DNA of 64,000 nucleotides from Micropruina glycogenica. Lineage in GTDB: Bacteria > Actinomycetota > Actinomycetes > Propionibacteriales > Propionibacteriaceae. Positions 1 to 64,000 of this stretch are shown one piece after another. Both the position numbers and the translations under genes were made by a program. The DNA lies in contig NZ_LT985188.1 of the NCBI RefSeq assembly GCF_900289045.1, positions 3,720,001 through 3,784,000 of the forward strand. Direction: 5' to 3'. A model generated the notes under the pieces. That model saw only the letters and a list, made by a program, of their open reading frames with translations, ran no database searches and was not told where the DNA came from. How positions within the stretch are numbered: position 1 is the stretch's first letter; every line of letters starts with the position of its first letter.

Positions 1-469
1 CTGTGCCCAACCGGTCGCCGGCTGGCGTCGCGGCGAGCGCGGCGCACCAGATCAGCGTCGCGTCGCCCAGACCGTCCGCACCCAGGGGTTCGGTGGACGG
101 CTCGGGAACGCCGGCGTACCCGAGCCGCAGGTGGTGCCGTCCGGCGTAGTGGGCCCAGTCGGGTTCGCGGCGCGGGGTGCCGTCGGGGCGGCGTCCGAGC
201 ACGGGTAGCAGCAGCGTGCACCCGGCAGCGTCCAGGGCGTCGATCAAACCCCAAGTGTCGGGCTCGTCACCGATCGAGGCGTACACCGCGACGGTGTGGT
301 GGCCGGCTGACGCCGCCACGGCCCTTGCGGTGCGCCGCTCGACCGCCTCGGCGGACTCGGGGCGTCGCCGCCCCTCACGGACGATCGCGCGCAGCGCTGC
401 CTTATCAGCCCGGGAACGGCCACCGTCCGCACCCCGCATCGGTGCGTGCGCAGGATCAGCCTCGGGCAT
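1..469 (-). CDS. fthC: 5-formyltetrahydrofolate cyclo-ligase, N-terminal part (runs off window)
   Basis: This enzyme converts 5-formyl-THF to 5,10-methenyl-THF using ATP, in cytosolic one-carbon metabolism. The reading frame starts at ATG 469 and is open to the window edge, so about 156 residues are seen and the 3' end is missing. The protein shows the family pattern: an Arg-rich N-terminal helix, then VAVYASIGDEPDT, then LLLPVLG, and at the edge a LAATPAGDRLGT segment, which is the start of the ALAVD..G.RLG.GGGYYDR signature. The gene is divergent from the MoeA-like gene. Pairing with glp/moeA on the opposite strand is a common actinobacterial order. Assignment rests on these motifs; the C-terminal GGGYYDR loop lies outside the window. 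Confidence 0.88.
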   Translation of the reverse strand, partial: MPEADPAHAPMRGADGGRSRADKAALRAIVREGRRRPESAEAVERRTARAVAASAGHHTVAVYASIGDEPDTWGLIDALDAAGCTLLLPVLGRRPDGTPRREPDWAHYAGRHHLRLGYAGVPEPSTEPLGADGLGDATLIWCAALAATPAGDRLGT

Positions 470-487
470 TGACCTATGGTAAGAGCC

Positions 488-1780
488 ATGGCGCTATTCG
501 GACGCAAGAAGAAGTCGCAGCCCGAGGCGGAACCCCAACAGGTGCAGCCCGACGAGACGCCCCAACCCGAACCCGAGGCGATCGGCGTGCACGAGTACCG
601 CACCGCGCTGCTCGAAGTCATCGAGCCGTTGCCGCCGATCGGCCTCGGCGTGCTCGACGCTTTCGGCCGCCGGCTCTGCGAAGACATCGTGGCCGACCTC
701 GACCTGCCCACGTTCACCAGCGCCGCCGTCGACGGCTACGCCGTGCACGCGGCGGACGTCGCCGAAGCCACCGACGACGAGCCGGTGCGACTGCCGGTGC
801 TCGACTCACTGGACGACCCCGCGTACCGTGGCGCGCCCCTGCTGCCCAACAGCACGGTGCGGGTGGCGGCCGGTGCGCCGATTCCTGAGGGGGCCGACGC
901 CGTGGTGCCCGTCGAGGCCACCGACGGCGGAGAGCACGAGGTCCAGGTGCGCACCGCCGTGACCACGGGGCAGCACCTGCGCACCGCCGGTTCTGATATC
1001 GCCGACGGCACCCTGCTGCTCGAAGCCGGCCGGGTGCTCGACGCGGGCGCCATCGGCCTGCTCGCCGAAGTGGGCCACGACAAGGTGCTCGTGCGGCAAC
1101 CGCCCCGGGTGGTGGTGCTCACTGTCGGCTCGAACCTGGTGCCGCCCGGCCTGCCGCTCGCTTCGCGCGCCCACCGTTACGACGCCACCACCACCCTGAT
1201 CGCGGCCGCGGCAAGGGCCGACGGGGCGCGGGTGTTCGCCGCGGGAACCTACGTCGACGACGCCGCGACGCTTGCCGAGGCGCTCAACGAACAGCTGATC
1301 CGGGCCGACCTGGTGGTGGTCGTCGGCGGCCTAGACGGAGCCGTGCCCCAAGTGCTGGCCGACCTCGGCGAGGTGAACCTGCACCGGGTGACGATCAACC
1401 CCGGCGGCACCCAGGCGTACGGCACGATCGGCGACGAGCACACGCCAGTGATCGTGTTGCCCGAGGGTGCGTCCTCGGCGTTCGTCGGCTACCACGCGTT
1501 CGTGCGTCCGGCCCTGCGTCGGCTGCAGGGCGAGCCGCACGACCGTCCACACACGCGCACGCTGCCCGCTCGGGTGGCAGTGCACGGCAAAGCGGCCGCC
1601 ACCGAACTGATTCCGGCGATCGTGTCCGAGCGGGGCGTCGAACCCGCCGGGGTGCCCGGCTCGGAGCTCGCCTACGACGTGGCCCGCGCCGACGCGCTCA
1701 TCGTGCTGCCCCCCGGCACCCACCTGGTGCCCGCAAACGCCGATGTGGAGGTCTGGGTGCTGACGCCACAGGCCCCATGA
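488..1780 (+). CDS. glp: MoeA/gephyrin-like protein, probable divisome protein Glp
   Basis: A 430-aa MoeA-family protein with a short basic then Pro/Glu/Gln-rich N-terminal extension (ALFGRKKK, residues 2-9). It has the family motif SAAVDGYAV and the MoeA C-terminal architecture. Two catalytic-type motifs are degraded: the usual GGVSxGxxD is GGLDGAVPQ, and LPGNPxS is LPEGASS. It is followed by an acetyltransferase and a single-TM SepX/GlpR-like protein, the layout known for Glp and its membrane receptor GlpR in corynebacteria (SepX in Streptomyces). I infer a role in cell division rather than molybdopterin insertion. Start: ATG 488 is preferred over ATG 476, because TATGGT at 475-480 could be a -10 box six to seven bases before it, implying a leaderless transcript. 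A true MoeA function cannot be excluded. Confidence 0.8.
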   Translation: MALFGRKKKSQPEAEPQQVQPDETPQPEPEAIGVHEYRTALLEVIEPLPPIGLGVLDAFGRRLCEDIVADLDLPTFTSAAVDGYAVHAADVAEATDDEPVRLPVLDSLDDPAYRGAPLLPNSTVRVAAGAPIPEGADAVVPVEATDGGEHEVQVRTAVTTGQHLRTAGSDIADGTLLLEAGRVLDAGAIGLLAEVGHDKVLVRQPPRVVVLTVGSNLVPPGLPLASRAHRYDATTTLIAAAARADGARVFAAGTYVDDAATLAEALNEQLIRADLVVVVGGLDGAVPQVLADLGEVNLHRVTINPGGTQAYGTIGDEHTPVIVLPEGASSAFVGYHAFVRPALRRLQGEPHDRPHTRTLPARVAVHGKAAATELIPAIVSERGVEPAGVPGSELAYDVARADALIVLPPGTHLVPANADVEVWVLTPQAP

Positions 1781-2391
1781 CCACCCAGCAGCAGTGGCCG
1801 GTCGAACTGAGCCACGGCCCGGTCACGCTGCGGCCGTGGCGGTTGCAGGATCGACGGGCCTGGAACGAGATTCGGCAACGCAACGCCGCGTGGACCGCCC
1901 CCTGGGACTCGACCCGTCCGCCCGACTCGATCGAGCCGCCGCTCACGTTCGCCGGCATGGTGCGCCAGTTCAATCGCCGGGCCCGGTTGGGCCAGATGCT
2001 GCCGTTCGCCGTCGACTACCGACCGGACGGCCAGGCGTGGGTGCTGGCCGGACAGTTGACGATTTCGGGCATCACCCACGGCTCGGCCAGTTGGGCGCAA
2101 GCGGGCTATTGGGTCGATCAGCGCTGGGCCGGCCGGGGCATCATTCCGACCGCGTTGGCGCTGGCCGTCGACCACTGCTTCTTCACCCTGCACCTGCACC
2201 GCATGGAGGTGGCGATCCGGCCCGAGAACGTCCGCAGCCTGCGCGTGGTCGAGAAGCTCGGTTTTCGCCACGAGGGCAGCCGGGCGCGCTACATGCACGT
2301 GGACGGCGACTGGCGCGACCACGAGATGTTCGCCCTGCACGCCGACGAAGTGGGGCCCGGACTGCTCGCTCGGTTGGAGCATTCGGCCTGA
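1777..2391 (+). CDS. GNAT-family N-acetyltransferase (RimJ/RimL type)
   Basis: A 204-aa acetyltransferase of the RimJ/RimL class, which usually acetylates protein N-termini or related amines with acetyl-CoA. Family features are the opening VTLRPWRLQDRRAW, the central GYWVDQRWAGRGIIPTAL (acetyl-CoA-binding region, with the R/Q-x-x-G-x-G loop reduced to AGRG), and the late NVRSLRVVEKLGF motif typical of this subfamily. The start overlaps the stop of the preceding gene (ATGA at 1777-1780), so translation is coupled. It sits between the Glp-like and GlpR-like genes, as in other actinobacteria. Its substrate there is unknown. Confidence 0.88.
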   Translation: MTTQQQWPVELSHGPVTLRPWRLQDRRAWNEIRQRNAAWTAPWDSTRPPDSIEPPLTFAGMVRQFNRRARLGQMLPFAVDYRPDGQAWVLAGQLTISGITHGSASWAQAGYWVDQRWAGRGIIPTALALAVDHCFFTLHLHRMEVAIRPENVRSLRVVEKLGFRHEGSRARYMHVDGDWRDHEMFALHADEVGPGLLARLEHSA

Positions 2392-2451
2392 TCAGCCGAC
2401 ACTCCGCGGCGGCTCCGCCAGGTCTGCGCTCGGCCCCCGTAGCGTCGGGGT

Positions 2452-3192
2452 GTGGGTTTGACGGGAGTGATCTTCGGCGTGATCGCCGCCGCCTGGCTGG
2501 TGTATCTGGTGCCGTACTTCCTCAAGCGCCAGGCCGATCCGTCGACCGACGAGATCGACCCGGCCGCTCCGTTCTCTGCCTCGGTCACCATCGTGCGCCG
2601 GGGCACGTCGCTGGCAACCGCCGACGAGGGCACGGCGATCGTGTCGACGCCGCTGACCCGGCGCGCGGCCCTCTACGAACTGGGTCAGATCGAGCGGCAG
2701 GCGGCCGCCCGGCGGCGCCGGGTGCTGCTGGTGCTGGCCGTGGCGCTCCTGGGCGTGAGCGTGCCGGTTGCGACCGGACATGTGCTGTGGTGGGCGCCGA
2801 TCATTCCGGCCGGATTGCTGCTGCTGTTTCTGGTGGTCGCTCGGTTCAGCGTGCGCGCCATGCGGCGTGATCTCGACGCGCGGGCCGGTCGCATTCGTGA
2901 GTGCGGCGACGAGCAGACGGTGGCGATCGCGGTGCTCAGCCAAGACGACGATGCGTCCGAGGCGTCGATCGAACTGACCGCGCCGGTGTCGCAGCCGGGA
3001 TCGCTCTGGGACCCGATTCCGATCACCGCACCCACGTACGTCTCGAAGCCGCTCGCGCCGCGCACCGTGCGCACCATCGATCTGTCGGCGCCGATCGCAC
3101 CGGCCAGTGACGTGCCGGTGACGGCAGACCCGCTGCCGGTGGAGCGTCCAGAGGCCGACGAAGACGAGGGACGGCGCGCGGTCGGCGAGTGA
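2452..3192 (+). CDS. GlpR/SepX-like membrane protein
   Basis: A 246-aa membrane protein. A first transmembrane helix at residues 1-22 is followed by LVPYFLKRQ, the characteristic start of SepX/GlpR proteins. A cytoplasmic stretch and two closely spaced hydrophobic segments follow (about residues 86-105 and 107-126, split by the short TGHVLWWAP turn), then a variable acidic tail. In Streptomyces (SepX) and Corynebacterium (GlpR) the family helps organise the FtsZ division machinery and partners the MoeA-like Glp. The start is GTG 2452; no other in-frame start gives the conserved N-terminus. It ends immediately before a palindromic repeat that could terminate transcription. Function is inferred from the N-terminal motif and the glp context. 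Confidence 0.75.
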   Translation: MGLTGVIFGVIAAAWLVYLVPYFLKRQADPSTDEIDPAAPFSASVTIVRRGTSLATADEGTAIVSTPLTRRAALYELGQIERQAAARRRRVLLVLAVALLGVSVPVATGHVLWWAPIIPAGLLLLFLVVARFSVRAMRRDLDARAGRIRECGDEQTVAIAVLSQDDDASEASIELTAPVSQPGSLWDPIPITAPTYVSKPLAPRTVRTIDLSAPIAPASDVPVTADPLPVERPEADEDEGRRAVGE

Positions 3193-3227
3193 GGCCGGCC
3201 GCTGGTCGAGCTTGTCGAGAGCCGGCC
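3193..3227. repeat. Dispersed palindromic repeat (GGTCGAG family), possible terminator
   Basis: It begins directly after the glpR stop codon. The 7-bp arms GGCCGGC (3193-3199) and GCCGGCC (3221-3227) flank a core GCTGGTCGAGCTTGTCGAGA. The same core recurs at 25418, 31550, 31662, 36954, 44732 and 54892. The stem could also act as an intrinsic terminator, but there is no T tract. Confidence 0.7.
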
Positions 3228-3284
3228 GAACCGTGGGGGGCGGGGTCGCTCAAGTGGTGCTGGTGACCCGAGGCGTGGAGGCAA

Positions 3285-3360
3285 TCGATGCCGGCATCGG
3301 TCTCAGCCGCCAGGTTCGGTAACTACTGCCGGGCGACGACGCGGCAGCAGTGCACGAAGG
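3285..3360 (+). repeat. Dispersed GATGCCGGCATC-core repeat, copy 1
   Basis: This contains the palindrome GATGCCGGCATC followed by GGTC, and further on an imperfect hairpin with ACTGCCG and CGGCAGCAGT arms. A diverged copy lies inverted at about 49025-49105 with the same order of blocks. It looks like a small non-autonomous intergenic repeat. The rest of the 3228-3432 gap shows no gene. Confidence 0.45.
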
Positions 3361-3432
3361 CGGCAGCAGACATCCATGGCGGCATCGATTGGACCCTGGC
3401 TAGGCCAAGGTGAAGCGCACGCGGTTGTTTGG

Positions 3433-3438
3433 TAGAGT
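3433..3438 (+). promoter_or_regulatory. Probable -10 box of tRNA-Ala
   Basis: TAGAGT lies 22 bases before the first base of the tRNA. The same hexamer stands before tRNA-Gln at 57686. No clear -35 box is seen. Confidence 0.45.
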
Positions 3439-3460
3439 CGTTGTGCTCGTTGAGCAACCT

Positions 3461-3536
3461 GGGGCTATGGCGCAGTTGGTAGCGCGTCTCGTTCGCAATG
3501 AGAAGGTCAGGGGTTCGAATCCCCTTAGCTCCACCA
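3461..3536 (+). tRNA. tRNA-Ala (CGC anticodon)
   Basis: The cloverleaf is complete: acceptor GGGGCTA/TAGCTCC with the G3:U70 wobble that marks alanine tRNA, D arm GCGC/GCGC, anticodon stem TCTCG/TGAGA around loop TTCGCAA (anticodon CGC, reading GCG), and T arm AGGGG-TTCGAAT-CCCCT. The discriminator is A and CCA is encoded (3534-3536). Remnants of a conjugative element begin about 110 bases downstream, so its 3' end is a plausible integration site. I found no second copy of the 3' end elsewhere in the window. Confidence 0.96.
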
Positions 3537-3572
3537 CCCGGCCAAGGCTCTGACAAGGGTAATCAGGCCGAT

Positions 3573-4432
3573 TCATCGCTCTTCGAGCCCCTCACATCGC
3601 CCGACATGCCCGCACGCGTGCCCCCGGTGTGCCCCGCAGCATTCAAACGCGATGGGATCACTGACCGAGGCGAGGTCGGCGTCCATCGGTGCCGAGACCT
3701 GAGTGATCGCGACGAGGAACATCACGACGAGCACGAGCTTTGAGCAGATCAGCGCGACAACGAACATCGCCCACTTCCCGATCCACCCGCGCGAGGCATC
3801 CCACGAGGCACCCGAGAAGGCGAGCGGCGCGAACACCACCGCGACCAGCAGCAGCGCTTTCCTGACGAGGAGAGACAGCCACACGATGGCGGCGGCGGTG
3901 ATCGCGAGGCCGGCCATGAAGATCGTGATGATCGCTCCGACGCCGGGGGCGGCGATGTTGATGCCGACCAGCCCTGCGGCGAGGAGGCGATCTTGTCGCC
4001 CATCGACTCGGTGGTCTCTCCTGCGGCTTGCACGATCCCGATGCACAGCTGATCGACGACTTCCAGCAACAGCGCCGTGAGAGTGATGACCACGAACGAC
4101 CCGAGGACGGGCTTCGCCAGGCCGAGCGCGGCGCGGGTGAGGGCGGTGGGGTCGCGTCGGATCAGGCCGGTGATGAGTTGGAGGCAGAAGAAGATCAGCA
4201 TCACGAAGACCGCGATGCCGAACAGCAGGTTGTAGACGGCGATGTAGCCGGGCTTGGTGACATCCACCAGGGTCGTGGTGTCGAAGACCGACCAGACCGC
4301 CTCGAACAGCCACCCGGCGGCGGCACCCATCGCCTGGGCGAGCCAGTCGAACGGGGCGGCGACCAGAGAGGCGGCTCCTTCGCCGACGGCATTGCAGACC
4401 GAGGAGAACACGGGAACGTCGCACACGCCCAT
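3573..4432 (-). pseudogene. Truncated, frameshifted conjugal transfer protein (TrbL/VirB6-like)
   Basis: The N-terminal part (from ATG 4432: MGVCDVPVFSSVCNAVGEG..) and the downstream part (LVGINIAAPGVGAI.., LVRKALLLVAVVFAPLAFSG..) match the multi-spanning TrbL-like mating-pore protein of actinobacterial integrative conjugative elements. The two parts are in different frames. One base is missing near 3985, after the MGDKIA segment. Similarity stops at about 3650 (SDPIA), and the remaining codons to 3573 are unrelated, so the 3' part was deleted at the junction with the tRNA-Ala flank. It directly follows the DUF6112-type gene, as in intact elements. It is almost certainly non-functional. Confidence 0.75.
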
Positions 4433-4467
4433 CACGAACACCAGCACTCTCGACGACGACAGTCGGG

Positions 4468-4787
4468 TCAGACGGACTGGCCGACGTTCCAAAGAAGTTG
4501 ATGAGCGTCACCGACGCGCCGCAGATCACCGCAGCGCCACAGGAGACGAGGACGCCGATCTTCCCGCGCGAGGCGAGGTGCGGGTTGGACGAGTTCGCAC
4601 CGAAGCCCCACACGATTGCAGACACGATCAACGCGAGCACGGACAGGATCAGGCCGATGGTCATCACAGCGCCGACGATGGTGCGCAGCTGGTTGATCCC
4701 CGGCAGGCCGTTGGTGTTGGGGTCGATGTTGATGTCCGTCGGCACCAGCAGCGGCGCGGACATGACGTTGGCGAGCAGATCGAACAC
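4468..4787 (-). pseudogene. DUF6112-type ICE membrane protein, one-base frameshift near the C-terminus
   Basis: This is a small two-helix membrane protein found just upstream of trbL-like genes in actinobacterial conjugative elements. It has GTG start 4787 with a perfect AAGGAG eight bases before it. The protein reads VFDLLANVMSAPLL.., then GLPGINQLRTIVGAVM.., then SSNPHLASRGKIGV... After TLINFF, near 4490, the frame breaks. Adding one T to the TTT run would restore the expected ending WNVGQSV and the stop at 4468 (106 aa). As it stands the frame reads on into unrelated sequence. A sequencing error is the alternative, but the neighbouring gene is also broken. Confidence 0.7.
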
Positions 4788-4977
4788 GGTAGGTCTCCTT
4801 GGCGACGGGCGACCCGCCCACGAACTCGCAGACGGGGTACACGCCACAGGTGCACCCGCCAAACGTTCCGCAGGCCAGCGGAAACCACAGCCAGCGAAGC
4901 TGTCCTACGGGTTGCTGATAACTCCCGCCAGTAGCACGCTTTACGGGGCTACCAAGTCGGCGCTTTGTCGGCTGCTT
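4788..4977. other. Gap inside the island with no clear gene
   Basis: The interval lies between the DUF6112-type remnant and the DUF3817 gene and contains no convincing reading frame. It probably marks the join between the conjugative-element remnant and the transporter operon. No repeat or integrase is visible. Confidence 0.4.
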
Positions 4978-5457
4978 TTAGTCACGGGGCACGGGTGGCC
5001 CCAGCCAGAGCAGGGTGATGAAGAGCGTCGTCACGAGCAGGATCAGCACGATGATCGACAGGAGTACATGTCGTAGTACCCAGGCCTGGACATGCTCGAT
5101 GAACCCGTGCGGTGCCTCACCGCCGGGCGCGAGCCGCCAATCGCCGGTCAGCAGCCCTTTGCGATCGGCGACGATCTCGAACGGCACCGTGGCGAAAGGG
5201 ATGATCGCGAGCAGCAGCCCGGTGAGTCCGAGTCGGAGAGGCCATTTCTGGTTCACGCATACGAAGATCGTGGTCGCGGAGTAGCACAGGAAGACGAATC
5301 CGTGGATGCCTCCGGCGATCGGGACGAGGTCGGTGACCTCGAACGCGCGGAGAACGAGCGCCGTGATGAGACCGGCCCAGGTGAACATCTCGGCGATGGC
5401 GAAGCTCCGGAAGAGCATGCGCGGGCTGATGGTCTGGGGTTTGTTCGTCGTGGTCAT
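4978..5457 (-). CDS. DUF3817 family membrane protein
   Basis: A 159-aa integral membrane protein with four hydrophobic segments (about residues 15-37, 43-65, 74-94 and 128-152). The family features are FRSFAIAEMFTWAGL near the start, GGIHGFVFLCY, and a Trp/Lys/Arg turn before the third helix. It has no known enzymatic function. Related proteins are often encoded beside transporters. The start ATGA overlaps the stop of the MFS gene (5454-5457), so the two are co-translated as the last genes of the minus-strand operon. Confidence 0.8.
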   Translation of the reverse strand: MTTTNKPQTISPRMLFRSFAIAEMFTWAGLITALVLRAFEVTDLVPIAGGIHGFVFLCYSATTIFVCVNQKWPLRLGLTGLLLAIIPFATVPFEIVADRKGLLTGDWRLAPGGEAPHGFIEHVQAWVLRHVLLSIIVLILLVTTLFITLLWLGPPVPRD

Positions 5458-7120
5458 GAAGGATGAGCCTCTTGCTGTGCTGACGGGTTGATGGGAGTCG
5501 CAACCGATGCACGGCGCAGGCGAAGGGCACCGATGAATCCGAGCGCGAGGAACACGGTCGCGATCAGGAGCGCCCAGCGGGTCGCATCGGCGAATCCGCT
5601 CGTGAGCGCGTCGACAGCCGTCGCGGTCTGATCGCCGAGACTGCTACTGCTTCCCTGTTCTCGCAGCTGCATGATCGTGGTGCCCGCGGACTGGCGGGTG
5701 GCGTCGGCAAGCGAGTCCGCCTCCGCGCCGGTGAGTCCCGCGTCGCCGAGGGCGGTGGGGAGAGTGAGCGCGAGGGAGATCGAGAGCGTCGCTCCAGCGA
5801 ATGCGGTTCCGAGGGCGGAGCCGATCTGCCGGACGGTGCTCTGGGTGGCCGATCCCTGTCCGGAGACTTCGACGGGGATGTCCCGAAGGACGGTACCGGT
5901 GAGCTGTGCGGAGGCGAGACCGAGGCCGAGACCGTAGACGACCAGAGGGATCGCGATGAGCCAGCCCGGGGTCGCAGGCCCGAGGAGCAGTGCGAGGATG
6001 AGGACGCCTGCGACTTCGAGGCCCAGCCCGATGAGTACGGTTCCGGGCGCGCCGAACCTCGCGGCGAGATGCCGGGCCGCGGCACCGGAGAGGAACGCGC
6101 CGACGGCCATCGCGGCGAGCACGAGGCCGGCGCCCATGACGTCGAGACCAAGGGCGTTGATGAGGTAGAGCGGGAGGACGAAGATGATCGCGAACGACCG
6201 ACGGCGACCATCGCGGCGGTGAGGTTCCCCCACGAGAACGTGGAGAACGAGAACAGGGCGAGGTCGAGGAGCGCGGCGCGCTGCACCTTCTCGCGGTGTC
6301 GTTCCCAGATCACGAACAGGACCAGCGCGATCGCGGCAACGGCGAACGCGACGGGCACGGCGGAGATCGCTGCATCTTTCGGCCATACCCATCCGAAGAC
6401 GGTGAGGTCGCTCTTCGGGGTCCACCAGCCAAGGTCGGGGCCTTCGACGACGGCGAACACGAGCGCCCCGAATCCGATGGCGCTGAGCAGCGCGCCGTCG
6501 ACATCGATACCGGGACGCTTCTTCTCGCCGCGCGTCTCGGGCACGGTGAAGAGCGCGGCGATGAACACGAGGACGCCAAGTGGGAGGTTCACCAGGAAGA
6601 TCCAGTGCCACGAGGCCCACTGGGTGAGCGCACCGCCGGCGAGTGGGCCGACGGCGGCAGCGCCGGAGATCACGGCGCCCCATACCCCGAACGCCGCGGC
6701 ACGGTATTTGCCTCGAAACACGGCGTTCACGGTGGAGAGGGTGGAGGGCATGATGAACGCCGCCCCGACTGCCTGCACCGCACGCGCCCCGATCAGCACC
6801 CCCGCGGTGGACGCGGCGGCGGCGAGCAGACTGCCGGCGACGAACACGATGAGGCCTGCGAGGAAGAGCCGCTTGCGCCCCCACCGGTCCGCGAGGTTTC
6901 CAGTAGAGAGAAGCAAGGCGGCGAGCAGCACGGCGTAGAGGCTGTTCACCCATTGCGCGTCGGTGAGGTCGAGATGCAGGTCGCCGATGATGGCGGGCAG
7001 CGCGACACCGACGATCGTGCCGTCGAGCACGATGAGGCCGAGCCCGATGGAGAGGACGGCAAGGCCGAGCCATTCCCGCCGGGTCGGCACGCTCTCCTGG
7101 GTGGTCGGTGCTGCAGTCAT
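5454..7120 (-). pseudogene. DHA2-family MFS exporter, frameshifted
   Basis: The gene encodes a 14-helix drug:H+ antiporter of the EmrB/QacA type. The first part (from ATG 7120) has DGTIVGVALPAI (motif C-like), GNLADRWGRKRLF (motif A) and VQAVGAAFIMPSTLS. The second part, SFAIIFVLPLYLINALGLD.. to the C-terminus, is in another frame. One base is missing near 6191-6204, so the protein breaks at about residue 308 of about 555. If the frameshift is real, only the first eight or so helices are made. It overlaps the DUF3817 gene and lies three bases after the DUF2871 gene. It may be a decaying gene or an assembly error; the sequence alone cannot say which. Confidence 0.8.
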
Positions 7121-7122
7121 GG

Positions 7123-7566
7123 TCAGGCCGCCGCGGCTTCGGCGGGCACCGGCGTGCGGCCGGTAACGGCGCGGCGCAGCGCGACGAAGAAGACGATCAT
7201 GCCTGCCGTGATCGCGATGTGCCCCAGTCCTGCGATCCCCGCGATCATCGCGTTCGATTCCTGACCGAGGACGGTGAGGGTGCCGTGCCAGATGAGCATC
7301 GCGGAGGTGAGGATCACTCCGGCGTTGTAGAGCCAGAAGAACCAGGCGAACAGCTTCGGGCTGCGGGAGATCGTGAAGACCTTTTCGAGGGCGAGCACGA
7401 TCAGCAACACGATGAACCCGAGGGTCAGCAGGTGCGTATGGGCGAGGCCGAGCTGGGTGAACTGGCCCTCGGGGAAGTCGTTGAGCTTGGTGAACTCGCG
7501 GTAGAACAGGCCGGAGGCGACACCGGCGAGCATGTAGATGAACGAGGCGTTGAGCAGTCTCTTCAT
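7123..7566 (-). CDS. DUF2871 family membrane protein
   Basis: A 147-aa membrane protein with four helices. The family pattern is clear: MKRLLNASFIYMLAGVASG, FYREFTKLNDF, AHTHLLTLGFIVLLIVL with conserved histidines, then ALEKVF and a late GHIAITAG. The His-rich helix recalls haem- or metal-binding membrane proteins, but no function is established. An AAGGAA ribosome-binding site precedes ATG 7566. It is three bases from the MFS gene and 41 bases from the response regulator, within one minus-strand operon. Confidence 0.82.
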   Translation of the reverse strand: MKRLLNASFIYMLAGVASGLFYREFTKLNDFPEGQFTQLGLAHTHLLTLGFIVLLIVLALEKVFTISRSPKLFAWFFWLYNAGVILTSAMLIWHGTLTVLGQESNAMIAGIAGLGHIAITAGMIVFFVALRRAVTGRTPVPAEAAAA

Positions 7567-7607
7567 GGGTCAGGGATTCCTTTCGATGGGCGGATTTCTG
7601 GTCGCGG

Positions 7608-8228
7608 TCAGATCAGGCCGGTCTCCTGCGCGACATGGATCGCGCGGGAGCGGCTGTCAACACCGAGCTTGGTAAAGATGTGGACGAGGTGGCTCTTGAC
7701 GGTGGCCTCGGTGACGAAGAGGGCACGGGCGATCTCCTTGTTCGCCGATCCGGTTGCGAGCAGACGGAGCACGTCGATCTCTCGGTCGGTGAGACGTGGG
7801 AGTGGGCTGCGCATGCCCTTGAGCACCCGGGAGGCGAGATCGGGGGCGAGTACCGTGTCGCCGGCTGCGGCACGCTGGATGCCGTCGATGATGACGTCGG
7901 GGTCGACTTCTTTGAGGAGGTAACCCGCTGCGCCTGCTTCGATTGCCCCGAGGATTTCGGCGTCGCGATCGAAGGTGGTCAGGATGAGCACCGCAGGGGC
8001 GGGGTCGAGGGCGCGGAGCGCGGCCGTGGTCTGGATGCCGTCGATGCCGTTGCCGAGGCGCAAGTCGCAGAGCACCACATCGGGGCGCAGATGTGCGGCC
8101 AGGGCGAGCGCCTCCTCGCCGGTAGCGGCCTCGCCGACGACCTGCAGAGTCTCCGCCGCATCGAGTACGGCACGGAGCCCGCTGCGCACGACCGGGTGGT
8201 CATCGACCAGGAGCACGGTGGTGGTCAT
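7608..8228 (-). CDS. NarL/LuxR-family response regulator
   Basis: A 206-aa response regulator. The receiver domain is residues 1-120, with acidic DD at 9-10, the phosphoacceptor D55 in [11 protein letters not shown], a Thr in LILTTF and a Lys in LLKEVD. The helix-turn-helix domain spans about 140-206 ([27 protein letters not shown]..). It should be phosphorylated by the adjacent histidine kinase and control transcription, most simply of its own transporter operon. The start overlaps the kinase stop by four bases. An inverted repeat upstream of the MMPL gene (11632-11649) is a candidate binding site. Confidence 0.92.
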
Positions 8229-9508
8229 GGCATCTCCTCTGTGGTGGGGTCGGCAACGGTGACCGAAACTGGGCCCGGACGGATCGGGAGGTGGATGGAG
8301 AGGGCGGTGCCCTCACCAGGCGTGCTCTCGATGTCGAGGCCGCCGCCGAGTTCGCGGAGGCGGGCTCGCATGAAACGCAGGCCGTAGCTCGATCCGGCGT
8401 CGGCGTCCTGTTCCCAGGCGGGCTGGTCGAAGCCTATGCCGTCGTCGATGATGTCGAGCCGCACGGTGTCGTCGGCGTCGACGAGGCTCATGACGACACG
8501 GGATGCTCTGGCGTGGAGGCGCACGTTCGCGAGGGCCGACTGTGCGGTGCGCAGGAGTGCGACCTCAACTTCGGTCGGCAGGATCGGCATCGAGTCGTCC
8601 ACATGCAGCTCGACCGCGAGTCCGGCCTCGTCGTGGGCGCGGTCGAGCATCCGTTGCAGTGCGGAGGCGAGGGCGTCGTCTTCGAGTTCCACAGGGGCGA
8701 GCGCGGCGACGATGCGGCGCACGTCGGCGAGGCTGTCGCCTGCGAGGGTCTCGACCTGTTCGAGGGTGCGCGCTGCGTCCGGGTCTTCAGTGCGGCCGGC
8801 TCCGGCGTGGGCGAGGAGTCGGATTGAGGAGAGCGCTTGGGCGATGGTGTCGTGAATATCGCGGGAGATGCGCGTGCGTTCGGCGATGGCACCCGAGTGG
8901 CGTTGGGCGAGCGCGAGTTCGTCCTGCAACTCGGCGGTCTCGGCCTGGACTCGGGTAAGCGAGGCGACGAGACGTTCCCTCTCGGCTGCTTCACGGAGCA
9001 GTTGCAGGTAGCCGCGTGAGATGCCGAAGGCGAAGATGCCGCCGATGAGGGGCCCGAAGATGTTGGCGTAGTTGGTGGTGCCGTGGTGCAGGATCGGGGC
9101 GACGATCACGACCGTGAGCACGAAACCCGAGAACAGCAGCCCCCACTTCAGCGGCAGGAGGTGCCCGACGAGGAGCCAGAGCAGGAACGCGAGCCAGACG
9201 AACTCGGCGGAGACCGCGACCGCGGCGATCCAGATCGCGGCGAACCCGAGCAGCCACCACACCGCCAGGCTGCGTGACCGGGTCTTCGACGGCAGGATCG
9301 TGCCCGCAGTGTGCCACGCGAGGATCGCGACACCTGAGATGATCGCCGCGGGCATCCCCACCCCGTCGCCGATAGCGCGGATGACCCCGATGACGGTCAG
9401 CACGACCGCCATGAGGTGCTGACCGATCTCCATCGCCCCCACCGTCGTCCCCGCGACGGCCGGGCCGGGCGGGTCAGTGGACGTCAATGGAAGGTGTACG
9501 AGACTCAT
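8225..9508 (-). CDS. Sensor histidine kinase, NarL/DesK type
   Basis: A 427-aa membrane kinase. Five or six helices (about residues 25-165) form the sensor, then a coiled coil ([19 protein letters not shown]..), a HisKA_3 dimerisation/phosphoacceptor domain ([15 protein letters not shown], His near residue 217) and an HATPase domain (NVRLHA.., [22 protein letters not shown]). There is no extracellular sensor domain, so it probably senses the membrane, as many intramembrane-sensing kinases do. The first ATG overlaps the MMPL gene end by 35 bases; a later start such as the MEIGQH methionine is possible. Confidence 0.88.
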
Positions 9509-11573
9509 GAGTCAATTCTCCCTGACGGGCATGCAGCTGTCCTGGCCACCAGATGCGATCCCCGGTAAGGCTGAAGATCGCGGGCACGATCACGGTGCGC
9601 ACCACGAGTGTGTCCACCAGCACGCCAATGCCGACGATGAGGCCGAGCTGTCCGAGGGTGACCAGCGGCAGCACGCCGAGCGCGGCGAACACGGCGGCGA
9701 GCACGATGCCGGCGCTCGTGATGACGCTGCCGGTGTGCGCGACTGCCTCGACCATGCCCGCACGCGTCCCCGACCGCGTGGCCTCCGTGCGCGCCCGATG
9801 GACCAGGAAGATCGTGTAGTCGATGCCGAGGGCGACCAGGAACAGGAACGCAAGGATGGGCACCTGGAGGTCAAGGGCCTGTTGGCCGAACAGCACCCGG
9901 CTCAGCCATGCCCCCGCCCCGATCGCAGCGACCGCGCTGGCGAGGTTCACCAAGAGCAACAGCACCGGCGCGACCAGCGAGCGCAGCAGGAACAGCAGCA
10001 CGAGGAAGCTCACCGCGAGCACCAGCGGCGCGATCAGCAGCAGGTCGTGCTCGTTGCCAGCCCGCGCATCCAGTTCAGTGGCGACCGCGCCGCCCACCAA
10101 TGCATCCGCTCCCTCGACCGGGTGCACAGCCTCGCGCAGAGAGGTGATCTGGGCCAGGCTCTGCTCCGTGCCGGGCGAGTACTCGCTGGTCACCATCACC
10201 TTCGTCAACGAGCCGTCATCTGTGGTGCCGGCGGGATGGGCGCGCACGACACCCTCGACCTCGCTTGCGGCTGCTGCGACCTCGCCCGCAGCCTCGCTGT
10301 CAGTGATGATCCAGATCGGCTGCGCCTCACCCGGCGGGAAATGCGCCGACAACGTCTCCAAACCCGTCGCGGACTCCGACTGCACCCGGAACTTCTCCAA
10401 CTGGTCCAAGCCGACCGAAGTGCCAAACAGTCCGGTCGTCATGACCGCGAGCAGCGCGAACCCCGCCAGCAGGCTCACCACGGGACGCTCCGACACATGG
10501 GTGGCGACCGCGCGCCAGGCCCGCCCCTGATTGGCTTCTTGTCCAGGTCGCGGGATGAAAGGCCAGAAAACTCGGCGTCCGCACACCGCGAGGAACGGCG
10601 GCAGCACGAACAGCACCGCGGCCAGCGCGATCAGCAACCCGAGCGCGGCCGGAACGCCGAGACCGCGCGTCATCGGGATTGTTGCGAACAGTAGGGTGAG
10701 CAGCGCGAGCACCACTGTGACGTTCGAGGCGAGGATCGCAGGCACCGTCTTCCGCCAGGCCACGCTCAATGCCGCCCGATCATCCTCGGTGCGCTGCAGC
10801 TCTTCCCGATACCGGGAGATCAGCAGCAGGGCGTAGTTCGTGCCTGCACCGAACACGAGCACGCTCACGATGCCCGCATCGAACTCCAGATTCCAGAACG
10901 ACCCCGCCGCCGCGGTGACCCGTCCGGCGAGCCCGTCGGCCAAGGCGACCACGATCAGCGGGATCAGCCACAGCACCGGCGAACGGTAGGTGACGATCAA
11001 CAGGACCGCCACGATCAGGATCGTCACCAACAGCAGCGTGAAGTCCGCGCCCTCGAACGCCGCCGCGACATCCGCGCCGAACGCCGGGCCACCCGTGACG
11101 TGCAGCACCAGCCCACCCGGTGCGTTCGCGCTGACCTCGCCCCGGAGTTCCTTGATGACCTCCGCAGTCTCGGTATTGTCCGCACCGACGGCGATCGGAA
11201 CAACGAGCACCGCAGCCCGCCCATCCGCGCTCACCATCGGCCCCGACGACTCGCCTGCCGCCTGCGCGTCGAGCACCGGAAGCAGACCCGTGAGGGCTTC
11301 AACATCCGCGTCGGAAAGCTCCGCTCCCTCCTCGCGGGAGGCCACCACGAGCACCGACTGGCGATCCGCGTTGGGGAACTGCTCCATCAGCTCGCTCACC
11401 TGCATCGACTCCGAACCCACCGGAGCCTGCCCGGTGCGCGCCGGTGCCTGCGCGCCGCCGAAAATACCGAACAACACCACCATCACGAGCACAGCGACAC
11501 CGAGAGCGATCCACGCGCCACCACGCGAGGTCAACCAATCAGGGAAGCGCGAACGAACGAGAGAACCTGACAT
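9474..11573 (-). CDS. MMPL/RND-family membrane transporter
   Basis: A 699-aa transporter of the MmpL type, typically exporting lipids or hydrophobic compounds. It has two halves, each with one helix, an extracellular domain (about 40-165 and 370-500) and a five-helix bundle. The N-terminal repeat has FGAGTNYALLLISRYREEL, and the C-terminal repeat LGIDYTIFLVHRARTEA and TGSVITSAGIVLAAVF, where Asp/Tyr residues mediate proton coupling in this family. Start ATG 11573 follows GGTGGAG at good spacing; upstream methionines lack this. It heads the operon with the two-component pair, DUF2871, MFS and DUF3817. Confidence 0.88.
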   Translation of the reverse strand: MSGSLVRSRFPDWLTSRGGAWIALGVAVLVMVVLFGIFGGAQAPARTGQAPVGSESMQVSELMEQFPNADRQSVLVVASREEGAELSDADVEALTGLLPVLDAQAAGESSGPMVSADGRAAVLVVPIAVGADNTETAEVIKELRGEVSANAPGGLVLHVTGGPAFGADVAAAFEGADFTLLLVTILIVAVLLIVTYRSPVLWLIPLIVVALADGLAGRVTAAAGSFWNLEFDAGIVSVLVFGAGTNYALLLISRYREELQRTEDDRAALSVAWRKTVPAILASNVTVVLALLTLLFATIPMTRGLGVPAALGLLIALAAVLFVLPPFLAVCGRRVFWPFIPRPGQEANQGRAWRAVATHVSERPVVSLLAGFALLAVMTTGLFGTSVGLDQLEKFRVQSESATGLETLSAHFPPGEAQPIWIITDSEAAGEVAAAASEVEGVVRAHPAGTTDDGSLTKVMVTSEYSPGTEQSLAQITSLREAVHPVEGADALVGGAVATELDARAGNEHDLLLIAPLVLAVSFLVLLFLLRSLVAPVLLLLVNLASAVAAIGAGAWLSRVLFGQQALDLQVPILAFLFLVALGIDYTIFLVHRARTEATRSGTRAGMVEAVAHTGSVITSAGIVLAAVFAALGVLPLVTLGQLGLIVGIGVLVDTLVVRTVIVPAIFSLTGDRIWWPGQLHARQGELTHESRTPSIDVH

Positions 11574-11631
11574 GCCATCAACTCCACCAGGGGCGGCGAT
11601 CCTGAACATCGCGGAAGAGGCTGAAACAAAG

Positions 11632-11649
11632 ATCAACCAAAAGATTGAT
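11632..11649. promoter_or_regulatory. Candidate operator upstream of the MMPL operon
   Basis: The inverted repeat ATCAA-N8-TTGAT lies in an A/T-rich patch 60-75 bases before the MMPL start. It is a plausible target for the operon's own LuxR-type regulator. The assignment rests on position and symmetry alone. Confidence 0.3.
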
Positions 11650-11684
11650 ACGGCCTTCACGTGACTCACTCGGTGTCGCCGTGG

Positions 11685-11932
11685 ACTCGGGATGGCCTGA
11701 CCGCCGAGTCAAGCGTCGAACAAATCACCGACGTCCTGCGAGAGGGGAGGTGAACCCCGCAGCGGGCCGCCGAGGCGTGACGCAGGCCGTCGGGGTGGCG
11801 GACGGGGTGCGCGATAACATCACCATTGTCGTCGATGCGGTGCAGGTGGCCGGCAGCACCGTGATAAGCGATCGCGACGAGGTCGAGCGCACCAGGCCGC
11901 GCGTCGCCGACGGAGTGTGGGAACGAGCATGA
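11685..11932 (+). pseudogene. C-terminal remnant of a PP2C-type Ser/Thr phosphatase
   Basis: The frame from 11682 reads DGLTAESSVEQITDVLREG, the end of the PP2C motif normally written L.C.DGLT followed by an inhibitory-loop helix. It stops at TGA 11751-11753. After a one-base shift near 11776 it continues as TQAVGVADGVRDNITIVV, the diagnostic G..DNITVV metal-binding block, and ends at TGA 11932, overlapping the ATG of the FHA gene. The N-terminal catalytic two-thirds are missing, because the transporter island begins at this point. PP2C phosphatases paired with FHA proteins are normal regulators in Ser/Thr-kinase-controlled secretion loci. Only the C-terminus remains. Confidence 0.72.
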
Positions 11933-13098
11933 GCATCAGTTATCAGCCTGGGGACTGGCTGATGTTCGTCGCTGCCACCGGAGTGGTCGCCGTGCCCCGT
12001 GTCTCTGCTGATCGAATCACCGCGCCGCTGTGGAGTCTGCTCGGCCAGGGGCAGCCTGAGTTGCCGCAACTCATCGATCTGCTCAGCGGCGGCTCTGTTG
12101 CGGGGGTCGGTTCGTTCGCAGTGCTGCTGCCCGGAGTGGAGGGCACCCGAGTCGCCCTGCGCGGCCCGGTGCGCGTGGTGGCGCGTGTCGCCGACAAGGG
12201 TGAAGAGACCATCAGCGCCGCTGGAGTGAGCACCTGGACCGAACGCGTCATCACCGGCTCCGCGTCGCTCGAGGCGCGGTTCGATTCCGGCAAGTCACCC
12301 AGCTACTGGCTGCCGGTGGACGCCGGGGTGGTGTTCGCCGGTGCGCTGCGTTGGGTAGCCGCCGGATCGCTACCGCCGGCCACTGATGACCAGTCGAACG
12401 CCGACGATCAGGGCGCTGTGACCGATCCGGCGGTAGTCGACGACGCGCCCGCCGAGCCTGCGCCTACGAATGACGCCGCGCCGCCGCAGCTGCAGGCAGC
12501 CGCCGACCCGGCCCAACCGGCACCGTCGCTGACCGCCCCGCCGAACCTGGCCGACACCGTGTACTCGCCCCGGCCCGGCGCGCTACAGCTGCCCCCGGCC
12601 GATCAGCTGGCGCCGCCTGCAGTACGCGGCGATCATGACGGCCGCACGGTCTCGATTCACGACCTTCGTCGTGACCAGCCAACCCCCGACCCGTCGGTTC
12701 CACCCACCCCGATCAACCAGTCGTCCACATCGATCGGCCGTGTTCGGCTCTCCACCGGTCAGGTCGTGTCCCTCGATCGTCCGGTGATCATCGGACGCCG
12801 CCCCAGTTCGACCCGCGACGGTGCCGCCGACCGGCCCCACCTCATCGTCGTCGAGAGCCCCAATAAAGACATTTCTCGTAGTCACCTGCAGATCCGGGCC
12901 GAGGGTGATGCGGTGTTGATCACCGACCTGCAGACCACCAACGGGTCGACTCTGCTGCGCGGCGGTGCCGAGCCGGTGCGGCTGCAACCGGGGGAACCGA
13001 CGCCGGTCGGTGACGGAGACGTGGTCGACCTGGGCGACGGTGTCACGCTGGTCTTCGAGGGGCTGGCCCGCCACCCCGGCCGGAGGCGTCGCCGGTGA
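11929..13098 (+). CDS. FHA-domain protein of the T7SS-like locus
   Basis: A 389-aa soluble protein. The N-terminal domain (about residues 1-150) is of unknown fold (opening SISYQPGDWLMFV). A long Pro/Ala/Asp-rich linker (150-265) follows, then a C-terminal FHA domain at about 268-372 with GRRPSS, the phosphothreonine-binding ISRSHLQI and TTNGS motifs. FHA domains bind phosphorylated threonines, so the protein probably recruits partners depending on kinase/phosphatase state. Start ATG 11929 overlaps the PP2C remnant stop (ATGA), evidence that both once formed one operon. It overlaps the next gene by four bases. No signal peptide or TM helix is seen. Confidence 0.85.
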   Translation: MSISYQPGDWLMFVAATGVVAVPRVSADRITAPLWSLLGQGQPELPQLIDLLSGGSVAGVGSFAVLLPGVEGTRVALRGPVRVVARVADKGEETISAAGVSTWTERVITGSASLEARFDSGKSPSYWLPVDAGVVFAGALRWVAAGSLPPATDDQSNADDQGAVTDPAVVDDAPAEPAPTNDAAPPQLQAAADPAQPAPSLTAPPNLADTVYSPRPGALQLPPADQLAPPAVRGDHDGRTVSIHDLRRDQPTPDPSVPPTPINQSSTSIGRVRLSTGQVVSLDRPVIIGRRPSSTRDGAADRPHLIVVESPNKDISRSHLQIRAEGDAVLITDLQTTNGSTLLRGGAEPVRLQPGEPTPVGDGDVVDLGDGVTLVFEGLARHPGRRRRR

Positions 13099-14477
13099 GC
13101 ACCGGTGAGTCGGGGCAGCGCTCCGCCCAACCGACGATCTGGGAGGTCGAAGACAAGCAGGTCACCGTCGAGGGGCTGGACGCGGCTGGACGACCCGACC
13201 CCGCCTACGCCGAGGCGTTGGGCCTGCTGAACGCACCGCTGGGTAGGCGAGCCCTCGCCCTGGTGATCGACTACTGCCTGTGGCTGTTGCTGCAACTGCC
13301 GTTGTGGCTCGGCGCGATGCCCCTGGTGTTCAAGCTGGCCGCCGGCGAGATCTCGCAGTACGGCTTCATGAACCACCCGAGCTTCGTGTTCAGCGTGGTG
13401 ATGGCGAGCCTGACCGTCGCCCTCAGCCTCGTGCTCGGGGTGGTGCAACTCGTGCTGCATTCGGTGCGCGGCTTCACCATCGGAAAGGCGGCCACGGGCA
13501 TCAGAACGGTCAACGCGCGCACGCTGGCCAAGCCGGGGTTGGGTGCCATTCTGCTCCGCCTGCTGATCGTGGGTGCCGCGGGGTTGGTGCCGCTGGTCGG
13601 TCAGGCGGGTTTTCTGGCCTCACCGCTCTTCGACGATCGGCGCCGGCAGGGTTGGCATGACAAGGCCACCGGGGTCTGGCTCGTCGACGTTCGCTTGGGG
13701 CTGCAGCCCTACGACGAGAAGCGCATGCGGGTGGCTCGCAAGATGGTGAAGGCCGAACCTGCGCCGCAACGCTCCGCTCTACCGTCGCTGGCCACCCCGC
13801 TCAACCCGGGCACCCAACCCACGTACCGGCCGGGCAGCCGAATCAGTGCCGGGGTGCTGGGCGTCGCCCGCCCCTCTCGGGAACACACCATCGTCGAGCC
13901 CCCGGAGTTGCCCCCGACACAGGCCGGCCCGAGCGAGCCCAAGCCGGTGGTCGAGGGCTACGTGCCCCCGGGACCGTTGGCGACACCGGCGCCGGGGACG
14001 GCCGCGCAGCCGCCGAGCACACCCGAGGCTTCCGCACCGCCGCCCGCCGCGACCCAGCCGGCCACCGCCGCGACCCAGCATGTCGTCGCGACCGGGCCCG
14101 TCGCAGCCGCCCAGCCGCAACGAATTCCGCCGCATCCTCCGCTGCCACCGCCGACCGGCTGCGCCCTGCGACTCGACACCGGCGAGCTCATCAGCCTCGC
14201 CACTCCGGTCGTGCTCGGCCGCAACCCCGACCCCCAGGGCCACCCGGGCGCCCGGGCCGTGCCCGTGGCCGATGACAGTCGCTCGTTGTCGAAGACTCAT
14301 CTTCTGGTGCGCCCGGTCGCCGGTGGACTCGAGATCACCGACTGCCACTCGACCAACGGGTCGGGGCTGGTGCGCGACGGCGTCGAGTACGGGGTGACCC
14401 CAGGCGTTCCGGTGCGCGTTGTGCTGGGCGACACGGTACGCCTGGGCGACCGAACGGCTGTGGTGATCCCGGCGTGA
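13095..14477 (+). CDS. RDD-domain membrane protein with C-terminal FHA domain
   Basis: A 460-aa protein. The RDD membrane domain at about residues 40-200 has the family signature LGRRALALVIDYCLW in helix one, a second helix at 88-115, FTIGKAATGIRTV after it, and a third helix near 152-175. A Pro/Ala-rich linker (240-350) leads to an FHA domain at about 352-455 with LGRNPDP, SLSKTHLLVR and STNGSGL. It probably tethers a phosphothreonine-reading module to the membrane near the secretion ATPase. Start GTG 13095 overlaps the previous stop (GTGA). RDD-FHA fusions occur beside EccC/EssC-like ATPases in actinobacteria. Specific partners are not known from the sequence. Confidence 0.87.
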   Translation: MSTGESGQRSAQPTIWEVEDKQVTVEGLDAAGRPDPAYAEALGLLNAPLGRRALALVIDYCLWLLLQLPLWLGAMPLVFKLAAGEISQYGFMNHPSFVFSVVMASLTVALSLVLGVVQLVLHSVRGFTIGKAATGIRTVNARTLAKPGLGAILLRLLIVGAAGLVPLVGQAGFLASPLFDDRRRQGWHDKATGVWLVDVRLGLQPYDEKRMRVARKMVKAEPAPQRSALPSLATPLNPGTQPTYRPGSRISAGVLGVARPSREHTIVEPPELPPTQAGPSEPKPVVEGYVPPGPLATPAPGTAAQPPSTPEASAPPPAATQPATAATQHVVATGPVAAAQPQRIPPHPPLPPPTGCALRLDTGELISLATPVVLGRNPDPQGHPGARAVPVADDSRSLSKTHLLVRPVAGGLEITDCHSTNGSGLVRDGVEYGVTPGVPVRVVLGDTVRLGDRTAVVIPA

Positions 14478-14529
14478 GACAGCATGTCGGCACCACGACC
14501 GATGAACGAATCAGGAGCCACGAAGACTC

Positions 14530-17500
14530 ATGCGGCTGAAACTGACCCTGCACCGGCGGTCCGGCGAACCGGTGGACGTGGTGATCACCGCCGACTCCAC
14601 AGCCACCGCCGGTGACGTAGCGCGACACATCGCCCTGTCTGACCCGACACGCACCTCAGTGGTCGCCGAGGGGGACGTGCTCACCCTCGCCGTGGCTCCA
14701 CCGACCGCCGAGCGGCTGGTGGCGTTGGAACCGGACGTGCCCATCGGTGAGGCGCCGATCGGGTCCGGCTTCGCGGCGTCCATCGTGAACTACGGGCCCA
14801 ACTACTCCCCGACGGGTCGTCGCGGAGTGGTGGGCGTGCTGCGCGTGGTCGCCGGCGCCTTGTCTGGGCGGGAGTTTCCGATTCCGTCCGGTCACGTCTC
14901 GGTCGGCCGCGACGCCAGCAACGACGTTGTGCTCGACGATCCTCTGGTGTCGAAGCGGCACGCCCGGCTCGAGGTCGGCAACACCATCGAGGTCGTCGAC
15001 CTGAACTCGGCCAACGGCGTTCAGGTCGACGGTGTCGCGGTGCAGCGGGTGCGCATCGACGAGGGCGAACCGTTCGTCGTGGGCGGCACGACCCTGGTGT
15101 TGCGGCTGGCCAGCTCGTTCGACGGGTCGGCCGACGACGATCCGGTGATCGAACGCGGCGGGGGACTGCTGTTCAACCGCAGCCCGCGGGTTGAGCTGCG
15201 TTACCCGGGCACGCAGTTCAAGCCGCCACGGTTGCCCACCGAGAAGATCGGCAAGGTGTTTCCGTGGCCGATTCTGGTCGCGCCGATCCTGATGGGGGTC
15301 GCCCTCTACGCCCTCAACGGCAACCCGCGCTCGCTGCTGATGATCGTGATGACCCCGATGATGGCCTTCGGCAACATGATCAACCAGTCGGTGCAGTCGA
15401 AGCGCAGCACGAATCACGAGTTCATGCTCTTCGAACGGCAGTACGAACAGTTGGAGGAGGACCTGTTTCGGGGCAAGCCCGAAGAGGAACGTGCCCGTAA
15501 CTCCGAAGCCCCGCCGGTGGCGGAGGTGTTCGAACACGCCATGCGCCTCGGCCCGATGCTGTGGACCCGGCGTCCTGAGCACTGGAACTTTCTGGGGCTG
15601 CGTCTGGGCCGAACCCGGCTGCCCGCCCGCAACGCGATCGGCGACGCCGAATCACCCGAAGGACTGCCCGAATACATCGAGCGGGTCGAGCGGCTGCAAG
15701 AACGCTACGCAATGGTCGACGACGTGCCGATCTTCGAGACGCTGGCCGATGCGGGGTCGGTCGGCATCGCCGGCCCGCCCGCCCCGGTCGCCGACGCCAT
15801 GCGGGGCCTCGCCGTGCAGTTGTTCGGAATGCACGCACCCAACGACGTGGTGGTCGTCGCATTCTCCGATTCGGCCTGGGTGCCCCAACTGGAATGGCTC
15901 AAATGGCTGCCGCACACCTCGAGTGACAGGAGCCCCTTTCACGACATCGCCCTGGCCGACTCGGCACCCACCAGCGCCGCCCTGCTCAACGCCCTGGAGG
16001 AGTACGTGCTGCGCGCCGAGGCCGGCCACCAAGAAGGTGAGCCGCGCGGGCCGTTCAAAGAGGACTGGCACCCGCTGCTGTACGGCACCGACGTCGCCCG
16101 CGCCGCCGGTGATCACAAGCTCACCCCTGAGTTGTCGGTGATCGTGTTGTTGACCAGCGACGCCCCGGTCGATCGTGGACGGCTCACCGACGTTCTCGAA
16201 CGCGGTGCCGACCACGGCATTCACGCCCTCGTGGTGTCGCCGACCGTCGAGTCGCTGCCGGCGGTCTGCCGCAGCTACATCGACGTCAGCCGCGGGTTGG
16301 ACGACGCCACGATCGGCCTGGTGCGAACCGGCCAAGAGTTTCAGCACATCGCCGTCGAGGGGGTTTCGCAGGACTACATGATGATGTTGGCGCGCCGGCT
16401 GGCACCCGTGGTCGACGCCAGCACCGTGGTGCACGACGCCTCAGACATTCCCAGCGCCGTGATGTTTCTGCAGTTGGTCGACCCGGGTATCGCCGACGAC
16501 CCGCAGGTGGTGATCGAGCGGTGGCGGCAGAACAACACCATCATCGACCGGTCGGCCACCCCACGTCCGCGTTTGAAGAAGGCCGGAACGCTGCGGGCGA
16601 TCATCGGCCAGGGCGCCAGCGACGCCATGGCGCTGGACCTGCGCACCCAGGGGCCGCACGCGCTGGTCGGCGGCACCACCGGCGCCGGCAAGTCGGAGTT
16701 TCTGCAGGCCTGGGTGCTGGGCATGGCGGCGGCCCACAGCCCCGACCGCGTGACCTTTCTGTTCGTCGACTACAAGGGCGGATCGGCCTTCGCCGACTGC
16801 GTCGGGCTGCCGCACTGCGTCGGCCTGGTCACCGACCTGAGCCCGCATCTGGTGCGTCGTGCGCTGACCAGCCTGCGGGCCGAGCTTCGTCACCGCGAGC
16901 ACCTGCTCAACCGCAAGAAGGCCAAAGACCTGCTTGAACTCGAGAAGCGGCAAGACGCCGAATGCCCGCCCGCCCTGGTGCTGGTGATCGACGAGTTCGC
17001 CGCTTTGGCCTCTGAGATGCCCGAGTTCGTCGACGGCGTGGTCGACATCGCTCAGCGCGGCCGGTCACTCGGCATTCACCTGATCATGGCCACGCAGCGT
17101 CCGGCCGGCGTGATCAAAGACAACCTGCGGGCGAACACCAACCTGCGCATCGCCCTTCGCATGGCCGACGAAGCCGACTCGCGCGACGTGGTCGACGACC
17201 CCGTCGCCGCCACGTTCTCTGCCGCGATTCCCGGCCGTGCGATCGCCAAAACCGGGCCGGGACGGCTGGTGCCCTTCCAGTCCGCCTACGCCGGCGGCTG
17301 GACGGCGCAAGACGAGAGCGCGGTCGCCGAGGTGCGGGTGGCGGAGCTGCGGTTCGGCAGAAGTGCCGACTGGGAGCCGGATCGTCCGGCCGACTCCGAC
17401 GCCGAAGAAGACGATCTGGGCCCCAACGACCAGAGCCGCATCGTCGCGAACCTGACCCGGGCCTTCGAGGTCGCGGGCCTGCAACTGCCGCGACGCCCGT

Positions 17501-19035
17501 GGCTCGACGACCTGGCGAGCGTGGTCGACCTCAACGACCTGCCCAACGAGGGCGACACCCGCATTCCGATGGCTCGGGTCGACGTGCCCGAGCAGCAGGT
17601 GCAGCAGGCAGCCGTCTTCGTGCCCGACCGGGACGGGTCACTGGTCGTTTACGGCACGTCGGGCTCGGGCAAGTCGACCCTGCTGAAGACGATCGCCACC
17701 GCCGCCGGCATGCGGCCCGACCACGGCCCGGTGCAGGTGTACTGCCTCGACTTCGCCAGCGGCGCCCTCGGTGCACTGACGGCGTTGCCGCACGTCGGTT
17801 CGGTGGTCGACAGCAACGATCCGGAGCGGATTCAACGCCTGCTGCGCACCCTCGACGCCGAAATGGACCGCCGATCGGCCGCCTTCTCGGCCGCCAGCGC
17901 GTCGTCGGTGCAGGAGTACCGCGAGTTGGCCGACCCGAAGATGCCGCGCATTCTGCTGCTGATCGACAACTACCCCGACTTCAAGAAGGAGTGGGAGATC
18001 ACCCAGGGCAGGGGCGCCTTCTACCGCGTCTTCATGCGCATCCTGGGCGAGGGGCGCACGTTGGGCGTGCACACGGTGATCACCGCCGACCGGGGCAACG
18101 CCGTGCCGAGCGCCGTGGCCGCCAACATTTCGCGACGCGTCGTGCTGCGCATGGGTGACGACAGCCAGTACATGCTGCTCTCGGTGCCCCGTGACGTGCT
18201 CGACGAGCATTCGGCGCCCGGGCGCGCCATCGTCGACGGCCACGAGGCGCAGATCGCGGTGCTGGGCGGCACCATGAACGTGGTCGAGCAGACCAAGGCG
18301 TTGCGTACGCTCGGCGACCGGCTGCGTGCCGAAGGCGTGCGCGACCTGCCCGAGATCGGGGCCCTGCCGACCGTGGTGCCGGTGGCCGACCTACCCGCGC
18401 AGGTGGGGGGGCTGCCGGTGTTCGGCGTGGCCGACGACACCCTGGCGCCGAGAGGGTTCGAGCCCATCGGCTCGTTCGTCGTGGCCGGTCCGCCGGCCTC
18501 GGGTCGCACCAACACGCTGCGTGCCCTGGTGGTGGCGATGGAGCGTTTCGATCCGACGATTCGGCTGTACCACTTCGGCACCCGCCGCTCAGAGCTGAAG
18601 GACTTCCGGCCCTGGATTCGCAGCGCGGTTCGTCCCGATGACGAGAAAGAGCTGTCCACCGACCTGCTCGAACTGGTGACGGCCGAGCACAGTGACGGCC
18701 GCATCGTGATCGTCATCGAAGACATTCCGCACCTGGCCGACGGGCCGGCGGATCGTGCGATGCGCGCCCTACTGCAGGCGATGAACAACAGCGAACACAT
18801 GCTGATCGGCGAAGCCGAGGTGAGCCGCGCCACCGGCAGCATCGGCGTGCTGGGCGAATGGAAGGTCGGACGGCAGGGCATCGTGCTGAAGCCCGACACC
18901 TACGACGGCGACTCGATCTTCAAGACCTCCTTCGGGCGCGTCAAGCGCTCCGACTTTCCCGTGGGCCGCGGCATGTTCGTGCAGGCCGGGCGGGCCATCA
19001 CCATGCAGGTGCCGTTGGTGCCGTCCGACGGCTGA
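14530..19035 (+). CDS. Type VII secretion-like FtsK/SpoIIIE ATPase with FHA domain (EssC/EccC family)
   Basis: A 1501-aa secretion motor. Residues 1-100 form a small beta-rich domain. An FHA domain follows at about 110-195 (SVGRDASNDVVLDD, SKRHARLEV, NSANGVQVDG). Two helices lie at about 243-290 (FPWPILVAPILMGVALYA..), then a cytoplasmic region and three FtsK-like ATPase modules. Module 1 has Walker A GGTTGAGKSE near 714 and Walker B LVIDEFAAL near 820. Module 2 has GTSGSGKST near 1041. Module 3 has a degenerate P-loop GPPASGRTNT near 1319, with Arg in place of Lys. N-terminal FHA plus TM plus three ATPases is the order of firmicute EssC; mycobacterial EccC lacks the FHA part. It should form the hexameric channel ATPase that exports the WXG100 protein encoded next. 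No eccB, eccD, eccE or mycP is present in the window. Confidence 0.92.
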   Translation: MRLKLTLHRRSGEPVDVVITADSTATAGDVARHIALSDPTRTSVVAEGDVLTLAVAPPTAERLVALEPDVPIGEAPIGSGFAASIVNYGPNYSPTGRRGVVGVLRVVAGALSGREFPIPSGHVSVGRDASNDVVLDDPLVSKRHARLEVGNTIEVVDLNSANGVQVDGVAVQRVRIDEGEPFVVGGTTLVLRLASSFDGSADDDPVIERGGGLLFNRSPRVELRYPGTQFKPPRLPTEKIGKVFPWPILVAPILMGVALYALNGNPRSLLMIVMTPMMAFGNMINQSVQSKRSTNHEFMLFERQYEQLEEDLFRGKPEEERARNSEAPPVAEVFEHAMRLGPMLWTRRPEHWNFLGLRLGRTRLPARNAIGDAESPEGLPEYIERVERLQERYAMVDDVPIFETLADAGSVGIAGPPAPVADAMRGLAVQLFGMHAPNDVVVVAFSDSAWVPQLEWLKWLPHTSSDRSPFHDIALADSAPTSAALLNALEEYVLRAEAGHQEGEPRGPFKEDWHPLLYGTDVARAAGDHKLTPELSVIVLLTSDAPVDRGRLTDVLERGADHGIHALVVSPTVESLPAVCRSYIDVSRGLDDATIGLVRTGQEFQHIAVEGVSQDYMMMLARRLAPVVDASTVVHDASDIPSAVMFLQLVDPGIADDPQVVIERWRQNNTIIDRSATPRPRLKKAGTLRAIIGQGASDAMALDLRTQGPHALVGGTTGAGKSEFLQAWVLGMAAAHSPDRVTFLFVDYKGGSAFADCVGLPHCVGLVTDLSPHLVRRALTSLRAELRHREHLLNRKKAKDLLELEKRQDAECPPALVLVIDEFAALASEMPEFVDGVVDIAQRGRSLGIHLIMATQRPAGVIKDNLRANTNLRIALRMADEADSRDVVDDPVAATFSAAIPGRAIAKTGPGRLVPFQSAYAGGWTAQDESAVAEVRVAELRFGRSADWEPDRPADSDAEEDDLGPNDQSRIVANLTRAFEVAGLQLPRRPWLDDLASVVDLNDLPNEGDTRIPMARVDVPEQQVQQAAVFVPDRDGSLVVYGTSGSGKSTLLKTIATAAGMRPDHGPVQVYCLDFASGALGALTALPHVGSVVDSNDPERIQRLLRTLDAEMDRRSAAFSAASASSVQEYRELADPKMPRILLLIDNYPDFKKEWEITQGRGAFYRVFMRILGEGRTLGVHTVITADRGNAVPSAVAANISRRVVLRMGDDSQYMLLSVPRDVLDEHSAPGRAIVDGHEAQIAVLGGTMNVVEQTKALRTLGDRLRAEGVRDLPEIGALPTVVPVADLPAQVGGLPVFGVADDTLAPRGFEPIGSFVVAGPPASGRTNTLRALVVAMERFDPTIRLYHFGTRRSELKDFRPWIRSAVRPDDEKELSTDLLELVTAEHSDGRIVIVIEDIPHLADGPADRAMRALLQAMNNSEHMLIGEAEVSRATGSIGVLGEWKVGRQGIVLKPDTYDGDSIFKTSFGRVKRSDFPVGRGMFVQAGRAITMQVPLVPSDG

Positions 19036-19134
19036 GGGACGACGCGCAGCGGCTGCGTCGGTGGCCCCCTGATTGGGTAGCCTTCGGAAAAGGCCGAGCG
19101 GCCCACACTCAGACCCCTTACGGAGGCAGTTTTC

Positions 19135-19428
19135 ATGGCATCTGACTTTGGCGCGACATACAGCGAGATGGAAGGCGCTGCTACCAAGCTGCGCGACGGC
19201 AAGAGCTCCGTCGACGACACCCTTGACGAACTTCAGGGCATCATCGACGAACTGGTTCAAGAGGGCTTCAAGACCGAGCATGCCTCGGGTGCTTATGCCG
19301 ACGCCTACAAAGACCTCACGACGTCACTCAAAGACGCCTCCGTGGCAGTGGAAGAGATGGCGGACGCGTTGGACAAGATGGCCCAGAAGATTCAAGAAGA
19401 AGACGCCAACATGGCCGGTGGCGCCTGA
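19135..19428 (+). CDS. WXG100/EsxA-like T7SS substrate
   Basis: A 97-aa, all-helical, Cys-free protein with the size and helix-turn-helix pattern of WXG100 proteins. The hairpin turn, at residues 44-58, reads GFKTEHASGAYADAY: Phe45 takes the place usually held by Trp, and ASG stands in for the WxG turn. The classical C-terminal YxxxD/E export signal is not visible; the tail is MAQKIQEEDANMAGGA. It is preceded by GGAGG eight bases before ATG and follows the motor gene by 99 bases, with a possible separate promoter (TAGCCT at 19078-19083). It is the expected small secreted substrate or co-substrate. Confidence 0.85.
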   Translation: MASDFGATYSEMEGAATKLRDGKSSVDDTLDELQGIIDELVQEGFKTEHASGAYADAYKDLTTSLKDASVAVEEMADALDKMAQKIQEEDANMAGGA

Positions 19429-19531
19429 GGCGCACCTTTCGGTATGCGGATCGCCGGCGTTGTTCGCCGGTGACCGCACTCCGCAACCTTGTCGCAGTGT
19501 TCCCAGCCTCGCACCGGAGAAGTGACGCACC

Positions 19532-19750
19532 ATGAGTCCCACGAGTTACTACTGGTACAACTTGACGACCCAATCGGTGCAGCAGGCCGCCGAGCGTCCC
19601 TCGGACGACACCATCGGCCCCTTCGCGACCATCGAAGAGGCGGAGGATTCGCCCGCGACCCTGGTCACGTACGCGCAAGCCTGGCTCGACAGCGAAGCGT
19701 TCGAGCCGTACCGGGCCGCGGCCGAAGAGGACGCCAGCACCGACTTGTGA
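19532..19750 (+). CDS. Small acidic protein, SPOR-like actinobacterial family
   Basis: A 72-aa cytosolic protein. The pattern YYWYNLTTQSVQQ.., then IGPFATIEEAE, then AQAWLDSE, resembles the small actinobacterial proteins often annotated as SPOR-domain containing (YYWNL..VE......MGPY.T.EEAE). It lies between the WXG100 gene and the lipoprotein gene, on the same strand. Its role is unknown. It does not resemble a secreted WXG100 partner. Confidence 0.7.
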   Translation: MSPTSYYWYNLTTQSVQQAAERPSDDTIGPFATIEEAEDSPATLVTYAQAWLDSEAFEPYRAAAEEDASTDL

Positions 19751-19760
19751 AAGCGCACCG

Positions 19761-21437
19761 ATGAGAGCCGCGTGCCTCGGCGCCGTCACCGTTGCCCTGG
19801 CAGTGGTGACGAGTCTCACCGCGTGCACCAGCAAGGTGCCCGAGACTGTCGTGGCGGGCACTGTGATCACCGTCGGCTGGTCCGGTTCACTGACCTCGAC
19901 CAACGCCGCGTCTTCGCCCACCGCCGGCAATCGCGACATCGCCGAGATGATCAGGTCTGACTTCGGTGACGTGGTCGACGGCGAGTTCGTCGCCGACGAG
20001 AGCTTCGGCGCCGTCACGATCGTCAGCCAGAAACCCTTCACCGTTCGCTACGACCTGACCGAGCCGGCGTGGTCCGACGGCGTGCCCCTCGACGCCGCCG
20101 ACCTGTTACTCGGGTGGGCGGGCGCCACCGGCTTTCTCGACCGTAAGCAGGGCGCCGAAGCTGCCGTGGTGCCCGTGCTCGACGAGTTCGCCCGCGCGAT
20201 TCAGGTGACCGACCCGCAACCGAAGGCGCAGTGGCAGACTGCGGTGCGCGTGCCGGTGGCCGCCCACGTGGTGGGTCGGCACGCCTTCGGTACCGACGAC
20301 CCGATGGTGGCCAAGCAGGCGGTGATCACCGCCATTCAGCACGACGACTTCGCAGCCCTGGCCCGCCTCGCCACGGTGTGGCGCGAGTCGTTCGCCGTGT
20401 CACCAGACAGCGGCGCCGACGATCTCGGCCTGTCGAGCGGGCCCTACACGGTCGAGCGGCTGCAGCAGAACGAGCAGGGGCAGACGGTCAGCCTGGTGCC
20501 CAACCCCGCCTATCGCGGCGCGCTGACACCCAAGGTGGCGCACATCGAACTGATGCCTCGCGGCCCGCAACCGTTGGCTGAGCTCGGCGATCGGCTCAAC
20601 GTCGCCCAAGTGGCTCCGCGCACGTCGAATCGCGCGACGATACGTGACCTCGAGCGCCGAGACTTCAACGTCGAGACCACCCACGACGGAACCGTGTGGG
20701 CGGTGCTGCTTCGGCCCTCGGGCGTGTTCGATGCCCGGCGGGCCCGCGCGGCCTTCATTCGCAGCACCTCCGCCGCCGACCTGATCGAGGGCGGGGGCGG
20801 GCAGTGGGCCGGCGCGTACCGGGCGACCACGGCCATGACCGCAGCCCCTGGCACCAAGGCCTACGACATCGTCAGCCAGGATTCGGGGTTCAGCGCCACT
20901 CTGGGCGCCAAGAGCGATGACCCGGCCGTGGAGCGGCGCCGCGCCGGAGTGGCCGACGGTGCACGCGTGTGCGTGGTGTTCGACCGAAAGAGCGCGTTCG
21001 CCAAAGGCGCTTTCGCGGCGTTGAAACAGACCACCAAAGAGGCCGGCTGGGCGGTCGCCGACTGCGGCAGCAACGACTTCGCCAAGGCCGTCAAGGGCAA
21101 GGGGTGGAACGCGGTCGTCACCCGGGTGCCGATTCCGCAGACACCCGACCAGTTGGCCGCACAGTGGGGCAGCACGGGCAGTCGAAGGGTCGTGCAGGTG
21201 CCCAACAAGGGCCGCGACGCCCTGATCGCACAACTGGCCGAAACCGTCGACGTGTATGAGTCGCGGGTCGTGCTCGCCAAGGTCGAGGCGACGATCGTCA
21301 AGGACGCCGTGGCGCTGCCGCTGGCGGTCAATCCCCGGCTGACCGTGATCGATCGTCGGGTGTCGGGGGTGGCGCCGCGCAACGGCGCGGAGGCGTCCCT
21401 GACCTATTCGGTGGCCCAATGGGAGGCCGTTCAATGA
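19761..21437 (+). CDS. Solute-binding lipoprotein, family 5 (peptide/oligopeptide-type)
   Basis: A 558-aa predicted lipoprotein with signal peptide residues 1-21 and lipobox LTAC (Cys22). The mature part looks like an extracellular solute-binding protein of the oligopeptide type: VTVGWSGSLTSTN-like beginning, DIAEMIRSDFGDVVDG, then EPAWSDGVPLDAADLLLGWAG, corresponding to the W.DG.p.TA.Dv.fs motif. No permease or ATPase gene is nearby, so it either serves a distant ABC importer or has been adopted by the secretion locus. It starts 10 bases after the preceding small gene. A role in the T7SS-like system is inferred from position only. Confidence 0.78.
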   Translation: MRAACLGAVTVALAVVTSLTACTSKVPETVVAGTVITVGWSGSLTSTNAASSPTAGNRDIAEMIRSDFGDVVDGEFVADESFGAVTIVSQKPFTVRYDLTEPAWSDGVPLDAADLLLGWAGATGFLDRKQGAEAAVVPVLDEFARAIQVTDPQPKAQWQTAVRVPVAAHVVGRHAFGTDDPMVAKQAVITAIQHDDFAALARLATVWRESFAVSPDSGADDLGLSSGPYTVERLQQNEQGQTVSLVPNPAYRGALTPKVAHIELMPRGPQPLAELGDRLNVAQVAPRTSNRATIRDLERRDFNVETTHDGTVWAVLLRPSGVFDARRARAAFIRSTSAADLIEGGGGQWAGAYRATTAMTAAPGTKAYDIVSQDSGFSATLGAKSDDPAVERRRAGVADGARVCVVFDRKSAFAKGAFAALKQTTKEAGWAVADCGSNDFAKAVKGKGWNAVVTRVPIPQTPDQLAAQWGSTGSRRVVQVPNKGRDALIAQLAETVDVYESRVVLAKVEATIVKDAVALPLAVNPRLTVIDRRVSGVAPRNGAEASLTYSVAQWEAVQ

Positions 21438-21504
21438 CTCCCTCGTGGTCTAGTGTCGGCGTCGTGAAGAGCGAGGGACCAACGGTGAAGGCGGTGGTTG
21501 CGTC

Positions 21505-22212
21505 GTGGGAATGATGTTGCCCAACGAGCTCGTCTGGATCATGGAGAAGCTCGGGTTCGAATGGCCCGACATCGACGAAGACGAGGTGACCAAGGGCGCC
21601 GACCTGCTACGCGGCTTCGGCAACGATCTCGAGACGGTGATCCAGGCCGTCGATCGTCAGGTGAACAACGAGCTGGTGACCGCGATCAAGGGCCAAACCG
21701 GGCCGGCCACCATGAGCGCCTGGAACACCAACCGCTCCCAGAACCTGCAGAAACTGATCGACCTGATGCCGCCGGCCGCCGGTGCGATGGACGTGGGTGC
21801 CGTCGCGATCACGGCGTTGAAGGTGAAGGTGATCGTCGACGTGAGTTCGACCCTGATCGCCCTGATCGCGATGTTGACCAACCCGTTCACCGCGGCCGGG
21901 GCGGGCCCGATGCTGTTGATCAAGAAGAAGCTGCTGAACGCCGCGGTCGACATCGCCGTCGAACAACTGCTGATGCAGTTGGCGCCTTTGGTGATCGAGC
22001 CCCTGGCCGACGGCCTGCCCGCCATCATCGACGCCGTGCTCGATGCGCCCGTGGTTGAGGCGACCGCCGGTGATTCCGACGAGTTCTTCGCCGACCTCGA
22101 AGCGCTGGACAACGCTCAGGCGACCATGAAGATGCATGGGGCCGACATTCAGGCGATCACCTCGACCTTCTTCGCCGAGTTTTCCGCCCTCGACTTTGGT
22201 GGTGATGCCTGA
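21505..22212 (+). CDS. WXG100-like (CpnT N-terminal-type) T7SS carrier protein
   Basis: A 235-aa protein whose start, MLPNELVWIMEKLGFEWPDIDEDEV (residues 4-28), is the hallmark of the WXG100-like domain found at the N-terminus of CpnT-type toxins (LP..L.W.LE.LG..WP..DED). A helical stretch and a hydrophobic region at about 98-140 follow. Unlike CpnT, no toxin domain is attached; a nuclease is encoded by the next gene. The stop overlaps the next start (TGATG at 22210-22214). GTG 21505 is taken as the start; the ATG codons at 21511 and 21514 are alternatives. It probably targets the nuclease to the T7SS-like channel. Confidence 0.75.
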   Translation: MGMMLPNELVWIMEKLGFEWPDIDEDEVTKGADLLRGFGNDLETVIQAVDRQVNNELVTAIKGQTGPATMSAWNTNRSQNLQKLIDLMPPAAGAMDVGAVAITALKVKVIVDVSSTLIALIAMLTNPFTAAGAGPMLLIKKKLLNAAVDIAVEQLLMQLAPLVIEPLADGLPAIIDAVLDAPVVEATAGDSDEFFADLEALDNAQATMKMHGADIQAITSTFFAEFSALDFGGDA

Positions 22213-22754
22213 TGTCAGGCCTGAAGCCTTTGATGCGCGAGACGCGCGAAGCCGTACTCAAAGGAGCCGCCCGGGCGAAAGACCGGCTGCACCAAGTTGC
22301 GGACAACATGAACGACCACATCGACGACGTCGCTCGCCGTGTTCGCGCCCAGGACAAGTTCGACGACAAGCCCGACATGACGCCGCCGGCCGGGCGCGTG
22401 TTGCAGCTGAAGTACAAGAAGCGGTGGACCCCTGACCAGCGCAGGCAGATGGACGCGAAAGTCGCGGAGTTGAACCGGCTGGCTCAAGAAGGGGCACTTC
22501 GTAAAACTCCGGTCCCTCCGCGCCAGTCCGGGCTACGTGACCGATTCGCTGCACTGCTGGGCTTGAAGGGTAGCCAGCTGCCGAAAGACATGGACATCGA
22601 CCACATCCATGAGTTGCAGTTGGGTGGTATGGACGACGTGGCCAATACGTGGCTACTGAACCTGAGCGTCAACCGCAGCACCGGTGCGCAGATCAGAAAC
22701 TTGATCAGCGGCGACGGCATGGGCACCCCCTACAGTGGTGTAACAGTCAGCTGA
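22212..22754 (+). CDS. HNH-type nuclease toxin (putative T7SS effector)
   Basis: A 180-aa protein. The N-terminal ~60 residues are charged and helical, which fits a carrier-binding region. The C-terminal domain (about 118-166) has DIDHIHELQLGG (Asp130, His131, His133, Glu134), then Asn145 and a final Asn154 in LSVNRSTGAQI. This is the arrangement of HNH/endonuclease VII-like toxins at the ends of polymorphic toxins. Predicted activity is cutting DNA or RNA in a competitor. It is coupled to the carrier gene by a one-base overlap and followed 17 bases later by a Tdi1-like immunity gene. It has no signal peptide, so export through the T7SS-like motor is the simplest route. Confidence 0.75.
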   Translation: MSGLKPLMRETREAVLKGAARAKDRLHQVADNMNDHIDDVARRVRAQDKFDDKPDMTPPAGRVLQLKYKKRWTPDQRRQMDAKVAELNRLAQEGALRKTPVPPRQSGLRDRFAALLGLKGSQLPKDMDIDHIHELQLGGMDDVANTWLLNLSVNRSTGAQIRNLISGDGMGTPYSGVTVS

Positions 22755-22771
22755 CAGGCAGTGAGGTACTG

Positions 22772-23359
22772 ATGGGACTGAGGATCGATCCAGACATAAG
22801 AGGCGCAGGAGGGCCGTGGACTCAACCGCTGGTCGGTGACAGCTACGCGCGAATCCATGCCTGCGGGGCGTCTTTCGCGCGCGGCATCTTCAAGTTTCAC
22901 GACTCGGTCTCAGGACAGACGGCGACCGAGTTTCTCAACGATGCCTTCGACTTCGACGGCACGGTCGAACCGTTCGCGTTCGACTGGCTCGGCCGGCAGT
23001 ACTGCGTCACCGACGCAACCCTGGGAAAGTCCGGCGAGCCCGAGGTGGCGCTGATCGACCCCTTCGACATGTCGTTGGAGCCGCTCGTGCCCAAGGGAGA
23101 GTTTCTCGGTTTGTTGTCGACGCCGGTCATGCTCGACTTGGTCGAAACCCCGTTGTTCGCGCAGTGGCTGGCAGCCGCCGGGGTGGAGTCGGTGCCTTTC
23201 GACCAGTGCGCAGGCGCTATTCAGCCCGCCTTTCTCGGCGGCGAGCGCACGCTGACAAATCTGGAGTTGTCCGACATCGAGGTCTACTGGGCCATCATGA
23301 CCCAGGCGGCACTGGCCGCTGCACCGCTCGCCGACGGCGAAACCCTGGAAAGGCTCTGA
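22772..23359 (+). CDS. Tdi1-like (DUF1851) immunity protein
   Basis: A 195-aa cytosolic protein. The middle has FAFDWLGRQYCV, and the C-terminal part has FLGGERTLTNLELSDIEVYW, matching the conserved block (LFLGG.d...NLE..DmeVYW) of the T6SS Tdi1 immunity C-terminal family, which protects cells from their own nuclease or deaminase toxins. Its place directly downstream of the HNH gene supports immunity to that nuclease. ATG 22772 has GAGG five to eight bases upstream. The stop overlaps the next start (TGATG). Direct binding to the toxin is inferred, not seen. Confidence 0.75.
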   Translation: MGLRIDPDIRGAGGPWTQPLVGDSYARIHACGASFARGIFKFHDSVSGQTATEFLNDAFDFDGTVEPFAFDWLGRQYCVTDATLGKSGEPEVALIDPFDMSLEPLVPKGEFLGLLSTPVMLDLVETPLFAQWLAAAGVESVPFDQCAGAIQPAFLGGERTLTNLELSDIEVYWAIMTQAALAAAPLADGETLERL

Positions 23360-24000
23360 TGTCTCCAGCACAGCCGGAAAAGCTGTCCACCGCCGAGTGG
23401 GCAGAACTTTCGGAGAACATCACCGCCGAGTTCCAGCAGCTGTTCGCCGAAGCCGATGAGTATTTAGGCAAGGCGGGTGTGCGCGCCGTCCAGTCTGCGT
23501 TGAAGTCACTTTCGATGAAGAGCGAGTCGAAAGTGCGAAACCTCACAGCTCTGCTCGCCTTGGCCGATCTGGCTGGGCGTGGGGCCGTGTTGTTGTCGGG
23601 TGCGGACGCCTTGCGGGCGGTGCCGTTCACCGGCAACGTCACCATCTACGAGCCGATTCGGCTGACTTTCTGCGGGGCTGCTAGACGTGCCGAACTCGAA
23701 GGCGGCTCCAAAGATCCGTTCGCGGGGCTCATCGAACTACCTGGTGTCGACGAGTCGGCGCAAGGACAGGATCTGCTGGCTCAGCGAGCCTCCGGCTTGT
23801 TGCTGAGGCCGCCCTCGGAGAGTGGAGCGGGCGAGGCGACGTCGTCCATTCCTCAGCACATCATCATCACCTGCATGGCCGTGCAGGAGTTGTGGCTGAT
23901 GTGGGTGTTGGGTGGCAGCCAGAAGTGGCCTCGTCAGCGAATCGACGAGGAGCTGGAAAGCGCGGCCACTATTCTGCGCCGACTCAACGCGATTGTTTGA
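23359..24000 (+). CDS. Protein of unknown function at the end of the toxin operon
   Basis: A 213-aa mainly helical protein that I do not recognise. Visible features are an acidic N-terminal helix region (residues 8-40), a Leu/Ala-rich stretch LTALLALADLAGRGAVLLSG around 62-81, and a hydrophobic C-terminal segment IIITCMAVQELWLMWVLGG near 171-189 that could be a membrane helix or a buried core. It overlaps the immunity gene stop by one base, so it belongs to the carrier-toxin-immunity operon. It could be a second immunity or accessory factor. An IS110 element follows 30 bases after its stop. Confidence 0.6.
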   Translation: MSPAQPEKLSTAEWAELSENITAEFQQLFAEADEYLGKAGVRAVQSALKSLSMKSESKVRNLTALLALADLAGRGAVLLSGADALRAVPFTGNVTIYEPIRLTFCGAARRAELEGGSKDPFAGLIELPGVDESAQGQDLLAQRASGLLLRPPSESGAGEATSSIPQHIIITCMAVQELWLMWVLGGSQKWPRQRIDEELESAATILRRLNAIV

Positions 24001-24033
24001 TCCGATCCTTCGGGAGCACTGGTCGAGACGCTT

Positions 24034-25104
24034 CTATGTCTTGTCAAGGGTGGTCGTGTTGAGGTGTCGGAAGATTTGGCGGGCGATGTAGCGCTTGAGG
24101 CAGCGTCGGATTCGGGGTTTGGTTTGGCCTTGCTGTTTGCGTTTCTTGACGTAGGCCTTGGTGGTTTCGTCGTGTCGCATGCGGGTGTTCGCGATGGAGT
24201 TCAGGGCTGAGTTGAGTTGTCGGTCGCCGGTGCGGTTGAGGCGATGATCCTTGGAGTTGCCCGAGGAGATCTCCAGGGGGCAGACGCCGCCGATCTTGGC
24301 GAAGCCGGCTTCGTCATGGATGCGGCCGGGGTGAGACCAGACGGCGAGCACAATGGCGGCGTTGATGGGTCCGAGGCCGGGCAGGTCGAGCAGGGTTGGT
24401 TCGAGTTCACGCACGAGGGCGTTGATGGCTTTCTCGTTGCTGTCGAGGTCGGCGTCCAGGGTGTGGATGCGGGTGGCGAGGCGGTGCGCTTCGGTGCGGG
24501 CGATCCGGGCCAGGGTGGTGTCGGTGGGCCGCTTGCGCCAGCCCGCAATGAGGCTGATGTGGACCTTGTTGATTCCCTTGCGGGCATCGATGTCGAGGTT
24601 GTGGGTGCGTAGCAGCGCGGTGAGCTGGTTCTTGGAACGGGTCCGGTCGCGTCGCATGCTGTCGCGGGCGGTGAGCAGGATCTGCAGCGCGGCACGGGTA
24701 TGGCCGGCGCGTCGGTCGGCGAGCCGTTCGCTGTCCTTGGGTAACGCGCCGCGGGCAGCGACCAGGGCATCGATGTGGTCGTTCTTGCCGCTGCCACGAG
24801 CCCGTTTCGGCGAGGGTGCGTCGACGACCCGGTAACCGCGTGCGGCGAGCAGCTCGGCTGCCTGGGCGCCGTAACTGCCGGTGCCTTCCATGCTGATCAG
24901 CACCTGGTCGACAGCTGGGTTGTCGTCAACACTGGTGCGGCGGCTGATCCAATCCACGGCCCGCAACAAGCCCGCGGCATGGGTGGGGAACTTCCCGTGG
25001 GTGATCTGGCCGCCGCTACGGGTCTCCACGATCGCGTAATGATGAGTGGCGGCGTGGGTGTCCACACCCACCACATAGGTGTAGGTATCTGCAACGATGG
25101 CCAT
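24034..25104 (-). CDS. IS110-family transposase
   Basis: A 356-aa transposase. The N-terminal RuvC-like DEDD domain includes VVGVDTHAATHHYAIVE (first Asp), SMEGTGSYG (Glu) and KNDHIDALVAARGA (late Asps). The C-terminal Transposase_20 domain has LLDLPGLGPINAAIVLAVW and the catalytic-serine region ISSGNSKDHRLNRTGDRQLNSAL. Both are intact and full length, so the element may be active. ATG 25104 is chosen because the family begins near this point; the open frame upstream to 25317 has no conserved content. Recent work shows IS110 recombinases are guided by an RNA transcribed from the upstream non-coding end. Confidence 0.92.
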   Translation of the reverse strand: MAIVADTYTYVVGVDTHAATHHYAIVETRSGGQITHGKFPTHAAGLLRAVDWISRRTSVDDNPAVDQVLISMEGTGSYGAQAAELLAARGYRVVDAPSPKRARGSGKNDHIDALVAARGALPKDSERLADRRAGHTRAALQILLTARDSMRRDRTRSKNQLTALLRTHNLDIDARKGINKVHISLIAGWRKRPTDTTLARIARTEAHRLATRIHTLDADLDSNEKAINALVRELEPTLLDLPGLGPINAAIVLAVWSHPGRIHDEAGFAKIGGVCPLEISSGNSKDHRLNRTGDRQLNSALNSIANTRMRHDETTKAYVKKRKQQGQTKPRIRRCLKRYIARQIFRHLNTTTLDKT

Positions 25105-25230
25105 CGGTGTCTGAGCCTCCTGTTTTCGGGATGTTGGGCATCGAGCCGGTCGAACCGGCGCGGCCATCCCGGGGAAAGAGTCACCCGTGGCGTTACTGTG
25201 ATCGGTCACCCCGCCAAAGCGGTGGGACGG
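25105..25230 (-). ncRNA. Candidate IS110 bridge RNA region
   Basis: The non-coding segment upstream of the IS110 transposase is where bridge RNAs of this family are encoded. Read on the minus strand it can form a GCCGGT-TCG-ACCGGC hairpin (about 25149-25165) and a second stem near CCGCTTTGGCGG. Internal target- and donor-binding loops cannot be assigned by eye. Confidence 0.35.
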
Positions 25231-25417
25231 GCTTCTATCAGGCCAACGAGTGGGCCGGGATGGTCGGCCGGTTCTCCGTGCACGAGCCGGACAGATCTCG
25301 ACCAAGACACCCCGCACAATTGCGGACGGTCAGCTTGTCGAAGGGTCACGACCCGCACACGAACAACCGGTCCCACCACCCTGCCAGCTAGCCCCAGGCC
25401 AGCCACCACCAACTCTC

Positions 25418-25487
25418 ACAGCTTGTCGAGACCCGTTGCGGCTAGAGGTTTCGACAAGCTCAACCAACGGCCCACGCGTTGATCAGT
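25418..25487. repeat. Dispersed palindromic repeat (GGTCGAG family), long copy
   Basis: Left arm AGCTTGTCGAGACC, a short loop with CGTTGCGGCTAGA, then right arm GGTTTCGACAAGCTCAACCA, continuing ACGGCCCACGCGTTGATCAG. The 3' extension is shared with the copy at 31641-31740. The gap 25239-25553 around it holds no gene. Confidence 0.7.
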
Positions 25488-25553
25488 CCGCACCACTCGC
25501 AACTCGCGCCGATGACCGTGAACTAGCCGATGGCGAAGTTCCAGCAGGTCGGA

Positions 25554-26114
25554 TCACCCCTCAGCGCACAGCGTTGCGAGCGCCCGGTCGAGCGTCGCCG
25601 CCGTCTGGTCGATCGCTCCACGCACACTACGTACGACGACTGCGTCCGGCCTGGCCTCGAGGACAGCCAGCAATCGGTCGTACATGCCGGCCAGGAACTC
25701 GTCACCGCCCAGATCGGCGACCAGTTCGTTGTTGTCACGCGTCCACTCGCTGTCGTCGTCGCGGCTGTTGAATCGCTCGATGGCGGCGTCGCGATCGTCG
25801 AGCAGCACGATTTCGATGAAGTCGGCTTCGGCGTCGTGAGCGACCCGTTCGAAGATCTGCAACTGCTGCAGGTCGCCCACGTACTGCGGCAGAATCACGT
25901 CGCGCCCGTCGGCCAGGTGGGTGCCGGCCATCGCCCAGGCGAGCGGCCTCAACAGATCGTGGAACTGCCCCTGTGAGGTGCGCCAGCCGCCGATCAGGTG
26001 GTGCAGGGTGTCGATGTCGAGGTTCAGCGTGCCGGGGTGCCGGTCGGCGTACCGCGCGGCCAGCGTCGACTTGCCGATGCCCGGCGGGCCGTTGAGGTGA
26101 ATCAGGGCCGTCAC
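25554..26114 (-). CDS. P-loop NTPase, kinase-like
   Basis: A 186-aa cytosolic protein. It opens with ALIHLNGPPGIGKSTLAARYA, a Walker A motif (residues 8-15), followed by an adenylate-kinase-like NLDIDTLHHLIGGW segment, and has an Asp pair in EIVLLDDRDAA near 113-118. The size and motifs fit the AAA_33/zeta-toxin-like small-molecule kinase group. The substrate is unknown. It is a single gene between the IS110 element and pxpBC, on the minus strand. Confidence 0.8.
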   Translation of the reverse strand: MTALIHLNGPPGIGKSTLAARYADRHPGTLNLDIDTLHHLIGGWRTSQGQFHDLLRPLAWAMAGTHLADGRDVILPQYVGDLQQLQIFERVAHDAEADFIEIVLLDDRDAAIERFNSRDDDSEWTRDNNELVADLGGDEFLAGMYDRLLAVLEARPDAVVVRSVRGAIDQTAATLDRALATLCAEG

Positions 26115-26197
26115 CGCAGCGACGCTAGCAGCCGCGGCAGCTCTGCAGCAGACAGTCGACGACGCCGGCGAATCTGGTCACGGGTGACGGCTCTGTC

Positions 26198-27772
26198 TCA
26201 CTGGGGTGTCGAGCCCGATGCCCGCACGAACCGAACGACCTGATCGGGTGCCAGTTGCCCCGCTTTGTCGAGCGCCGATGAGTGCAGCACCGCGATCACC
26301 GGGTAGCCGCCGGTGACTGGATGGTCGGCCAGAAACAGCACAGGCTGCCCGTCCGGCGGCACCTGGATGACACCCGCGACCATGCCCTCGCTGGACAACT
26401 CGTGGTCGATCGCGCGGGTCAATGGCCGATGGCCACGCAGCCGTAGGCCGACGCGGTTCGACTGGGGGGTGACCGTCCACGGCTGGGCGAACAGCTCGTC
26501 GACGTCGGTGAACCAGTCGTCACGCGGGCCCAGCATGACGGGTAGTTCGATCACGCCGGCGCTCAGCCGGCGGGGCCAGGGTTCGGGCTCGCCGACCGTC
26601 GACGGGCCGGCCGGTGCGGCGATCGCCAGTCCGGCGCCGGCCCTTAGGGGCGCCGGACCGATGCCCGACAGCACGTCGGATGAGCGGCTGCCCAGCACGG
26701 CCGGCACGTCGAAGCCGCCGCGAACAGCAAGGTAGGTGCGGGCGCCCCGCCCCGGGCTGATGGTCAGCGTGTCGCCGCAGTGCAGGTGCACCGGCGTGGG
26801 GTGGGTGATGGCGGTGGTGCGGCCGTCGGCGTGGGTGAGGGCGACCGACGTCCGTTCGCCCGACACGCACACCACCACGTCAGCGAGCGCGCGCACGGCA
26901 CCACCGAAGGCGAACTCGATCGCCACCGTACCGGACGGGTTGCCGACCAGCCGGTTCGCCTGGTGCAGGGCGAACCGGTCGAGGGCGCCCGAGCCGGGCA
27001 CGCCCATGGCGGCCATGCCTGGGCGTCCGTCGTCCTGCAGCAGGGCCTGTGCGCCGACGGAGACGATCTCGAGGGCCGCTGCGGGGGTCTCGACGGGCTC
27101 GACCGGGGGTGGGTCGGTGGGCGTCTCGGCGGGCTCGACCGACGGTGGTTCGCCGGCTTCGACGAAACGCACCCGATCGCCCGGCTGCAGGGCGGCCGGA
27201 GGGTCGCGGTCGAGGTTCCACATCGCTTGGTCGGTGCGGCCGATCAGTTGCCAGCCGCCGGGACTTTCGCGCGGATACACCGCCGAGAACCGGCCGGCCA
27301 GGGCCACCGATCCGGCGGCGATGCGGGTGCGTGGCGAACTGCGTCGGGGCACGTCGAAGATCGGGTCGCCTCCGGTGAGGTAGGCGAAGCCGGGGGCGAA
27401 ACCCCCGAAGGCGACCCGATAGGTGGCGGCGGTGTGCCGATCGATCACCTCGCTCTCGCTCAGGCCCAGCAGTTCGGCCACTTCGGCGAGGTCGTCGCCG
27501 TCGTAATGCACGGCAATGGTGACCAGGCGTCCGCTGGCCGCCGCTTTGGGTGCGGCGGGCAGGGATGCCAGCCGAGTTCCCAACTCGTCGGCTGTCGTGG
27601 TCAGGGGGTCGAACTTCACCAGCACGGTGCGCGCGGCCGGCACCGCCTCGACGACTCCGGGCAAGTGGGCCGCTGTGAGCGACGCGAACAGCCTCAGCGC
27701 GTCGTCGAGGTCGGGCAGTTCGACGAGCCAGGCTCGGTCGCCCATCGGCAACACCCGGCGGTCGTCGGCCAT
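26198..27772 (-). CDS. pxpBC: 5-oxoprolinase subunits B and C, fused (PxpBC)
   Basis: A 524-aa fusion. Residues 1-200 are PxpB/KipI-like (LPMGDRAWLVEL, YRVAFGGFAPGFAYL, PRRSSPRTRIAAGSVALAG). Residues about 232-524 are PxpC/KipA-like (LLQDDGRPGMAAMGVPGSGALD, GARTYLAVRGGF). With PxpA it hydrolyses 5-oxoproline to glutamate with ATP. In most bacteria B and C are separate genes. Here they are joined by a linker (about 203-229) containing SVEPAETP and PVEPVETP. The DNA of the linker (about 27085-27155) closely resembles the GGTCGAG intergenic repeat, so the fusion may have arisen through a repeat. Start overlaps the pxpA stop (TGATG). Confidence 0.9.
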   Translation of the reverse strand: MADDRRVLPMGDRAWLVELPDLDDALRLFASLTAAHLPGVVEAVPAARTVLVKFDPLTTTADELGTRLASLPAAPKAAASGRLVTIAVHYDGDDLAEVAELLGLSESEVIDRHTAATYRVAFGGFAPGFAYLTGGDPIFDVPRRSSPRTRIAAGSVALAGRFSAVYPRESPGGWQLIGRTDQAMWNLDRDPPAALQPGDRVRFVEAGEPPSVEPAETPTDPPPVEPVETPAAALEIVSVGAQALLQDDGRPGMAAMGVPGSGALDRFALHQANRLVGNPSGTVAIEFAFGGAVRALADVVVCVSGERTSVALTHADGRTTAITHPTPVHLHCGDTLTISPGRGARTYLAVRGGFDVPAVLGSRSSDVLSGIGPAPLRAGAGLAIAAPAGPSTVGEPEPWPRRLSAGVIELPVMLGPRDDWFTDVDELFAQPWTVTPQSNRVGLRLRGHRPLTRAIDHELSSEGMVAGVIQVPPDGQPVLFLADHPVTGGYPVIAVLHSSALDKAGQLAPDQVVRFVRASGSTPQ

Positions 27773-28545
27773 CAGCGCGTTGCGAAGGGTTTGACGGCCA
27801 CCCCGGCGGTCTCGAGCTTCTCGCGGACGGCCCGCGCCACGGCAACCGCACCGTCGGTGTCGCCGTGCACGCAGATCGAGTCGGGGCTGAGTTGCAGTTC
27901 GGTGCCGTCGACGGCGGTGAGCCGTCCGGTCTGCACCAGGGTGAGCATGCGGTCGGCGATCAGTGTCGGGTCGTGCAGAACGGCACCGGGTTCGCGGCGT
28001 GACACCAATCGTCCGTCAGGGGTGTAGGCGCGGTCGGCGAACGCCTCGGTCGCAGTGGTCAGCCCGGCCTCTTCGGCCAGGTCGAGTACCACCGCACCCG
28101 GCGGCCCGAGCAGCACCAGGGTGGGGTCGAGTTCGACCATGGCTCGTACGACAGCCGACGCCTGCCGCTCGTCATGCACGATTCGGTTGTAGAGGGCGCC
28201 GTGCGGTTTCACGTAGTCAACGGAGGTTCCGACGCTGCTGGCCAGGGCGCGCAGGGCCCCGATCTGGTAGATCGTCTCGGCGAACAAGTCGTCGGCCGAA
28301 ACGTCGAGGTCGCGGCGGCCGAATCCGGCGAGGTCTCGGTAGGCCACGTGGGCGCCCAGGGTGACGCCGTGGCGGGCAGCGATCTCGAGCGTGGCCCGCA
28401 TGCCGCGCGGGTCGCCCGCATGAAACCCGCAGGCGATGTTGGCGCTCGAGGTGATGGCGAGCATGGCGGCGTCGTCGCCCAGCGACCAGAGCGCGAAGCC
28501 CTCGCCGACGTCGCTGTTGAGGTCGATGCTCGGCGCCATGGTCAC
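27772..28545 (-). CDS. pxpA: 5-oxoprolinase subunit A (LamB/YcsF family)
   Basis: A 257-aa cytosolic protein with the family signature [18 protein letters not shown] at residues 8-25, then [13 protein letters not shown] and [16 protein letters not shown], and [10 protein letters not shown] in the middle. It is subunit A of the ATP-dependent PxpABC 5-oxoprolinase, which detoxifies pyroglutamate formed from glutamine and peptides. It is the first gene of a two-gene minus-strand operon with pxpBC. The length is normal for the family. Confidence 0.93.
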
Positions 28546-28701
28546 AACCTAGCCGTGACCGGCCCAGGCTGCTCGTGGAGCTTTGTCGGGGCCCTCGTCG
28601 TGGCCGACATGGTCGGGTGTGACCACAGACCCGGGTCGGGCCCCGGACTGAGGGCACTCGAGCGGCAGTCGCGCCGATGCCGCTGTCTGCCACGGCACAG
28701 A

Positions 28702-28741
28702 GCGTTGATCTGACCACCTCAGACGGGGGTCAGATCAACGC
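28702..28741 (-). terminator. Perfect 14-bp inverted repeat downstream of the radical SAM gene
   Basis: GCGTTGATCTGACC (28702-28715) and its exact complement (28728-28741) surround a 12-base loop. It lies 31 bases past the radical SAM stop on the minus strand, in a terminator position, but a T tract is present only on the plus-strand side (TCTTTTC). The rest of the 28546-28772 gap contains no recognisable gene. Confidence 0.5.
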
Positions 28742-28772
28742 AGTCTTTTCGCACTCGATCAGAGCACACCGA

Positions 28773-29891
28773 TCAATGCGCGGCCAGCACCTGCTCGCGC
28801 GGTTGGTAGGGGCACAGCGGGTCCGATTCGAGCGGATCGCCCGTCCACGCGAAGGCGCGGGCTCGTGAGCCACCGCACCAGCGGTTGAACTCGCAGGCCC
28901 CGCAGCGGCCCTTGAACTGCTCGGGGTCACGCAGTGCCAGCATGGTCGGGTCGCTGCGATACAGCTCGACCAGGCTGGTGTGCTTCACGTTGCCGACCGT
29001 CAACGGCAGGAAGCCCGAGGGCGTGACGTCGCCCTGATGGCTGACGAACACGATGCCGTTGCCGTCGCGAATGCCGAAGGAGCGCGCGATCGGGTGCTGT
29101 TCGATCTGGGCGCGGTCGAGACCGGCACGGGTCAGGGCATTGGCGCCGAGCCGACGGTAGTGCATGGCTTCGGTGGTCTTGATGCGCCAGGGTGCGGTGC
29201 GGGCCGTGCGCTGCGCCCACAGCAGTACCCGCTCGGCCGCCCCCGGGGTGAGTTCGGTGAGTTCGGCGCCGCGGCCGATCGAGATCAGAAAGAACAGACT
29301 CCACTGCATCAGCGTGTGGGCTTCGAGCAGGTCGTAAATGGCCGGCAGGTCGTCTGCCGTGGTGGCTGTGACCAACGTGTTCACCTGCACCGACAGACCG
29401 GAATCGGCTGCCTGATCGAGCGCCTCGATGGTGGCGTCGAAGGTGCCTTCAACTCCGCGCAGGCCGTCGTGCAGGGCGGCGCACGAGCCGTCCAGGCTGA
29501 GCGAAATGGCCTGCACACCGTCGGCGGCGAACTCGCGCATGCGCTCGGCCGTCAGCAGGGGAGTCACGGCGGGCGCCAGCGACACCCCGATGCCGCGCTG
29601 CCGGGCAGCGGCGATCAGTTCACGCAGGTCGGGTCGCATCAGCGGGTCGCCTCCGGTCATCACCACGTGCGGCAACGGGTCGCCGAACCCGGTGATGTCG
29701 TCGAGCAGAGCGATCGACTCGGCAGTGCTCAGCTCACCCGGTGCCGGGTCGGGCATGGCGGTGGCCCGGCAATGGCGGCAGGCCAGTCCGCAGGCGTTGG
29801 TGAGTTCCCAGTACACGATCATGGGCGCTCGCTGGTAGGCCCAGTTGACGGGTTTGACTGAACCGATGCTGGTGGGGTGGCCGTGGGCCAT
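28773..29891 (-). CDS. Radical SAM/SPASM protein (AhbD/NirJ-like)
   Basis: A 372-aa iron-sulphur enzyme. The radical SAM motif CGLACRHC (Cys34, Cys38, Cys41) binds the SAM-cleaving cluster. GGDPLMR follows in the GGEP position. The C-terminal SPASM domain has CGACEFNRWCGGSRARAFA and a final Cys in SDPLC, for auxiliary clusters. The closest known layouts are the haem-pathway radical SAM proteins AhbD/NirJ and an actinobacterial SPASM subfamily related to them. The opening WAYQRAPMIVYWELTNAC is typical of that subfamily. No peptide precursor gene or haem gene is adjacent, so the substrate is unknown. The gene stands alone, divergent from the 2H phosphoesterase gene. Confidence 0.87.
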   Translation of the reverse strand: MAHGHPTSIGSVKPVNWAYQRAPMIVYWELTNACGLACRHCRATAMPDPAPGELSTAESIALLDDITGFGDPLPHVVMTGGDPLMRPDLRELIAAARQRGIGVSLAPAVTPLLTAERMREFAADGVQAISLSLDGSCAALHDGLRGVEGTFDATIEALDQAADSGLSVQVNTLVTATTADDLPAIYDLLEAHTLMQWSLFFLISIGRGAELTELTPGAAERVLLWAQRTARTAPWRIKTTEAMHYRRLGANALTRAGLDRAQIEQHPIARSFGIRDGNGIVFVSHQGDVTPSGFLPLTVGNVKHTSLVELYRSDPTMLALRDPEQFKGRCGACEFNRWCGGSRARAFAWTGDPLESDPLCPYQPREQVLAAH

Positions 29892-30023
29892 GGCGAAGAC
29901 GCGTCCTTTCGTGGCGGCCCTTCGAACCTAACAAGCCCCGACGCCGCGCGAGCGCCCTTCGCTGAACCCGTGGCACGCAACCGACCTGCCACTCGTGGCC
30001 ACGCCCGCAGTAGGGTCCGGCTC

Positions 30024-30551
30024 ATGGCAGAGCGGTACGTGACGGGCAGCACAGGCATCGTGATCACGGTGCCCGAAAGCGACGAGCTGGTGAGGGCCGT
30101 GCGCGAGCGTTACGACCCGGCGCTCGCTTTCGGAGTACCGCCCCACGTCACGGTGTTGTTCCCCTGGTTGTCGCAGCCATCGGTGACCGATGAGCAACTG
30201 GCGGCGCTCGCTGAGCTCGCAGCCGCCACGCCCGCGTTCGATGCTGCGCTCACCCACGTCAGGCGCTTTCCCGGCGTCGCCTGGCTGGCGCCCCGGCCGT
30301 CCGAGCCGTTCAGGGCGCTGAGCCGAGCCGTGTGGGCGCGCTGGCCGCAGACGCCGCCCTACGAAGGCAGGTTCGCCGACCCCGCGCCGCACCTGACCGT
30401 CGCCGACGGACAGCCCGACGAGGTGCTCGACGCCGTCGAGCGCGAGCTCGGCAGTCGGCTGCCCGTGCCGTTCAAGGTGGACGCCCTCACCCTGCTGTGC
30501 TTCGACGGCCGACGGTGGACGCAGCTGGCCCGGTTCGGCCTGGCACGGTGA
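30024..30551 (+). CDS. 2'-5' RNA ligase-like 2H phosphoesterase
   Basis: A 175-aa protein with the two HxT motifs of the 2H superfamily, PPHVTVLFPW and PHLTVADG, about 90 residues apart. These histidines form the catalytic pair that opens cyclic or 2'-5' phosphodiesters in RNA or nucleotides. The start is ATG 30024, and the first residues lead into the strand GIVITVP. The family is common in actinobacteria as a stand-alone gene, and the substrate here is not known. Confidence 0.87.
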   Translation: MAERYVTGSTGIVITVPESDELVRAVRERYDPALAFGVPPHVTVLFPWLSQPSVTDEQLAALAELAAATPAFDAALTHVRRFPGVAWLAPRPSEPFRALSRAVWARWPQTPPYEGRFADPAPHLTVADGQPDEVLDAVERELGSRLPVPFKVDALTLLCFDGRRWTQLARFGLAR

Positions 30552-30578
30552 GGTCGATCCGGTGCCTCGACTGAGAGC

Positions 30579-30596
30579 GAAAACCACATGGTTCTC
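30579..30596. promoter_or_regulatory. Palindrome upstream of the aldolase gene
   Basis: GAAAACC-ACAT-GGTTCTC is a near-perfect inverted repeat 90 bases before the aldolase start. It has the size and spacing of a repressor operator. The word GAAAACCA also occurs near 63976, upstream of the LacI gene, but not as the same palindrome. Confidence 0.3.
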
Positions 30597-30685
30597 ACCA
30601 AAGGTGTGACAATCGCCTAGAGTCGGGTGTGCCGAGTCGGCAGCGTCGCCGGCTCGGTTGCCGCAACGACGAGAGGGCTGCGCGC

Positions 30686-31537
30686 ATGCTGATCGGGTTG
30701 CGACAAGCCCTCGACCACGCCGAACGAGCCAACTGCGGTATCGCCGCGATCAACACTCCGACCCTGGAGTTGCTGCTCGGGGCGGTCAAGGTGGCCGAGC
30801 GGTATGCGGTGCCGATGGTGCTGCAGCACGCGCAGGTGCACGAGCCCGTCAACGCGATTGAAGACATCGGGCCGGTGATGGTCGAGGTGGCGCGCCGCTC
30901 GAGCGCGCCGCTGGTGGTGCACGTCGACCACGGCGAGACGATCGAGTACGTCGAGCGAGGTTTTGCCGTCGGGTTCAACTCGGCCATGTTCGACGGTTCG
31001 CGGCTGCCGTACGACGACAACGTGGCCCAAACCCGGGCTGTGGTCGAACTCGCCGACGGTTACGGCTTCGGGGTCGAGGGCGAGCTCGGCATCATGCCCG
31101 GCCGTGAAGACGGGGTGGAGTCGACCGGCACCGCCGACGAAGCGCTGTACACCAGACCGGACGACGCGGCGGCGTTCGTCGCGGCCACGGGCGTGACCGC
31201 ACTGGCGTGCTCGTTCGGCACCGTGCACGGGCTGTACAAGGCCGAACCGAAGATCAACTACGAGTTGATCGGCGAACTGCGTCGGGCCGGCGGTGTGCCG
31301 GTGGTGATGCACGGCGGCTCGGGCCTGAGCTGCGACGAGTACCGGGCGTCCATCGACCAGGGTGTGCGCAAGATCAACTACTACACTTACGCCGACAAGG
31401 CGGCTCTCGAGGCAGCGCGCACGCTGCTGACCGAGAAGCCCGACACGTACGTGTTCTCAGACCTGACGGTGGCGGCACAGGCGGCCATCACGGCCGACCT
31501 GGACGCGCTGGTGCGCTGCCTGTACCGGGTGTTCTAG
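30686..31537 (+). CDS. Class II fructose/tagatose-bisphosphate-type aldolase
   Basis: A 283-aa zinc-dependent aldolase. Expected residues are Asp81 (catalytic) and His82 (zinc) in VVHVDHGE, a Glu in GVEGELG, a zinc His in SFGTVHGLYK, and a zinc His in VVMHGGSGL. The phosphate-binding KINYYTYADKAA follows. Class II aldolases split ketose bisphosphates into DHAP and an aldehyde; the exact sugar cannot be read from the sequence. ATG 30686 has GAGAGG nine bases upstream, unlike the in-frame GTG/ATG further 5'. It is shorter than typical Fba and closer to GatY/KbaY-type length. It is a stand-alone gene with a palindrome in its promoter region. Confidence 0.86.
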   Translation: MLIGLRQALDHAERANCGIAAINTPTLELLLGAVKVAERYAVPMVLQHAQVHEPVNAIEDIGPVMVEVARRSSAPLVVHVDHGETIEYVERGFAVGFNSAMFDGSRLPYDDNVAQTRAVVELADGYGFGVEGELGIMPGREDGVESTGTADEALYTRPDDAAAFVAATGVTALACSFGTVHGLYKAEPKINYELIGELRRAGGVPVVMHGGSGLSCDEYRASIDQGVRKINYYTYADKAALEAARTLLTEKPDTYVFSDLTVAAQAAITADLDALVRCLYRVF

Positions 31538-31549
31538 CCCCGGGAGTGA

Positions 31550-31576
31550 GGGGTCTCGACACCGCTCGACCAGCGA
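31550..31576 (-). repeat. Dispersed palindromic repeat (GGTCGAG family), half copy
   Basis: GGGTCTCGACACCGCTCGACCAGCGA, the reverse complement of the usual left arm, begins 13 bases after the aldolase stop. Confidence 0.65.
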
Positions 31577-31640
31577 TCACGAGTCGCGTGTGGGCACCGT
31601 TGATGGAGACGGTTGCTGTCGTGCGCCCATGGCACAACCA

Positions 31641-31740
31641 CTAGTGAAGCGCTGATTCTTCGCTGGTCGAGCGTGTCGAGACCATTGCTCTGAGAGGGGT
31701 TTCGACACGCTCAAACCAACGGCCCGCGCGTTCATCAGCC
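31641..31740 (+). repeat. Dispersed palindromic repeat (GGTCGAG family), full copy with ends
   Basis: CTAG, then TGAAGCGCTGATTC, TTCGCTGGTCGAG CGTGTCGAGACC, a loop, GGTTTCGACACGCTC, AAACCAACGGCCC, and an end GCGTTCATCAGCC. The outer GCGCTGAT and ATCAGC blocks recall the GCGCTGATC ends of the IS5-family element at 61672, so the repeat may be a MITE-like derivative. Confidence 0.6.
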
Positions 31741-31810
31741 GTCGCTCAGACGCGCGGACGCTCACGGCCACGCCGCTGATCGGCCGGAGGCACACAACTC
31801 TGAACACCCG

Positions 31811-31840
31811 AACGGCTCTCGTCGCGAGACGAGAGCCGTT
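31811..31840 (-). terminator. Stem-loop terminator after the gluABCD operon
   Basis: AACGGCTCTCGTC, GCGA loop, then its exact 13-bp complement. It lies 15 bases past the gluD stop, in the gap between convergent transcription units, and could serve both. A further weak pairing (ACACCCG with CGGGTGT) extends it outward. No strong T tract is present. Confidence 0.6.
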
Positions 31841-31854
31841 ACGGATTCCGGGTG

Positions 31855-32784
31855 TCAGTCCCTGGGTGGTTGGGGGTGCACCGGCTCGATCAGGTCGTCG
31901 GTGGGGCCACCGGGTTCTGCACCGCCCTGCACGATGTTCGGCATCGTGGTGGTCGTCGGGCCAGCGGTGATCGGACGTTTGCGCAGCCGAGCCTCAACGG
32001 CACCGGCGAGCTTGGTCATCGCGTAGTTCAAGATGATGAACAGCACCGCGGCCACCATGTAGGCGGGCACTGTGTTGGCGTAGGCCGAACCCAGGGTCTT
32101 CGACTGGTTCAACAACTCCATGTAGGTGATGCCGTAGCCGAGTGCGGTGTCTTTGATCACCACGACCAGCTGGCCCATCAGGGCCGGCAGCATAGCCACC
32201 AGCGCCTGCGGCAATTGAATCGTCATCAGCGTCTGCTGAGGCGTCAAGCCGATCGAGAGCCCCGCCTCGGACTGCCCCTTCGGAAGTGCATGCACGCCTG
32301 AGCGAACCAGCTCGGCGATCACCGACCCGTTGTACAGGGTGAGTGCGGTCACGACCGCTGCGAGCGGGTTGATGGTGGGCAGAAACACTCCGTTGCGGCT
32401 GTACAGCGTGAACGCGAAGTACATCATCAGCAGCACCGGAACAGCGCGGAAGAACTCCACGACGACGCCACAGATGATGCGAATCCAACGCACAGTCGAC
32501 AGGCGACCCACCCCGAAGATCAGCCCGAAGATGCCGGCCAGAACCACCGAGATCGCCGCGGCCGTGAGGGTGGCGCCCAGACCCGGCAACAAATAGGCCG
32601 TCCAGGCCGTTCCAGTGAGGAACGGTGCCCACTTGGCGGCGTCCAACTGGCCTGTTTCGGCGAGGCGTGCGCCGGCCAAGTACAGCACGCCGACGATCAA
32701 CAAGGCACCGACGGCAGTGAGGACGTTGTGCCGCGCCCGAGCCTTGGGGCCCGGCGCATCGAATAGAACCGACGGGGCGCTCAT
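31855..32784 (-). CDS. gluD: Glutamate-type amino-acid ABC transporter permease 2
   Basis: A 309-aa membrane protein of the HisM/GlnP permease family, with a first helix at about 21-40 and a core of five helices. The signature segment is VRSGVHALPKGQSEAGLSIGLTPQQTL (the EAA loop that docks on the ATPase), preceded by FRAVPVLLMMYFAF. A Pro/Thr-rich cytoplasmic tail follows. Together with the first permease it forms the channel for an amino acid delivered by the lipoprotein encoded upstream. Start ATG 32784 overlaps the preceding gene by four bases (ATGA). It is the last gene of the operon. Confidence 0.87.
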   Translation of the reverse strand: MSAPSVLFDAPGPKARARHNVLTAVGALLIVGVLYLAGARLAETGQLDAAKWAPFLTGTAWTAYLLPGLGATLTAAAISVVLAGIFGLIFGVGRLSTVRWIRIICGVVVEFFRAVPVLLMMYFAFTLYSRNGVFLPTINPLAAVVTALTLYNGSVIAELVRSGVHALPKGQSEAGLSIGLTPQQTLMTIQLPQALVAMLPALMGQLVVVIKDTALGYGITYMELLNQSKTLGSAYANTVPAYMVAAVLFIILNYAMTKLAGAVEARLRKRPITAGPTTTTMPNIVQGGAEPGGPTDDLIEPVHPQPPRD

Positions 32785-33443
32785 CGCTTCACCGCCAGTC
32801 TGCGCGACAGGCTGGTGAACCAGACGCCCAAAGGCAGGGTGAGAATCACGAAGCCGAGTGCGAACAGGAAGAACACAGCGACGCCACCGGTCTCGTTCTC
32901 GACGATGGTCGCCATCAGTCCGGCCGCCTCGGACGCGCCAATCACCGAGGCCACCGTGGAGTTCTTGATCAGGGCGATCAGGGTCGACCCAAGCGGTGCG
33001 ATCGCCCCACGAAATGCCTGGGGCAGGAGTACCTCGGTGAGTGACTGCCTGAACGTGAGCCCAATCGATCGGGCAGCTTCTGCCTGCCCCGTTGGAATGG
33101 TGTTGACGCCGCTGCGCAGCGCCTCGCATACGAACGCGGCGTGGTACACGCTCAGCACCACGATCGCCCACAGAAAGACGTCCATGTTCACGTCGTTCGA
33201 CAGTCGCAGGCCCATGATCAGCGACAGACCGAGAATGGCCGACACCATCAGCAGGGTCAGTGGAGTGTTGCGCACCAGGTTGACGTAGCTGGTGCCGATG
33301 AGTCGAAACACGGGTACCGGCGACACCCGCAGAATGGCTACCAGGGTGCCGATCACGAGAGCCCCCAGGGCGCTCCAGAACGACAGTTGGATGGTCAGCC
33401 AGAAAGCGCCGAAGAAGTCGTAGCGGGCAAAGATGTCACCCAT
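32781..33443 (-). CDS. gluC: Glutamate-type amino-acid ABC transporter permease 1
   Basis: A 220-aa permease with five helices. It has the HisM-family signature FVCEALRSGVNTIPTGQAEAARSIGLTFRQSL (EAA loop) and LVRNTPLTLLMVSA near the third helix. It pairs with the next permease to form the importer channel. ATG 33443 follows AGAGGGGAGA. A stem-loop separates it from the binding-protein gene upstream, so its expression is probably lower than that of the binding protein. Confidence 0.88.
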   Translation of the reverse strand: MGDIFARYDFFGAFWLTIQLSFWSALGALVIGTLVAILRVSPVPVFRLIGTSYVNLVRNTPLTLLMVSAILGLSLIMGLRLSNDVNMDVFLWAIVVLSVYHAAFVCEALRSGVNTIPTGQAEAARSIGLTFRQSLTEVLLPQAFRGAIAPLGSTLIALIKNSTVASVIGASEAAGLMATIVENETGGVAVFFLFALGFVILTLPLGVWFTSLSRRLAVKR

Positions 33444-33465
33444 AGGGTCTCCCCTCTAGATATGG

Positions 33466-33501
33466 CTGGAGGGTGCCGTCCTTTCAGACGACACCCTCCA
33501 G
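33466..33501 (-). terminator. Intercistronic stem-loop between gluB and gluC
   Basis: CTGGAGGGTGCCGTC and its 15-base complement (one mismatch) flank a CTTTCA loop. Stem-loops at this point in binding-protein operons commonly stabilise the upstream message or attenuate the downstream genes. Confidence 0.65.
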
Positions 33502-33509
33502 TCGTCGGG

Positions 33510-34337
33510 TCAGGAGCAGGCGGCCGGCGTGGGCGGGTTGCCGTCGCCCGGCTTGAACCCTGCCGGGCCGAGGTTGGCGTCCACCGCCTTCTGCCACGAG
33601 CCGTCACTGATCATCGCCTTGATGGCGTCGGTCACCTTGTTGCACAGGTCGGTGTTGCCGAGCTTCAGGCCGATTCCGTAGTTCTCGGTGCTGAACGTCT
33701 TGCCCACTACCTTGAGCTTGCCTGCGTACTCCGCCTGCGAGGCGTACCCGGCGAGAATTGTGTTGTCGGTGGTCAACGCGTCCACACCCTTTGCCACCAA
33801 GGCAGCGACACACTCGGAGTAGGTGCCGAACTCGCGCAACTGAACGTCGGGGTACTGCTTCTTGACGTTCTGGGCCGAGGTTGAACCGGTCACCGAACAC
33901 AGAGTCTTGCCACCCAACGAGTCAGGGCCGGTGATCGAGGTGTCGTCGGCGCGAATCAGCAGGTCTTGGCCGGCGATGAAGTACGGCCCGGCGAAGCTGA
34001 CCTTCTTCTTGCGCTCGTCGGTGATCGAGTACGTGGCGACCACCAGGTCGACCTGGCCGGTCTCGATCAGAGTTTCACGCTGCGCCGAAGGCGCCTGCAC
34101 CCAAGTGATCTTGTCGGGGGTCGTGCCCAGCTTGCCCGCCACGTAAGTAGCGACGTCGACGTCGAAGCCGGTGTACTTGCCGCCGGAGTTGAGGCCCATG
34201 CCCGGCTGGTCGAACTTGATGCCGATCTTGAGTGCTTGCAGATTGGTCGAGCCACCGGCTCCGCCTCCACAGGCACTCAGCGTCAGGGCGAGCGCTGCTG
34301 AGGCGACTACTGCTCCGATTTTCTTCTTCATTGACAT
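33510..34337 (-). CDS. gluB: Glutamate-type ABC transporter substrate-binding lipoprotein
   Basis: A 275-aa lipoprotein with signal peptide and lipobox LSAC (Cys23). The mature domain belongs to the family 3 amino-acid binding proteins: IGIKFDQPGMGL, TGFDVDVATYVAGKLG, and DLVVATYSITDERKKKVSFAGPYF (the usual substrate-contact motif with T.ER.. and F..PY). It captures glutamate or a related polar amino acid outside the cell. AAGGAG stands ten bases before ATG 34337. It is the second gene of the gluABCD-like operon. Confidence 0.9.
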   Translation of the reverse strand: MSMKKKIGAVVASAALALTLSACGGGAGGSTNLQALKIGIKFDQPGMGLNSGGKYTGFDVDVATYVAGKLGTTPDKITWVQAPSAQRETLIETGQVDLVVATYSITDERKKKVSFAGPYFIAGQDLLIRADDTSITGPDSLGGKTLCSVTGSTSAQNVKKQYPDVQLREFGTYSECVAALVAKGVDALTTDNTILAGYASQAEYAGKLKVVGKTFSTENYGIGLKLGNTDLCNKVTDAIKAMISDGSWQKAVDANLGPAGFKPGDGNPPTPAACS

Positions 34338-34401
34338 GTCGGACGTACTCCTTGCTGGTCGGTTCCGTGCTTTTCGTCGGTCGGTGAGTGGTCGGGTCGA
34401 T

Positions 34402-35142
34402 TCAGTGGGTCAGGATCTTGGACAGGAAGTCCTTGGCTCGGGCCGAGGTCGGGTTCGAGAAGAACTCGTTCGGGGTGTTCGACTCGACGATCTCGCCGTC
34501 GGCCAAGAAGACCACCTTGTCAGCGGCCTTTCTGGCGAACCCCATCTCGTGGGTGACGACGATCATGGTCATGCCCTCTTTGGCCAGTTGAACCATGACG
34601 TCGAGCACCTCGTTGACCATCTCGGGGTCGAGCGCCGAGGTGGGTTCGTCGAACAGCATCACCTTGGGGTTCATCGCCAGCGACCGGGCGATCGCCACCC
34701 TCTGCTGCTGGCCGCCCGACAGTTGGGCCGGGTACTTGTCTTTCTGATGCGCCACGCCGACCCGGTCGAGCAACTCCAGGGCGCGCTTGTCGGCCTCGGC
34801 CTTGGGTGTCTTGCGCACCTTGATCGGGCCGAGCGTGACGTTTTCGAGAATGGTCTTGTGGGCGAACAGGTTGAACGACTGAAACACCATGCCCACGTCG
34901 GCGCGCAAATCGGCCAGTTCCTTGCCCTCATCAGGAAGCGTCTTGCCGTCGATGGTGATCGAGCCGGACTCGAAGGTCTCGAGGCGATTGATGGTGCGAC
35001 ACAAGGTGGACTTGCCCGACCCTGAAGGGCCGATCAAGATGACGACCTCGCCCTTGTCGATCGACAGATCGATGTCTTTGAGAACATGCAAGTCGCCGAA
35101 GTGCTTATTGACTTTGTCGATCACGACGAGGGGCTCAGACAT
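34402..35142 (-). CDS. gluA: Glutamate-type ABC transporter ATP-binding protein
   Basis: A 246-aa ATPase with Walker [11 protein letters not shown]-loop [13 protein letters not shown], signature LSGGQQQR, Walker [14 protein letters not shown] and switch His in THEMGF. It powers uptake through the two permeases. ATG 35142 lies six bases downstream of a good -10 box, so the transcript may be leaderless. It is the first gene of the operon, matching the A-B-C-D order of the corynebacterial glutamate importer. Substrate assignment is by similarity to that order. Confidence 0.9.
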
Positions 35143-35148
35143 GGCGGC

Positions 35149-35177
35149 ACAGTAGCGGCACACCTGGGGCCCGACAA
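35149..35177 (-). promoter_or_regulatory. Probable promoter of gluABCD (leaderless)
   Basis: On the minus strand, TTGTCG (35177-35172), a 17-base spacer and TACTGT (35154-35149), followed six bases later by the gluA ATG. Transcription would begin at or next to the start codon. Confidence 0.6.
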
Positions 35178-35274
35178 GCACTTGAGCCCGCATGTGCGCC
35201 GATCGTCACCGTATCGAAACCGCACCCAGGGGTGAGGCTGCGTCGCTGTGACCTGGCCGCAACGTGTGCTGCGA

Positions 35275-35475
35275 TCAGGTGCGGCGCAGGTGATCCATCA
35301 GGTCCGGCGCGGTCGACGTGAGCCGCTGCATCTCTTGGCCGCCGTCGCAGGTGCAGAGCGCGACGACCACAGGTGGACCCGAGCTCACCACCTCGACCCC
35401 ACCCCCGGACGCCTGCCAGCGCACGACTGTCGCCAGGTCGTCTGACGGGTCTTCGGTGGTCACGCACCTAATCAT
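35275..35475 (-). CDS. Small conserved-looking protein of unknown function
   Basis: A 66-aa frame, MIRCVTTEDPSDDLATVVRWQ.. to LMDHLRRT, with a likely two-strand/two-helix fold and the element VVVALCTCDGGQEMQRLTS. Small actinobacterial proteins with a C.CDGG.E...R.TS pattern exist, which favours a real gene. ATG 35475 is preferred over 35487 because the sequence resembles those proteins from there. It is divergent from the ATP-grasp gene. No function is known. Confidence 0.55.
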   Translation of the reverse strand: MIRCVTTEDPSDDLATVVRWQASGGGVEVVSSGPPVVVALCTCDGGQEMQRLTSTAPDLMDHLRRT

Positions 35476-35525
35476 GCGCCCGATCACAGTTTGGACGGCG
35501 TTCGCGGGTGCAGTTTGATGGGCAC

Positions 35526-36449
35526 ATGTCGTCCGTCGCCCTGATCACCTCGCAGTACGCCCTGACCAGCCCGGTGGACGCCGACCGCGACCTGGCGCCG
35601 ATCGTCGCGGCCCTGCAACGCCGGGGTGTCGATTGCCGAGTGATCGACTGGCTCGACGAGTCGGCGCGCTACGACGATCTCGACCTGGCGGTGATCAAGT
35701 CGCCGTGGGACTACGCCGCGCAGGCTGAGCGGTTTGTGACCTGGCTGGCTGCGCTCGAGCGGGTGGTGCCGGTGGCGAATCATCCCGAGTTGATTCGCTG
35801 GAACCTCGACAAGGCTTATCTGGGCGAACTGACCGAGCGGGGCGTCCGGGCTTGTCCGACCGTTTACTGCCGTACCGCTGATGAGGTACGGGCGGCGTTG
35901 ACCGCTTCGCGCGGACGCGTCGTGATCAAACCCAGCGTGTCCGCCGCCTCGGCCGACACCGGCCTGTTCGAGCCGGACGACCCCGCCGCGACCGCTCTGG
36001 CCGCGCACATTCTGGGCGTCGGCAAGGTGGTGATGATTCAGCCGGCGATCGCGTCGGTCGCGCGGGTGGGGGAGCGCGCGTTGATCCACTTCGCCGGGGA
36101 ATTCGTGCACGCCATTCGCAAGGGCCCGCTGTTGGCGCTGGGCGGCGGGTTGCTGGGCGGCGACGTGTACGAAGAAACCATCACGGTCGACGAGGCGCCG
36201 GCCGACGAGCGCGAGTTGGCGCAGGCGGCGCTCGCGGCGGTGGCGACACTATTCGACGAGCGGGGGCTGGGCGAGTCCTGCCCGCCGCTGTATGCGCGGG
36301 TCGACATCGCCCGCGACGCCGACGATCGTGCGGTGCTGCTCGAAATGGAGTTGTTCGAGCCCAGCTACTTTCTCGATCTGGTGCCCGGCGCGGAGGAGCT
36401 GTTCGTCGACGGTGTGATGGCACGCTTGACGAATGAGTGCGCAACGTGA
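35526..36449 (+). CDS. ATP-grasp domain protein
   Basis: A 307-aa cytosolic protein of the ATP-grasp superfamily. The N-terminal Rossmann-like part has DLAVIKSPWDYA near 61-72. The central ATP-grasp lid has RVVIKPSVSAASADTGLF, and the C-terminal part has GEFVHAIRKGP and the metal-binding DRAVLLEMELFEPSYF. Relatives resemble glutathione synthetase and RimK, which ligate an amine to a carboxyl group. The product here is not predictable. The 3' end overlaps the next gene by 17 bases, suggesting coupling to that membrane protein. Confidence 0.82.
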   Translation: MSSVALITSQYALTSPVDADRDLAPIVAALQRRGVDCRVIDWLDESARYDDLDLAVIKSPWDYAAQAERFVTWLAALERVVPVANHPELIRWNLDKAYLGELTERGVRACPTVYCRTADEVRAALTASRGRVVIKPSVSAASADTGLFEPDDPAATALAAHILGVGKVVMIQPAIASVARVGERALIHFAGEFVHAIRKGPLLALGGGLLGGDVYEETITVDEAPADERELAQAALAAVATLFDERGLGESCPPLYARVDIARDADDRAVLLEMELFEPSYFLDLVPGAEELFVDGVMARLTNECAT

Positions 36450-36945
36450 TTTGGGCCAGTCGATGCTGCAGGTCATCTTCAGCTTCTTTCTGGGCCTGGT
36501 GGTAACGGCTTTCGTGGGCATAGGCGTCAACACGTTCTACCCCGAGCCCCAATTTTCGATGGGCGGCGAGTCGAGCTGGTCGCAATGGCGGCTGACCACG
36601 TCGATCATTCTGCTGATCTGCGCCACGGCGGTGATGCTGCTGTCGCTGGCGATCGCCGACGCCGGGCCGGTGTTGGCCAACGGTGCGCTGCTCGGCGGGC
36701 TGTTCACCATGATCTACGCGGTGGGTATGGGGGTGTCTGCCGGCGCCCAGTGGTCGCGGTTCGCGGTGATGACGGCGGCGCTGGCGGTGACGGTCGGCGT
36801 CGGTTGGTGGAAGTTCACCCGAGGACGCAGGCCGTCGGTCGAGGTGGCCGGCACCACTGCGGGTGCGCTGCCGGGCGAGGCAGAGGTGCGGTTGAGCGCC
36901 GTCGAGGCCAAGCTGGACGCCCTGGGGCGGGCGCTGCGCGACTGA
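36433..36945 (+). CDS. Four-helix membrane protein of unknown function
   Basis: A 170-aa protein with helices at about residues 9-30, 52-74, 80-104 and 108-128, then a cytoplasmic tail ending in a coiled-coil-like EVRLSAVEAKLDALGRALRD. An extracytoplasmic loop NTFYPEPQFSMGG follows the first helix. The start lies inside the end of the ATP-grasp gene. I do not recognise a characterised family. Confidence 0.72.
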   Translation: MSAQRDLGQSMLQVIFSFFLGLVVTAFVGIGVNTFYPEPQFSMGGESSWSQWRLTTSIILLICATAVMLLSLAIADAGPVLANGALLGGLFTMIYAVGMGVSAGAQWSRFAVMTAALAVTVGVGWWKFTRGRRPSVEVAGTTAGALPGEAEVRLSAVEAKLDALGRALRD

Positions 36946-36947
36946 CT

Positions 36948-37105
36948 CGTCGCTGGTCGAGCTCGTCGCTGGTCGAGCTTGTCGAGACCCGTCCGCCGCC
37001 GCACAGTGGGGTGCACCCCACTCCGCTGTGACCGTGTCTCTGCACACCTGGTCATCCCGGCGAAACACCTCGTCATCCCGGCGAGCGCCGGGATCTCTCG
37101 ACGGC
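36948..37105. repeat. Cluster of two dispersed repeat families
   Basis: 36948-36990 holds one and a half copies of the CTGGTCGAGCTTGTCGAGACC repeat. 37049-37105 holds GTCATCCCGGCG twice and one CGCCGGGATCTC arm, the second family. Between them is GTGGGGTGCACCCCAC, a perfect palindrome. Confidence 0.7.
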
Positions 37106-37135
37106 GCGTCGCAACGGGTCTGGCAAGCTGACCAC

Positions 37136-38338
37136 ATGACGTCCACCACCGACATCGCCGCGCGACTGCACCCCGAACTTCAGGCGCTGCGCCGTGAACT
37201 GCACGCCGACCCCGAACTCGGCAACGACAACCCCCGTACTCAGGCCCGCATTCTGGCCGCGCTGGACGGGTTGGATCTCGAGATCACCACCGGCGAGTCG
37301 GTGACCAGCGTGGTGGCGGTGCTGCGCGGGCGGGCCGAGACGGCGGGGGAGCGTCCGATCGTGCTGCTGCGGGGCGACATGGACGGGCTGCCGGTGACCG
37401 AGGCCACCGGGCAGCCGTTCGCCTCGACCACCGGCACCATGCACGCCTGCGGGCACGACCTGCACGTGGCGGGCCTGGTGGGTGCGGTGAGGATTCTGCA
37501 CGAACTGCGCGACGAGTTGCCCGGCGACGTGGTGTTCATGTTCCAGCCGGGCGAGGAGGGCCCGGGTGGGGCGGCCCCGATGATCGCCGAGGGTGTGCTG
37601 GATGCCGCCGGGCGCCGCGCCGACGCCGCGTTCGGCCTGCACGTGATCTCGGCGCAGGCTCCGCTGGGGGTGTGGACGGGGCGAGCAGGGGTGCTGATGG
37701 CGGCCGCCGATCAGTGCTACATCGCCGTGCGGGGTGTCGGCGGGCACGGGTCGCAGCCGCACCGGTCGAAGGATCCGGTACCGGTGGCGTGCGAGATCGT
37801 CCTGGCCCTGCAGGCCATGGTGACCAGGCAGTTCGACGCCTTCGACCCCGTGGTGGTCACCGCGGGACGCATCGTGGGCGGCACCAAAGAGAACATCATT
37901 CCCGACGACGCGCACATCGACCTGACCGTGCGCACCTTCTCGAAGACCAACCACGACCAGGTGCCCGAACGCATCGAACGGCTGGCCCGCGGCATCGCCG
38001 AGGCGCACGGACTGAGCGCCGAGGTGAACTATGTGCCGGGCTACCCGGTGACCGTGAACGACGACGCCGCCTACGCCCTGATGACCGACACCGTTACCGA
38101 CCTGTTCGGGGCCGAGCGGTACGTCGAGATGCCGTTTCCCGAAGCCGGCGCCGAAGACTTCAGCTACGTGCTCGAGCAGGTGCCGGGGGCCTACATCTTC
38201 GTGTCGGCCTACCCAGGTGATGACTGGAACACCACCGCCACCAACCACTCGCCGCGGGCCCTGTTCGACGACGTGGTGCTGGCCGACTGCTCGGCGCTGC
38301 TCGCCGAAGTGACCCTCCGGCGCCTGCGTCAAGGCTGA
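37136..38338 (+). CDS. M20-family amidohydrolase (IAA-amino-acid hydrolase/hippuricase type)
   Basis: A 400-aa dinuclear metal hydrolase. It has LRRELHADPEL at the start, LRGDMDGLPV, the metal-binding HACGHDLHVA, VFMFQPGEEGPGGA (catalytic Glu), and a late PEAGAEDFSYVLEQVPGAYIF (metal-binding region). A dimerisation lid with GVGGHGSQPH lies in the middle. Such enzymes remove acyl groups from N-acyl amino acids. The start ATG 37136 gives the conserved N-terminus; the open upstream frame is repeat sequence. The stop is directly followed by a tandem repeat array. Confidence 0.9.
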   Translation: MTSTTDIAARLHPELQALRRELHADPELGNDNPRTQARILAALDGLDLEITTGESVTSVVAVLRGRAETAGERPIVLLRGDMDGLPVTEATGQPFASTTGTMHACGHDLHVAGLVGAVRILHELRDELPGDVVFMFQPGEEGPGGAAPMIAEGVLDAAGRRADAAFGLHVISAQAPLGVWTGRAGVLMAAADQCYIAVRGVGGHGSQPHRSKDPVPVACEIVLALQAMVTRQFDAFDPVVVTAGRIVGGTKENIIPDDAHIDLTVRTFSKTNHDQVPERIERLARGIAEAHGLSAEVNYVPGYPVTVNDDAAYALMTDTVTDLFGAERYVEMPFPEAGAEDFSYVLEQVPGAYIFVSAYPGDDWNTTATNHSPRALFDDVVLADCSALLAEVTLRRLRQG

Positions 38339-38340
38339 TG

Positions 38341-38534
38341 GGGGACGGTTCTCCAACCGGTGAGGGGACGGTTCTCCAACCGTCGGAGAACCGTCCCCTC
38401 ACCGTTCGGAGAACCGTCCCTTTACCGCTGGAGAACCGTCCCTTTACCGCTGGAGAACCGTCCCTTTACCGCTGGAGAACCGTCCCTTTACCGCTGGAGA
38501 ACCGTCCCCTTACCGCTGGAGAACCGTCCCCTGC
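38341..38534. repeat. Tandem array of the GGGGACGGTTCT repeat
   Basis: Two forward units (38341, 38364: GGGGACGGTTCTCCAACCG) are followed by seven inverted units starting at 38385, 38408, 38430, 38452, 38474, 38496 and 38518 (GGAGAACCGTCCC plus TTTACCGCT), with a period of 22-23 bases. The array fills the whole gap between two convergent genes. The forward and inverted units can pair into a large hairpin. Single copies lie at 46636 and 51117. Confidence 0.9.
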
Positions 38535-39425
38535 TCAGGTGGTGAGGGTCAGCGTGGCGTGGGTCTTGTCGCCGGCGCGGTTGGCGAGGGACGCCTCGAA
38601 GCCGTCTGGTTGCTCGGCCACCGAGAACGAAACGGTGGACGGCAGCAGCACCGGTTTGGCGAACTCGACCGACACCGCGTACGAGTCGGGTAGCCGTGCC
38701 TGCAGCGCTGCCAACATGCGGGCGTGCGTCCACATGCCGTGGGCGATGGCGCGCGGAAAACCGAATGCCTTGGCCGCCAACGGGTTGAGGTGAATCGGGT
38801 TCACGTCGCCCGAGACCGCCGCGTACCGCCGCCCCAGATCCGCCGGCAGCCGCCACAGCCCGGCCGTCGCCAGGTGTACGTCGGATGCCCCGACATCGGT
38901 ACCCGATCCGTCGCCCTGAGCCTTGGGCGCCGGCCCGGGCTCGGGATTCGGCGCCAGTTTCGCCTGCCGATTGAGGTAGACCGAGCGACCCTGCCAGACC
39001 AGTTCGTCACGCACGCGCACCTCGCCGACCAGGTCGACCAGCACCCCACGGCGGTGCGGGCGCAGGTTCTCGGCACGCACCACCAGGTCGAAGGCCTCGG
39101 TGATCAACGCCGGACGATGCTGCGTCATCACGTTGCTCACGTGCACCATGCCGGCCGGTGCCAGCGGAAAGTCGGACGCCGTCATCAGCGTCAACTGCAG
39201 CGGAAACGTCAGCACGTGCAACCAGGTCGCCGGCAACTCGTCAGCCAGCACGAACCCGCACACACTGTTGTACGCCGCCACCTCGGCCACCGTGCACCGA
39301 TGCCCGGCCAGCCGCACGGTGGTGTCGGCCAGGCCCGCAGCAACGTCCGGACGGCGCGCCGGCGCCAACGCCTTCGCGTACAGCCCGGCCGCACCCGGCA
39401 TGGCGTCCAATACGACGTGGGCCAT
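38535..39425 (-). CDS. MaoC-family 3-hydroxyacyl dehydratase (HtdX-like)
   Basis: A 296-aa hot-dog-fold hydratase/dehydratase acting on 3-hydroxyacyl thioesters. The C-terminal MaoC domain has YAAVSGDVNPIHLNPLAAKAFGFPRAIAHGMWT, with the catalytic Asp and His in D-x5-H. The N-terminal half is a second, degenerate hot-dog domain. The length and the neighbours fabG4 and a thiolase match the mycobacterial htdX-fabG4-fadA2 cluster. ATG 39425 overlaps the fabG4 stop by one base. It is the last gene of the minus-strand operon, running into the tandem repeat. Confidence 0.88.
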   Translation of the reverse strand: MAHVVLDAMPGAAGLYAKALAPARRPDVAAGLADTTVRLAGHRCTVAEVAAYNSVCGFVLADELPATWLHVLTFPLQLTLMTASDFPLAPAGMVHVSNVMTQHRPALITEAFDLVVRAENLRPHRRGVLVDLVGEVRVRDELVWQGRSVYLNRQAKLAPNPEPGPAPKAQGDGSGTDVGASDVHLATAGLWRLPADLGRRYAAVSGDVNPIHLNPLAAKAFGFPRAIAHGMWTHARMLAALQARLPDSYAVSVEFAKPVLLPSTVSFSVAEQPDGFEASLANRAGDKTHATLTLTT

Positions 39426-40804
39426 CAGCGGCCCACGATCAACTGACCGCACACCCGCACAACCTGGCCGTTCATCGGCGTCTCGGGATCGGCGAGAAAC
39501 ACGATCGCCTCGGCCACGTCGGCCGGCTTACCACCCTGCAGCAGGCTCGAACTGCGGCGAAAGATCTCGCGGTCGATCACCGGAATGGACGCCGTCATGT
39601 CGGTTTCGATGAACCCGGGAGCCACGCCGTTCACCACGATGCCGCGCTCGGCCACGCTCGGCGCCAGCGCTCGCACCATGCCCATCACGCCCGCCTTGGA
39701 CGCCGCGTAGTTTGTCTGCCCCTTGTTGCCGGCCCAGCCACTGGTGGACGCCACCGCGACGATGCGCGCCCCGTCGGCGAGACCGCCGGCCACCGACGGG
39801 TCGAGCAGCACCTCGTTCATGCGCAGCTGCGCGGCCAGGTTGACCTGCAGCACCGACGCCCAGCGGACCTCATCGAGGTTGGCCAGCATGCGGTCGCGCA
39901 GAATGCCCGCGCAGTGCACCAGGGCACCGATGCGTGCGCCCTCGCCGTAGCGCTGGGCGACGTGTTCGGCGATGCGCGCACCCCCGTCGGGCACGGTGAT
40001 GTCGAGTTGCAGCGCGGTGCCGTGCAGTTCGTTGGCCACCCCGGCCATCGCCTCGCCGGCCATCGGCACGTCGACCACCACGACCCGCGCACCGTCGGCG
40101 GCGAAGCGCCGTGCGATCGCCGCACCGATGCCGCGGGCAGCGCCGGTGACCACCACGATGCGTCCCTCGGGTGCGGGGGTCGTGGCCACGTCGGCGAGCA
40201 CCAGGGGCTGCCCGTCGACGTAGGCCGAGCGGCCCGACAGCAGAAACTGCAGCACCACGCCCAGCTGGGCCGGGGTGGTCGAGTCGGCCACCTGCACCAG
40301 GTTGGCCGTTGCCCCGGCCCGCAGTTCTTTGCCGACGCTGCGCATGATGCCGTCGAGCGCCTGCCGCACTGCCGCCTGCTCGACCGACGATGCGGTGGCC
40401 GGGTCCGCGGCCACGATGATCACCCGTCCGGACGGCTCCAGCCCGCGCATCGCCGGCCTGAGCACCGCTCGCACCTGCTCCAGTTGATCCACCGTCGCGA
40501 CCTGCGAGGCGTCCACCAGAACCGCGCCGATCTTCGCGGGGTAGGCGGGGGCCTGATCGCGTCCCTTGTCGTCTTTGGTGCGCGTTTCTGGCGAGTCGAT
40601 CAGCGCCGGCTCTGCGCTCAGCCCCACGGCTGCCAACGCGTCGGCCACGGCGGACGACTCGCCCACCACGCCGAGCGCCAGCGGCCCCGACGGCAGCGCC
40701 TCGCCCCGCCGCAGTTTGGTGGCCTCGGCGAACCCGGCGGCCGCCATGGCCTTCTTGCCCAAGGGGGAGTTGAGTGCCCCCGCGATCAGCGAGTCGAGGT
40801 TCAT
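39425..40804 (-). CDS. fabG4: High-molecular-weight 3-oxoacyl-ACP/CoA reductase (FabG4-like)
   Basis: A 459-aa reductase. Residues 1-210 form an extra N-terminal flavodoxin-like domain. The C-terminal short-chain dehydrogenase domain has the cofactor loop VVTGAARGIGAAIA, an Asp in VVVVDV, the NAG-like HCAGI, and the catalytic Ser (VASTSG) with YAASK (Tyr, Lys). The two-domain layout is that of mycobacterial FabG4, which reduces long 3-oxoacyl substrates with NADH. It lies between the thiolase and dehydratase genes with one-base overlaps on both sides, so the three act in one operon. Confidence 0.92.
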   Translation of the reverse strand: MNLDSLIAGALNSPLGKKAMAAAGFAEATKLRRGEALPSGPLALGVVGESSAVADALAAVGLSAEPALIDSPETRTKDDKGRDQAPAYPAKIGAVLVDASQVATVDQLEQVRAVLRPAMRGLEPSGRVIIVAADPATASSVEQAAVRQALDGIMRSVGKELRAGATANLVQVADSTTPAQLGVVLQFLLSGRSAYVDGQPLVLADVATTPAPEGRIVVVTGAARGIGAAIARRFAADGARVVVVDVPMAGEAMAGVANELHGTALQLDITVPDGGARIAEHVAQRYGEGARIGALVHCAGILRDRMLANLDEVRWASVLQVNLAAQLRMNEVLLDPSVAGGLADGARIVAVASTSGWAGNKGQTNYAASKAGVMGMVRALAPSVAERGIVVNGVAPGFIETDMTASIPVIDREIFRRSSSLLQGGKPADVAEAIVFLADPETPMNGQVVRVCGQLIVGR

Positions 40805-42087
40805 CAGATCGCCTCCACGATCGCCACCACGCCCTGGCCGCCCGCGGCGCACACCGAAATCAGCCCGCGCGCACCCGAGCCCTTCGCGGCCAGCATCTTG
40901 GCCAGCGACGCCAGAATGCGCGCACCGGTGGCGGCGAACGGGTGACCGGCCGCCAGCGACGAGCCGTGCACGTTGAGTTTCGAGCGGTCGATCGACCCCA
41001 GCGCCCCGGGCAGGCCCAGGGTGTCGCGGCAGTAGTCGTCCGACTCCCAGGCGGCGAGGGTGCACAGCACCGTCGAAGCGAACGCCTCGTGAATCTCGTA
41101 CAGGGCGAAGTCTTGCAGCGCCATGCCGTTGCGCGTGAGCAGCCGGGCGGCCGCGTGTGCCGGCGCCATCAGCAGCCCCTCTTGGCCGAGCAGGTAGTCG
41201 ACGGCGGCGGTCTCGGCGTCAACGATGCGGGCCAGCGCGGGCAGGTTGCGCTCGCGCGCCCAGTTCTCGTCGGCGAGCAGCACCACCGCGGCGCCGTCCG
41301 ACAGGGGGGTGGAGTTGCCGGCGGTCATGCTCGCGCCGGGCTCGTCGCCGAACACCGGCCGCAGCTTGGCCAACTTCTCCACCGAGGTGTCGGCCCGCAG
41401 CGTCTGGTCGATGGTCTGCCCCAGGTAGGGGGTCACCAGGTCGTCGAAAAAGCCGTCCTTCCAGGCGCGGGCCAGGTTGTGGTGGCTGGCGGCGGCGAGT
41501 TCGTCCTGAGCCTCACGGGTGATGCCCCACTGCTTGGTGGTGATGGCCTGGTGCTGGCCCATGTTCAGCCCGGTGCGACGCTCGGCTGCCGCCGGTACCT
41601 CGGGCGCCAGGTCACCCGGACGCACCGTGGCCAGGGTCTTCAGCTTGTTCATCGGAGTCTTGGCAGCGTTGAGCTTGATCAGCGTCTTGCGCAGCCGGTC
41701 GTTCACCGCGATCGGCGAATCCGACGCCGAGTCGACCCCGCCGGCGATGGCCACGTCGAGCTGGCCGACCCTGATGCGGTTGCTGAGTTGAACCGCGGCG
41801 GTGAGGCTGGTGGCGCACGCCTGCTGGATGTCGTAGGCGGGCGTGTGATTGTTCAGGGCCGACGACAGCACTGCCTCGCGGGTGAGGTTGAAGTCGCGGC
41901 TGTGTTTGAGCACCGCGCCGGCGGCCACTTCGCCCAGCCGCTCGCCGGCCAGGCCGTAGCGGGCGACCAGGCCGTCGAGGGCGGCGGTCAGCATGTCGAT
42001 GTTGGTGGCGGACGCGTACGCCCCGCCGATTCTGCCGAACGGAATGCGGTTGCCGCCCACCAGCACGGCGTTGCGCAGATCAGCCAT
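40804..42087 (-). CDS. Acetyl-CoA C-acyltransferase (FadA2/FadI-like thiolase)
   Basis: A 427-aa thiolase. It has the nucleophile Cys91 in QQACATS, the catalytic HEAFA in the Nx(C/H)EAFA position, LNVHGSSLAAGHPFAATGAR, and the second Cys in SVCAAGGQG. It condenses or cleaves acyl-CoA chains. With the reductase and dehydratase it makes a nearly complete beta-oxidation or elongation set. ATG 42087 is the operon's first start, and the TetR operator lies just upstream. Named after the FadA2 order in mycobacteria; it may equally be called FadI. Confidence 0.92.
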   Translation of the reverse strand: MADLRNAVLVGGNRIPFGRIGGAYASATNIDMLTAALDGLVARYGLAGERLGEVAAGAVLKHSRDFNLTREAVLSSALNNHTPAYDIQQACATSLTAAVQLSNRIRVGQLDVAIAGGVDSASDSPIAVNDRLRKTLIKLNAAKTPMNKLKTLATVRPGDLAPEVPAAAERRTGLNMGQHQAITTKQWGITREAQDELAAASHHNLARAWKDGFFDDLVTPYLGQTIDQTLRADTSVEKLAKLRPVFGDEPGASMTAGNSTPLSDGAAVVLLADENWARERNLPALARIVDAETAAVDYLLGQEGLLMAPAHAAARLLTRNGMALQDFALYEIHEAFASTVLCTLAAWESDDYCRDTLGLPGALGSIDRSKLNVHGSSLAAGHPFAATGARILASLAKMLAAKGSGARGLISVCAAGGQGVVAIVEAI

Positions 42088-42109
42088 CGGAGCTCCTTCG
42101 CAGATAGGT

Positions 42110-42140
42110 GGTACTTACGGTAGCAGGTACGGAAAGTACC
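42110..42140. promoter_or_regulatory. Candidate TetR operator between divergent fatty-acid units
   Basis: GGTACTT (42110-42116) and AAGTACC (42134-42140) are a perfect 7-bp inverted repeat, with further GTAC steps inside and after it. It sits 16 bases before the TetR start and 22 bases from the thiolase start, where one repressor could control both directions. Confidence 0.6.
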
Positions 42141-42156
42141 GGGTACTCTGAGTTTC

Positions 42157-42786
42157 GTGAACACACAGACGGACGGGCGCGACACCCGCTGGGCCGAGCA
42201 CCGCCGAGAGCGGCGCATCGAGCTGGTGGAGTCGACCCTGCGCGCGATCCGGCGGCAGGGGGCGACGGTCAGCCTCGACGACATCGCGGCCGAGGCGGGC
42301 ACGTCCAAGCCCGTGATCTACCGGCACTTCGGCGACCGTCCGGGGCTGTACCGGGCGGTGGTCGAGAAGACCGCGCAGTTCATTCTGGACGACCTGCACG
42401 CGTCGGTCAGTTGGACCGGTGACGACCTGCCCGGGCTGGTGCGTGATCTGGCCAGTGGCTACCTGGCGCTGGTGCAACGCGACCCCGAGATCTACCGGTT
42501 CGTGATGTCGCGGCCGCTGGTCGACGGCGATCTGACCGACGACCCCGTCACCGGCCTGACCATGCGCATCGGCGAGCGCATGGCCGACATTCTGCGCTCG
42601 CGCGGCTACGACGCCGACCTCGCCGACACCTGGGGCCACGCCCTGGTCGGGGCTGTGCGAGCAGCCACCGACCAGTGGATCAGGTCGGGCATGCATCGCC
42701 CCGCCGATGACGTCGCCGGCGACCTCGCCGCCCTGGTCGGGCCGGCCTTCAATCTCGTCACCACCATCAACGAGGAGCACCGATGA
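42157..42786 (+). CDS. TetR-family regulator of the fatty-acid locus
   Basis: A 209-aa repressor. The N-terminal helix-turn-helix (about residues 24-70) includes TVSLDDIAAEAGTSKPVIYRHFGDRPGLY. The C-terminal half is an all-helical ligand-binding domain with no assigned ligand, acyl-CoA being likely from context. It overlaps the acyl-CoA dehydrogenase gene by four bases (ATGA) and is divergent from the thiolase operon. A palindrome lies in the shared promoter region, so it probably controls both units and itself. Confidence 0.9.
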   Translation: MNTQTDGRDTRWAEHRRERRIELVESTLRAIRRQGATVSLDDIAAEAGTSKPVIYRHFGDRPGLYRAVVEKTAQFILDDLHASVSWTGDDLPGLVRDLASGYLALVQRDPEIYRFVMSRPLVDGDLTDDPVTGLTMRIGERMADILRSRGYDADLADTWGHALVGAVRAATDQWIRSGMHRPADDVAGDLAALVGPAFNLVTTINEEHR

Positions 42787-44723
42787 GCACCATCACCGCC
42801 GACGAAGCCGTCGCCGACACGACCGCCGAGGTCGACTTGGGCGTAGCCCTGAACGCCGCGTTCGAGGGCCGGCATCACGAGCGCCGGGCCGCCGGACGCG
42901 CCGCCTACCCAACGGACGGCATGCACCGCGACCCGTCCCTGGGGCTGGCCGAAGCCAGGCAGTGGACGCTAGAACGGCTGAAGGTGCTCGTCGATCACGG
43001 TTTCGGGCAGGCCATTCAGCCGGCGGAATCGGCCGACGAAGCGACGCTGGTGCAGTCGCTGATCGACTTCGAGACCATCTCGCACGGCGACCTGTCGGTG
43101 GCCATCAAGTCGGGCGTGCAGCACGGCCTGTTCGGCGGCGCGATTGCCAGCCTGGGCAACGATGACCAGCACGACCGCTTTCTCGGCGGTGCCTTGAGCC
43201 TTGAGGTGCTGGGCTGCTTCGCGATGACCGAGCGGGGACACGGCAGCGACGTGCAGTCGCTCGAAACCACCATCACGTTCGATCCCGAGGCGGGCGACTT
43301 CGTGGTGCATTCACCCAAGGAATCGTCGGCCAAGACCTACATCGGCAACGCCGCAGCGCACGGCCACATGGCTGCGGTGTTCGGCCAGTTGATCGTCGAC
43401 GGCACCGAGCACGGCGTCCACTGCATTCTGGTGCCGATTCGTGACGACGACGGCTCGGTGCATGAGGGTGTCACGATCGGCGACAACGGGCACAAGGGCG
43501 GTTTGATCGGCGTCGACAACGGCTGGATCAGCTTCGACCACGTGCCGGTGGGCCGCGACCTGCTGCTCGACCGGTTCGGTTCGGTGAACACCGACGGGCA
43601 GTACGAGTCGTCCATCGAGAACCCGAACCGGCGGTTCTTCAGCATGCTCGGCGCTCTGGTGCGGGGCCGCATCTGCATCGGCGGCGGCGCGGCGTTGGCG
43701 ACCCGTCGGGCCTTGTCGATCGCCACCTTGTACGCGCAGCAACGCACCCAGTTCAGGCACCCCGGCACCGAAGACGAGACGCCACTGCTCGACTATCTGG
43801 CGCACCAGCGCAAGCTGTTGCCGGCCATCGCCCGCACCTATGCGCTGGGGTTCGCCCAGAACGACCTGATCGACTCATTCGCCCGCGTGGCGTCCAACCC
43901 CGATCATCAGCCGAAGGAGCAGCGGGCCCTGGAGACCCTGGCCGCCGGGCTGAAGGCGCTCAACACCGAGTTCGCCAACGCGACCGTGCAGACCTGCCGT
44001 GAGGCGTGCGGCGGGGCCGGCTACATGAGCGAGAACCGGCTCACCCAACTGCGGGCCGACACCGACGTGTTCGCCACCTTCGAGGGCGACAACACGGTGC
44101 TGCTGCAGTTGGTGGCCAAGGGCGTGCTGACCAACTACCGCGAGGTGTGGGGCGGGCTCGACCGGCTGGGCATGGTTCAGGCGTCGGCACGCATGGTGGG
44201 CTCGTCGGTGATCGAACGCACCGGGGCCGGGCTGCTCGCCGAGCGGCTGGTGGCCACCGCGCGGCGCAAGGGCGACGCGGCGGCGTTCTACGACCGTGGT
44301 TGGCACGCGTGGATGTTCGAAGAGCGCGAGCGGCACAGCATCGACTCGCTGGCCCGGCGCATGCGAGCGGCCGACCGCGACTCGTTCGAGGCGGTCAACG
44401 CGATGCAGGACCATGTCATTTTCGTGGCCCGCGCGCACATGGACCGGGTGGTGCTCGATTCGTTCATCGCCGGTATCGAAGCCTGCGATGACGGGCCGGC
44501 CAAGCAGACGCTCGAAGAGCTCTGCACGCTGTTCGCCCTCACCAGCCTCGAAGCCGACGCCGGCTGGTTCCTAGCCCACAACCGCATGTCGGACGCCCGT
44601 GCCAAGGCCCTGCGCAAGCACATCAATCAGCTCTGCGGCGACCTGCGACCCCGGGCGACGGCGCTGGTCGAGGGCTTCGGCATTCCGGCCGAGTGGCTGG
44701 GCTCGGCGATGCTCGAGGTCTGA
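42783..44723 (+). CDS. Acyl-CoA dehydrogenase/oxidase family protein
   Basis: A 646-aa flavoprotein. It shows the FAD/acyl-CoA contacts CFAMTERGHGSDVQSLET, then WISFDHVPVGRDLLL, and the C-terminal REACGGAGYMSENRLTQL and DTDVFATFEGDNTVLLQLVAKG, typical of acyl-CoA oxidase-like enzymes. Extra C-terminal sequence (about 460-646) matches the oxidase length better than short acyl-CoA dehydrogenases. It would introduce the double bond in the first step of beta-oxidation. The oxygen or ETF dependence cannot be read from the sequence. It is coupled to the TetR gene. Confidence 0.9.
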   Translation: MSTITADEAVADTTAEVDLGVALNAAFEGRHHERRAAGRAAYPTDGMHRDPSLGLAEARQWTLERLKVLVDHGFGQAIQPAESADEATLVQSLIDFETISHGDLSVAIKSGVQHGLFGGAIASLGNDDQHDRFLGGALSLEVLGCFAMTERGHGSDVQSLETTITFDPEAGDFVVHSPKESSAKTYIGNAAAHGHMAAVFGQLIVDGTEHGVHCILVPIRDDDGSVHEGVTIGDNGHKGGLIGVDNGWISFDHVPVGRDLLLDRFGSVNTDGQYESSIENPNRRFFSMLGALVRGRICIGGGAALATRRALSIATLYAQQRTQFRHPGTEDETPLLDYLAHQRKLLPAIARTYALGFAQNDLIDSFARVASNPDHQPKEQRALETLAAGLKALNTEFANATVQTCREACGGAGYMSENRLTQLRADTDVFATFEGDNTVLLQLVAKGVLTNYREVWGGLDRLGMVQASARMVGSSVIERTGAGLLAERLVATARRKGDAAAFYDRGWHAWMFEERERHSIDSLARRMRAADRDSFEAVNAMQDHVIFVARAHMDRVVLDSFIAGIEACDDGPAKQTLEELCTLFALTSLEADAGWFLAHNRMSDARAKALRKHINQLCGDLRPRATALVEGFGIPAEWLGSAMLEV

Positions 44724-44731
44724 CGGTTCAC

Positions 44732-44754
44732 CGCTGGTCGAGCTTGTCGAGACC
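44732..44754 (+). repeat. Dispersed palindromic repeat (GGTCGAG family), half copy
   Basis: CGCTGGTCGAGCTTGTCGAGACC lies eight bases after the acyl-CoA dehydrogenase stop. A separate small inverted repeat, CCAGATGTGGCACC / GGTGCCACCTCTGG, follows at about 44780-44816. Confidence 0.65.
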
Positions 44755-44837
44755 TCACAGAGTTCACGGGCTGAAGACATCCAGATGTGGCACCACTAGC
44801 GGTGCCACCTCTGGATGGCTCAGCGCGGACTGCGGGG

Positions 44838-45209
44838 CTACCGGCTGTTCAGCACCATGTGGGCGATCAGGCCGTCGAGCCGGCGCACGTCGATGCCCTT
44901 GTTGAGCTTCACCTTGATGTGGCCCGCGCGGGTCCAGAGCTCAAGCTCTGAGTTCCAGTCGAGGCTGCCCGCGTTCTCGGACGACCACATGTCGATTCGT
45001 GAGTAGGCCAGCGAGTAGATCTCGACCTTCTTGCCGCTCATGCCCTGGGCGTCGCGCACGATCAGCCGCAGGTTGGTGAAGATGGCCACGTCGCGAAAGG
45101 TGCGGTACGCGGCGACGGGCTGCTCGCGCTGGGTCAGCAGGTGTTGGACGTCGGCCGGAACGGGGCATTCGCTCACCAGGGTCCACGACAGAATGGCACC
45201 GGTTTCCAT
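44838..45209 (-). CDS. PH-domain protein (bacterial PH_1 type)
   Basis: A 123-aa soluble protein. The pattern YRTFRDVAIFTNLRLIVRDAQGMSGKKVEIYSLAYSRIDMWSSENAG.. WNSELELWT is the bacterial pleckstrin-homology-like fold (R.D...TN.RLI..D..G..GKK.E..S..Y). The family forms ring-like oligomers in structures; its role is unknown. ATG 45209 begins just before the conserved domain; an open frame further upstream has no conserved content. It is a single gene, convergent with the acyl-CoA dehydrogenase gene. Confidence 0.82.
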   Translation of the reverse strand: METGAILSWTLVSECPVPADVQHLLTQREQPVAAYRTFRDVAIFTNLRLIVRDAQGMSGKKVEIYSLAYSRIDMWSSENAGSLDWNSELELWTRAGHIKVKLNKGIDVRRLDGLIAHMVLNSR

Positions 45210-45324
45210 GAGAGGCCTCGCTGTACGAGCGGCCGAAGCCGACGGTTGGGAGTCTCTCCACGGTAGCGACACCGGCTACCCGGCGCGGGATCGTCGTCAG
45301 ATTCATCGTCATCCCGGTGATTCG

Positions 45325-45468
45325 TCGTCATCCCGGCGCGGGCCGGGATCTCGCGACGGCCCGCTGCTTCACTCGTCGTTCCGGCGCAGGCCGGGGTCTC
45401 ACGAGGGGCCGCTGCTTCACTCGTCATCCCGGCGGACGCCGGGATCTCACGACGGACAGACGCTGGCA
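45325..45468. repeat. 48-bp tandem repeat of the ATCCCGGCG family
   Basis: Three units start at 45325, 45373 and 45421 (TCGTCATCCCGGCG..CGCCGGGATCTC.. GCTGCTTCAC), each with a CCCGGC/GCCGGG stem. A partial unit precedes them at about 45308. The gap 45210-45569 contains no gene beyond this array. Confidence 0.8.
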
Positions 45469-45569
45469 CGCAGGCGATCGCAAAGACAGAGATGGCCGTG
45501 CGCGCCAGCAGACGCCATGCGGAACGCCGCGCACACCGCGCGCCGCAACAGCATCAAGAAGCCCGCTGG

Positions 45570-45881
45570 TCAGGGCAGGCCGGCCGATCGTCCGGCGGCC
45601 GTCGCGGCGCCGCCGACGATCACGACCACGATGTAGGGCGCCTTCAGCTTCAGTGCCACGGCGGCTGCACCCAGGCCGAGCAGGCGCGAATCGAGCACCA
45701 GGCCCTGGCCCTTGCTGACAGTGTTGGCGACCACCAGGGACGACAGCAGCCCCACCGTCAGCGCAGCCGCCAGCGATGGCACCCAGGGCCGGTCGAGCAG
45801 CGACTTCGGCAGCAGATAGCCGAGCAGCTTCAGCGCATAACAGGCGGCGGCCGCCGCCAGCACCCAGAGCCACATGTCCAT
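45570..45881 (-). CDS. azlD: AzlD-family branched-chain amino-acid exporter subunit
   Basis: A 103-aa membrane protein with four short helices. It starts with the family-typical MDMWLWVLAAAAACYALKLLGYLLP and ends with two Val/Ala/Gly-rich helices. It forms a two-component exporter with AzlC. ATG 45881 overlaps the azlC stop by one base. The length is standard for AzlD. Confidence 0.87.
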   Translation of the reverse strand: MDMWLWVLAAAAACYALKLLGYLLPKSLLDRPWVPSLAAALTVGLLSSLVVANTVSKGQGLVLDSRLLGLGAAAVALKLKAPYIVVVIVGGAATAAGRSAGLP

Positions 45882-46549
45882 CAGGCGGCTCTCCGGTGCT
45901 GCGAAGCCCACACCGCCGCCGCCACCACAGCCGCGATGATGATCGGCAGCCCGGGCGGCGTCAGCGGAATACACACGATCGTGGCCACCGCGCACACCAC
46001 GGCGATCGCGATCGGGTCGCGGCCGTGTAGCCGCGGCCACAGCAGGCCGAGAAAGGCGGCGCACGCGGCGCCGTCCAAACCCCACCTGGCCGGGTCGCCC
46101 ATCGCGTTGCCGGCCAGGGCGCCCACCAGGGTGAACGTGTTCCACATCACGAAGACGCCGAGGCCGGCCGTCCAGAAGCCGCGGCTTTGCTCGTCGGGGG
46201 TCTCCTGGGCGGTGGCGTTGGCCATCGACTCGTCAATGGTGAACTGGGCATACACCGGCGCCATCGTTCGCTTGGGCCGCAGCATCGCCTCGAGTTGCAT
46301 GCCGTAGACGCCGTTGCGCAGCCCCAGCAGGGTGGCGGCGGTCAGGGCGCTCAACCCGGTGCCGCCGCCGGCAATCACGCCCACGAACGCGAACTGCGAG
46401 CCGCCGGTGAACATCAGCAAACTGAGGGCGCAGGTCTGGGCGACGCTCAGTCCGGCGGCCACGCCCAGCGCTCCGAATGACACCCCGTAGATGCCGACGG
46501 CGATCGCGATCGACAGGCCAGAACGGACGGCGGGGGTGAGGCGAGGCAC
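45881..46549 (-). CDS. azlC: AzlC-family branched-chain amino-acid exporter subunit
   Basis: A 222-aa membrane protein of the AzlC/BrnF family with seven or so helices: GIYGVSFGALGVAAGLS near the start, MFTGGSQFAFVGV, LLGLRNGVYGM, and LDGAACAAFLGLLWPRL late. With AzlD it exports branched-chain or related amino acids using the proton gradient. It is the first gene of a two-gene minus-strand operon. Confidence 0.9.
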   Translation of the reverse strand: MPRLTPAVRSGLSIAIAVGIYGVSFGALGVAAGLSVAQTCALSLLMFTGGSQFAFVGVIAGGGTGLSALTAATLLGLRNGVYGMQLEAMLRPKRTMAPVYAQFTIDESMANATAQETPDEQSRGFWTAGLGVFVMWNTFTLVGALAGNAMGDPARWGLDGAACAAFLGLLWPRLHGRDPIAIAVVCAVATIVCIPLTPPGLPIIIAAVVAAAVWASQHRRAA

Positions 46550-46635
46550 GCGCGGCAGCCTAACGGTCTCGGCCTGGGTCCACCGCAGCGATGGACCGCG
46601 CCGGCGTGCCCAGCTCGCTCGACGTGAGTCGGAAT

Positions 46636-46720
46636 GGGGACGGTTCTACTTCTGGCCCAGAGAACCGTCCCTTGAGCTAGATCTGGAACCGTCCCTTGAG
46701 CCAGAAGTAGAACCGTCCCC
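46636..46720. repeat. GGGGACGGTTCT-family repeat with 21-bp perfect arms
   Basis: The arms at 46636-46656 and 46700-46720 are exact inverted copies, beginning GGGGACGGTTCTACTTC, and enclose two more inverted copies of the AACCGTCCC core. It lies in the 46550-46818 gap between azlC and the permease gene, which is otherwise empty. Confidence 0.8.
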
Positions 46721-46818
46721 AATCTGGCTCAACCAGCTGCGGGATTGGACGGGTGCTCTGCACGCTGGTCAGCGGGGCAGTGGCGCATGCTCTTACAGGC
46801 GACCCGCCCGGTTCGCGA

Positions 46819-48264
46819 TCAGCGTTTCGCCGGGCCGTCGTCTTCGTCGGTCCAGATGCCCGGCTCGTCGACGATCAGCACCGTGCCGCCGGCGGCGTCC
46901 CGCAACTCCTTGGGTGCCAGGGCGTGGGCCAGGTGGTAGACCGCCACGGTGACGATGGTGCCGAGTGCGATGCCGCTCAACTCGAACTGAGGACTGAACA
47001 CCAACGACACATCGCCGATGCCGATGATGATGCCCGCCGACACCGGCACCAGGTTGATCGGATTGCCGAAGTCGACGCCGTTCTCTTTCCAGATCTTGGC
47101 GCCGAGCAGGCCGATCATGCCGTAGAGCACCACAGTGATGCCGCCCAGCACGCCGCCCGGCGTCGCCGACACGATCGCGCCGAACTTGGGCGAGAAGCCG
47201 AACAGAATCGCCACCAGCGCGGCCACCACGTAGGCCGCCGTCGAGTACACCCGGGTGGCCGCCATGACGCCGATGTTCTCGGCGTAGGTGGTGGTGGGGC
47301 CCGCGCCGACCGCGGTGGCAACCACCGAGCCGATACCGTCGGCGGCGATGGCCCGGCCCATGTCCTGGTCGAGGTTGGCGCCGGTCATTTCGGCCACCGC
47401 CTTGACGTGCCCGGTGTTCTCGGCGATCAGCGCGATCACCACCGGCAGCGCGATCAGCGCGAACGCGACGTTGAAGTGCGGCCCGTGAATACCCACCACG
47501 TTGGTGGCGGCGTTGAACTTCCAGGTGGTGAGGTCGGTCAGGGGCGGAAAACCGATCCAGTTGGCGCTCGCGACGCCCGACCAGTCGACCCGCGGGTGGG
47601 TGGTGGCCTCGCCCGCCGCCGGGCTGTACGACGTGATCGGGCCGGTCAGCACGTCGGCCAGCCAGCTCGCCACATAGCCGATCACGAGCGAGAGAAAGAT
47701 CGCGATACGTCCGATGAAGCCCTTCACGCCCACGCTCAGTACGACCACCACGATCATCACGAACAGGGCGATCCACTGGTCTTGCGGCCAGTAGGTGCCG
47801 GCCACGACGGGAGCCAGGTTGAAGCCGATCAGCATGACCACCGCTCCGGTGACAACCGGCGGCAGGGCCCGATGAATCACGCGCGAGCCCGCGAAGTGAA
47901 TGATGATGCCCACCATGAACAGCAGCACGCCCACCCAGAGCATGGCGCCGGTGACGTCGGCCGGGTTGCCGCCGGCGCCGTAGATGGCTGTGGCCACGCC
48001 CACGAACGACGCGGACGAGCCCAGGTAGCTCGGCACCCGGCCCTGCACCACGAGGAGAAAGATCAGCGTGGCGACGCCCGACATCATCACCGCGAGCTGG
48101 GGGTTGAGCCCCATCAGCAACGGGAACACGAAGGTGGCGCCGAACATGGCCACCACGTGTTGCGCACCCAGGCCGATGGTCTTGCCCCACGAGAGCCGTT
48201 CGTCGGGTGCCACCACCTCGCCTGGCTTCAGCTTGCCGTCCCCGTGCAAGGTCCACAGCGCCAT
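46819..48264 (-). CDS. Uracil-xanthine permease family transporter (NCS2)
   Basis: A 481-aa transporter with 14 helices of the NCS2/NAT fold. Family marks are LGAQHVVAMFGATFVFPLL in helix 1, SSASFVGV in the re-entrant strand, LIAENTGHVKAVAEMTG (substrate-binding Glu region), and AVGAGPTTTYAENIGVMAATRVYS. These favour uracil over xanthine/urate members. Proton-coupled nucleobase uptake is expected. A TAGGGT -10-like box lies at 48300-48295. The gene is not next to pyrimidine genes. Confidence 0.9.
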   Translation of the reverse strand: MALWTLHGDGKLKPGEVVAPDERLSWGKTIGLGAQHVVAMFGATFVFPLLMGLNPQLAVMMSGVATLIFLLVVQGRVPSYLGSSASFVGVATAIYGAGGNPADVTGAMLWVGVLLFMVGIIIHFAGSRVIHRALPPVVTGAVVMLIGFNLAPVVAGTYWPQDQWIALFVMIVVVVLSVGVKGFIGRIAIFLSLVIGYVASWLADVLTGPITSYSPAAGEATTHPRVDWSGVASANWIGFPPLTDLTTWKFNAATNVVGIHGPHFNVAFALIALPVVIALIAENTGHVKAVAEMTGANLDQDMGRAIAADGIGSVVATAVGAGPTTTYAENIGVMAATRVYSTAAYVVAALVAILFGFSPKFGAIVSATPGGVLGGITVVLYGMIGLLGAKIWKENGVDFGNPINLVPVSAGIIIGIGDVSLVFSPQFELSGIALGTIVTVAVYHLAHALAPKELRDAAGGTVLIVDEPGIWTDEDDGPAKR

Positions 48265-48424
48265 GACCGTCCCTCTCGACTCGACCCGGTGAGCACCCTA
48301 GAACGGTGCACCGACAGCCACGTCGCGGCCCAATGCCGTGAGACGAGCCCGTCTCAGATGTCAGCCGTGCCGTTTCATGGGCGACGGATTGCCTTCGGGC
48401 CCGGAGTTCGACGTAGCTGCCGTT

Positions 48425-48464
48425 GTGACACTTCGCTGCCTGCGTGCAGGCAGTCACGTGTCAC
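48425..48464. repeat. Nested hairpin upstream of the surface-protein remnant
   Basis: The outer arms GTGACAC / GTGTCAC enclose the palindrome CTGCCTGC-GT-GCAGGCAG. A second GGCAGTCACGTG follows at once. It may be a recombination scar or a terminator for the permease promoter region. The rest of 48303-48504 shows no gene. Confidence 0.5.
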
Positions 48465-48504
48465 AAAGGCAGTCACGTGCTCGGTGCGGCGCCTCTCCAC
48501 AGCG

Positions 48505-48957
48505 GTGAACAACGGGCAGGCGGTGGTGAGCAGCGACGATCCGCTCGCCACCCGGGAGATTCTGGACGACCTCGCCCAGAACCCGGTGGCGCCCAGCTAC
48601 CGGCGCACCCTCTTGCGCCGCAGCGCCACGGTGCTCGACAAGCCCCTGAACGCCGGTGCCCGGGTGTACCCGCGCATCATCGGGGCATCGGGTGTGGTGC
48701 CGACCTCTGCACAGACCAGGCTGCAGTGGGTGCGGCTGTCGGTCACGGTCTCGGCCAAGAAGACGGCGGGCTACGTCGAGGTCGCCCCCAGCAACAGTCG
48801 GCCGGATGTGGACGGCGTCACCGTGCCGATCACCAAGGGCACCACCACCCGCACTGTGTACGTCGCTCCCGGAGACTACGGACGGCTGCGCGTGCGGGCC
48901 GCCGCCGCGACGACCCGCGTCCGGGTCAAGGTCGTCGGTTACACCAACGTCGCGTGA
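48505..48957 (+). pseudogene. Apparent C-terminal remnant of a secreted/surface protein
   Basis: The open frame (about 150 aa from GTG 48505) reads SSDDPLATREILDDLAQNPVAP.. then WVRLSVTVSAKKTAGYVEVAPSNSRPDVDGV, TVYVAPGDYGRLRVRAAAATTRVRVKVVGYTNVA. The ending resembles the repeated beta-domain of actinobacterial secreted proteins (..AGYV.V.P.....P....V....G.T.TN.V.V..G..G.v.v......T.V.VDV.GY). There is no signal peptide or convincing ribosome-binding site, and a hairpin lies just upstream, so it is probably the 3' end of a larger deleted gene. A short real gene is the alternative. Confidence 0.5.
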
Positions 48958-49024
48958 TCAGCTCGGGTTCGACCGAGCTCAGCCGGCGCACGGCGTGCGA
49001 TGCCGGCAACGTTGTCAGGTGCCG

Positions 49025-49105
49025 TCCACTCACACTGTTGCCACGTTATTGCGCGGCAGCAGTGAGTTGATCGGGCACCAGTGACCGATGCCGGCATCAG
49101 TGTTG
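49025..49105 (-). repeat. Dispersed GATGCCGGCATC-core repeat, copy 2
   Basis: Read on the minus strand it begins GATGCCGGCATCGGTC and ends with a CTGCTGCCGCG..GTGGCAACAG hairpin, the same order as the copy at 3285-3360 but well diverged. It lies between the remnant and pmt, which are convergent. Confidence 0.45.
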
Positions 49106-49141
49106 AACGTGGGCAGCTAGGTCGGCCCGTGTGTGCCGTGC

Positions 49142-50833
49142 TCAGATCCAGGACCGCAGCCACATGCGTGACAACCATTCCGAGTAGGGCAGCAACTGGT
49201 CGGTGAGCACCGGGTAGATGTAGGCGAAGTTCAGTGCCACCAGCGCGATCGCGACGCCGACGATCATGGCGCCGCGACGTCGTCCCGGACTGTTCGCCGG
49301 CCCGAGTATCAGGCCCATCACCAGCGCCAGCCCGATCACGGTGAACGGAATGATGGTGATCGAGTAGAAGAAGAACAGCGGCCGATCGGTGTAGTTGAAC
49401 CACGGCAGGTACGTCGCCATGGCACCCAGCACGGGAACGCCGAAGCGCCAGTCGCGGCCGCCGATCCACCACACCGCGCACACCACCAGGGCGATGGCAG
49501 CCATCCACCACAACACCGGGGTGCCCATGGCCGAGATCACCCGAATGCAGTTCTCGGGGCCCACGCAGCCGTCGGTGCCGGGCTTGATGTCGTTGACCGC
49601 GTCGAAACCGGTCGGACGCACCATCGCCAGCCAGCCCAGCGGGTGCGCGTCGTAGGGGTGGGTGGCCTTGTTGATGTAGTCGCCGGTGTGAAACTCGTAG
49701 ATCTCTTTGTGAAAGTAGATCAGGGAGGCGAAACCTTCGCCGAACGCCTTCACCCACGGGTGGTCGGGGTTCTTCAACCCCCAGTCGCGGTTGTAGCCGC
49801 CGGTGCCCAGCAGCCACGGAATCCAGGTCGACACATACACCGCCACGGCCACCACTACCATGCGCACGAACGCCGGAATGCCGTCGATGAGCACCGCCAG
49901 CCACGAGCGCCAGTTGGCGCCCGCGAGCCGGCGGGCGCCGACGTCCCACAGCACGCTGAGTACGCCGAACACCGCCAGCACGAACACCGAGTTCCACTTG
50001 CACGCCAGCGCTGCGCCGAACATCACGCCCGCTGCGAACCGCCACGGACGCAACCACACGATCGGGCCGAACTCGCCATGAAAGTCGTGCTGACCGCGAT
50101 GTTCGAGCGCGTCGGCCAACCGGTGCCGGTACCAGTCGCGGTCGGCCACGCAGCAGGCGACGGCCGCGACCAGAAAGAACGACTGAAAGATGTCGAGCAG
50201 GGCGGTGCGGCTCATCACGAACGCGAGACCGTCGAGCGTCAGCAGCAGGCCGGCGATGCCGCCGATCAGGGTCGAGCGCGACAGCCGGCGGGCGAGCCTG
50301 ATGGTGGCGAACACCAGCAATGACCCGAACACGCAGGCCATGAAGCGCCAGCCGAAGGCATTCATGCCGAACCAGTGCTCGCCCACCGCGATCAACCACT
50401 TGCCCAGCGGCGGGTGTACCACGAACTCGGCGGTGCTCGAGTAGACGTCGGGGGTGCCGGCCACGACCTGGGCGTTGGCGTCGTCGGGCCAGTTGCGCTC
50501 GTAGCCGAACTTGAGCAGCGACCAGGCGTCCTTGGCGTAGTAGGTCTCGTCGAACACCAGGTTCTTGGGGTAGCCGAGGTTCTGAATGCGGATCAGAAAG
50601 GCCAGCAGGGTGATCGTCAGGGTGACCGCCCAGCCCACGGCCGCATCGGTCATGCGCCCGTCGCGCAGGCGCTGCACGGTGCTCAGGTCGTCGCGGTTCG
50701 CCGAGCCTCGCCAGCCGTCATCGCGGGCCTTGGACGGCGCCGTCCAGTCTGCGGAGGCGGTCTCAGCACGCGCCGCGGCACCGTCGTCGACAGCTACGGG
50801 CTCGACGGCGGAGGTGCGGGTGGCTTCGGTCAC
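49142..50833 (-). CDS. pmt: Polyprenyl-phosphate-mannose:protein mannosyltransferase (PMT family)
   Basis: A 563-aa GT39-family membrane enzyme that transfers mannose from polyprenyl phosphate to exported proteins. About eleven helices start near residue 65. The catalytic acidic pair Asp95-Glu96 lies in NLVFDETYYAKDAW after the first helix. HPPLGKWLIAVGE and FGWRFMACVFGSL follow, and a WGLKNPDHPWVKAFGEG loop lies later. It is divergent from rsmI, the same arrangement as in mycobacteria (Rv1002c/Rv1003). It normally works with Sec-exported substrates. Confidence 0.93.
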   Translation of the reverse strand: MTEATRTSAVEPVAVDDGAAARAETASADWTAPSKARDDGWRGSANRDDLSTVQRLRDGRMTDAAVGWAVTLTITLLAFLIRIQNLGYPKNLVFDETYYAKDAWSLLKFGYERNWPDDANAQVVAGTPDVYSSTAEFVVHPPLGKWLIAVGEHWFGMNAFGWRFMACVFGSLLVFATIRLARRLSRSTLIGGIAGLLLTLDGLAFVMSRTALLDIFQSFFLVAAVACCVADRDWYRHRLADALEHRGQHDFHGEFGPIVWLRPWRFAAGVMFGAALACKWNSVFVLAVFGVLSVLWDVGARRLAGANWRSWLAVLIDGIPAFVRMVVVAVAVYVSTWIPWLLGTGGYNRDWGLKNPDHPWVKAFGEGFASLIYFHKEIYEFHTGDYINKATHPYDAHPLGWLAMVRPTGFDAVNDIKPGTDGCVGPENCIRVISAMGTPVLWWMAAIALVVCAVWWIGGRDWRFGVPVLGAMATYLPWFNYTDRPLFFFYSITIIPFTVIGLALVMGLILGPANSPGRRRGAMIVGVAIALVALNFAYIYPVLTDQLLPYSEWLSRMWLRSWI

Positions 50834-50950
50834 CGGGCCATCCTAACGAGCCGGTGGTGGGGGCCGTCCGAGCAGCCGCGGCGCAGCATGGGCAGGTGCG
50901 ACCCGGCAACGTTCATTCAGGCGGTACGCCTGGTGCTGGAGCGCCGAGGA

Positions 50951-51031
50951 ATTCTGAAATCATCGCCCGCGTTGCACGGGCCTACGCTCGCCGCGGCGCG
51001 CGGCCGTCGTCGCGGGCGATGTTTTCAGAAT
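50951..51031. repeat. Isolated 21-bp inverted repeat, MITE-like
   Basis: The arms at 50951-50971 and 51011-51031 (beginning ATTCTGAAA, ending CATCGCCCGCG on the left) match at 20 of 21 positions across a 39-base G/C-rich loop. It stands in the pmt-rsmI gap, upstream of rsmI. It does not resemble a terminator of either gene, since both are transcribed away from it. Confidence 0.65.
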
Positions 51032-51116
51032 CTTGGTCCGCCTCTCGATCTTTGGCTACCTGGTCGCATTCGACCCTGCGGACGGACACGTGCGAATACC
51101 CCACCGTCGGCTGCAG

Positions 51117-51212
51117 GGGACGGTTCTCCTGGTTCAGGGGACGGTTCTTTGCTTCAAAGGCCAGGTTCGCTCAGTTCATCAAGGCCTGAATGGTAATGGG
51201 AACCGTCCCCAA
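51117..51212. repeat. GGGGACGGTTCT-family repeat, third locus
   Basis: Two forward copies (51117, 51138: GGGGACGGTTCT) and one inverted copy (GGAACCGTCCCC at about 51199-51210). Unlike the 46636 locus, the flanking arms are not perfect. It lies 60 bases before rsmI. Confidence 0.75.
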
Positions 51213-51272
51213 TACCGTTCACGCCTCCTCCCAGCAGCGGAGCCGACCTGAGCGATGTGAAAAGGTAGCCGC

Positions 51273-52112
51273 ATGACTGACCCGGGCGTGCTGGTGCTGG
51301 CCGGCACACCCATCGGCCATGCCGAAGACGCCTCGCCCGCGTTGCTCACCGCCCTCACTGAGGCCGACGTGATCGCCGCCGAAGACACCCGGCGGTTTCG
51401 CGACCTGTGCCGGCGTCTCGCCATCAACCCCACCGCCACGGTGGTGTCGTTCTTCGACGGCAACGAGGGTGGTCGGGTCGCGGCGCTCATAGATCACCTC
51501 GAAGCCGGACGCCGCGTCGTGGTCGTCTCGGACGCCGGCATGCCCGCCGTGTCAGACCCCGGTTACCGGCTGGTGGCCGCAGCCGCAGACGCCGGCATTC
51601 GGGTCACCGCGGTACCCGGGCCGTCTGCCGTGCTGACCGCGCTGGCGGTGTCGGGCCTACCCACCGACCGGTTCTGCTTCGAGGGGTTTCTGCCCCGCAA
51701 AGGTGGCGAGCGACGGGCCAGGCTCGCAGGTCTCGCCGCCGAGCCGCGCACGATGGTGTTCTTCGAGGCTCCGCATAGGCTGGCGGTCTTTCTGGCCGAC
51801 GCTGAAGCCGCCTTGGGGGCCGATCGTCGCGCGGTGGTGTGCCGCGAGTTGACCAAGACCTATGAAGAGGTGCGCCGCGGCACTCTGGCCGAGTTGCGAG
51901 GTTGGGCCGAGGGCGAGGTGCGCGGCGAACTGACCGTGGTGGTCGAGGGAGCGCAGGTATCGGGCGACCCCGAGGGCGCGCTGGCGGCCGTGCAGGCCGC
52001 GGTGGCGTCGGGTCAGCGCTTGTCGGAGGCGGTTGCCGAGGTGGCGGCGGCCCACGGTGTGCCGCGGCGTCAGCTCTACGACGCGGCATTGAAGAGTCGA
52101 GGCGAACGATGA
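51273..52112 (+). CDS. rsmI: 16S rRNA (cytidine-2'-O)-methyltransferase
   Basis: A 279-aa SAM-dependent methyltransferase that 2'-O-methylates C1402 of 16S rRNA. Family motifs are LAGTPIGHAEDASPA (glycine-rich SAM site), AAEDTRRFRDL, VVSDAGMPAVSDPGYRLV, VPGPSAVLTALAVSGLP and the late ELTKTYEEVRRG. It begins the rsmI-tatD-rsmA-ispE series and is divergent from pmt. The length is normal. Confidence 0.95.
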   Translation: MTDPGVLVLAGTPIGHAEDASPALLTALTEADVIAAEDTRRFRDLCRRLAINPTATVVSFFDGNEGGRVAALIDHLEAGRRVVVVSDAGMPAVSDPGYRLVAAAADAGIRVTAVPGPSAVLTALAVSGLPTDRFCFEGFLPRKGGERRARLAGLAAEPRTMVFFEAPHRLAVFLADAEAALGADRRAVVCRELTKTYEEVRRGTLAELRGWAEGEVRGELTVVVEGAQVSGDPEGALAAVQAAVASGQRLSEAVAEVAAAHGVPRRQLYDAALKSRGER

Positions 52113-52158
52113 GTGGCGCTGCTTCGCTGCGAGGCGAACCAACGAGCGAGGGCGGACG

Positions 52159-52998
52159 ATGAACCGCGACCTGCCGCAGCGTCCCGAACCGTTGCCGGCG
52201 CCCACCACCGACGCCCACACCCACCTGCTCAGCACGCAGGAGTTCTCGGGCCTGCCCGTCGCCGAGCTGATCGAGCGGGCCGCTGAGGTCGGCGTGCACC
52301 GGCTGGTCGAGGTCGGCTGCGACCTGCCCAGTTCACGCGGTGCGATCGAGATCGCCCAGAATCACCCAGCGGTGGTCGCCTGCGTGGCCATTCACCCCAA
52401 CGACGCCGCCCGTGCCGGCGATCGGCTGCCCGCCGAACTGGACGCCCTCGAAGCCCTCGTCGCCGACGAGCACGTCCGCGGCATCGGCGAAACCGGCCTC
52501 GACTACTACCGAACCCGTGACGACGAGGGCAAACGCCTGCAGAAGCACTCGTTCGCCGCGCATCTGGCCTGGGCCCGCGAACACGACCTGGCCGTCGTGG
52601 TTCACGACCGCGACGCCCACGCCGACATTCTCGACGTGCTCGACGCCGAGGGCGTGCCCGATCGGTTCATGATGCACTGCTTCTCTGGCGACGCCGATTT
52701 CGCGCGGCAGTGCCTCGACCGCGGCGCCTGGCTTTCGTTTCCGGGGACCGTGACCTTCAAGCCCAACCATGCGCTGCGGGAGGCGTTCGACCTGACCCCC
52801 GACGACCGGCTGCTGGTCGAGACCGACGCCCCCTACCTGACACCCGTGCCGCTGCGTGGCAGGCCCAATGCGTCGTACCTGATGCCGTGGACCGTCCGGT
52901 TTCTGGCCGAGCGCCGCGGCGCCGACCTGGCCGGCTTCTGCCGGCTGCTGGACGACAACGCGACCGCCCTGTTCGGCGGCTGGGGTGACGATGGCTGA
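52159..52998 (+). CDS. tatD: TatD-family metal-dependent DNase
   Basis: A 279-aa metallohydrolase. It has metal-binding TDAHTHL near the start, [10 protein letters not shown] (Glu ligand), [21 protein letters not shown] (His) and [12 protein letters not shown] (Asp). TatD enzymes are 3'-5' exonucleases and D-tyrosyl/DNA repair factors. It is followed by rsmA with an eight-base overlap from the preferred ATG. Its order next to rsmA and ispE is conserved in actinobacteria. Confidence 0.93.
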
Positions 52999-53839
52999 GG
53001 GCCTGCTCGACCCGCGGACGATTCGCGAACTGGCCGCCGAGCTCGATCTGCGGCCGTCCAAGCAGCGCGGGCAGAACTTCGTGCACGACGCCAACACGGT
53101 GCGCCGCATCGTGGCCGCCGCCGACCTACAACCCGACGATGTCGCCCTCGAGATCGGCCCCGGCCTCGGCTCGCTCACTCTGGGGCTGCTCGAACGGCTG
53201 GCCTGGGTGCATGCCATCGAGATCGACGACCGGCTGGCCGGGCGGCTCGTCCAAACCGTGGCCGAGCGGCTGCCCGCAGCCGCCGACCGGCTCACCGTCA
53301 CCGAGGCGGACGCCCTCACGGTCACCACCCTGCCCGATCCGCAGCCGACCGCGGTGGTGGCCAACCTGCCCTACAACGTGAGCGTGCCGGTGCTGTTGCA
53401 CGTGCTGGCCACGTTCGGCAGCGTGCGCAGCGGGCTGGTGATGGTGCAGTCGGAGGTGGCCGACCGGCTGGTTGCGCCGCCTGGGTCGAAGGTGTACGGG
53501 GTGCCGTCGGTGAAGCTGGCCTGGTACTGCAGTTCGCGGCGGGCGGGTTCGGTGCCGCCGGGGGTGTTCTGGCCGGTGCCCAACGTCGACTCGGGGCTGG
53601 TGGCGCTGCAACGTCGCGACCCGCCGGTCACCACCGCGACCCGCGAGCAGGTGTTCGCCCTGGTCGACGCGGCTTTCGCGCAGCGACGCAAGATGCTGCG
53701 CTCGGCCCTGGTCGGCGTGTACGGGTCGTCCGCCCGTGCGTCCGAGGCCCTGCTCGCGGCCGGCATCGACCCGACCGCGAGGGGCGAGGTGCTCGACGTC
53801 GCCGACTTCGCCCGATTGGCAGCCATCGAACCCGTGTGA
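52991..53839 (+). CDS. rsmA: 16S rRNA (adenine-N6,N6)-dimethyltransferase
   Basis: A 282-aa methyltransferase, also called KsgA, that dimethylates A1518 and A1519 in the 16S 3' hairpin. It has [18 protein letters not shown], the SAM motif [22 protein letters not shown], and the catalytic [14 protein letters not shown]-terminal helical domain with [12 protein letters not shown] follows. ATG 52991 (MAEGLLDP) is preferred; GTG 52985 is an alternative. It overlaps tatD. Confidence 0.95.
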
Positions 53840-53946
53840 CCGGGCGGTGGCCGAGCCGGCTGCGAGAACGCACGTGGACGGCGGGGGCGGCCATCCACAC
53901 GGGCCCACGGGTGCCATCGACGGCGAGCATCAGATAGCCTCGCGAC

Positions 53947-54879
53947 GTGGCGACACCGCAAGAGCCCGAGCCGGACTGGGTCCGGGTCCGGGCCTCCGGC
54001 AAGATCAACCTGGCCCTGCGGGTCGGGGGCGTGCACGCGTCCGGTTACCACCCGCTGGCTACGGTTTTTCAGTCCGTTTCGCTGTTCGACGAGGTCTCGG
54101 TGCGGTGGGCGGAACCGAACCGGTTCACTGTGTCGGTGGTCGGCGAGCAGGCCGACCAGGTGCCCTGCGACGATCGCAACCTGGCGGTGAAGGCGGCCCG
54201 CCTGCTGGCGCAGCACTACGGGCCCGCGCGGTTGGGTGCCGACATCGTGATTCGCAAAACCATTCCCGTGGCCGGCGGCATGGCCGGTGGTTCTGCCGAC
54301 GCGGCCGGCGCACTTTTGGCCTGCTCTGTTTTGTGGGACCTCGACACCGCCCCCGACGAGCTTCGGACGTTCGGTGCCGCCCTTGGCGCCGACGTGCCGT
54401 TTCAACTCATGGGCGGCACGGCACTGGGCACCGGACGCGGCGATGAGCTGATGCCGGTGTTGAGCCGCGGCAGTTATCACTGGGTGCTGGCGCTGAGCGA
54501 GCACGAACTGAGCACTCCTGCGGTGTTCGGCCGCTTCGACGAGCTGAACCCCGACGCACCCGACGAGCTGGACCTGCCCACCGAGGTGATGAACGCGCTG
54601 GTGGCGGGCGACGCCGCCGCCCTGGGCGCGGCCCTGGTCAATGACCTGGCACCCGCCGCCACCGAGCTGAGGCCGGGTCTCGCCCGCATTCTGCAGGCAG
54701 GCGCCGAACTGGGTGCCCTGGGCTCGATCGTGTCAGGGGCCGGCCCCACCTGCGCGTTTCTGGCCGCCAACGAGGCCGCCGCGGTCGACCTGTCGGTGCA
54801 ACTGTCGAGCCAGGGACTGTGCCGGGCGGTGCGGCGAGTCACCGGCCCCGTGCCCGGTGCGCGGCTGATCACCGCCTGA
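53947..54879 (+). CDS. ispE: 4-diphosphocytidyl-2-C-methyl-D-erythritol kinase
   Basis: A 310-aa GHMP kinase that phosphorylates CDP-ME in the MEP isoprenoid pathway. It has the substrate loop ASGKINLALRVGG near residue 17, the glycine-rich ATP loop IPVAGGMAGGSADAAGAL near 107, and the C-terminal LGSIVSGAGPTCAFLA. The start is GTG 53947. The gap 53840-53946 before it is 107 bases and shows no feature. It is followed by a repeat cluster. Confidence 0.95.
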   Translation: MATPQEPEPDWVRVRASGKINLALRVGGVHASGYHPLATVFQSVSLFDEVSVRWAEPNRFTVSVVGEQADQVPCDDRNLAVKAARLLAQHYGPARLGADIVIRKTIPVAGGMAGGSADAAGALLACSVLWDLDTAPDELRTFGAALGADVPFQLMGGTALGTGRGDELMPVLSRGSYHWVLALSEHELSTPAVFGRFDELNPDAPDELDLPTEVMNALVAGDAAALGAALVNDLAPAATELRPGLARILQAGAELGALGSIVSGAGPTCAFLAANEAAAVDLSVQLSSQGLCRAVRRVTGPVPGARLITA

Positions 54880-54891
54880 GGGCGAAGCCTG

Positions 54892-55003
54892 CCGGTCGAA
54901 CGTGTCGAGTCCTTCTGCTGAAGGGTTTCGACCAGCTCAAGCGACGACCAGGACCAGTTTGAACGTCGGCTTCGGAGATCCCGGCGTTCGCCGGGATGAC
55001 GGG
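54892..55003. repeat. Two dispersed repeat families downstream of ispE
   Basis: 54892-54945: GGTCGAACGTGTCGAGTCC, loop, GGGTTTCGACCAGCTCAAG, a diverged full GGTCGAG-family copy. 54976-55003: GAGATCCCGGCGTTCGCCGGGATGAC, an ATCCCGGCG-family copy. They lie between the convergent ispE and MFS genes. Confidence 0.7.
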
Positions 55004-55040
55004 TTTCGGCGGAGCGTCACGAGTAGTCGCGAGAGACCCG

Positions 55041-56204
55041 TCAACTGATCGGAGCCGGACGTTCGTCGGCCGGCATCACCGACGCCAGGAACGGCAGGCA
55101 GGCCAGCAGCACCGCCGGCACGAACATGGTGTGCTGCAGGCCGAAGTGGGCCGCCAGAAAGCCGATCACGGCCGGCCCGCACAAGAAGGTCGCGTAGCCG
55201 AACGTGACCACGACGGCCAGCCCGCGGCCGCCCGCCGCGTGGCCGGCCACCGCGTACACCTGCGGGGCGATCATGCCGATGCCGAAGCCGACCATCGCCC
55301 AGCCGATCAGCAGCACCGGCAGGGGAGTGGCGATCGCGGTGATCAGGTAGCCCAGTGCAGAACAGGCACCGCCGAAGCGCACGACCGCTCGGCGTCCGAA
55401 CCGGGCCACCAGGGCGTCGCCGAGCAGCCGGATCGCCACCATGAAGCCCGCCACCACCGTGACCGCCAGCGACCCCTGCGCGGCGGGAATGCCGGCCACC
55501 TCGGTGACGTGCAGGCCCGACCAGTCCATGGCGCTGCCCTCGCCCAGACCGAAGGCGATGGCCATCAGCCCCAGCAGGTACGCCCACCGGGGGATCGGCG
55601 TCTTGGCGCCGGTCTCGTCGGCGTGTGTCACCACCGCGGTCTCAGGGGTGATGCGCACGGCCAGCACGCACGCGGCCACCCCCACCACGGTCGCCACCAG
55701 CACCGCGGCCTGCACGGCGAAGCTCGGCACCGACAGCGCAGCGATGTAGACCAGTGCGGCGCCGGCGAAGTTGCCCACCGACCACATGCCGTGAAAGAAG
55801 CTCATGATCGGTTTGGGCCGCGCCGCCTCGACCTGCACCCCGATCGCGTTCATGGCCACGTCGATGCCGCCGTTGCCCAGGCCCAGTAGCAGGGCTCCAA
55901 CGAACAGGACCACGTAGTTCGCGGCGAATCCGCCGACCACCAGGCCGACCATCAACAGCGGCACGCAGGTCAACACCACGCGGCGGGCGCCGAGCCGGTC
56001 GGCCAGTCGTCCACCGACCTGCATGCCGGTGATCGCAGCCACGCCTGCACCCACCAGCATGATCGCGATGCCGCTGGCGTCGAGCCCCAGTCGCTCGCGC
56101 AGTGCGGCCAGCGACGCGGCCCAGGTGCCGATCACCAGGCCGTTGTAGGCGAACAGGTTGACGACGGCCGGGGCTGACGTGGTTGCGGACGGTGCAGGCG
56201 GCAT
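55041..56204 (-). CDS. MFS transporter
   Basis: A 387-aa, 12-helix major facilitator protein: GMQVGGRLADRLGARRVVL (motif A) after helix 2, GALLLGLGNGGIDVAMNAIGV in helix 4, and a mirrored LLGDALVARFGRRAVVRF in the second half. The acidic GIDVAMN helix and length resemble the YbjJ/FucP-like group. The substrate is unknown. It is a single gene divergent from the PCD-VOC gene. Confidence 0.88.
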   Translation of the reverse strand: MPPAPSATTSAPAVVNLFAYNGLVIGTWAASLAALRERLGLDASGIAIMLVGAGVAAITGMQVGGRLADRLGARRVVLTCVPLLMVGLVVGGFAANYVVLFVGALLLGLGNGGIDVAMNAIGVQVEAARPKPIMSFFHGMWSVGNFAGAALVYIAALSVPSFAVQAAVLVATVVGVAACVLAVRITPETAVVTHADETGAKTPIPRWAYLLGLMAIAFGLGEGSAMDWSGLHVTEVAGIPAAQGSLAVTVVAGFMVAIRLLGDALVARFGRRAVVRFGGACSALGYLITAIATPLPVLLIGWAMVGFGIGMIAPQVYAVAGHAAGGRGLAVVVTFGYATFLCGPAVIGFLAAHFGLQHTMFVPAVLLACLPFLASVMPADERPAPIS

Positions 56205-56290
56205 GCTACGACCCTATCGGCCGTCTCCGACCCCGGACGGGGTTGGCTCGCCCAGCTGAAACGTCACAGCCCGCTTGTAGCATGCGCCCC

Positions 56291-56920
56291 ATGACCCGAC
56301 TTGCTGCGCGTGACGTACACCTCACCGACTGGCGTTGGCAGCTGGGCACCCTGCGCGCCGACTTCGCCACCCGGTCGCTCGCCCAGGCGACGGCCTTTCT
56401 CACCGACGTCAGCCCGCTACTCGACGGCGAAGCGACCGTGCCCGTCGTTCAGGTCAACCGCGACCGGGTGCTGATCACGCTGAAAGACCCCTCTGAGGGC
56501 GTCACCCGGCGCGAGGCCGAACTTGCCGAACGCATCAGCGAGTTGGCCGCACAGCACGGTCTGAGCGCCAAGCCCGATCGGCTGCAGGTGCTCGAGCTGG
56601 CGCTGGACGCCCCGAACGAGGCGAAGGTGCGTCCCTTCTGGGCGGCGCTGCTCGGCCTGGTCGACACCGGTGACGATGTGCACGACCCCACCGGCGCGCT
56701 GCCGCCCCTGTGGTTTCAGCAGACCGACTCGACCGCCGCCGACCGTCAGCGCTTTCACCTCGACATCACGGTGCCTGGTGATCAGGCGGCGGCCCGCATC
56801 GACGCCGCGGTTCAGGCGGGCGGCCGCGTCGTCGACCGCAACTTCGAGCCGTCGTTCACCGTGCTGGCCGACGCCGACGGCAACCTGGCCTGCGTCTGCA
56901 CCGAACTGGGCCGCGAGTAG
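56291..56920 (+). CDS. Pterin-4a-carbinolamine dehydratase-like domain fused to a VOC domain
   Basis: A 209-aa protein. Residues 1-95 look like a PCD/DCoH domain (WRWQLGTLRADFATRSLAQATAFL..V, then RREAELAERISELAAQHGL), but the usual EHHP motif is replaced by GEATVPVVQV, so dehydratase activity is doubtful. Residues 100-205 are a glyoxalase-like VOC domain (LELALDAPNEAKVRPFWAALLGL, FHLDITVPGDQAAARIDAAVQAGG, VLADADGNLACVCT). ATG 56291 gives the conserved start; an ATG at 56282 is possible. Such fusions occur in actinobacteria with unknown substrate. Confidence 0.8.
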   Translation: MTRLAARDVHLTDWRWQLGTLRADFATRSLAQATAFLTDVSPLLDGEATVPVVQVNRDRVLITLKDPSEGVTRREAELAERISELAAQHGLSAKPDRLQVLELALDAPNEAKVRPFWAALLGLVDTGDDVHDPTGALPPLWFQQTDSTAADRQRFHLDITVPGDQAAARIDAAVQAGGRVVDRNFEPSFTVLADADGNLACVCTELGRE

Positions 56921-56922
56921 CC

Positions 56923-57615
56923 CTACTCGTCGGGGTCGCTCACGAGGGTGACGCGAGGGCGTCCCAGCCGGGGGGCGACTTCGAGATGCCGCATGCCGTT
57001 CCAGGCCAGGTTCACCACGTGGGCGGCCACCACCTGCTTGTCGAGAGGGGTCGTTTCACGGGTGTCGAGCCACCACTGCCCGACCAGGCCCACCAGGCCC
57101 ACCAGCATCTGCGCGTACATGGGGGCGAGGGCCGGATCGAACGACCGGTTGGCGAACTCGGCGGCCAGCAGATCTTCGGCCTGGCTCGCCACGTCAGACA
57201 AGATGGTGGCGAACGACCCCTCTTGTGAGGTGGCCGACGAGCCGCGCGAGATGATCGCGAAACCGTCCGGATAAGCGTCGATGTAGTCGAGAAGCGCCAA
57301 TGTGCCCAGTTCGATCAGCCGTCGTGCGCCCACGCGCGGGGTGGTCAGGGCCGCGCGAATCGCGGTCTGCAGCGTGCGCACCTCACGGTCGACGACCACT
57401 GCGTAGAGGCCCTCTTTGCCGCCGAAGTGCTCGTACACCACAGGTTTGCTGACCTCGGCATGCGCGGCGATCTCTTCGACCGACGTGCCGTCGAGTCCGC
57501 GCTCGGCGAACAAGCCGCGGGCCACGTCGATCAACTGTTCGCGCCGCTCGGCCCGGGTCATACGCACCCGCACGCGCCGGGCTCGTCCGGCCGCTGCGGC
57601 TGAAGGGTTGGCCAT
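56923..57615 (-). CDS. TetR-family regulator
   Basis: A 230-aa repressor. An Arg-rich N-terminal tail (RARRVRVRMTRAERREQL) leads into a TetR helix-turn-helix (GLDGTSVEEIAAHAEVSKPVVYEHFGGKEGLY, about 38-70). The ligand domain is helical, with FAIISRGSSATSQEGSFATIL. A TetR gene at this place before glmU is conserved in actinobacteria (Rv1019 in M. tuberculosis). It ends two bases from the convergent PCD-VOC stop. Targets are not apparent. Confidence 0.9.
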   Translation of the reverse strand: MANPSAAAAGRARRVRVRMTRAERREQLIDVARGLFAERGLDGTSVEEIAAHAEVSKPVVYEHFGGKEGLYAVVVDREVRTLQTAIRAALTTPRVGARRLIELGTLALLDYIDAYPDGFAIISRGSSATSQEGSFATILSDVASQAEDLLAAEFANRSFDPALAPMYAQMLVGLVGLVGQWWLDTRETTPLDKQVVAAHVVNLAWNGMRHLEVAPRLGRPRVTLVSDPDE

Positions 57616-57685
57616 CTGCTCAGTCTGACGCCCACCCCGCTCGCGCGCCAAACGCGCCGAGGTGCGATGCCCCGCGCGGGCACCG

Positions 57686-57691
57686 TAGAGT
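57686..57691 (+). promoter_or_regulatory. Probable -10 box of tRNA-Gln
   Basis: TAGAGT ends ten bases before the tRNA, the same hexamer as at tRNA-Ala. No clear -35 box. Confidence 0.4.
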
Positions 57692-57701
57692 GAGGGGACG
57701 A

Positions 57702-57780
57702 TCCCCGGTTGGTCTTCCGGCAGGGCCCGCCTGACTTTGAATCAGGATTAGCGAAGTAGGTTCGACTCCTACCCGGGGAG
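57702..57780 (+). tRNA. tRNA-Gln (TTG anticodon)
   Basis: Acceptor TCCCCGG/CCGGGGA with discriminator G, anticodon stem CCTGA/TCAGG around CTTTGAA (anticodon TTG), T arm GTAGG-TTCGACT-CCTAC. It is 79 bases long. The D arm (GGTC..GGCC or GCCC) pairs imperfectly, and the variable region ATTAGCGAA is nine bases, longer than normal for glutamine. No CCA is encoded. A tRNA-Gln before glmU fits the actinobacterial gene order (glnU in mycobacteria). Confidence 0.85.
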
Positions 57781-58110
57781 CGCGGGCGTTGGCCTCGACA
57801 TCGATACCGGCCACAGCGCCGTCCGAGACCCCATCAAGGCTGGTCTGTTGGTCGTTGCCGGTCGAACTCGGCGAGGTGCTCATAGGTTCGACACCCGCCC
57901 ATCAGGGTCGGCAGCATCGTCACGTCGGCGCTCACCGCGCCATGGTTCATCGCCGCAGCGCTGGGCGACGTCCGAGCCCGATGACCGCTGGCCGGACTGT
58001 TCGGTTGCGTGGCAGTCGAGGGGTCGGGGTCCATTAGGCTGAGCATCGCAATCCTCCGGTGGTGGGCAACGTCGCGCCGGGGGGCCGCGTGGCTACAGCT
58101 GGGAGTATTC
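57781..58110. other. Gap between tRNA-Gln and glmU with no clear gene
   Basis: Both strands have short open frames with no recognisable protein pattern. A TTAGGCT word near 58034 resembles a -10 box (TAGGCT) but has no matching -35. The region presumably carries the glmU leader. Confidence 0.4.
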
Positions 58111-59583
58111 GTGACCACTACCGACCAAACGCGCGTCGCGGCAGTCGTCATCATGGCGGCCGGGGCCGGCACCAGAATGAAGTCGGCCACCGCGAAGGTG
58201 CTGCACCAACTGGCCGGACGGTCGATGCTCAGCTACGCCGTCGACGCCGCCAGTGCGGTTGAACCCGATCACCTGGTGGTGGTCGTCGGCTTTCAGCGCG
58301 ACCAGGTCGAGGCGCATTTGGCAGAGGTGGCTCCGCAGGTGACCACCGCGGTGCAGGAGCAGCAACTGGGCACCGGCGACGCAGTGCGTTCGGGTCTGGC
58401 GGGCTTGGGTGATCTGGTCGGCGACGTGGTGGTGACCAGCGGTGACGTGCCCTTGCTCACCGGCGAGACCCTGCGCGCCCTGGTCGAGGCCCACCGTGGC
58501 GAGGGCAACGCGGTCACCGTGCTCACCACCATCGCCCCCGACCCCACCGGCTACGGACGCATCGTGCGCGAGGGCGGCGAGGTCGTCCGCATCGTCGAGC
58601 AGCGTGACGCCACCGACGACGAGCGGGTGATCACCGAGATCAACGCCGGCATCTATGTGTTCGACGCCCAGGTGTTGAGTGCCGGCCTGGCCGACCTGTC
58701 GAGCGACAACGACCAGGGTGAGCTGTATCTCACCGACGTGGTCGGCTTCGCCCGGGGCCTTGGACGGCGGGTGGGCGCGTCCGTACTCGCCGACTCGGTG
58801 CAGGCCGAGGGGGTCAACGACCGCATTCAGCTCGCCGCCCTCAGCGCCGAGCTCAACCGCCGCATTCTGCGCAGGTGGATGGCCGAGGGCGTCACGGTGC
58901 TCGATCCGGCCACCACCTGGGTGCACGACTCGGTCGACCTGGCCCCCGACGTCACGCTGCTGCCGGGCACCTCGTTGGAGGGCGCCACCTCGGTGGCCAC
59001 GGGTGCGGTGATCGGCCCCGACACCACGCTGATCGACGTCGAGGTGGACGAAGGCGCACACATCGTGCGTAGTCATGCCACCTTGGCCGTGATCGGCCCC
59101 AACGCAGACGTGGGGCCGTTCGCGTTCATCAGACCCGGCACCAAGCTGGGCGTCAAGGGCAAGATCGGCGCGTTCGTCGAAACCAAGAACGCGGCCATCG
59201 GCGACGGCGCCAAGGTGCCGCACCTGACCTACTGCGGCGACGCCACCGTGGGCGAGGGCGCCAACATCGGCGCCGGCACGATCTTCGCCAACTACGACGG
59301 AGTCACCAAGTCGCACACCACGGTGGGCAAGGGGTCGTTCATCGGCAGCGACTCGGTGCTGGTCGCCCCCGTCGAGGTGGCCGACGGCGCCTACGTCGCG
59401 GCCGGCTCGACGATCACCAGCCCGGTGGGCCCCGGTGAACTTGCGGTGGCGCGGGGCACTCAACGCAACATCGCCGGGTGGGTCGCGAGAAAGCGACCAG
59501 GCACCCGAACGGCGGCGGCGGCCGAAGCCGCCTTGGGTGGTTCCCAGACCGGTGCGACCGAAGGCAGCGAGGGCGTCCGATGA
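58111..59583 (+). CDS. glmU: Bifunctional GlcNAc-1-P uridyltransferase / GlcN-1-P acetyltransferase
   Basis: A 490-aa enzyme making UDP-GlcNAc for peptidoglycan. The N-terminal uridyltransferase has MAAGAGTRMKSATAKVLHQLAG and TSGDVPLLTGETL. The C-terminal half is a left-handed beta helix with GPFAFIRPGTKLGVKGKIGAFVETKNA and the acetyltransferase HLTYCGDATVGEGANIGAGTI. The start is GTG 58111, five bases after GGAG; the longer upstream frame is not conserved. It overlaps prs by four bases (ATGA). Confidence 0.96.
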   Translation: MTTTDQTRVAAVVIMAAGAGTRMKSATAKVLHQLAGRSMLSYAVDAASAVEPDHLVVVVGFQRDQVEAHLAEVAPQVTTAVQEQQLGTGDAVRSGLAGLGDLVGDVVVTSGDVPLLTGETLRALVEAHRGEGNAVTVLTTIAPDPTGYGRIVREGGEVVRIVEQRDATDDERVITEINAGIYVFDAQVLSAGLADLSSDNDQGELYLTDVVGFARGLGRRVGASVLADSVQAEGVNDRIQLAALSAELNRRILRRWMAEGVTVLDPATTWVHDSVDLAPDVTLLPGTSLEGATSVATGAVIGPDTTLIDVEVDEGAHIVRSHATLAVIGPNADVGPFAFIRPGTKLGVKGKIGAFVETKNAAIGDGAKVPHLTYCGDATVGEGANIGAGTIFANYDGVTKSHTTVGKGSFIGSDSVLVAPVEVADGAYVAAGSTITSPVGPGELAVARGTQRNIAGWVARKRPGTRTAAAAEAALGGSQTGATEGSEGVR

Positions 59584-60557
59584 GCGGCATCAAGCGACCC
59601 ACCGAGAAGCACCTGATGCTCTGCACCGGGCGCGCGTTCCCTGAGCTGGCCGAAGAGGTGGCCGAACTCTTGGGCGTCGATCTGGTGCCGACCCGTCAGG
59701 TCACCTACGCGAACTCCGAGATCTACGTGCGGTTCGAAGAATCGGTGCGCGGCGCCGACGCGTTCGTGATTCAGAGCCACCCGGCACCGGTCAACGAGTG
59801 GCTGATGGAGCAGTTGATCATGATCGACGCGCTCAAGCGGGCCTCGGCCAAGCGCATCACCGTCGTTTCACCGTTCTACCCCTACGGCCGGCAGGACAAG
59901 AAGCACGCCGGACGTGAGCCCATTTCGGCGCGGCTGGTGGCCGACCTGTACAAGACCGCCGGCGCCGACCGGCTGATGAGCGTCGACCTGCACGCCGCGC
60001 AGATTCAGGGTTTCTTCGACGGTCCGGTCGACCACCTGTTCAGCATTCCGGTGTTGGCCGACTACGTGGCGTCGAAGTACCCCAGCAAGAACATGACCGT
60101 GGTGTCACCGGACGCCGGACGGGTCAAGCTGGCCGACAACTGGTCCGATCGGCTGGGCCTGCCGCTGGCCATCATTCACAAGCGTCGCGACCCCAACAAG
60201 GCCAATGAGGTGGCGGTCGGCGAGGTCGTCGGTGACGTGCAGGGCCGGGTCTGCCTGCTGGTCGACGACATGATCGACACCGCGGGCACCATCTGCCAGG
60301 CGGCGGCGGCGTTGCGCGACCACGGGGCGTCCGCGGTGATCGCGGCGGCGACTCACCCGATTCTGTCGGGGCCGGCCGCGCAGCGACTGAACGCGTCGGC
60401 GTTCGAAGAGGTGATCGTCACCAACACGCTGCCGATCAGGGACGACCTGGTGATTCCCAAGCTGACCGTGCTCTCGATCGCACCGCTGCTGGCCAAGGCG
60501 ATTCAAGAGGTCTTCGTGGACGGCTCGGTGACCTCGCTGTTCGGCGGCGTCGAGTAG
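59580..60557 (+). CDS. prs: Ribose-phosphate pyrophosphokinase
   Basis: A 325-aa enzyme making PRPP for nucleotide, His and Trp synthesis. It has YANSEIYVRFEESVRG (ATP loop), FYPYGRQDKKHAGREPISA, VDLHAAQIQGFF (metal His), and the PRPP-binding LLVDDMIDTAGTI. ATG 59580 overlaps the glmU stop. The order glmU-prs is conserved. The 3' end overlaps the convergent HxlR gene by 55 bases. Confidence 0.96.
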   Translation: MSGIKRPTEKHLMLCTGRAFPELAEEVAELLGVDLVPTRQVTYANSEIYVRFEESVRGADAFVIQSHPAPVNEWLMEQLIMIDALKRASAKRITVVSPFYPYGRQDKKHAGREPISARLVADLYKTAGADRLMSVDLHAAQIQGFFDGPVDHLFSIPVLADYVASKYPSKNMTVVSPDAGRVKLADNWSDRLGLPLAIIHKRRDPNKANEVAVGEVVGDVQGRVCLLVDDMIDTAGTICQAAAALRDHGASAVIAAATHPILSGPAAQRLNASAFEEVIVTNTLPIRDDLVIPKLTVLSIAPLLAKAIQEVFVDGSVTSLFGGVE

Positions 60558-60841
60558 GCCGGCCGCCCGGCGGCGGCCCACGTGCCGAGCGCCTGAATCG
60601 ACTCGCGCAGGGCGAGCCCGCGCTCAGTCAGGGCGTAGGCGCGGGTGTTGTGCCGCAGCGGCAGCCGCGCCAGCACGCCGGCGTCCTCGAGTTCACGCAG
60701 TCGGATCGCGAGCATGTTGGTCGGCACGCCCAGGGCGCGCTGCAGGTCGCCGTAGCGCTGCGGCCCGTCGAGCAGCTGCTCCACGATGAGCAGCGCCCAC
60801 CGGGCTCCTACGACGTCGAGGGCGGCGGCGAGATCGCTCAC
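60503..60841 (-). CDS. HxlR-family transcriptional regulator
   Basis: A 112-aa winged-helix regulator: LDVVGARWALLIVEQLLDGPQRYGDLQRALG.. NMLAIRLRELEDAGVLARL (recognition helix and wing), then AYALTERGLALRESIQALGTW. The usual conserved Cys near the N-terminus (C..GKW) is absent; here the segment reads ALDVVGARW. GTG 60841 overlaps the VOC stop (GTGA). It is the second gene of the VOC-HxlR operon and probably binds the palindrome at 61251-61267. Confidence 0.85.
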   Translation of the reverse strand: MSDLAAALDVVGARWALLIVEQLLDGPQRYGDLQRALGVPTNMLAIRLRELEDAGVLARLPLRHNTRAYALTERGLALRESIQALGTWAAAGRPAYSTPPNSEVTEPSTKTS

Positions 60842-61242
60842 GGGGTCGGTTCGGCCTCTGGCTTCATCCAGAACGGGGAGTAGTGGTAGCCGTCGGGGTC
60901 GTCGAACTGGCGCTGGTACATGAAGGTGTAGTCGTCGGTGTCACCGATCCGGCCGCCTGCCGCGCCCGCGCGCTCGACCAGCTCGTCGACCGACTGCCGG
61001 CTGGGCAGGTCGAACGACACCGTGACCTTCGAAGGGGTGTCAGGCCCGCCGATCAGCTGCTCCGAGCCACCGACGCTGGCATACATCTCACGACTGCCGA
61101 GCATGACGTACTGTTCGGGCGCGATCGCGAAGCACGAGACGTTGTGATCGGACATCTCGGCGTTGAGGGGCCAGCCCAGGGCGGTGTAGAAGGCCGTCGA
61201 CCGGTCGACGCTCTCGACCGGGCAGGTGATGAAGAGGCTCAT
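60838..61242 (-). CDS. VOC-family (glyoxalase-like) protein
   Basis: A 134-aa single-module VOC protein: FITCPVESVDRSTAFYTALGWPLNAEMSD, AIAPEQYVMLGS, then FMYQRQFDDPDGYHYSPFWMK, the PhnB-like ending with DPDG. Metal-dependent chemistry is likely but the substrate is unknown. ATG 61242 gives the conserved start. No strong ribosome-binding site is seen, and the mRNA may be leaderless or nearly so. It is the first gene of a two-gene unit with HxlR. Confidence 0.88.
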   Translation of the reverse strand: MSLFITCPVESVDRSTAFYTALGWPLNAEMSDHNVSCFAIAPEQYVMLGSREMYASVGGSEQLIGGPDTPSKVTVSFDLPSRQSVDELVERAGAAGGRIGDTDDYTFMYQRQFDDPDGYHYSPFWMKPEAEPTP

Positions 61243-61250
61243 GCCGGGAT

Positions 61251-61267
61251 ACTTGCAAAATACAAGT
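61251..61267. promoter_or_regulatory. Candidate HxlR operator
   Basis: ACTTG-N7-CAAGT lies eight to 25 bases upstream of the VOC start codon, in an A/T-rich patch (CAAAATA in the centre) that would also hold the promoter. Its size fits a winged-helix dimer. Confidence 0.55.
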
Positions 61268-61351
61268 GAGCAGTCAAGGCCCGGCTGATGCCGGATGACT
61301 GAGTCGGACGCCCCGTTGTCCCGCCGGTCCCTTCGGGTCGTCCCTGCGGAC

Positions 61352-61643
61352 GCCCGCCCCGTCACCCCGGCGGACTTCCGCCCCGTCATCCCGGCGGATG
61401 CCGGGATCTCACGTGCAGGTGCTTGCTGAGCACCGTTCGCAACTGACCGGTGTGGAAGGTCTCGGCGGGGAGATCCCGGCGATCGCCGGGATGACGAGTG
61501 AGGTGGAGGCTCCGTCCACACCGGCTGTCCCACCCGGGTCGTCGGGCGTTCGCGGGATGACGAGTGAGGCGGACGCTTCGTCGCACCGTCTGTCCCACCC
61601 GGGAGATCCCGGCGTTCGCCGGAATGCCGAGTGAGGTGGACGG
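61352..61643. repeat. ATCCCGGCG-family array, including a 66-bp tandem repeat
   Basis: CCCCGTCATCCCGGCGGATGCCGGGATCTC lies at about 61382-61411. Three units of 66-67 bases follow, marked by ATGACGAGTGAGG at 61491 and 61557 and ATGCCGAGTGAGG at 61624, each preceded by a CCCGGCG../..CGCCGGG stem. The gap 61268-61671 contains no gene. Confidence 0.75.
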
Positions 61644-61671
61644 CGGTCTCTTCCGCCGCACCCAGCCTTAG

Positions 61672-62865
61672 GGATGCGCTGATCTTTGTGGTGTGCGGTT
61701 CGGTGGCTGGCTTCGGCTGTTGGGACGCGAAATTGTTGGGGTATGGACAGCGAGCAGCCTTCTTTCGCCGATGTCGAGTACGGCAATCGTCGGCGGGTTT
61801 CCAAACGTGAGCAGTTCTTGGAGCAGATGGAGGCCACGATCCCGTGGCAGGTGTGGATCGATCTGATCGAGCCGTACTACTACCTGGACCGGCCAGGTAA
61901 GACGGGTCGGAAGGCGAAGCCGCTGGCGATGATGCTGCGCATGTATTTGCTGCAGGTCTGGTTCAACCTGTCCGATGAGGGGGTCGAGGACGCGATCTAC
62001 GACTCGTTCGCGATGCGCCGGTTCCTGGGTGTGGACTTCACGGTGGAGCAGGTGCCCGACGCGACCACACTGCTGCACTTTCGTCACCTGTTGGAGAAGC
62101 ATCAGCTTGGCCAGAGACTGCTGGCGGCGCAGAACGACCTGTTTGAGCGTGAGGGTTGGATCATGCGGGGCGGCACGATCGTGGACGCCACGATCATTGC
62201 GGCACCGTCGTCGACCAAGAACGCCACCGGTGCCAGGGATCCCGAGATGCACCAGACCCGCAAGGGCAATCAGTGGTACTTCGGGATGAAGGCCCACATC
62301 GGCACCGATGCCGGCACCGGATATGTGCACTCGGTCACCGCCACCGCGGCGAACGTGTCCGATATCACCGAGGCTGTCCATCTGATGCGGCCCGATGACA
62401 CTGCCGGGTGGGGCGATGCCGGTTACCTGGGTGTCGACAAACGCGAGGAGATCACCGGCGATCCCCACCTCGCCGGCGTCACCTGGCACATTGCAGCCCG
62501 CAAGAGCCAGTTGGCGAGGATGCATCCTCATGAGCGGGCGATCGAGTCCCGCAAGGCCGGGGTGCGGGCCAAGGTCGAGCACGCGTTCCTGATCGTCAAA
62601 CGAGACTTCGGGTTCACCAAGACCCGCTACCGCGGCCTGGCGAAGAATCTCCATCATCTCCACGTCGCGTTCGCGTTGGCGAACTGGCTGATGCGGGCAC
62701 GTGCCGTCGCTCTCACCACGGCGGCGGCATAGCGTCAGCCTGCCCGAAACCGCCCCAACAGGCCCCCCGCAGCGAATCGATCAGCCGACAACGCCCACAC
62801 CCAACCCCTCCAAGAGCACGATCACCGTCACTCACGCCACGAATGGCACGTTGATCAGCGGTTCC
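61672..62865 (+). mobile_element. IS5-family insertion sequence, complete
   Basis: The terminal inverted repeats GGATGCGCTGATC (61672) and, at the right end, the complement of GGAACCGCTGATC (ending 62865) match at 11 of 13 positions. A TTAG target duplication flanks it (61668-61671, 62866-62869), as expected for IS5-group elements that cut YTAR sites. It is 1194 bp long with one intact transposase gene. The right duplication supplies the stop codon of the neighbouring lacI gene. Confidence 0.9.
61743..62732 (+). CDS. IS5-family transposase
   Basis: A 329-aa DDE transposase of the IS5 group. An N-terminal DUF772-like domain covers 45-115 (WIDLIEPYYYLDRPGKTGRKAKPLAMMLRMYLLQVWFNLSD). The catalytic domain has GGTIVDATIIAAPSSTKN (first Asp), AGWGDAGYLGVDKRE (second Asp) and RAKVEHAFLIVKRDFGF (Glu in KVEH). 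It appears full length and intact. Confidence 0.93.
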   Translation: MDSEQPSFADVEYGNRRRVSKREQFLEQMEATIPWQVWIDLIEPYYYLDRPGKTGRKAKPLAMMLRMYLLQVWFNLSDEGVEDAIYDSFAMRRFLGVDFTVEQVPDATTLLHFRHLLEKHQLGQRLLAAQNDLFEREGWIMRGGTIVDATIIAAPSSTKNATGARDPEMHQTRKGNQWYFGMKAHIGTDAGTGYVHSVTATAANVSDITEAVHLMRPDDTAGWGDAGYLGVDKREEITGDPHLAGVTWHIAARKSQLARMHPHERAIESRKAGVRAKVEHAFLIVKRDFGFTKTRYRGLAKNLHHLHVAFALANWLMRARAVALTTAAA

Positions 62866-63885
62866 TTAGGGGTCGACAGTTCTGATCGACTCGCGGACTC
62901 GAAGCGGCATGTGCACCAGCAGGTGTTCGGGTTCGGCGTCGCTGAGCAGCATCTCCATGGCCCGGCGACCCATCTCTTCGTAGGGAATCGCCGCGGTGGT
63001 CAGGCCCGGACGCAGGTACGACGCGATCACGTCGTCGTCGAACGAGGCGATCGAGATGTCGTCCGGCACCCGCAGGCCGTGCTCGGCCATCGCCTGGTAC
63101 ACGCCGAACGCCAGCCGGTCGTTGAGGCAGATCAAACCCGTCGGACGCGCCCCGCTCGCGAGAAGTTCCTGCATGGCCTCGTAGCCCACGTGTGGCTCCC
63201 ACACAAAGCTGTCGTACAGCCAACTGGGCGTCACGCCGTACTCGTTCAAGGCCGCGAAGATGCCGTCGTATCGCAGTTGAATGGTCACCGACTCGCGCGG
63301 GTTCGACGCATGCTCGGGCGAGTAGCCGATCACCGCGATGTCGCGGTGGCCGGCCTCGAGCAGCATGGTGGCCATGGCGCGTCCGGCCTCGTACTCGGCG
63401 GGCAGCACGCTGGGGTGATCGGCCGGGCTGGTGGAGTTGATCAGCACCACCGGCAACTCGGCCGGAATCTTGGGCACGTCGATCTCTTTGGCACCCATCA
63501 GGCCGAACACCACCGCGTCCGGCTGCCGGTCGAGCATCGCCCGCAGCGCCGCTTTGATGCGCCGTGGGTTGCTGCCGGTCTCGGCGATCAGCACGGTGTG
63601 CCGGTGCTGCTCGGCCACGTCGAGCAGGCCGCGGATCATCGCCGACGCGTACCGGGTGACAGTCACGTCGTCTGACAAGAAGGCCACGGTCTGGGTCTTG
63701 CCGACGCGCAGGCTGCGGGCGGCCGGGTTGGGCCGGTAGTCGAGCTGTTCGGCCGCGGCCCTGATGCGCGCCGCGGCGTCTGCCGAGAGGCGGCTGCCCG
63801 GTTTGTCGTTCAGCACCAGGCTGACCGCCGTCGGTGACACCCCGGCGAGGGCCGCGACGTCGGCCAGCGTCGTCCGCTTGGTCAT
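62866..63885 (-). CDS. LacI-family transcriptional regulator
   Basis: A 339-aa repressor. The N-terminal helix-turn-helix is TTLADVAALAGVSPTAVSLVLN, then a hinge helix LDYRPNPAARSLR, and a periplasmic-binding-protein-like sugar domain. ATG 63885 gives the conserved start. The stop codon TAA (62868-62866) lies in the target duplication of the IS5 element, directly next to the element, so the C-terminus was probably altered or ended precisely there; the length is still normal for the family. No sugar gene is seen in the window, so its targets lie beyond the right edge. Confidence 0.92.
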   Translation of the reverse strand: MTKRTTLADVAALAGVSPTAVSLVLNDKPGSRLSADAAARIRAAAEQLDYRPNPAARSLRVGKTQTVAFLSDDVTVTRYASAMIRGLLDVAEQHRHTVLIAETGSNPRRIKAALRAMLDRQPDAVVFGLMGAKEIDVPKIPAELPVVLINSTSPADHPSVLPAEYEAGRAMATMLLEAGHRDIAVIGYSPEHASNPRESVTIQLRYDGIFAALNEYGVTPSWLYDSFVWEPHVGYEAMQELLASGARPTGLICLNDRLAFGVYQAMAEHGLRVPDDISIASFDDDVIASYLRPGLTTAAIPYEEMGRRAMEMLLSDAEPEHLLVHMPLRVRESIRTVDP

Positions 63886-64000
63886 TGCCTGCGCACCCCC
63901 TCGGTGGCCGATTCTGCCATGGCTACGGGTGTCATCCCCTCCCAACCATCACTGCGTGAGAAGTACCACATGAAAACCATTTAGCAGGGTTGACCACCGC
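63886..64000. other. Upstream region of lacI, runs off the window
   Basis: The A/T-rich GAAAACCATTTAGC near 63974-63987 could hold promoter or operator elements of lacI or of a divergent gene outside the window. No reading frame or clear palindrome with a CG centre is visible. Confidence 0.3.

Follow-up and report, generated by a model that had tools for sequence, protein, structure and literature searches.

In the window analysed here, a stretch of 64,000 nucleotides of the Micropruina glycogenica genome (G000), a single gene on the minus strand, pxpBC (26198..27772), is predicted to encode fused 5-oxoprolinase subunits PxpB and PxpC, and the DNA that joins the two parts carries a repeat that is dispersed through the genome. 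This arrangement raises the question whether the repeat, located at a former gene boundary, merged two genes into one, as proposed in the preliminary description, or was inserted into the linker of a protein that was already fused.

The fused gene and the repeat in its linker

The 524 aa product of pxpBC contains the Pfam domains CT_C_D (PxpB) and CT_A_B (PxpC) within a single ORF that adjoins its upstream neighbour pxpA (27772..28545, minus strand; identified from ORF coordinates and NCBIfam PxpA models), the pxpA stop codon and the pxpBC start having one base in common. Among the NCBIfam models, TIGR00370 (PxpB) matches residues 36-204 with a score below its cut-off, TIGR00724 matches from residue 233 with a score above the curated cut-off, and NF045499 (PxpC equivalog) matches with a score below its cut-off. 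The PxpC models start at residues 233-234, and alignment boundaries together with an AlphaFold model (ten sequences; mean pLDDT 78.6) place the linker at residues 206-232 (AGEPPSVEPAETPTDPPPVEPVETPAA; codons 27077..27157, minus strand). In this model, pLDDT is below 50 at residues 210-229, the repeat-coded part of the linker, and also at residues 187-193 and 358-371 and at the C-terminus; the linker is thus modelled with low confidence and probably disordered. The pxp genes are flanked by two ORFs, one on each side (24034-25317 and 28773-29891), which we take to encode an IS110-like transposase and a radical SAM/SPASM-like protein, respectively. An Rfam search of the pxp locus gave a single match, to a microRNA, that was below the threshold. 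The same two domains in the same order are found in many actinobacterial fusions and in TTHA0988 (PDB 3oep), a natural PxpB-PxpC fusion with a solved structure (494-residue single chain), and pxpA, pxpB and pxpC of C. glutamicum are described as three genes in the available text of PMC13274462.

The repeat is present in the linker twice, as established by sequence match. An exact copy of GTCGAGCNNGTCGAGAC (27087..27103, minus strand), which reads GTCGAGCCCGTCGAGAC, codes for VEPVETP, and a copy with one mismatch (27123..27139, minus strand), which reads GTCGAGCCCGCCGAGAC, codes for VEPAETP; the two copies have the same orientation (head to tail) and a spacing of 36 nt. Thus, the presence of a dispersed repeat in the joining DNA, read as VEPVETP, holds as originally described, but the copy number is two rather than one. 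Exact GTCGAGCNNGTCGAGAC occurs 206 times in the single-contig genome of 3.84 Mb (100 forward, 106 reverse), and the reversed control does not occur at all. By simple proportion, 0.004 copies are expected per 81-nt stretch, and more than that in a constraint-free linker because most copies are intergenic. In the window, copies outside called genes include three exact ones on the plus strand (31666..31682, 36972..36988 and 44737..44753) and one with a single mismatch (3205..3221, plus strand).

An acidic, proline-rich linker could have come to resemble the repeat by chance in GC-rich DNA, and P, A, E and T indeed abound in other linkers of the family that have no demonstrated repeat; furthermore, when compared with the rest of the window only, the best linker 17-mer has 5 near matches, a modest excess over the flanks, which have 1 and 2. 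Such convergence is nevertheless very unlikely given that 17 bases match in full at one site and with a single mismatch at the other, and that the sequence has 206 exact copies against none for the control. We rejected it also on the window counts: with up to three mismatches, the linker 17-mer matches the window 12 times, compared with 1.14 times on average in shuffles (sd 1.02).

The dispersed repeat family

To place the repeat relative to genes, we used 367 kb of the genome (82% coding), which consists of the window and stretches picked around listed repeat copies and so is not a random sample, with gene calls from an in-house codon-usage script. Copies with at most one mismatch number 148 in this sample, 135 of them intergenic, 12 genic and 1 at a gene edge. 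The consensus of the intergenic copies is CCGcTGGTCGAGCTTGTCGAGACCcc, and the core of the repeat, GGTC-GAGCNNGTCGA-GACC, is 19 nt long and free of stop codons in all six frames. Genic copies encode peptides of the VELVET, LDKLD or VSTSST types. Two of the 12 genic matches, both with one mismatch, look like chance: one lies in a TatD-like gene (position 52628 of the window), the other in L174. The ten or so others indicate that pxpBC is not the only gene with such an insertion.

In-frame copies of the same repeat are found, for example, in the genes at G000:C1:1577502-1579529 (L123), 51797-53653 (L157) and 2848409-2849491 (L125), which presumably encode a helicase-like protein, a peptidase-like protein and an ABC ATPase-like protein, respectively. 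Another gene (G000:C1:1750639-1751988; L179, L256), which we take to be HemL-like from its translation, contains an insert of about 30 residues (SAVETPPLVETPPLVELVETTAPAPKASTGSPN) that is encoded by the repeat. A shorter insert, SSVERVET, is present at the same site in G004, the insert is absent in G001 and G003, and the G002 match to the protein also skips this stretch; the HemL-like gene therefore carries an in-frame insertion in the manner of the Rickettsia palindromic elements considered below.

The repeat shares with REPs the presence of many dispersed, mainly intergenic copies but lacks their stable palindromic hairpin, even though its stem changes are matched (see below). On its own, a unit can form no more than a 4-bp stem, GGTC/GACC, and a loop of 11 nt. 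For 60 intergenic copies taken together with their flanks, folding is hardly more stable than for mononucleotide shuffles (mean z -0.5), and of 46 pairs of neighbours at most 150 nt apart, 42 have the same orientation. The weak stem and the same-way neighbours indicate that the repeat is not a typical REP. The linker was also described earlier as having the same form as an intergenic palindrome; it does contain the same dispersed, mainly intergenic repeat, but the palindrome is weak.

The only Y1_Tnp match in the genome is at 1635058-1635384. The corresponding RAYT-like gene (G000:C1:1634800-1636129, L108) is flanked by copies of a different family, GGGGACGGTTC(C/T), four before and eight inverted after the gene in 23-nt steps, and the nearest copies of the linker repeat family are about 2 kb away; no transposase in this genome could be linked to the GTCGAGCNNGTCGAGAC repeat. 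A classical REP with a RAYT partner was rejected for this repeat on account of the weak fold and of the lone Y1 gene being bracketed by another family, and we file the repeat as an orphan dispersed repeat. A further sequence, GGGGACGGTTCC, has 153 exact copies in the same genome.

Age of the fusion relative to the repeat

Matches were obtained in 82 of 147 genomes, and among the matches listed, 94 pxpB/pxpC junctions were examined (50 fused and 44 separate, including a few duplicates), with G018, G039, G071, G094, G103 and G117 among the genomes left out. The alignments were built without L015, L020, L021, L074, L089 and L093 (weak PxpB or PxpC matches). The 87-locus IQ-TREE omits the duplicates L016, L018, L019 and L035, the near-copy L030 and the short L069 and L075; the 86-locus quick tree additionally omits L014, L017, L039, L040 and L102 (long branches) and L129 and L139 (duplicates).

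In 36 of the 44 separate loci (three being duplicates), the pxpC start codon lies 4 nt inside the pxpB stop, so there is usually no intergenic space for a repeat. Exceptions are L098 (460 nt) and L068. In the former locus (G066:C22), where 460 nt separate the homologous parts of pxpB and pxpC, the start of the spacer resembles an inverted repeat by eye. In G041:C1 (L104), tandem CCTGTGGACCCC-like units are located at the pxpC start, right after the overlap with pxpB.

The fused or separate state changes 10 times on the 87-locus tree, at least 6 of these changes being forced by well-supported branches. PxpBC of G000 is nested in a clade of 23 fused proteins (support 99/99; IQ-TREE, 87 loci). 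Its sister group consists of the fused proteins of G021 and G043 (99/85 in the IQ-TREE; SH-aLRT 90 in the quick tree), which are its nearest relatives at 59-62% identity. A scan of the G021 and G043 linkers detected none of the five repeat motifs that occur in linkers of the family. The G043 genome contains no exact copy of the GTCGAGCNNGTCGAGAC repeat; in G021, there are two exact copies, both far from pxpBC, while the CGACAAGCTCAGGGA family has 53 copies in this genome but is missing from the pxpBC linker. The location of the gene within a fused clade and the fused, repeat-free sisters indicate that the fusion came first and that the repeat is a secondary insertion.

Thus, the comparison of junctions in relatives, which had been set beforehand as the test of a repeat-made fusion, turned out against it: the fused relatives G021 and G043 have unrelated, repeat-free linkers. 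In favour of a boundary repeat that merged two genes in this lineage, repeat and fusion occur together in this gene and at 7 further fused loci of the family, and in G101 (see below) the junction consists entirely of repeat and the sister species is unfused. The placement of the gene deep within a fused clade and the motif-free linkers of its sisters argue against this possibility, as does a clade of four genes of a second type that contain three different motifs, at most one of which can be ancestral. We rejected the repeat as the cause of the pxpBC fusion in G000 and consider such an origin scarcely credible.

We conclude that a dispersed repeat very probably landed twice in a PxpB-PxpC linker that was already fused and tolerant of inserts, the fusion being older than the repeat. 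The linker would be a site where a flexible translated insert is harmless, and a short, mostly intergenic repeat open in six frames would have inserted there twice, head to tail, to be read as VEPxETP. The copies presumably spread by a mobile or copying process, and the linker would tolerate them through its flexibility, with the protein still functional. Compared with G021 and G043, the pxpBC linker contains an in-frame insertion that is missing in these orthologues. In addition to the two linker copies, the dispersed family to which they belong, the position of the linker and the greater age of the fusion, other repeats are observed in the linkers of relatives, and insertion is further supported by the differing frames and orientations in which linker repeats of this same family are read (VEPVET, LDKLD and VSTGST). 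The insertion event itself is not captured in this comparison because the nearest repeat-free relative is only 62% identical.

Repeats in the linkers of relatives

Dispersed repeats are found in the PxpB-PxpC linker of 8 of the 39 fused loci of the family, with five motifs in several frames; for these 8 loci, the repeat was established by copy number, and of the remaining loci, 8 were sampled by a 17-mer test and 23 were covered by a motif scan only. In G004 and G003, the linker contains the same repeat as in G000 but in the opposite orientation and in other frames, read as LDKLD in G004 and VSTGST in G003; the G000-type repeat has 271 and 11 exact copies in these two genomes, respectively. 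The other linkers contain GGGGACGGTTCC arms in G001 (49 genome copies, control 0), CATCCCGGCGAACGCCGGGAC in G005 (only 4 genome copies, control 0), CGACAAGCTCAGGGA in G101 (85 genome copies, control 0), CGACAAGCTCAGGGA twice in G059 (only 4 copies in the genome, two being these) and GAGCGAGTCGAAG in G019 (63 genome copies, control 2). The G005 and G059 cases are weaker because the motifs are low-copy. In total, the five motifs match at 14 places in the fused linkers, which amount to 5,136 nt, and nowhere in the PxpB/PxpC domains, which amount to 130,146 nt. The linker count is biased because the motifs were picked from linkers, but the domain zero is not; one of the 14 matches (L010, at the edge, with one mismatch) looks like chance. 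The four fused genes that represent a second type of the gene in the same genus (G003, G001, G004 and G005; support 100/99) contain three different motifs, which requires repeated arrivals.

None of the five motifs is present in the remaining 31 of the 39 fused linkers, and in this respect most of the fusions examined differ from the gene analysed here. This number includes L011 (G002), which was counted as fused without a demonstrated repeat and has N letters in its linker. The L011 locus (G002:C1:3281355-3282848) encodes a fused pxpBC with a very short linker. An exact k-mer test for other dispersed linker repeats had no power, even on the G000 linker. In the 17-mer test with 2 mismatches in 100 kb of each of eight genomes, linker maxima were 1-4 and flank maxima 1-5, with the linker above the flanks by one in G016 and G009; the G000 linker reached 13, in a sample with two stretches picked for repeats. 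With 15-mers, one mismatch and no separation, the G000 linker reached 4 (1 in the window alone) and the others 0-4. The 17-mer test is weak evidence of absence in the other linkers and would miss low-copy repeats.

The role of a repeat as the agent of fusion, which fails for the G000 gene, looks real in one relative, G101. A search of 30 genomes from the genus of G101 gave matches in 10. In one of these relatives, G152, pxpB and pxpC are separate, overlap at ATGA and meet at GCGGTGCCATGAGC, and both domains are 82-83% identical to those of G101. The G101 junction consists of VAVP codons followed by 132 nt of repeat and then by GTGAAGGCCCTGGAG, with GTG in place of the pxpC start. The two junctions were compared directly in sequence (the MAFFT DNA alignment misplaced the insert) and amount to 147 and 14 nt, a net gain of 133 nt in G101, that is, a multiple of three plus one; a +1 gain is required for merging frames that overlap at ATGA and is expected of any fusion, so that this number is a consistency check only. 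The 132-nt insert is a hairpin that folds to -95 kcal/mol, and it matches all 20 of the sampled G101 repeat sites, which were chosen by the core, with matches as long as 99 nt (83%) and 119 nt (77%). In the 86-locus tree, G101 and G152 are sisters (support 100) among the separate pairs of G121, G136, G151, G153 and G156. Judged from these sequences, the G101 pxpBC is probably a fusion made by a repeat, with the caveats that it comes from one genome in draft contigs and that the repeat may postdate a fusion of another cause. In the young-looking fusions of G016 and G093, which lie beside separate pairs in the tree, no repeat motif was seen by motif scan or 17-mer test; accordingly, fusion does not require a repeat. 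In G059 and G019, the genes are fused, have separate-gene neighbours and contain repeats, but different ones.

The repeats of G000, G021 and G101 have a common loop, TCGACNNGCTC, with matched stem changes. Among 205 cores in G000, the stems around this loop are GGTC:GACC in 87, GGTT:AACC in 12 and GATC:GATC in 5, and unmatched stems are found as well, e.g., AGTC with GACC 7 times. In G021, CGTT:AACG (15) and CCCT:AGGG (4) were observed among 36 cores in 100 kb, and in G101, CCCT:AGGG (28) and GGCT:AGCC (4) among 42 cores in 20 short stretches chosen for holding the motif. In G016, G093, G040, G038, G043, G009 and G133, the core occurs 6-17 times per 100 kb, and no genome shows more than one paired stem. 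Paired changes beside a fixed loop suggest a single superfamily that might be recognised as a hairpin. The five linker motifs represent at most four unrelated families because those of G000 and G101 have the loop in common. No publication on a superfamily with the TCGACNNGCTC loop was found in a literature search of titles and abstract openings that covered few subscription papers.

The matched changes of the 4-bp stem around a constant loop in these three genomes could also mean that the repeat is maintained because it acts as RNA or DNA, for instance as an mRNA hairpin or a protein binding site, with the peptide as a by-product. This possibility is compatible with insertion into a fused linker but appears rather unlikely: the hairpin of the unit is weak (about -4 kcal/mol), folding is hardly above that of shuffles, and, relative to the gene, the repeat is on one strand in G000 and on the other in G004/G003.

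Secondary insertion is the preferred explanation for G000; in other lineages, of which G101 is the clearest, the fusion itself was probably created by a repeat that lay where the two genes overlap by 4 nt. A stop-free insert of suitable length at the ATGA overlap would remove the stop of the first gene and enter the frame of the second one; an existing linker would then accumulate additional repeats of various kinds. We tentatively propose, as one possible joint scenario in which we place somewhat less than even confidence, that repeats serve as ready-made bridges which turn overlapping operon genes into one protein, in a single step in G101 and perhaps also in G059/G019 and in the second gene type of the same genus, that such linkers then gather other repeats, and that the repeats of G000, G021 and G101 form one superfamily with a fixed loop and exchangeable stems.

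Repeats within bacterial genes are known. Going by the available descriptions, Rickettsia palindromic elements, which lie within protein-coding genes (Ogata et al., 2000, as cited in PMC2229807 and PMC3733652), resemble the present repeat in being short, dispersed, in frame in genes and translated; the present case belongs to another phylum and combines a weak hairpin with several motifs in one linker. The GTAG/CGTC REPs are likewise mostly intergenic with some genic copies, including approximately the same recB site in two Xanthomonas species, but bridging of two genes is not described in the accessible part of that source (PMC3733652), and the repeat analysed here is weak-stemmed and has no RAYT beside it. 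In the MITE-ORF fusions, a proposed source of new proteins, small repeats are described as joined in frame to ORFs (PMC2229807), whereas here the repeat is at the join of two conserved enzyme subunits. Insertions of QMITEs, also small repeats, in bacterial genes are described as well (PMC5896051). In the same kind of search, covering titles and abstract openings and few subscription papers, no publication was found on this repeat or on repeats that fuse adjacent genes. A single linker with several motifs and a young fusion filled with a repeat appear to be new.

The origin of bacterial multidomain proteins is usually inferred long afterwards. An unfused sister with 82-83% identity, together with recognisable joining DNA, would provide a concrete route, namely a dispersed repeat that crosses a 4-nt gene overlap. 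With five repeat motifs in the same linker, pxpBC offers a natural test bench for tolerated linker inserts, and junk-like repeats may build new proteins.
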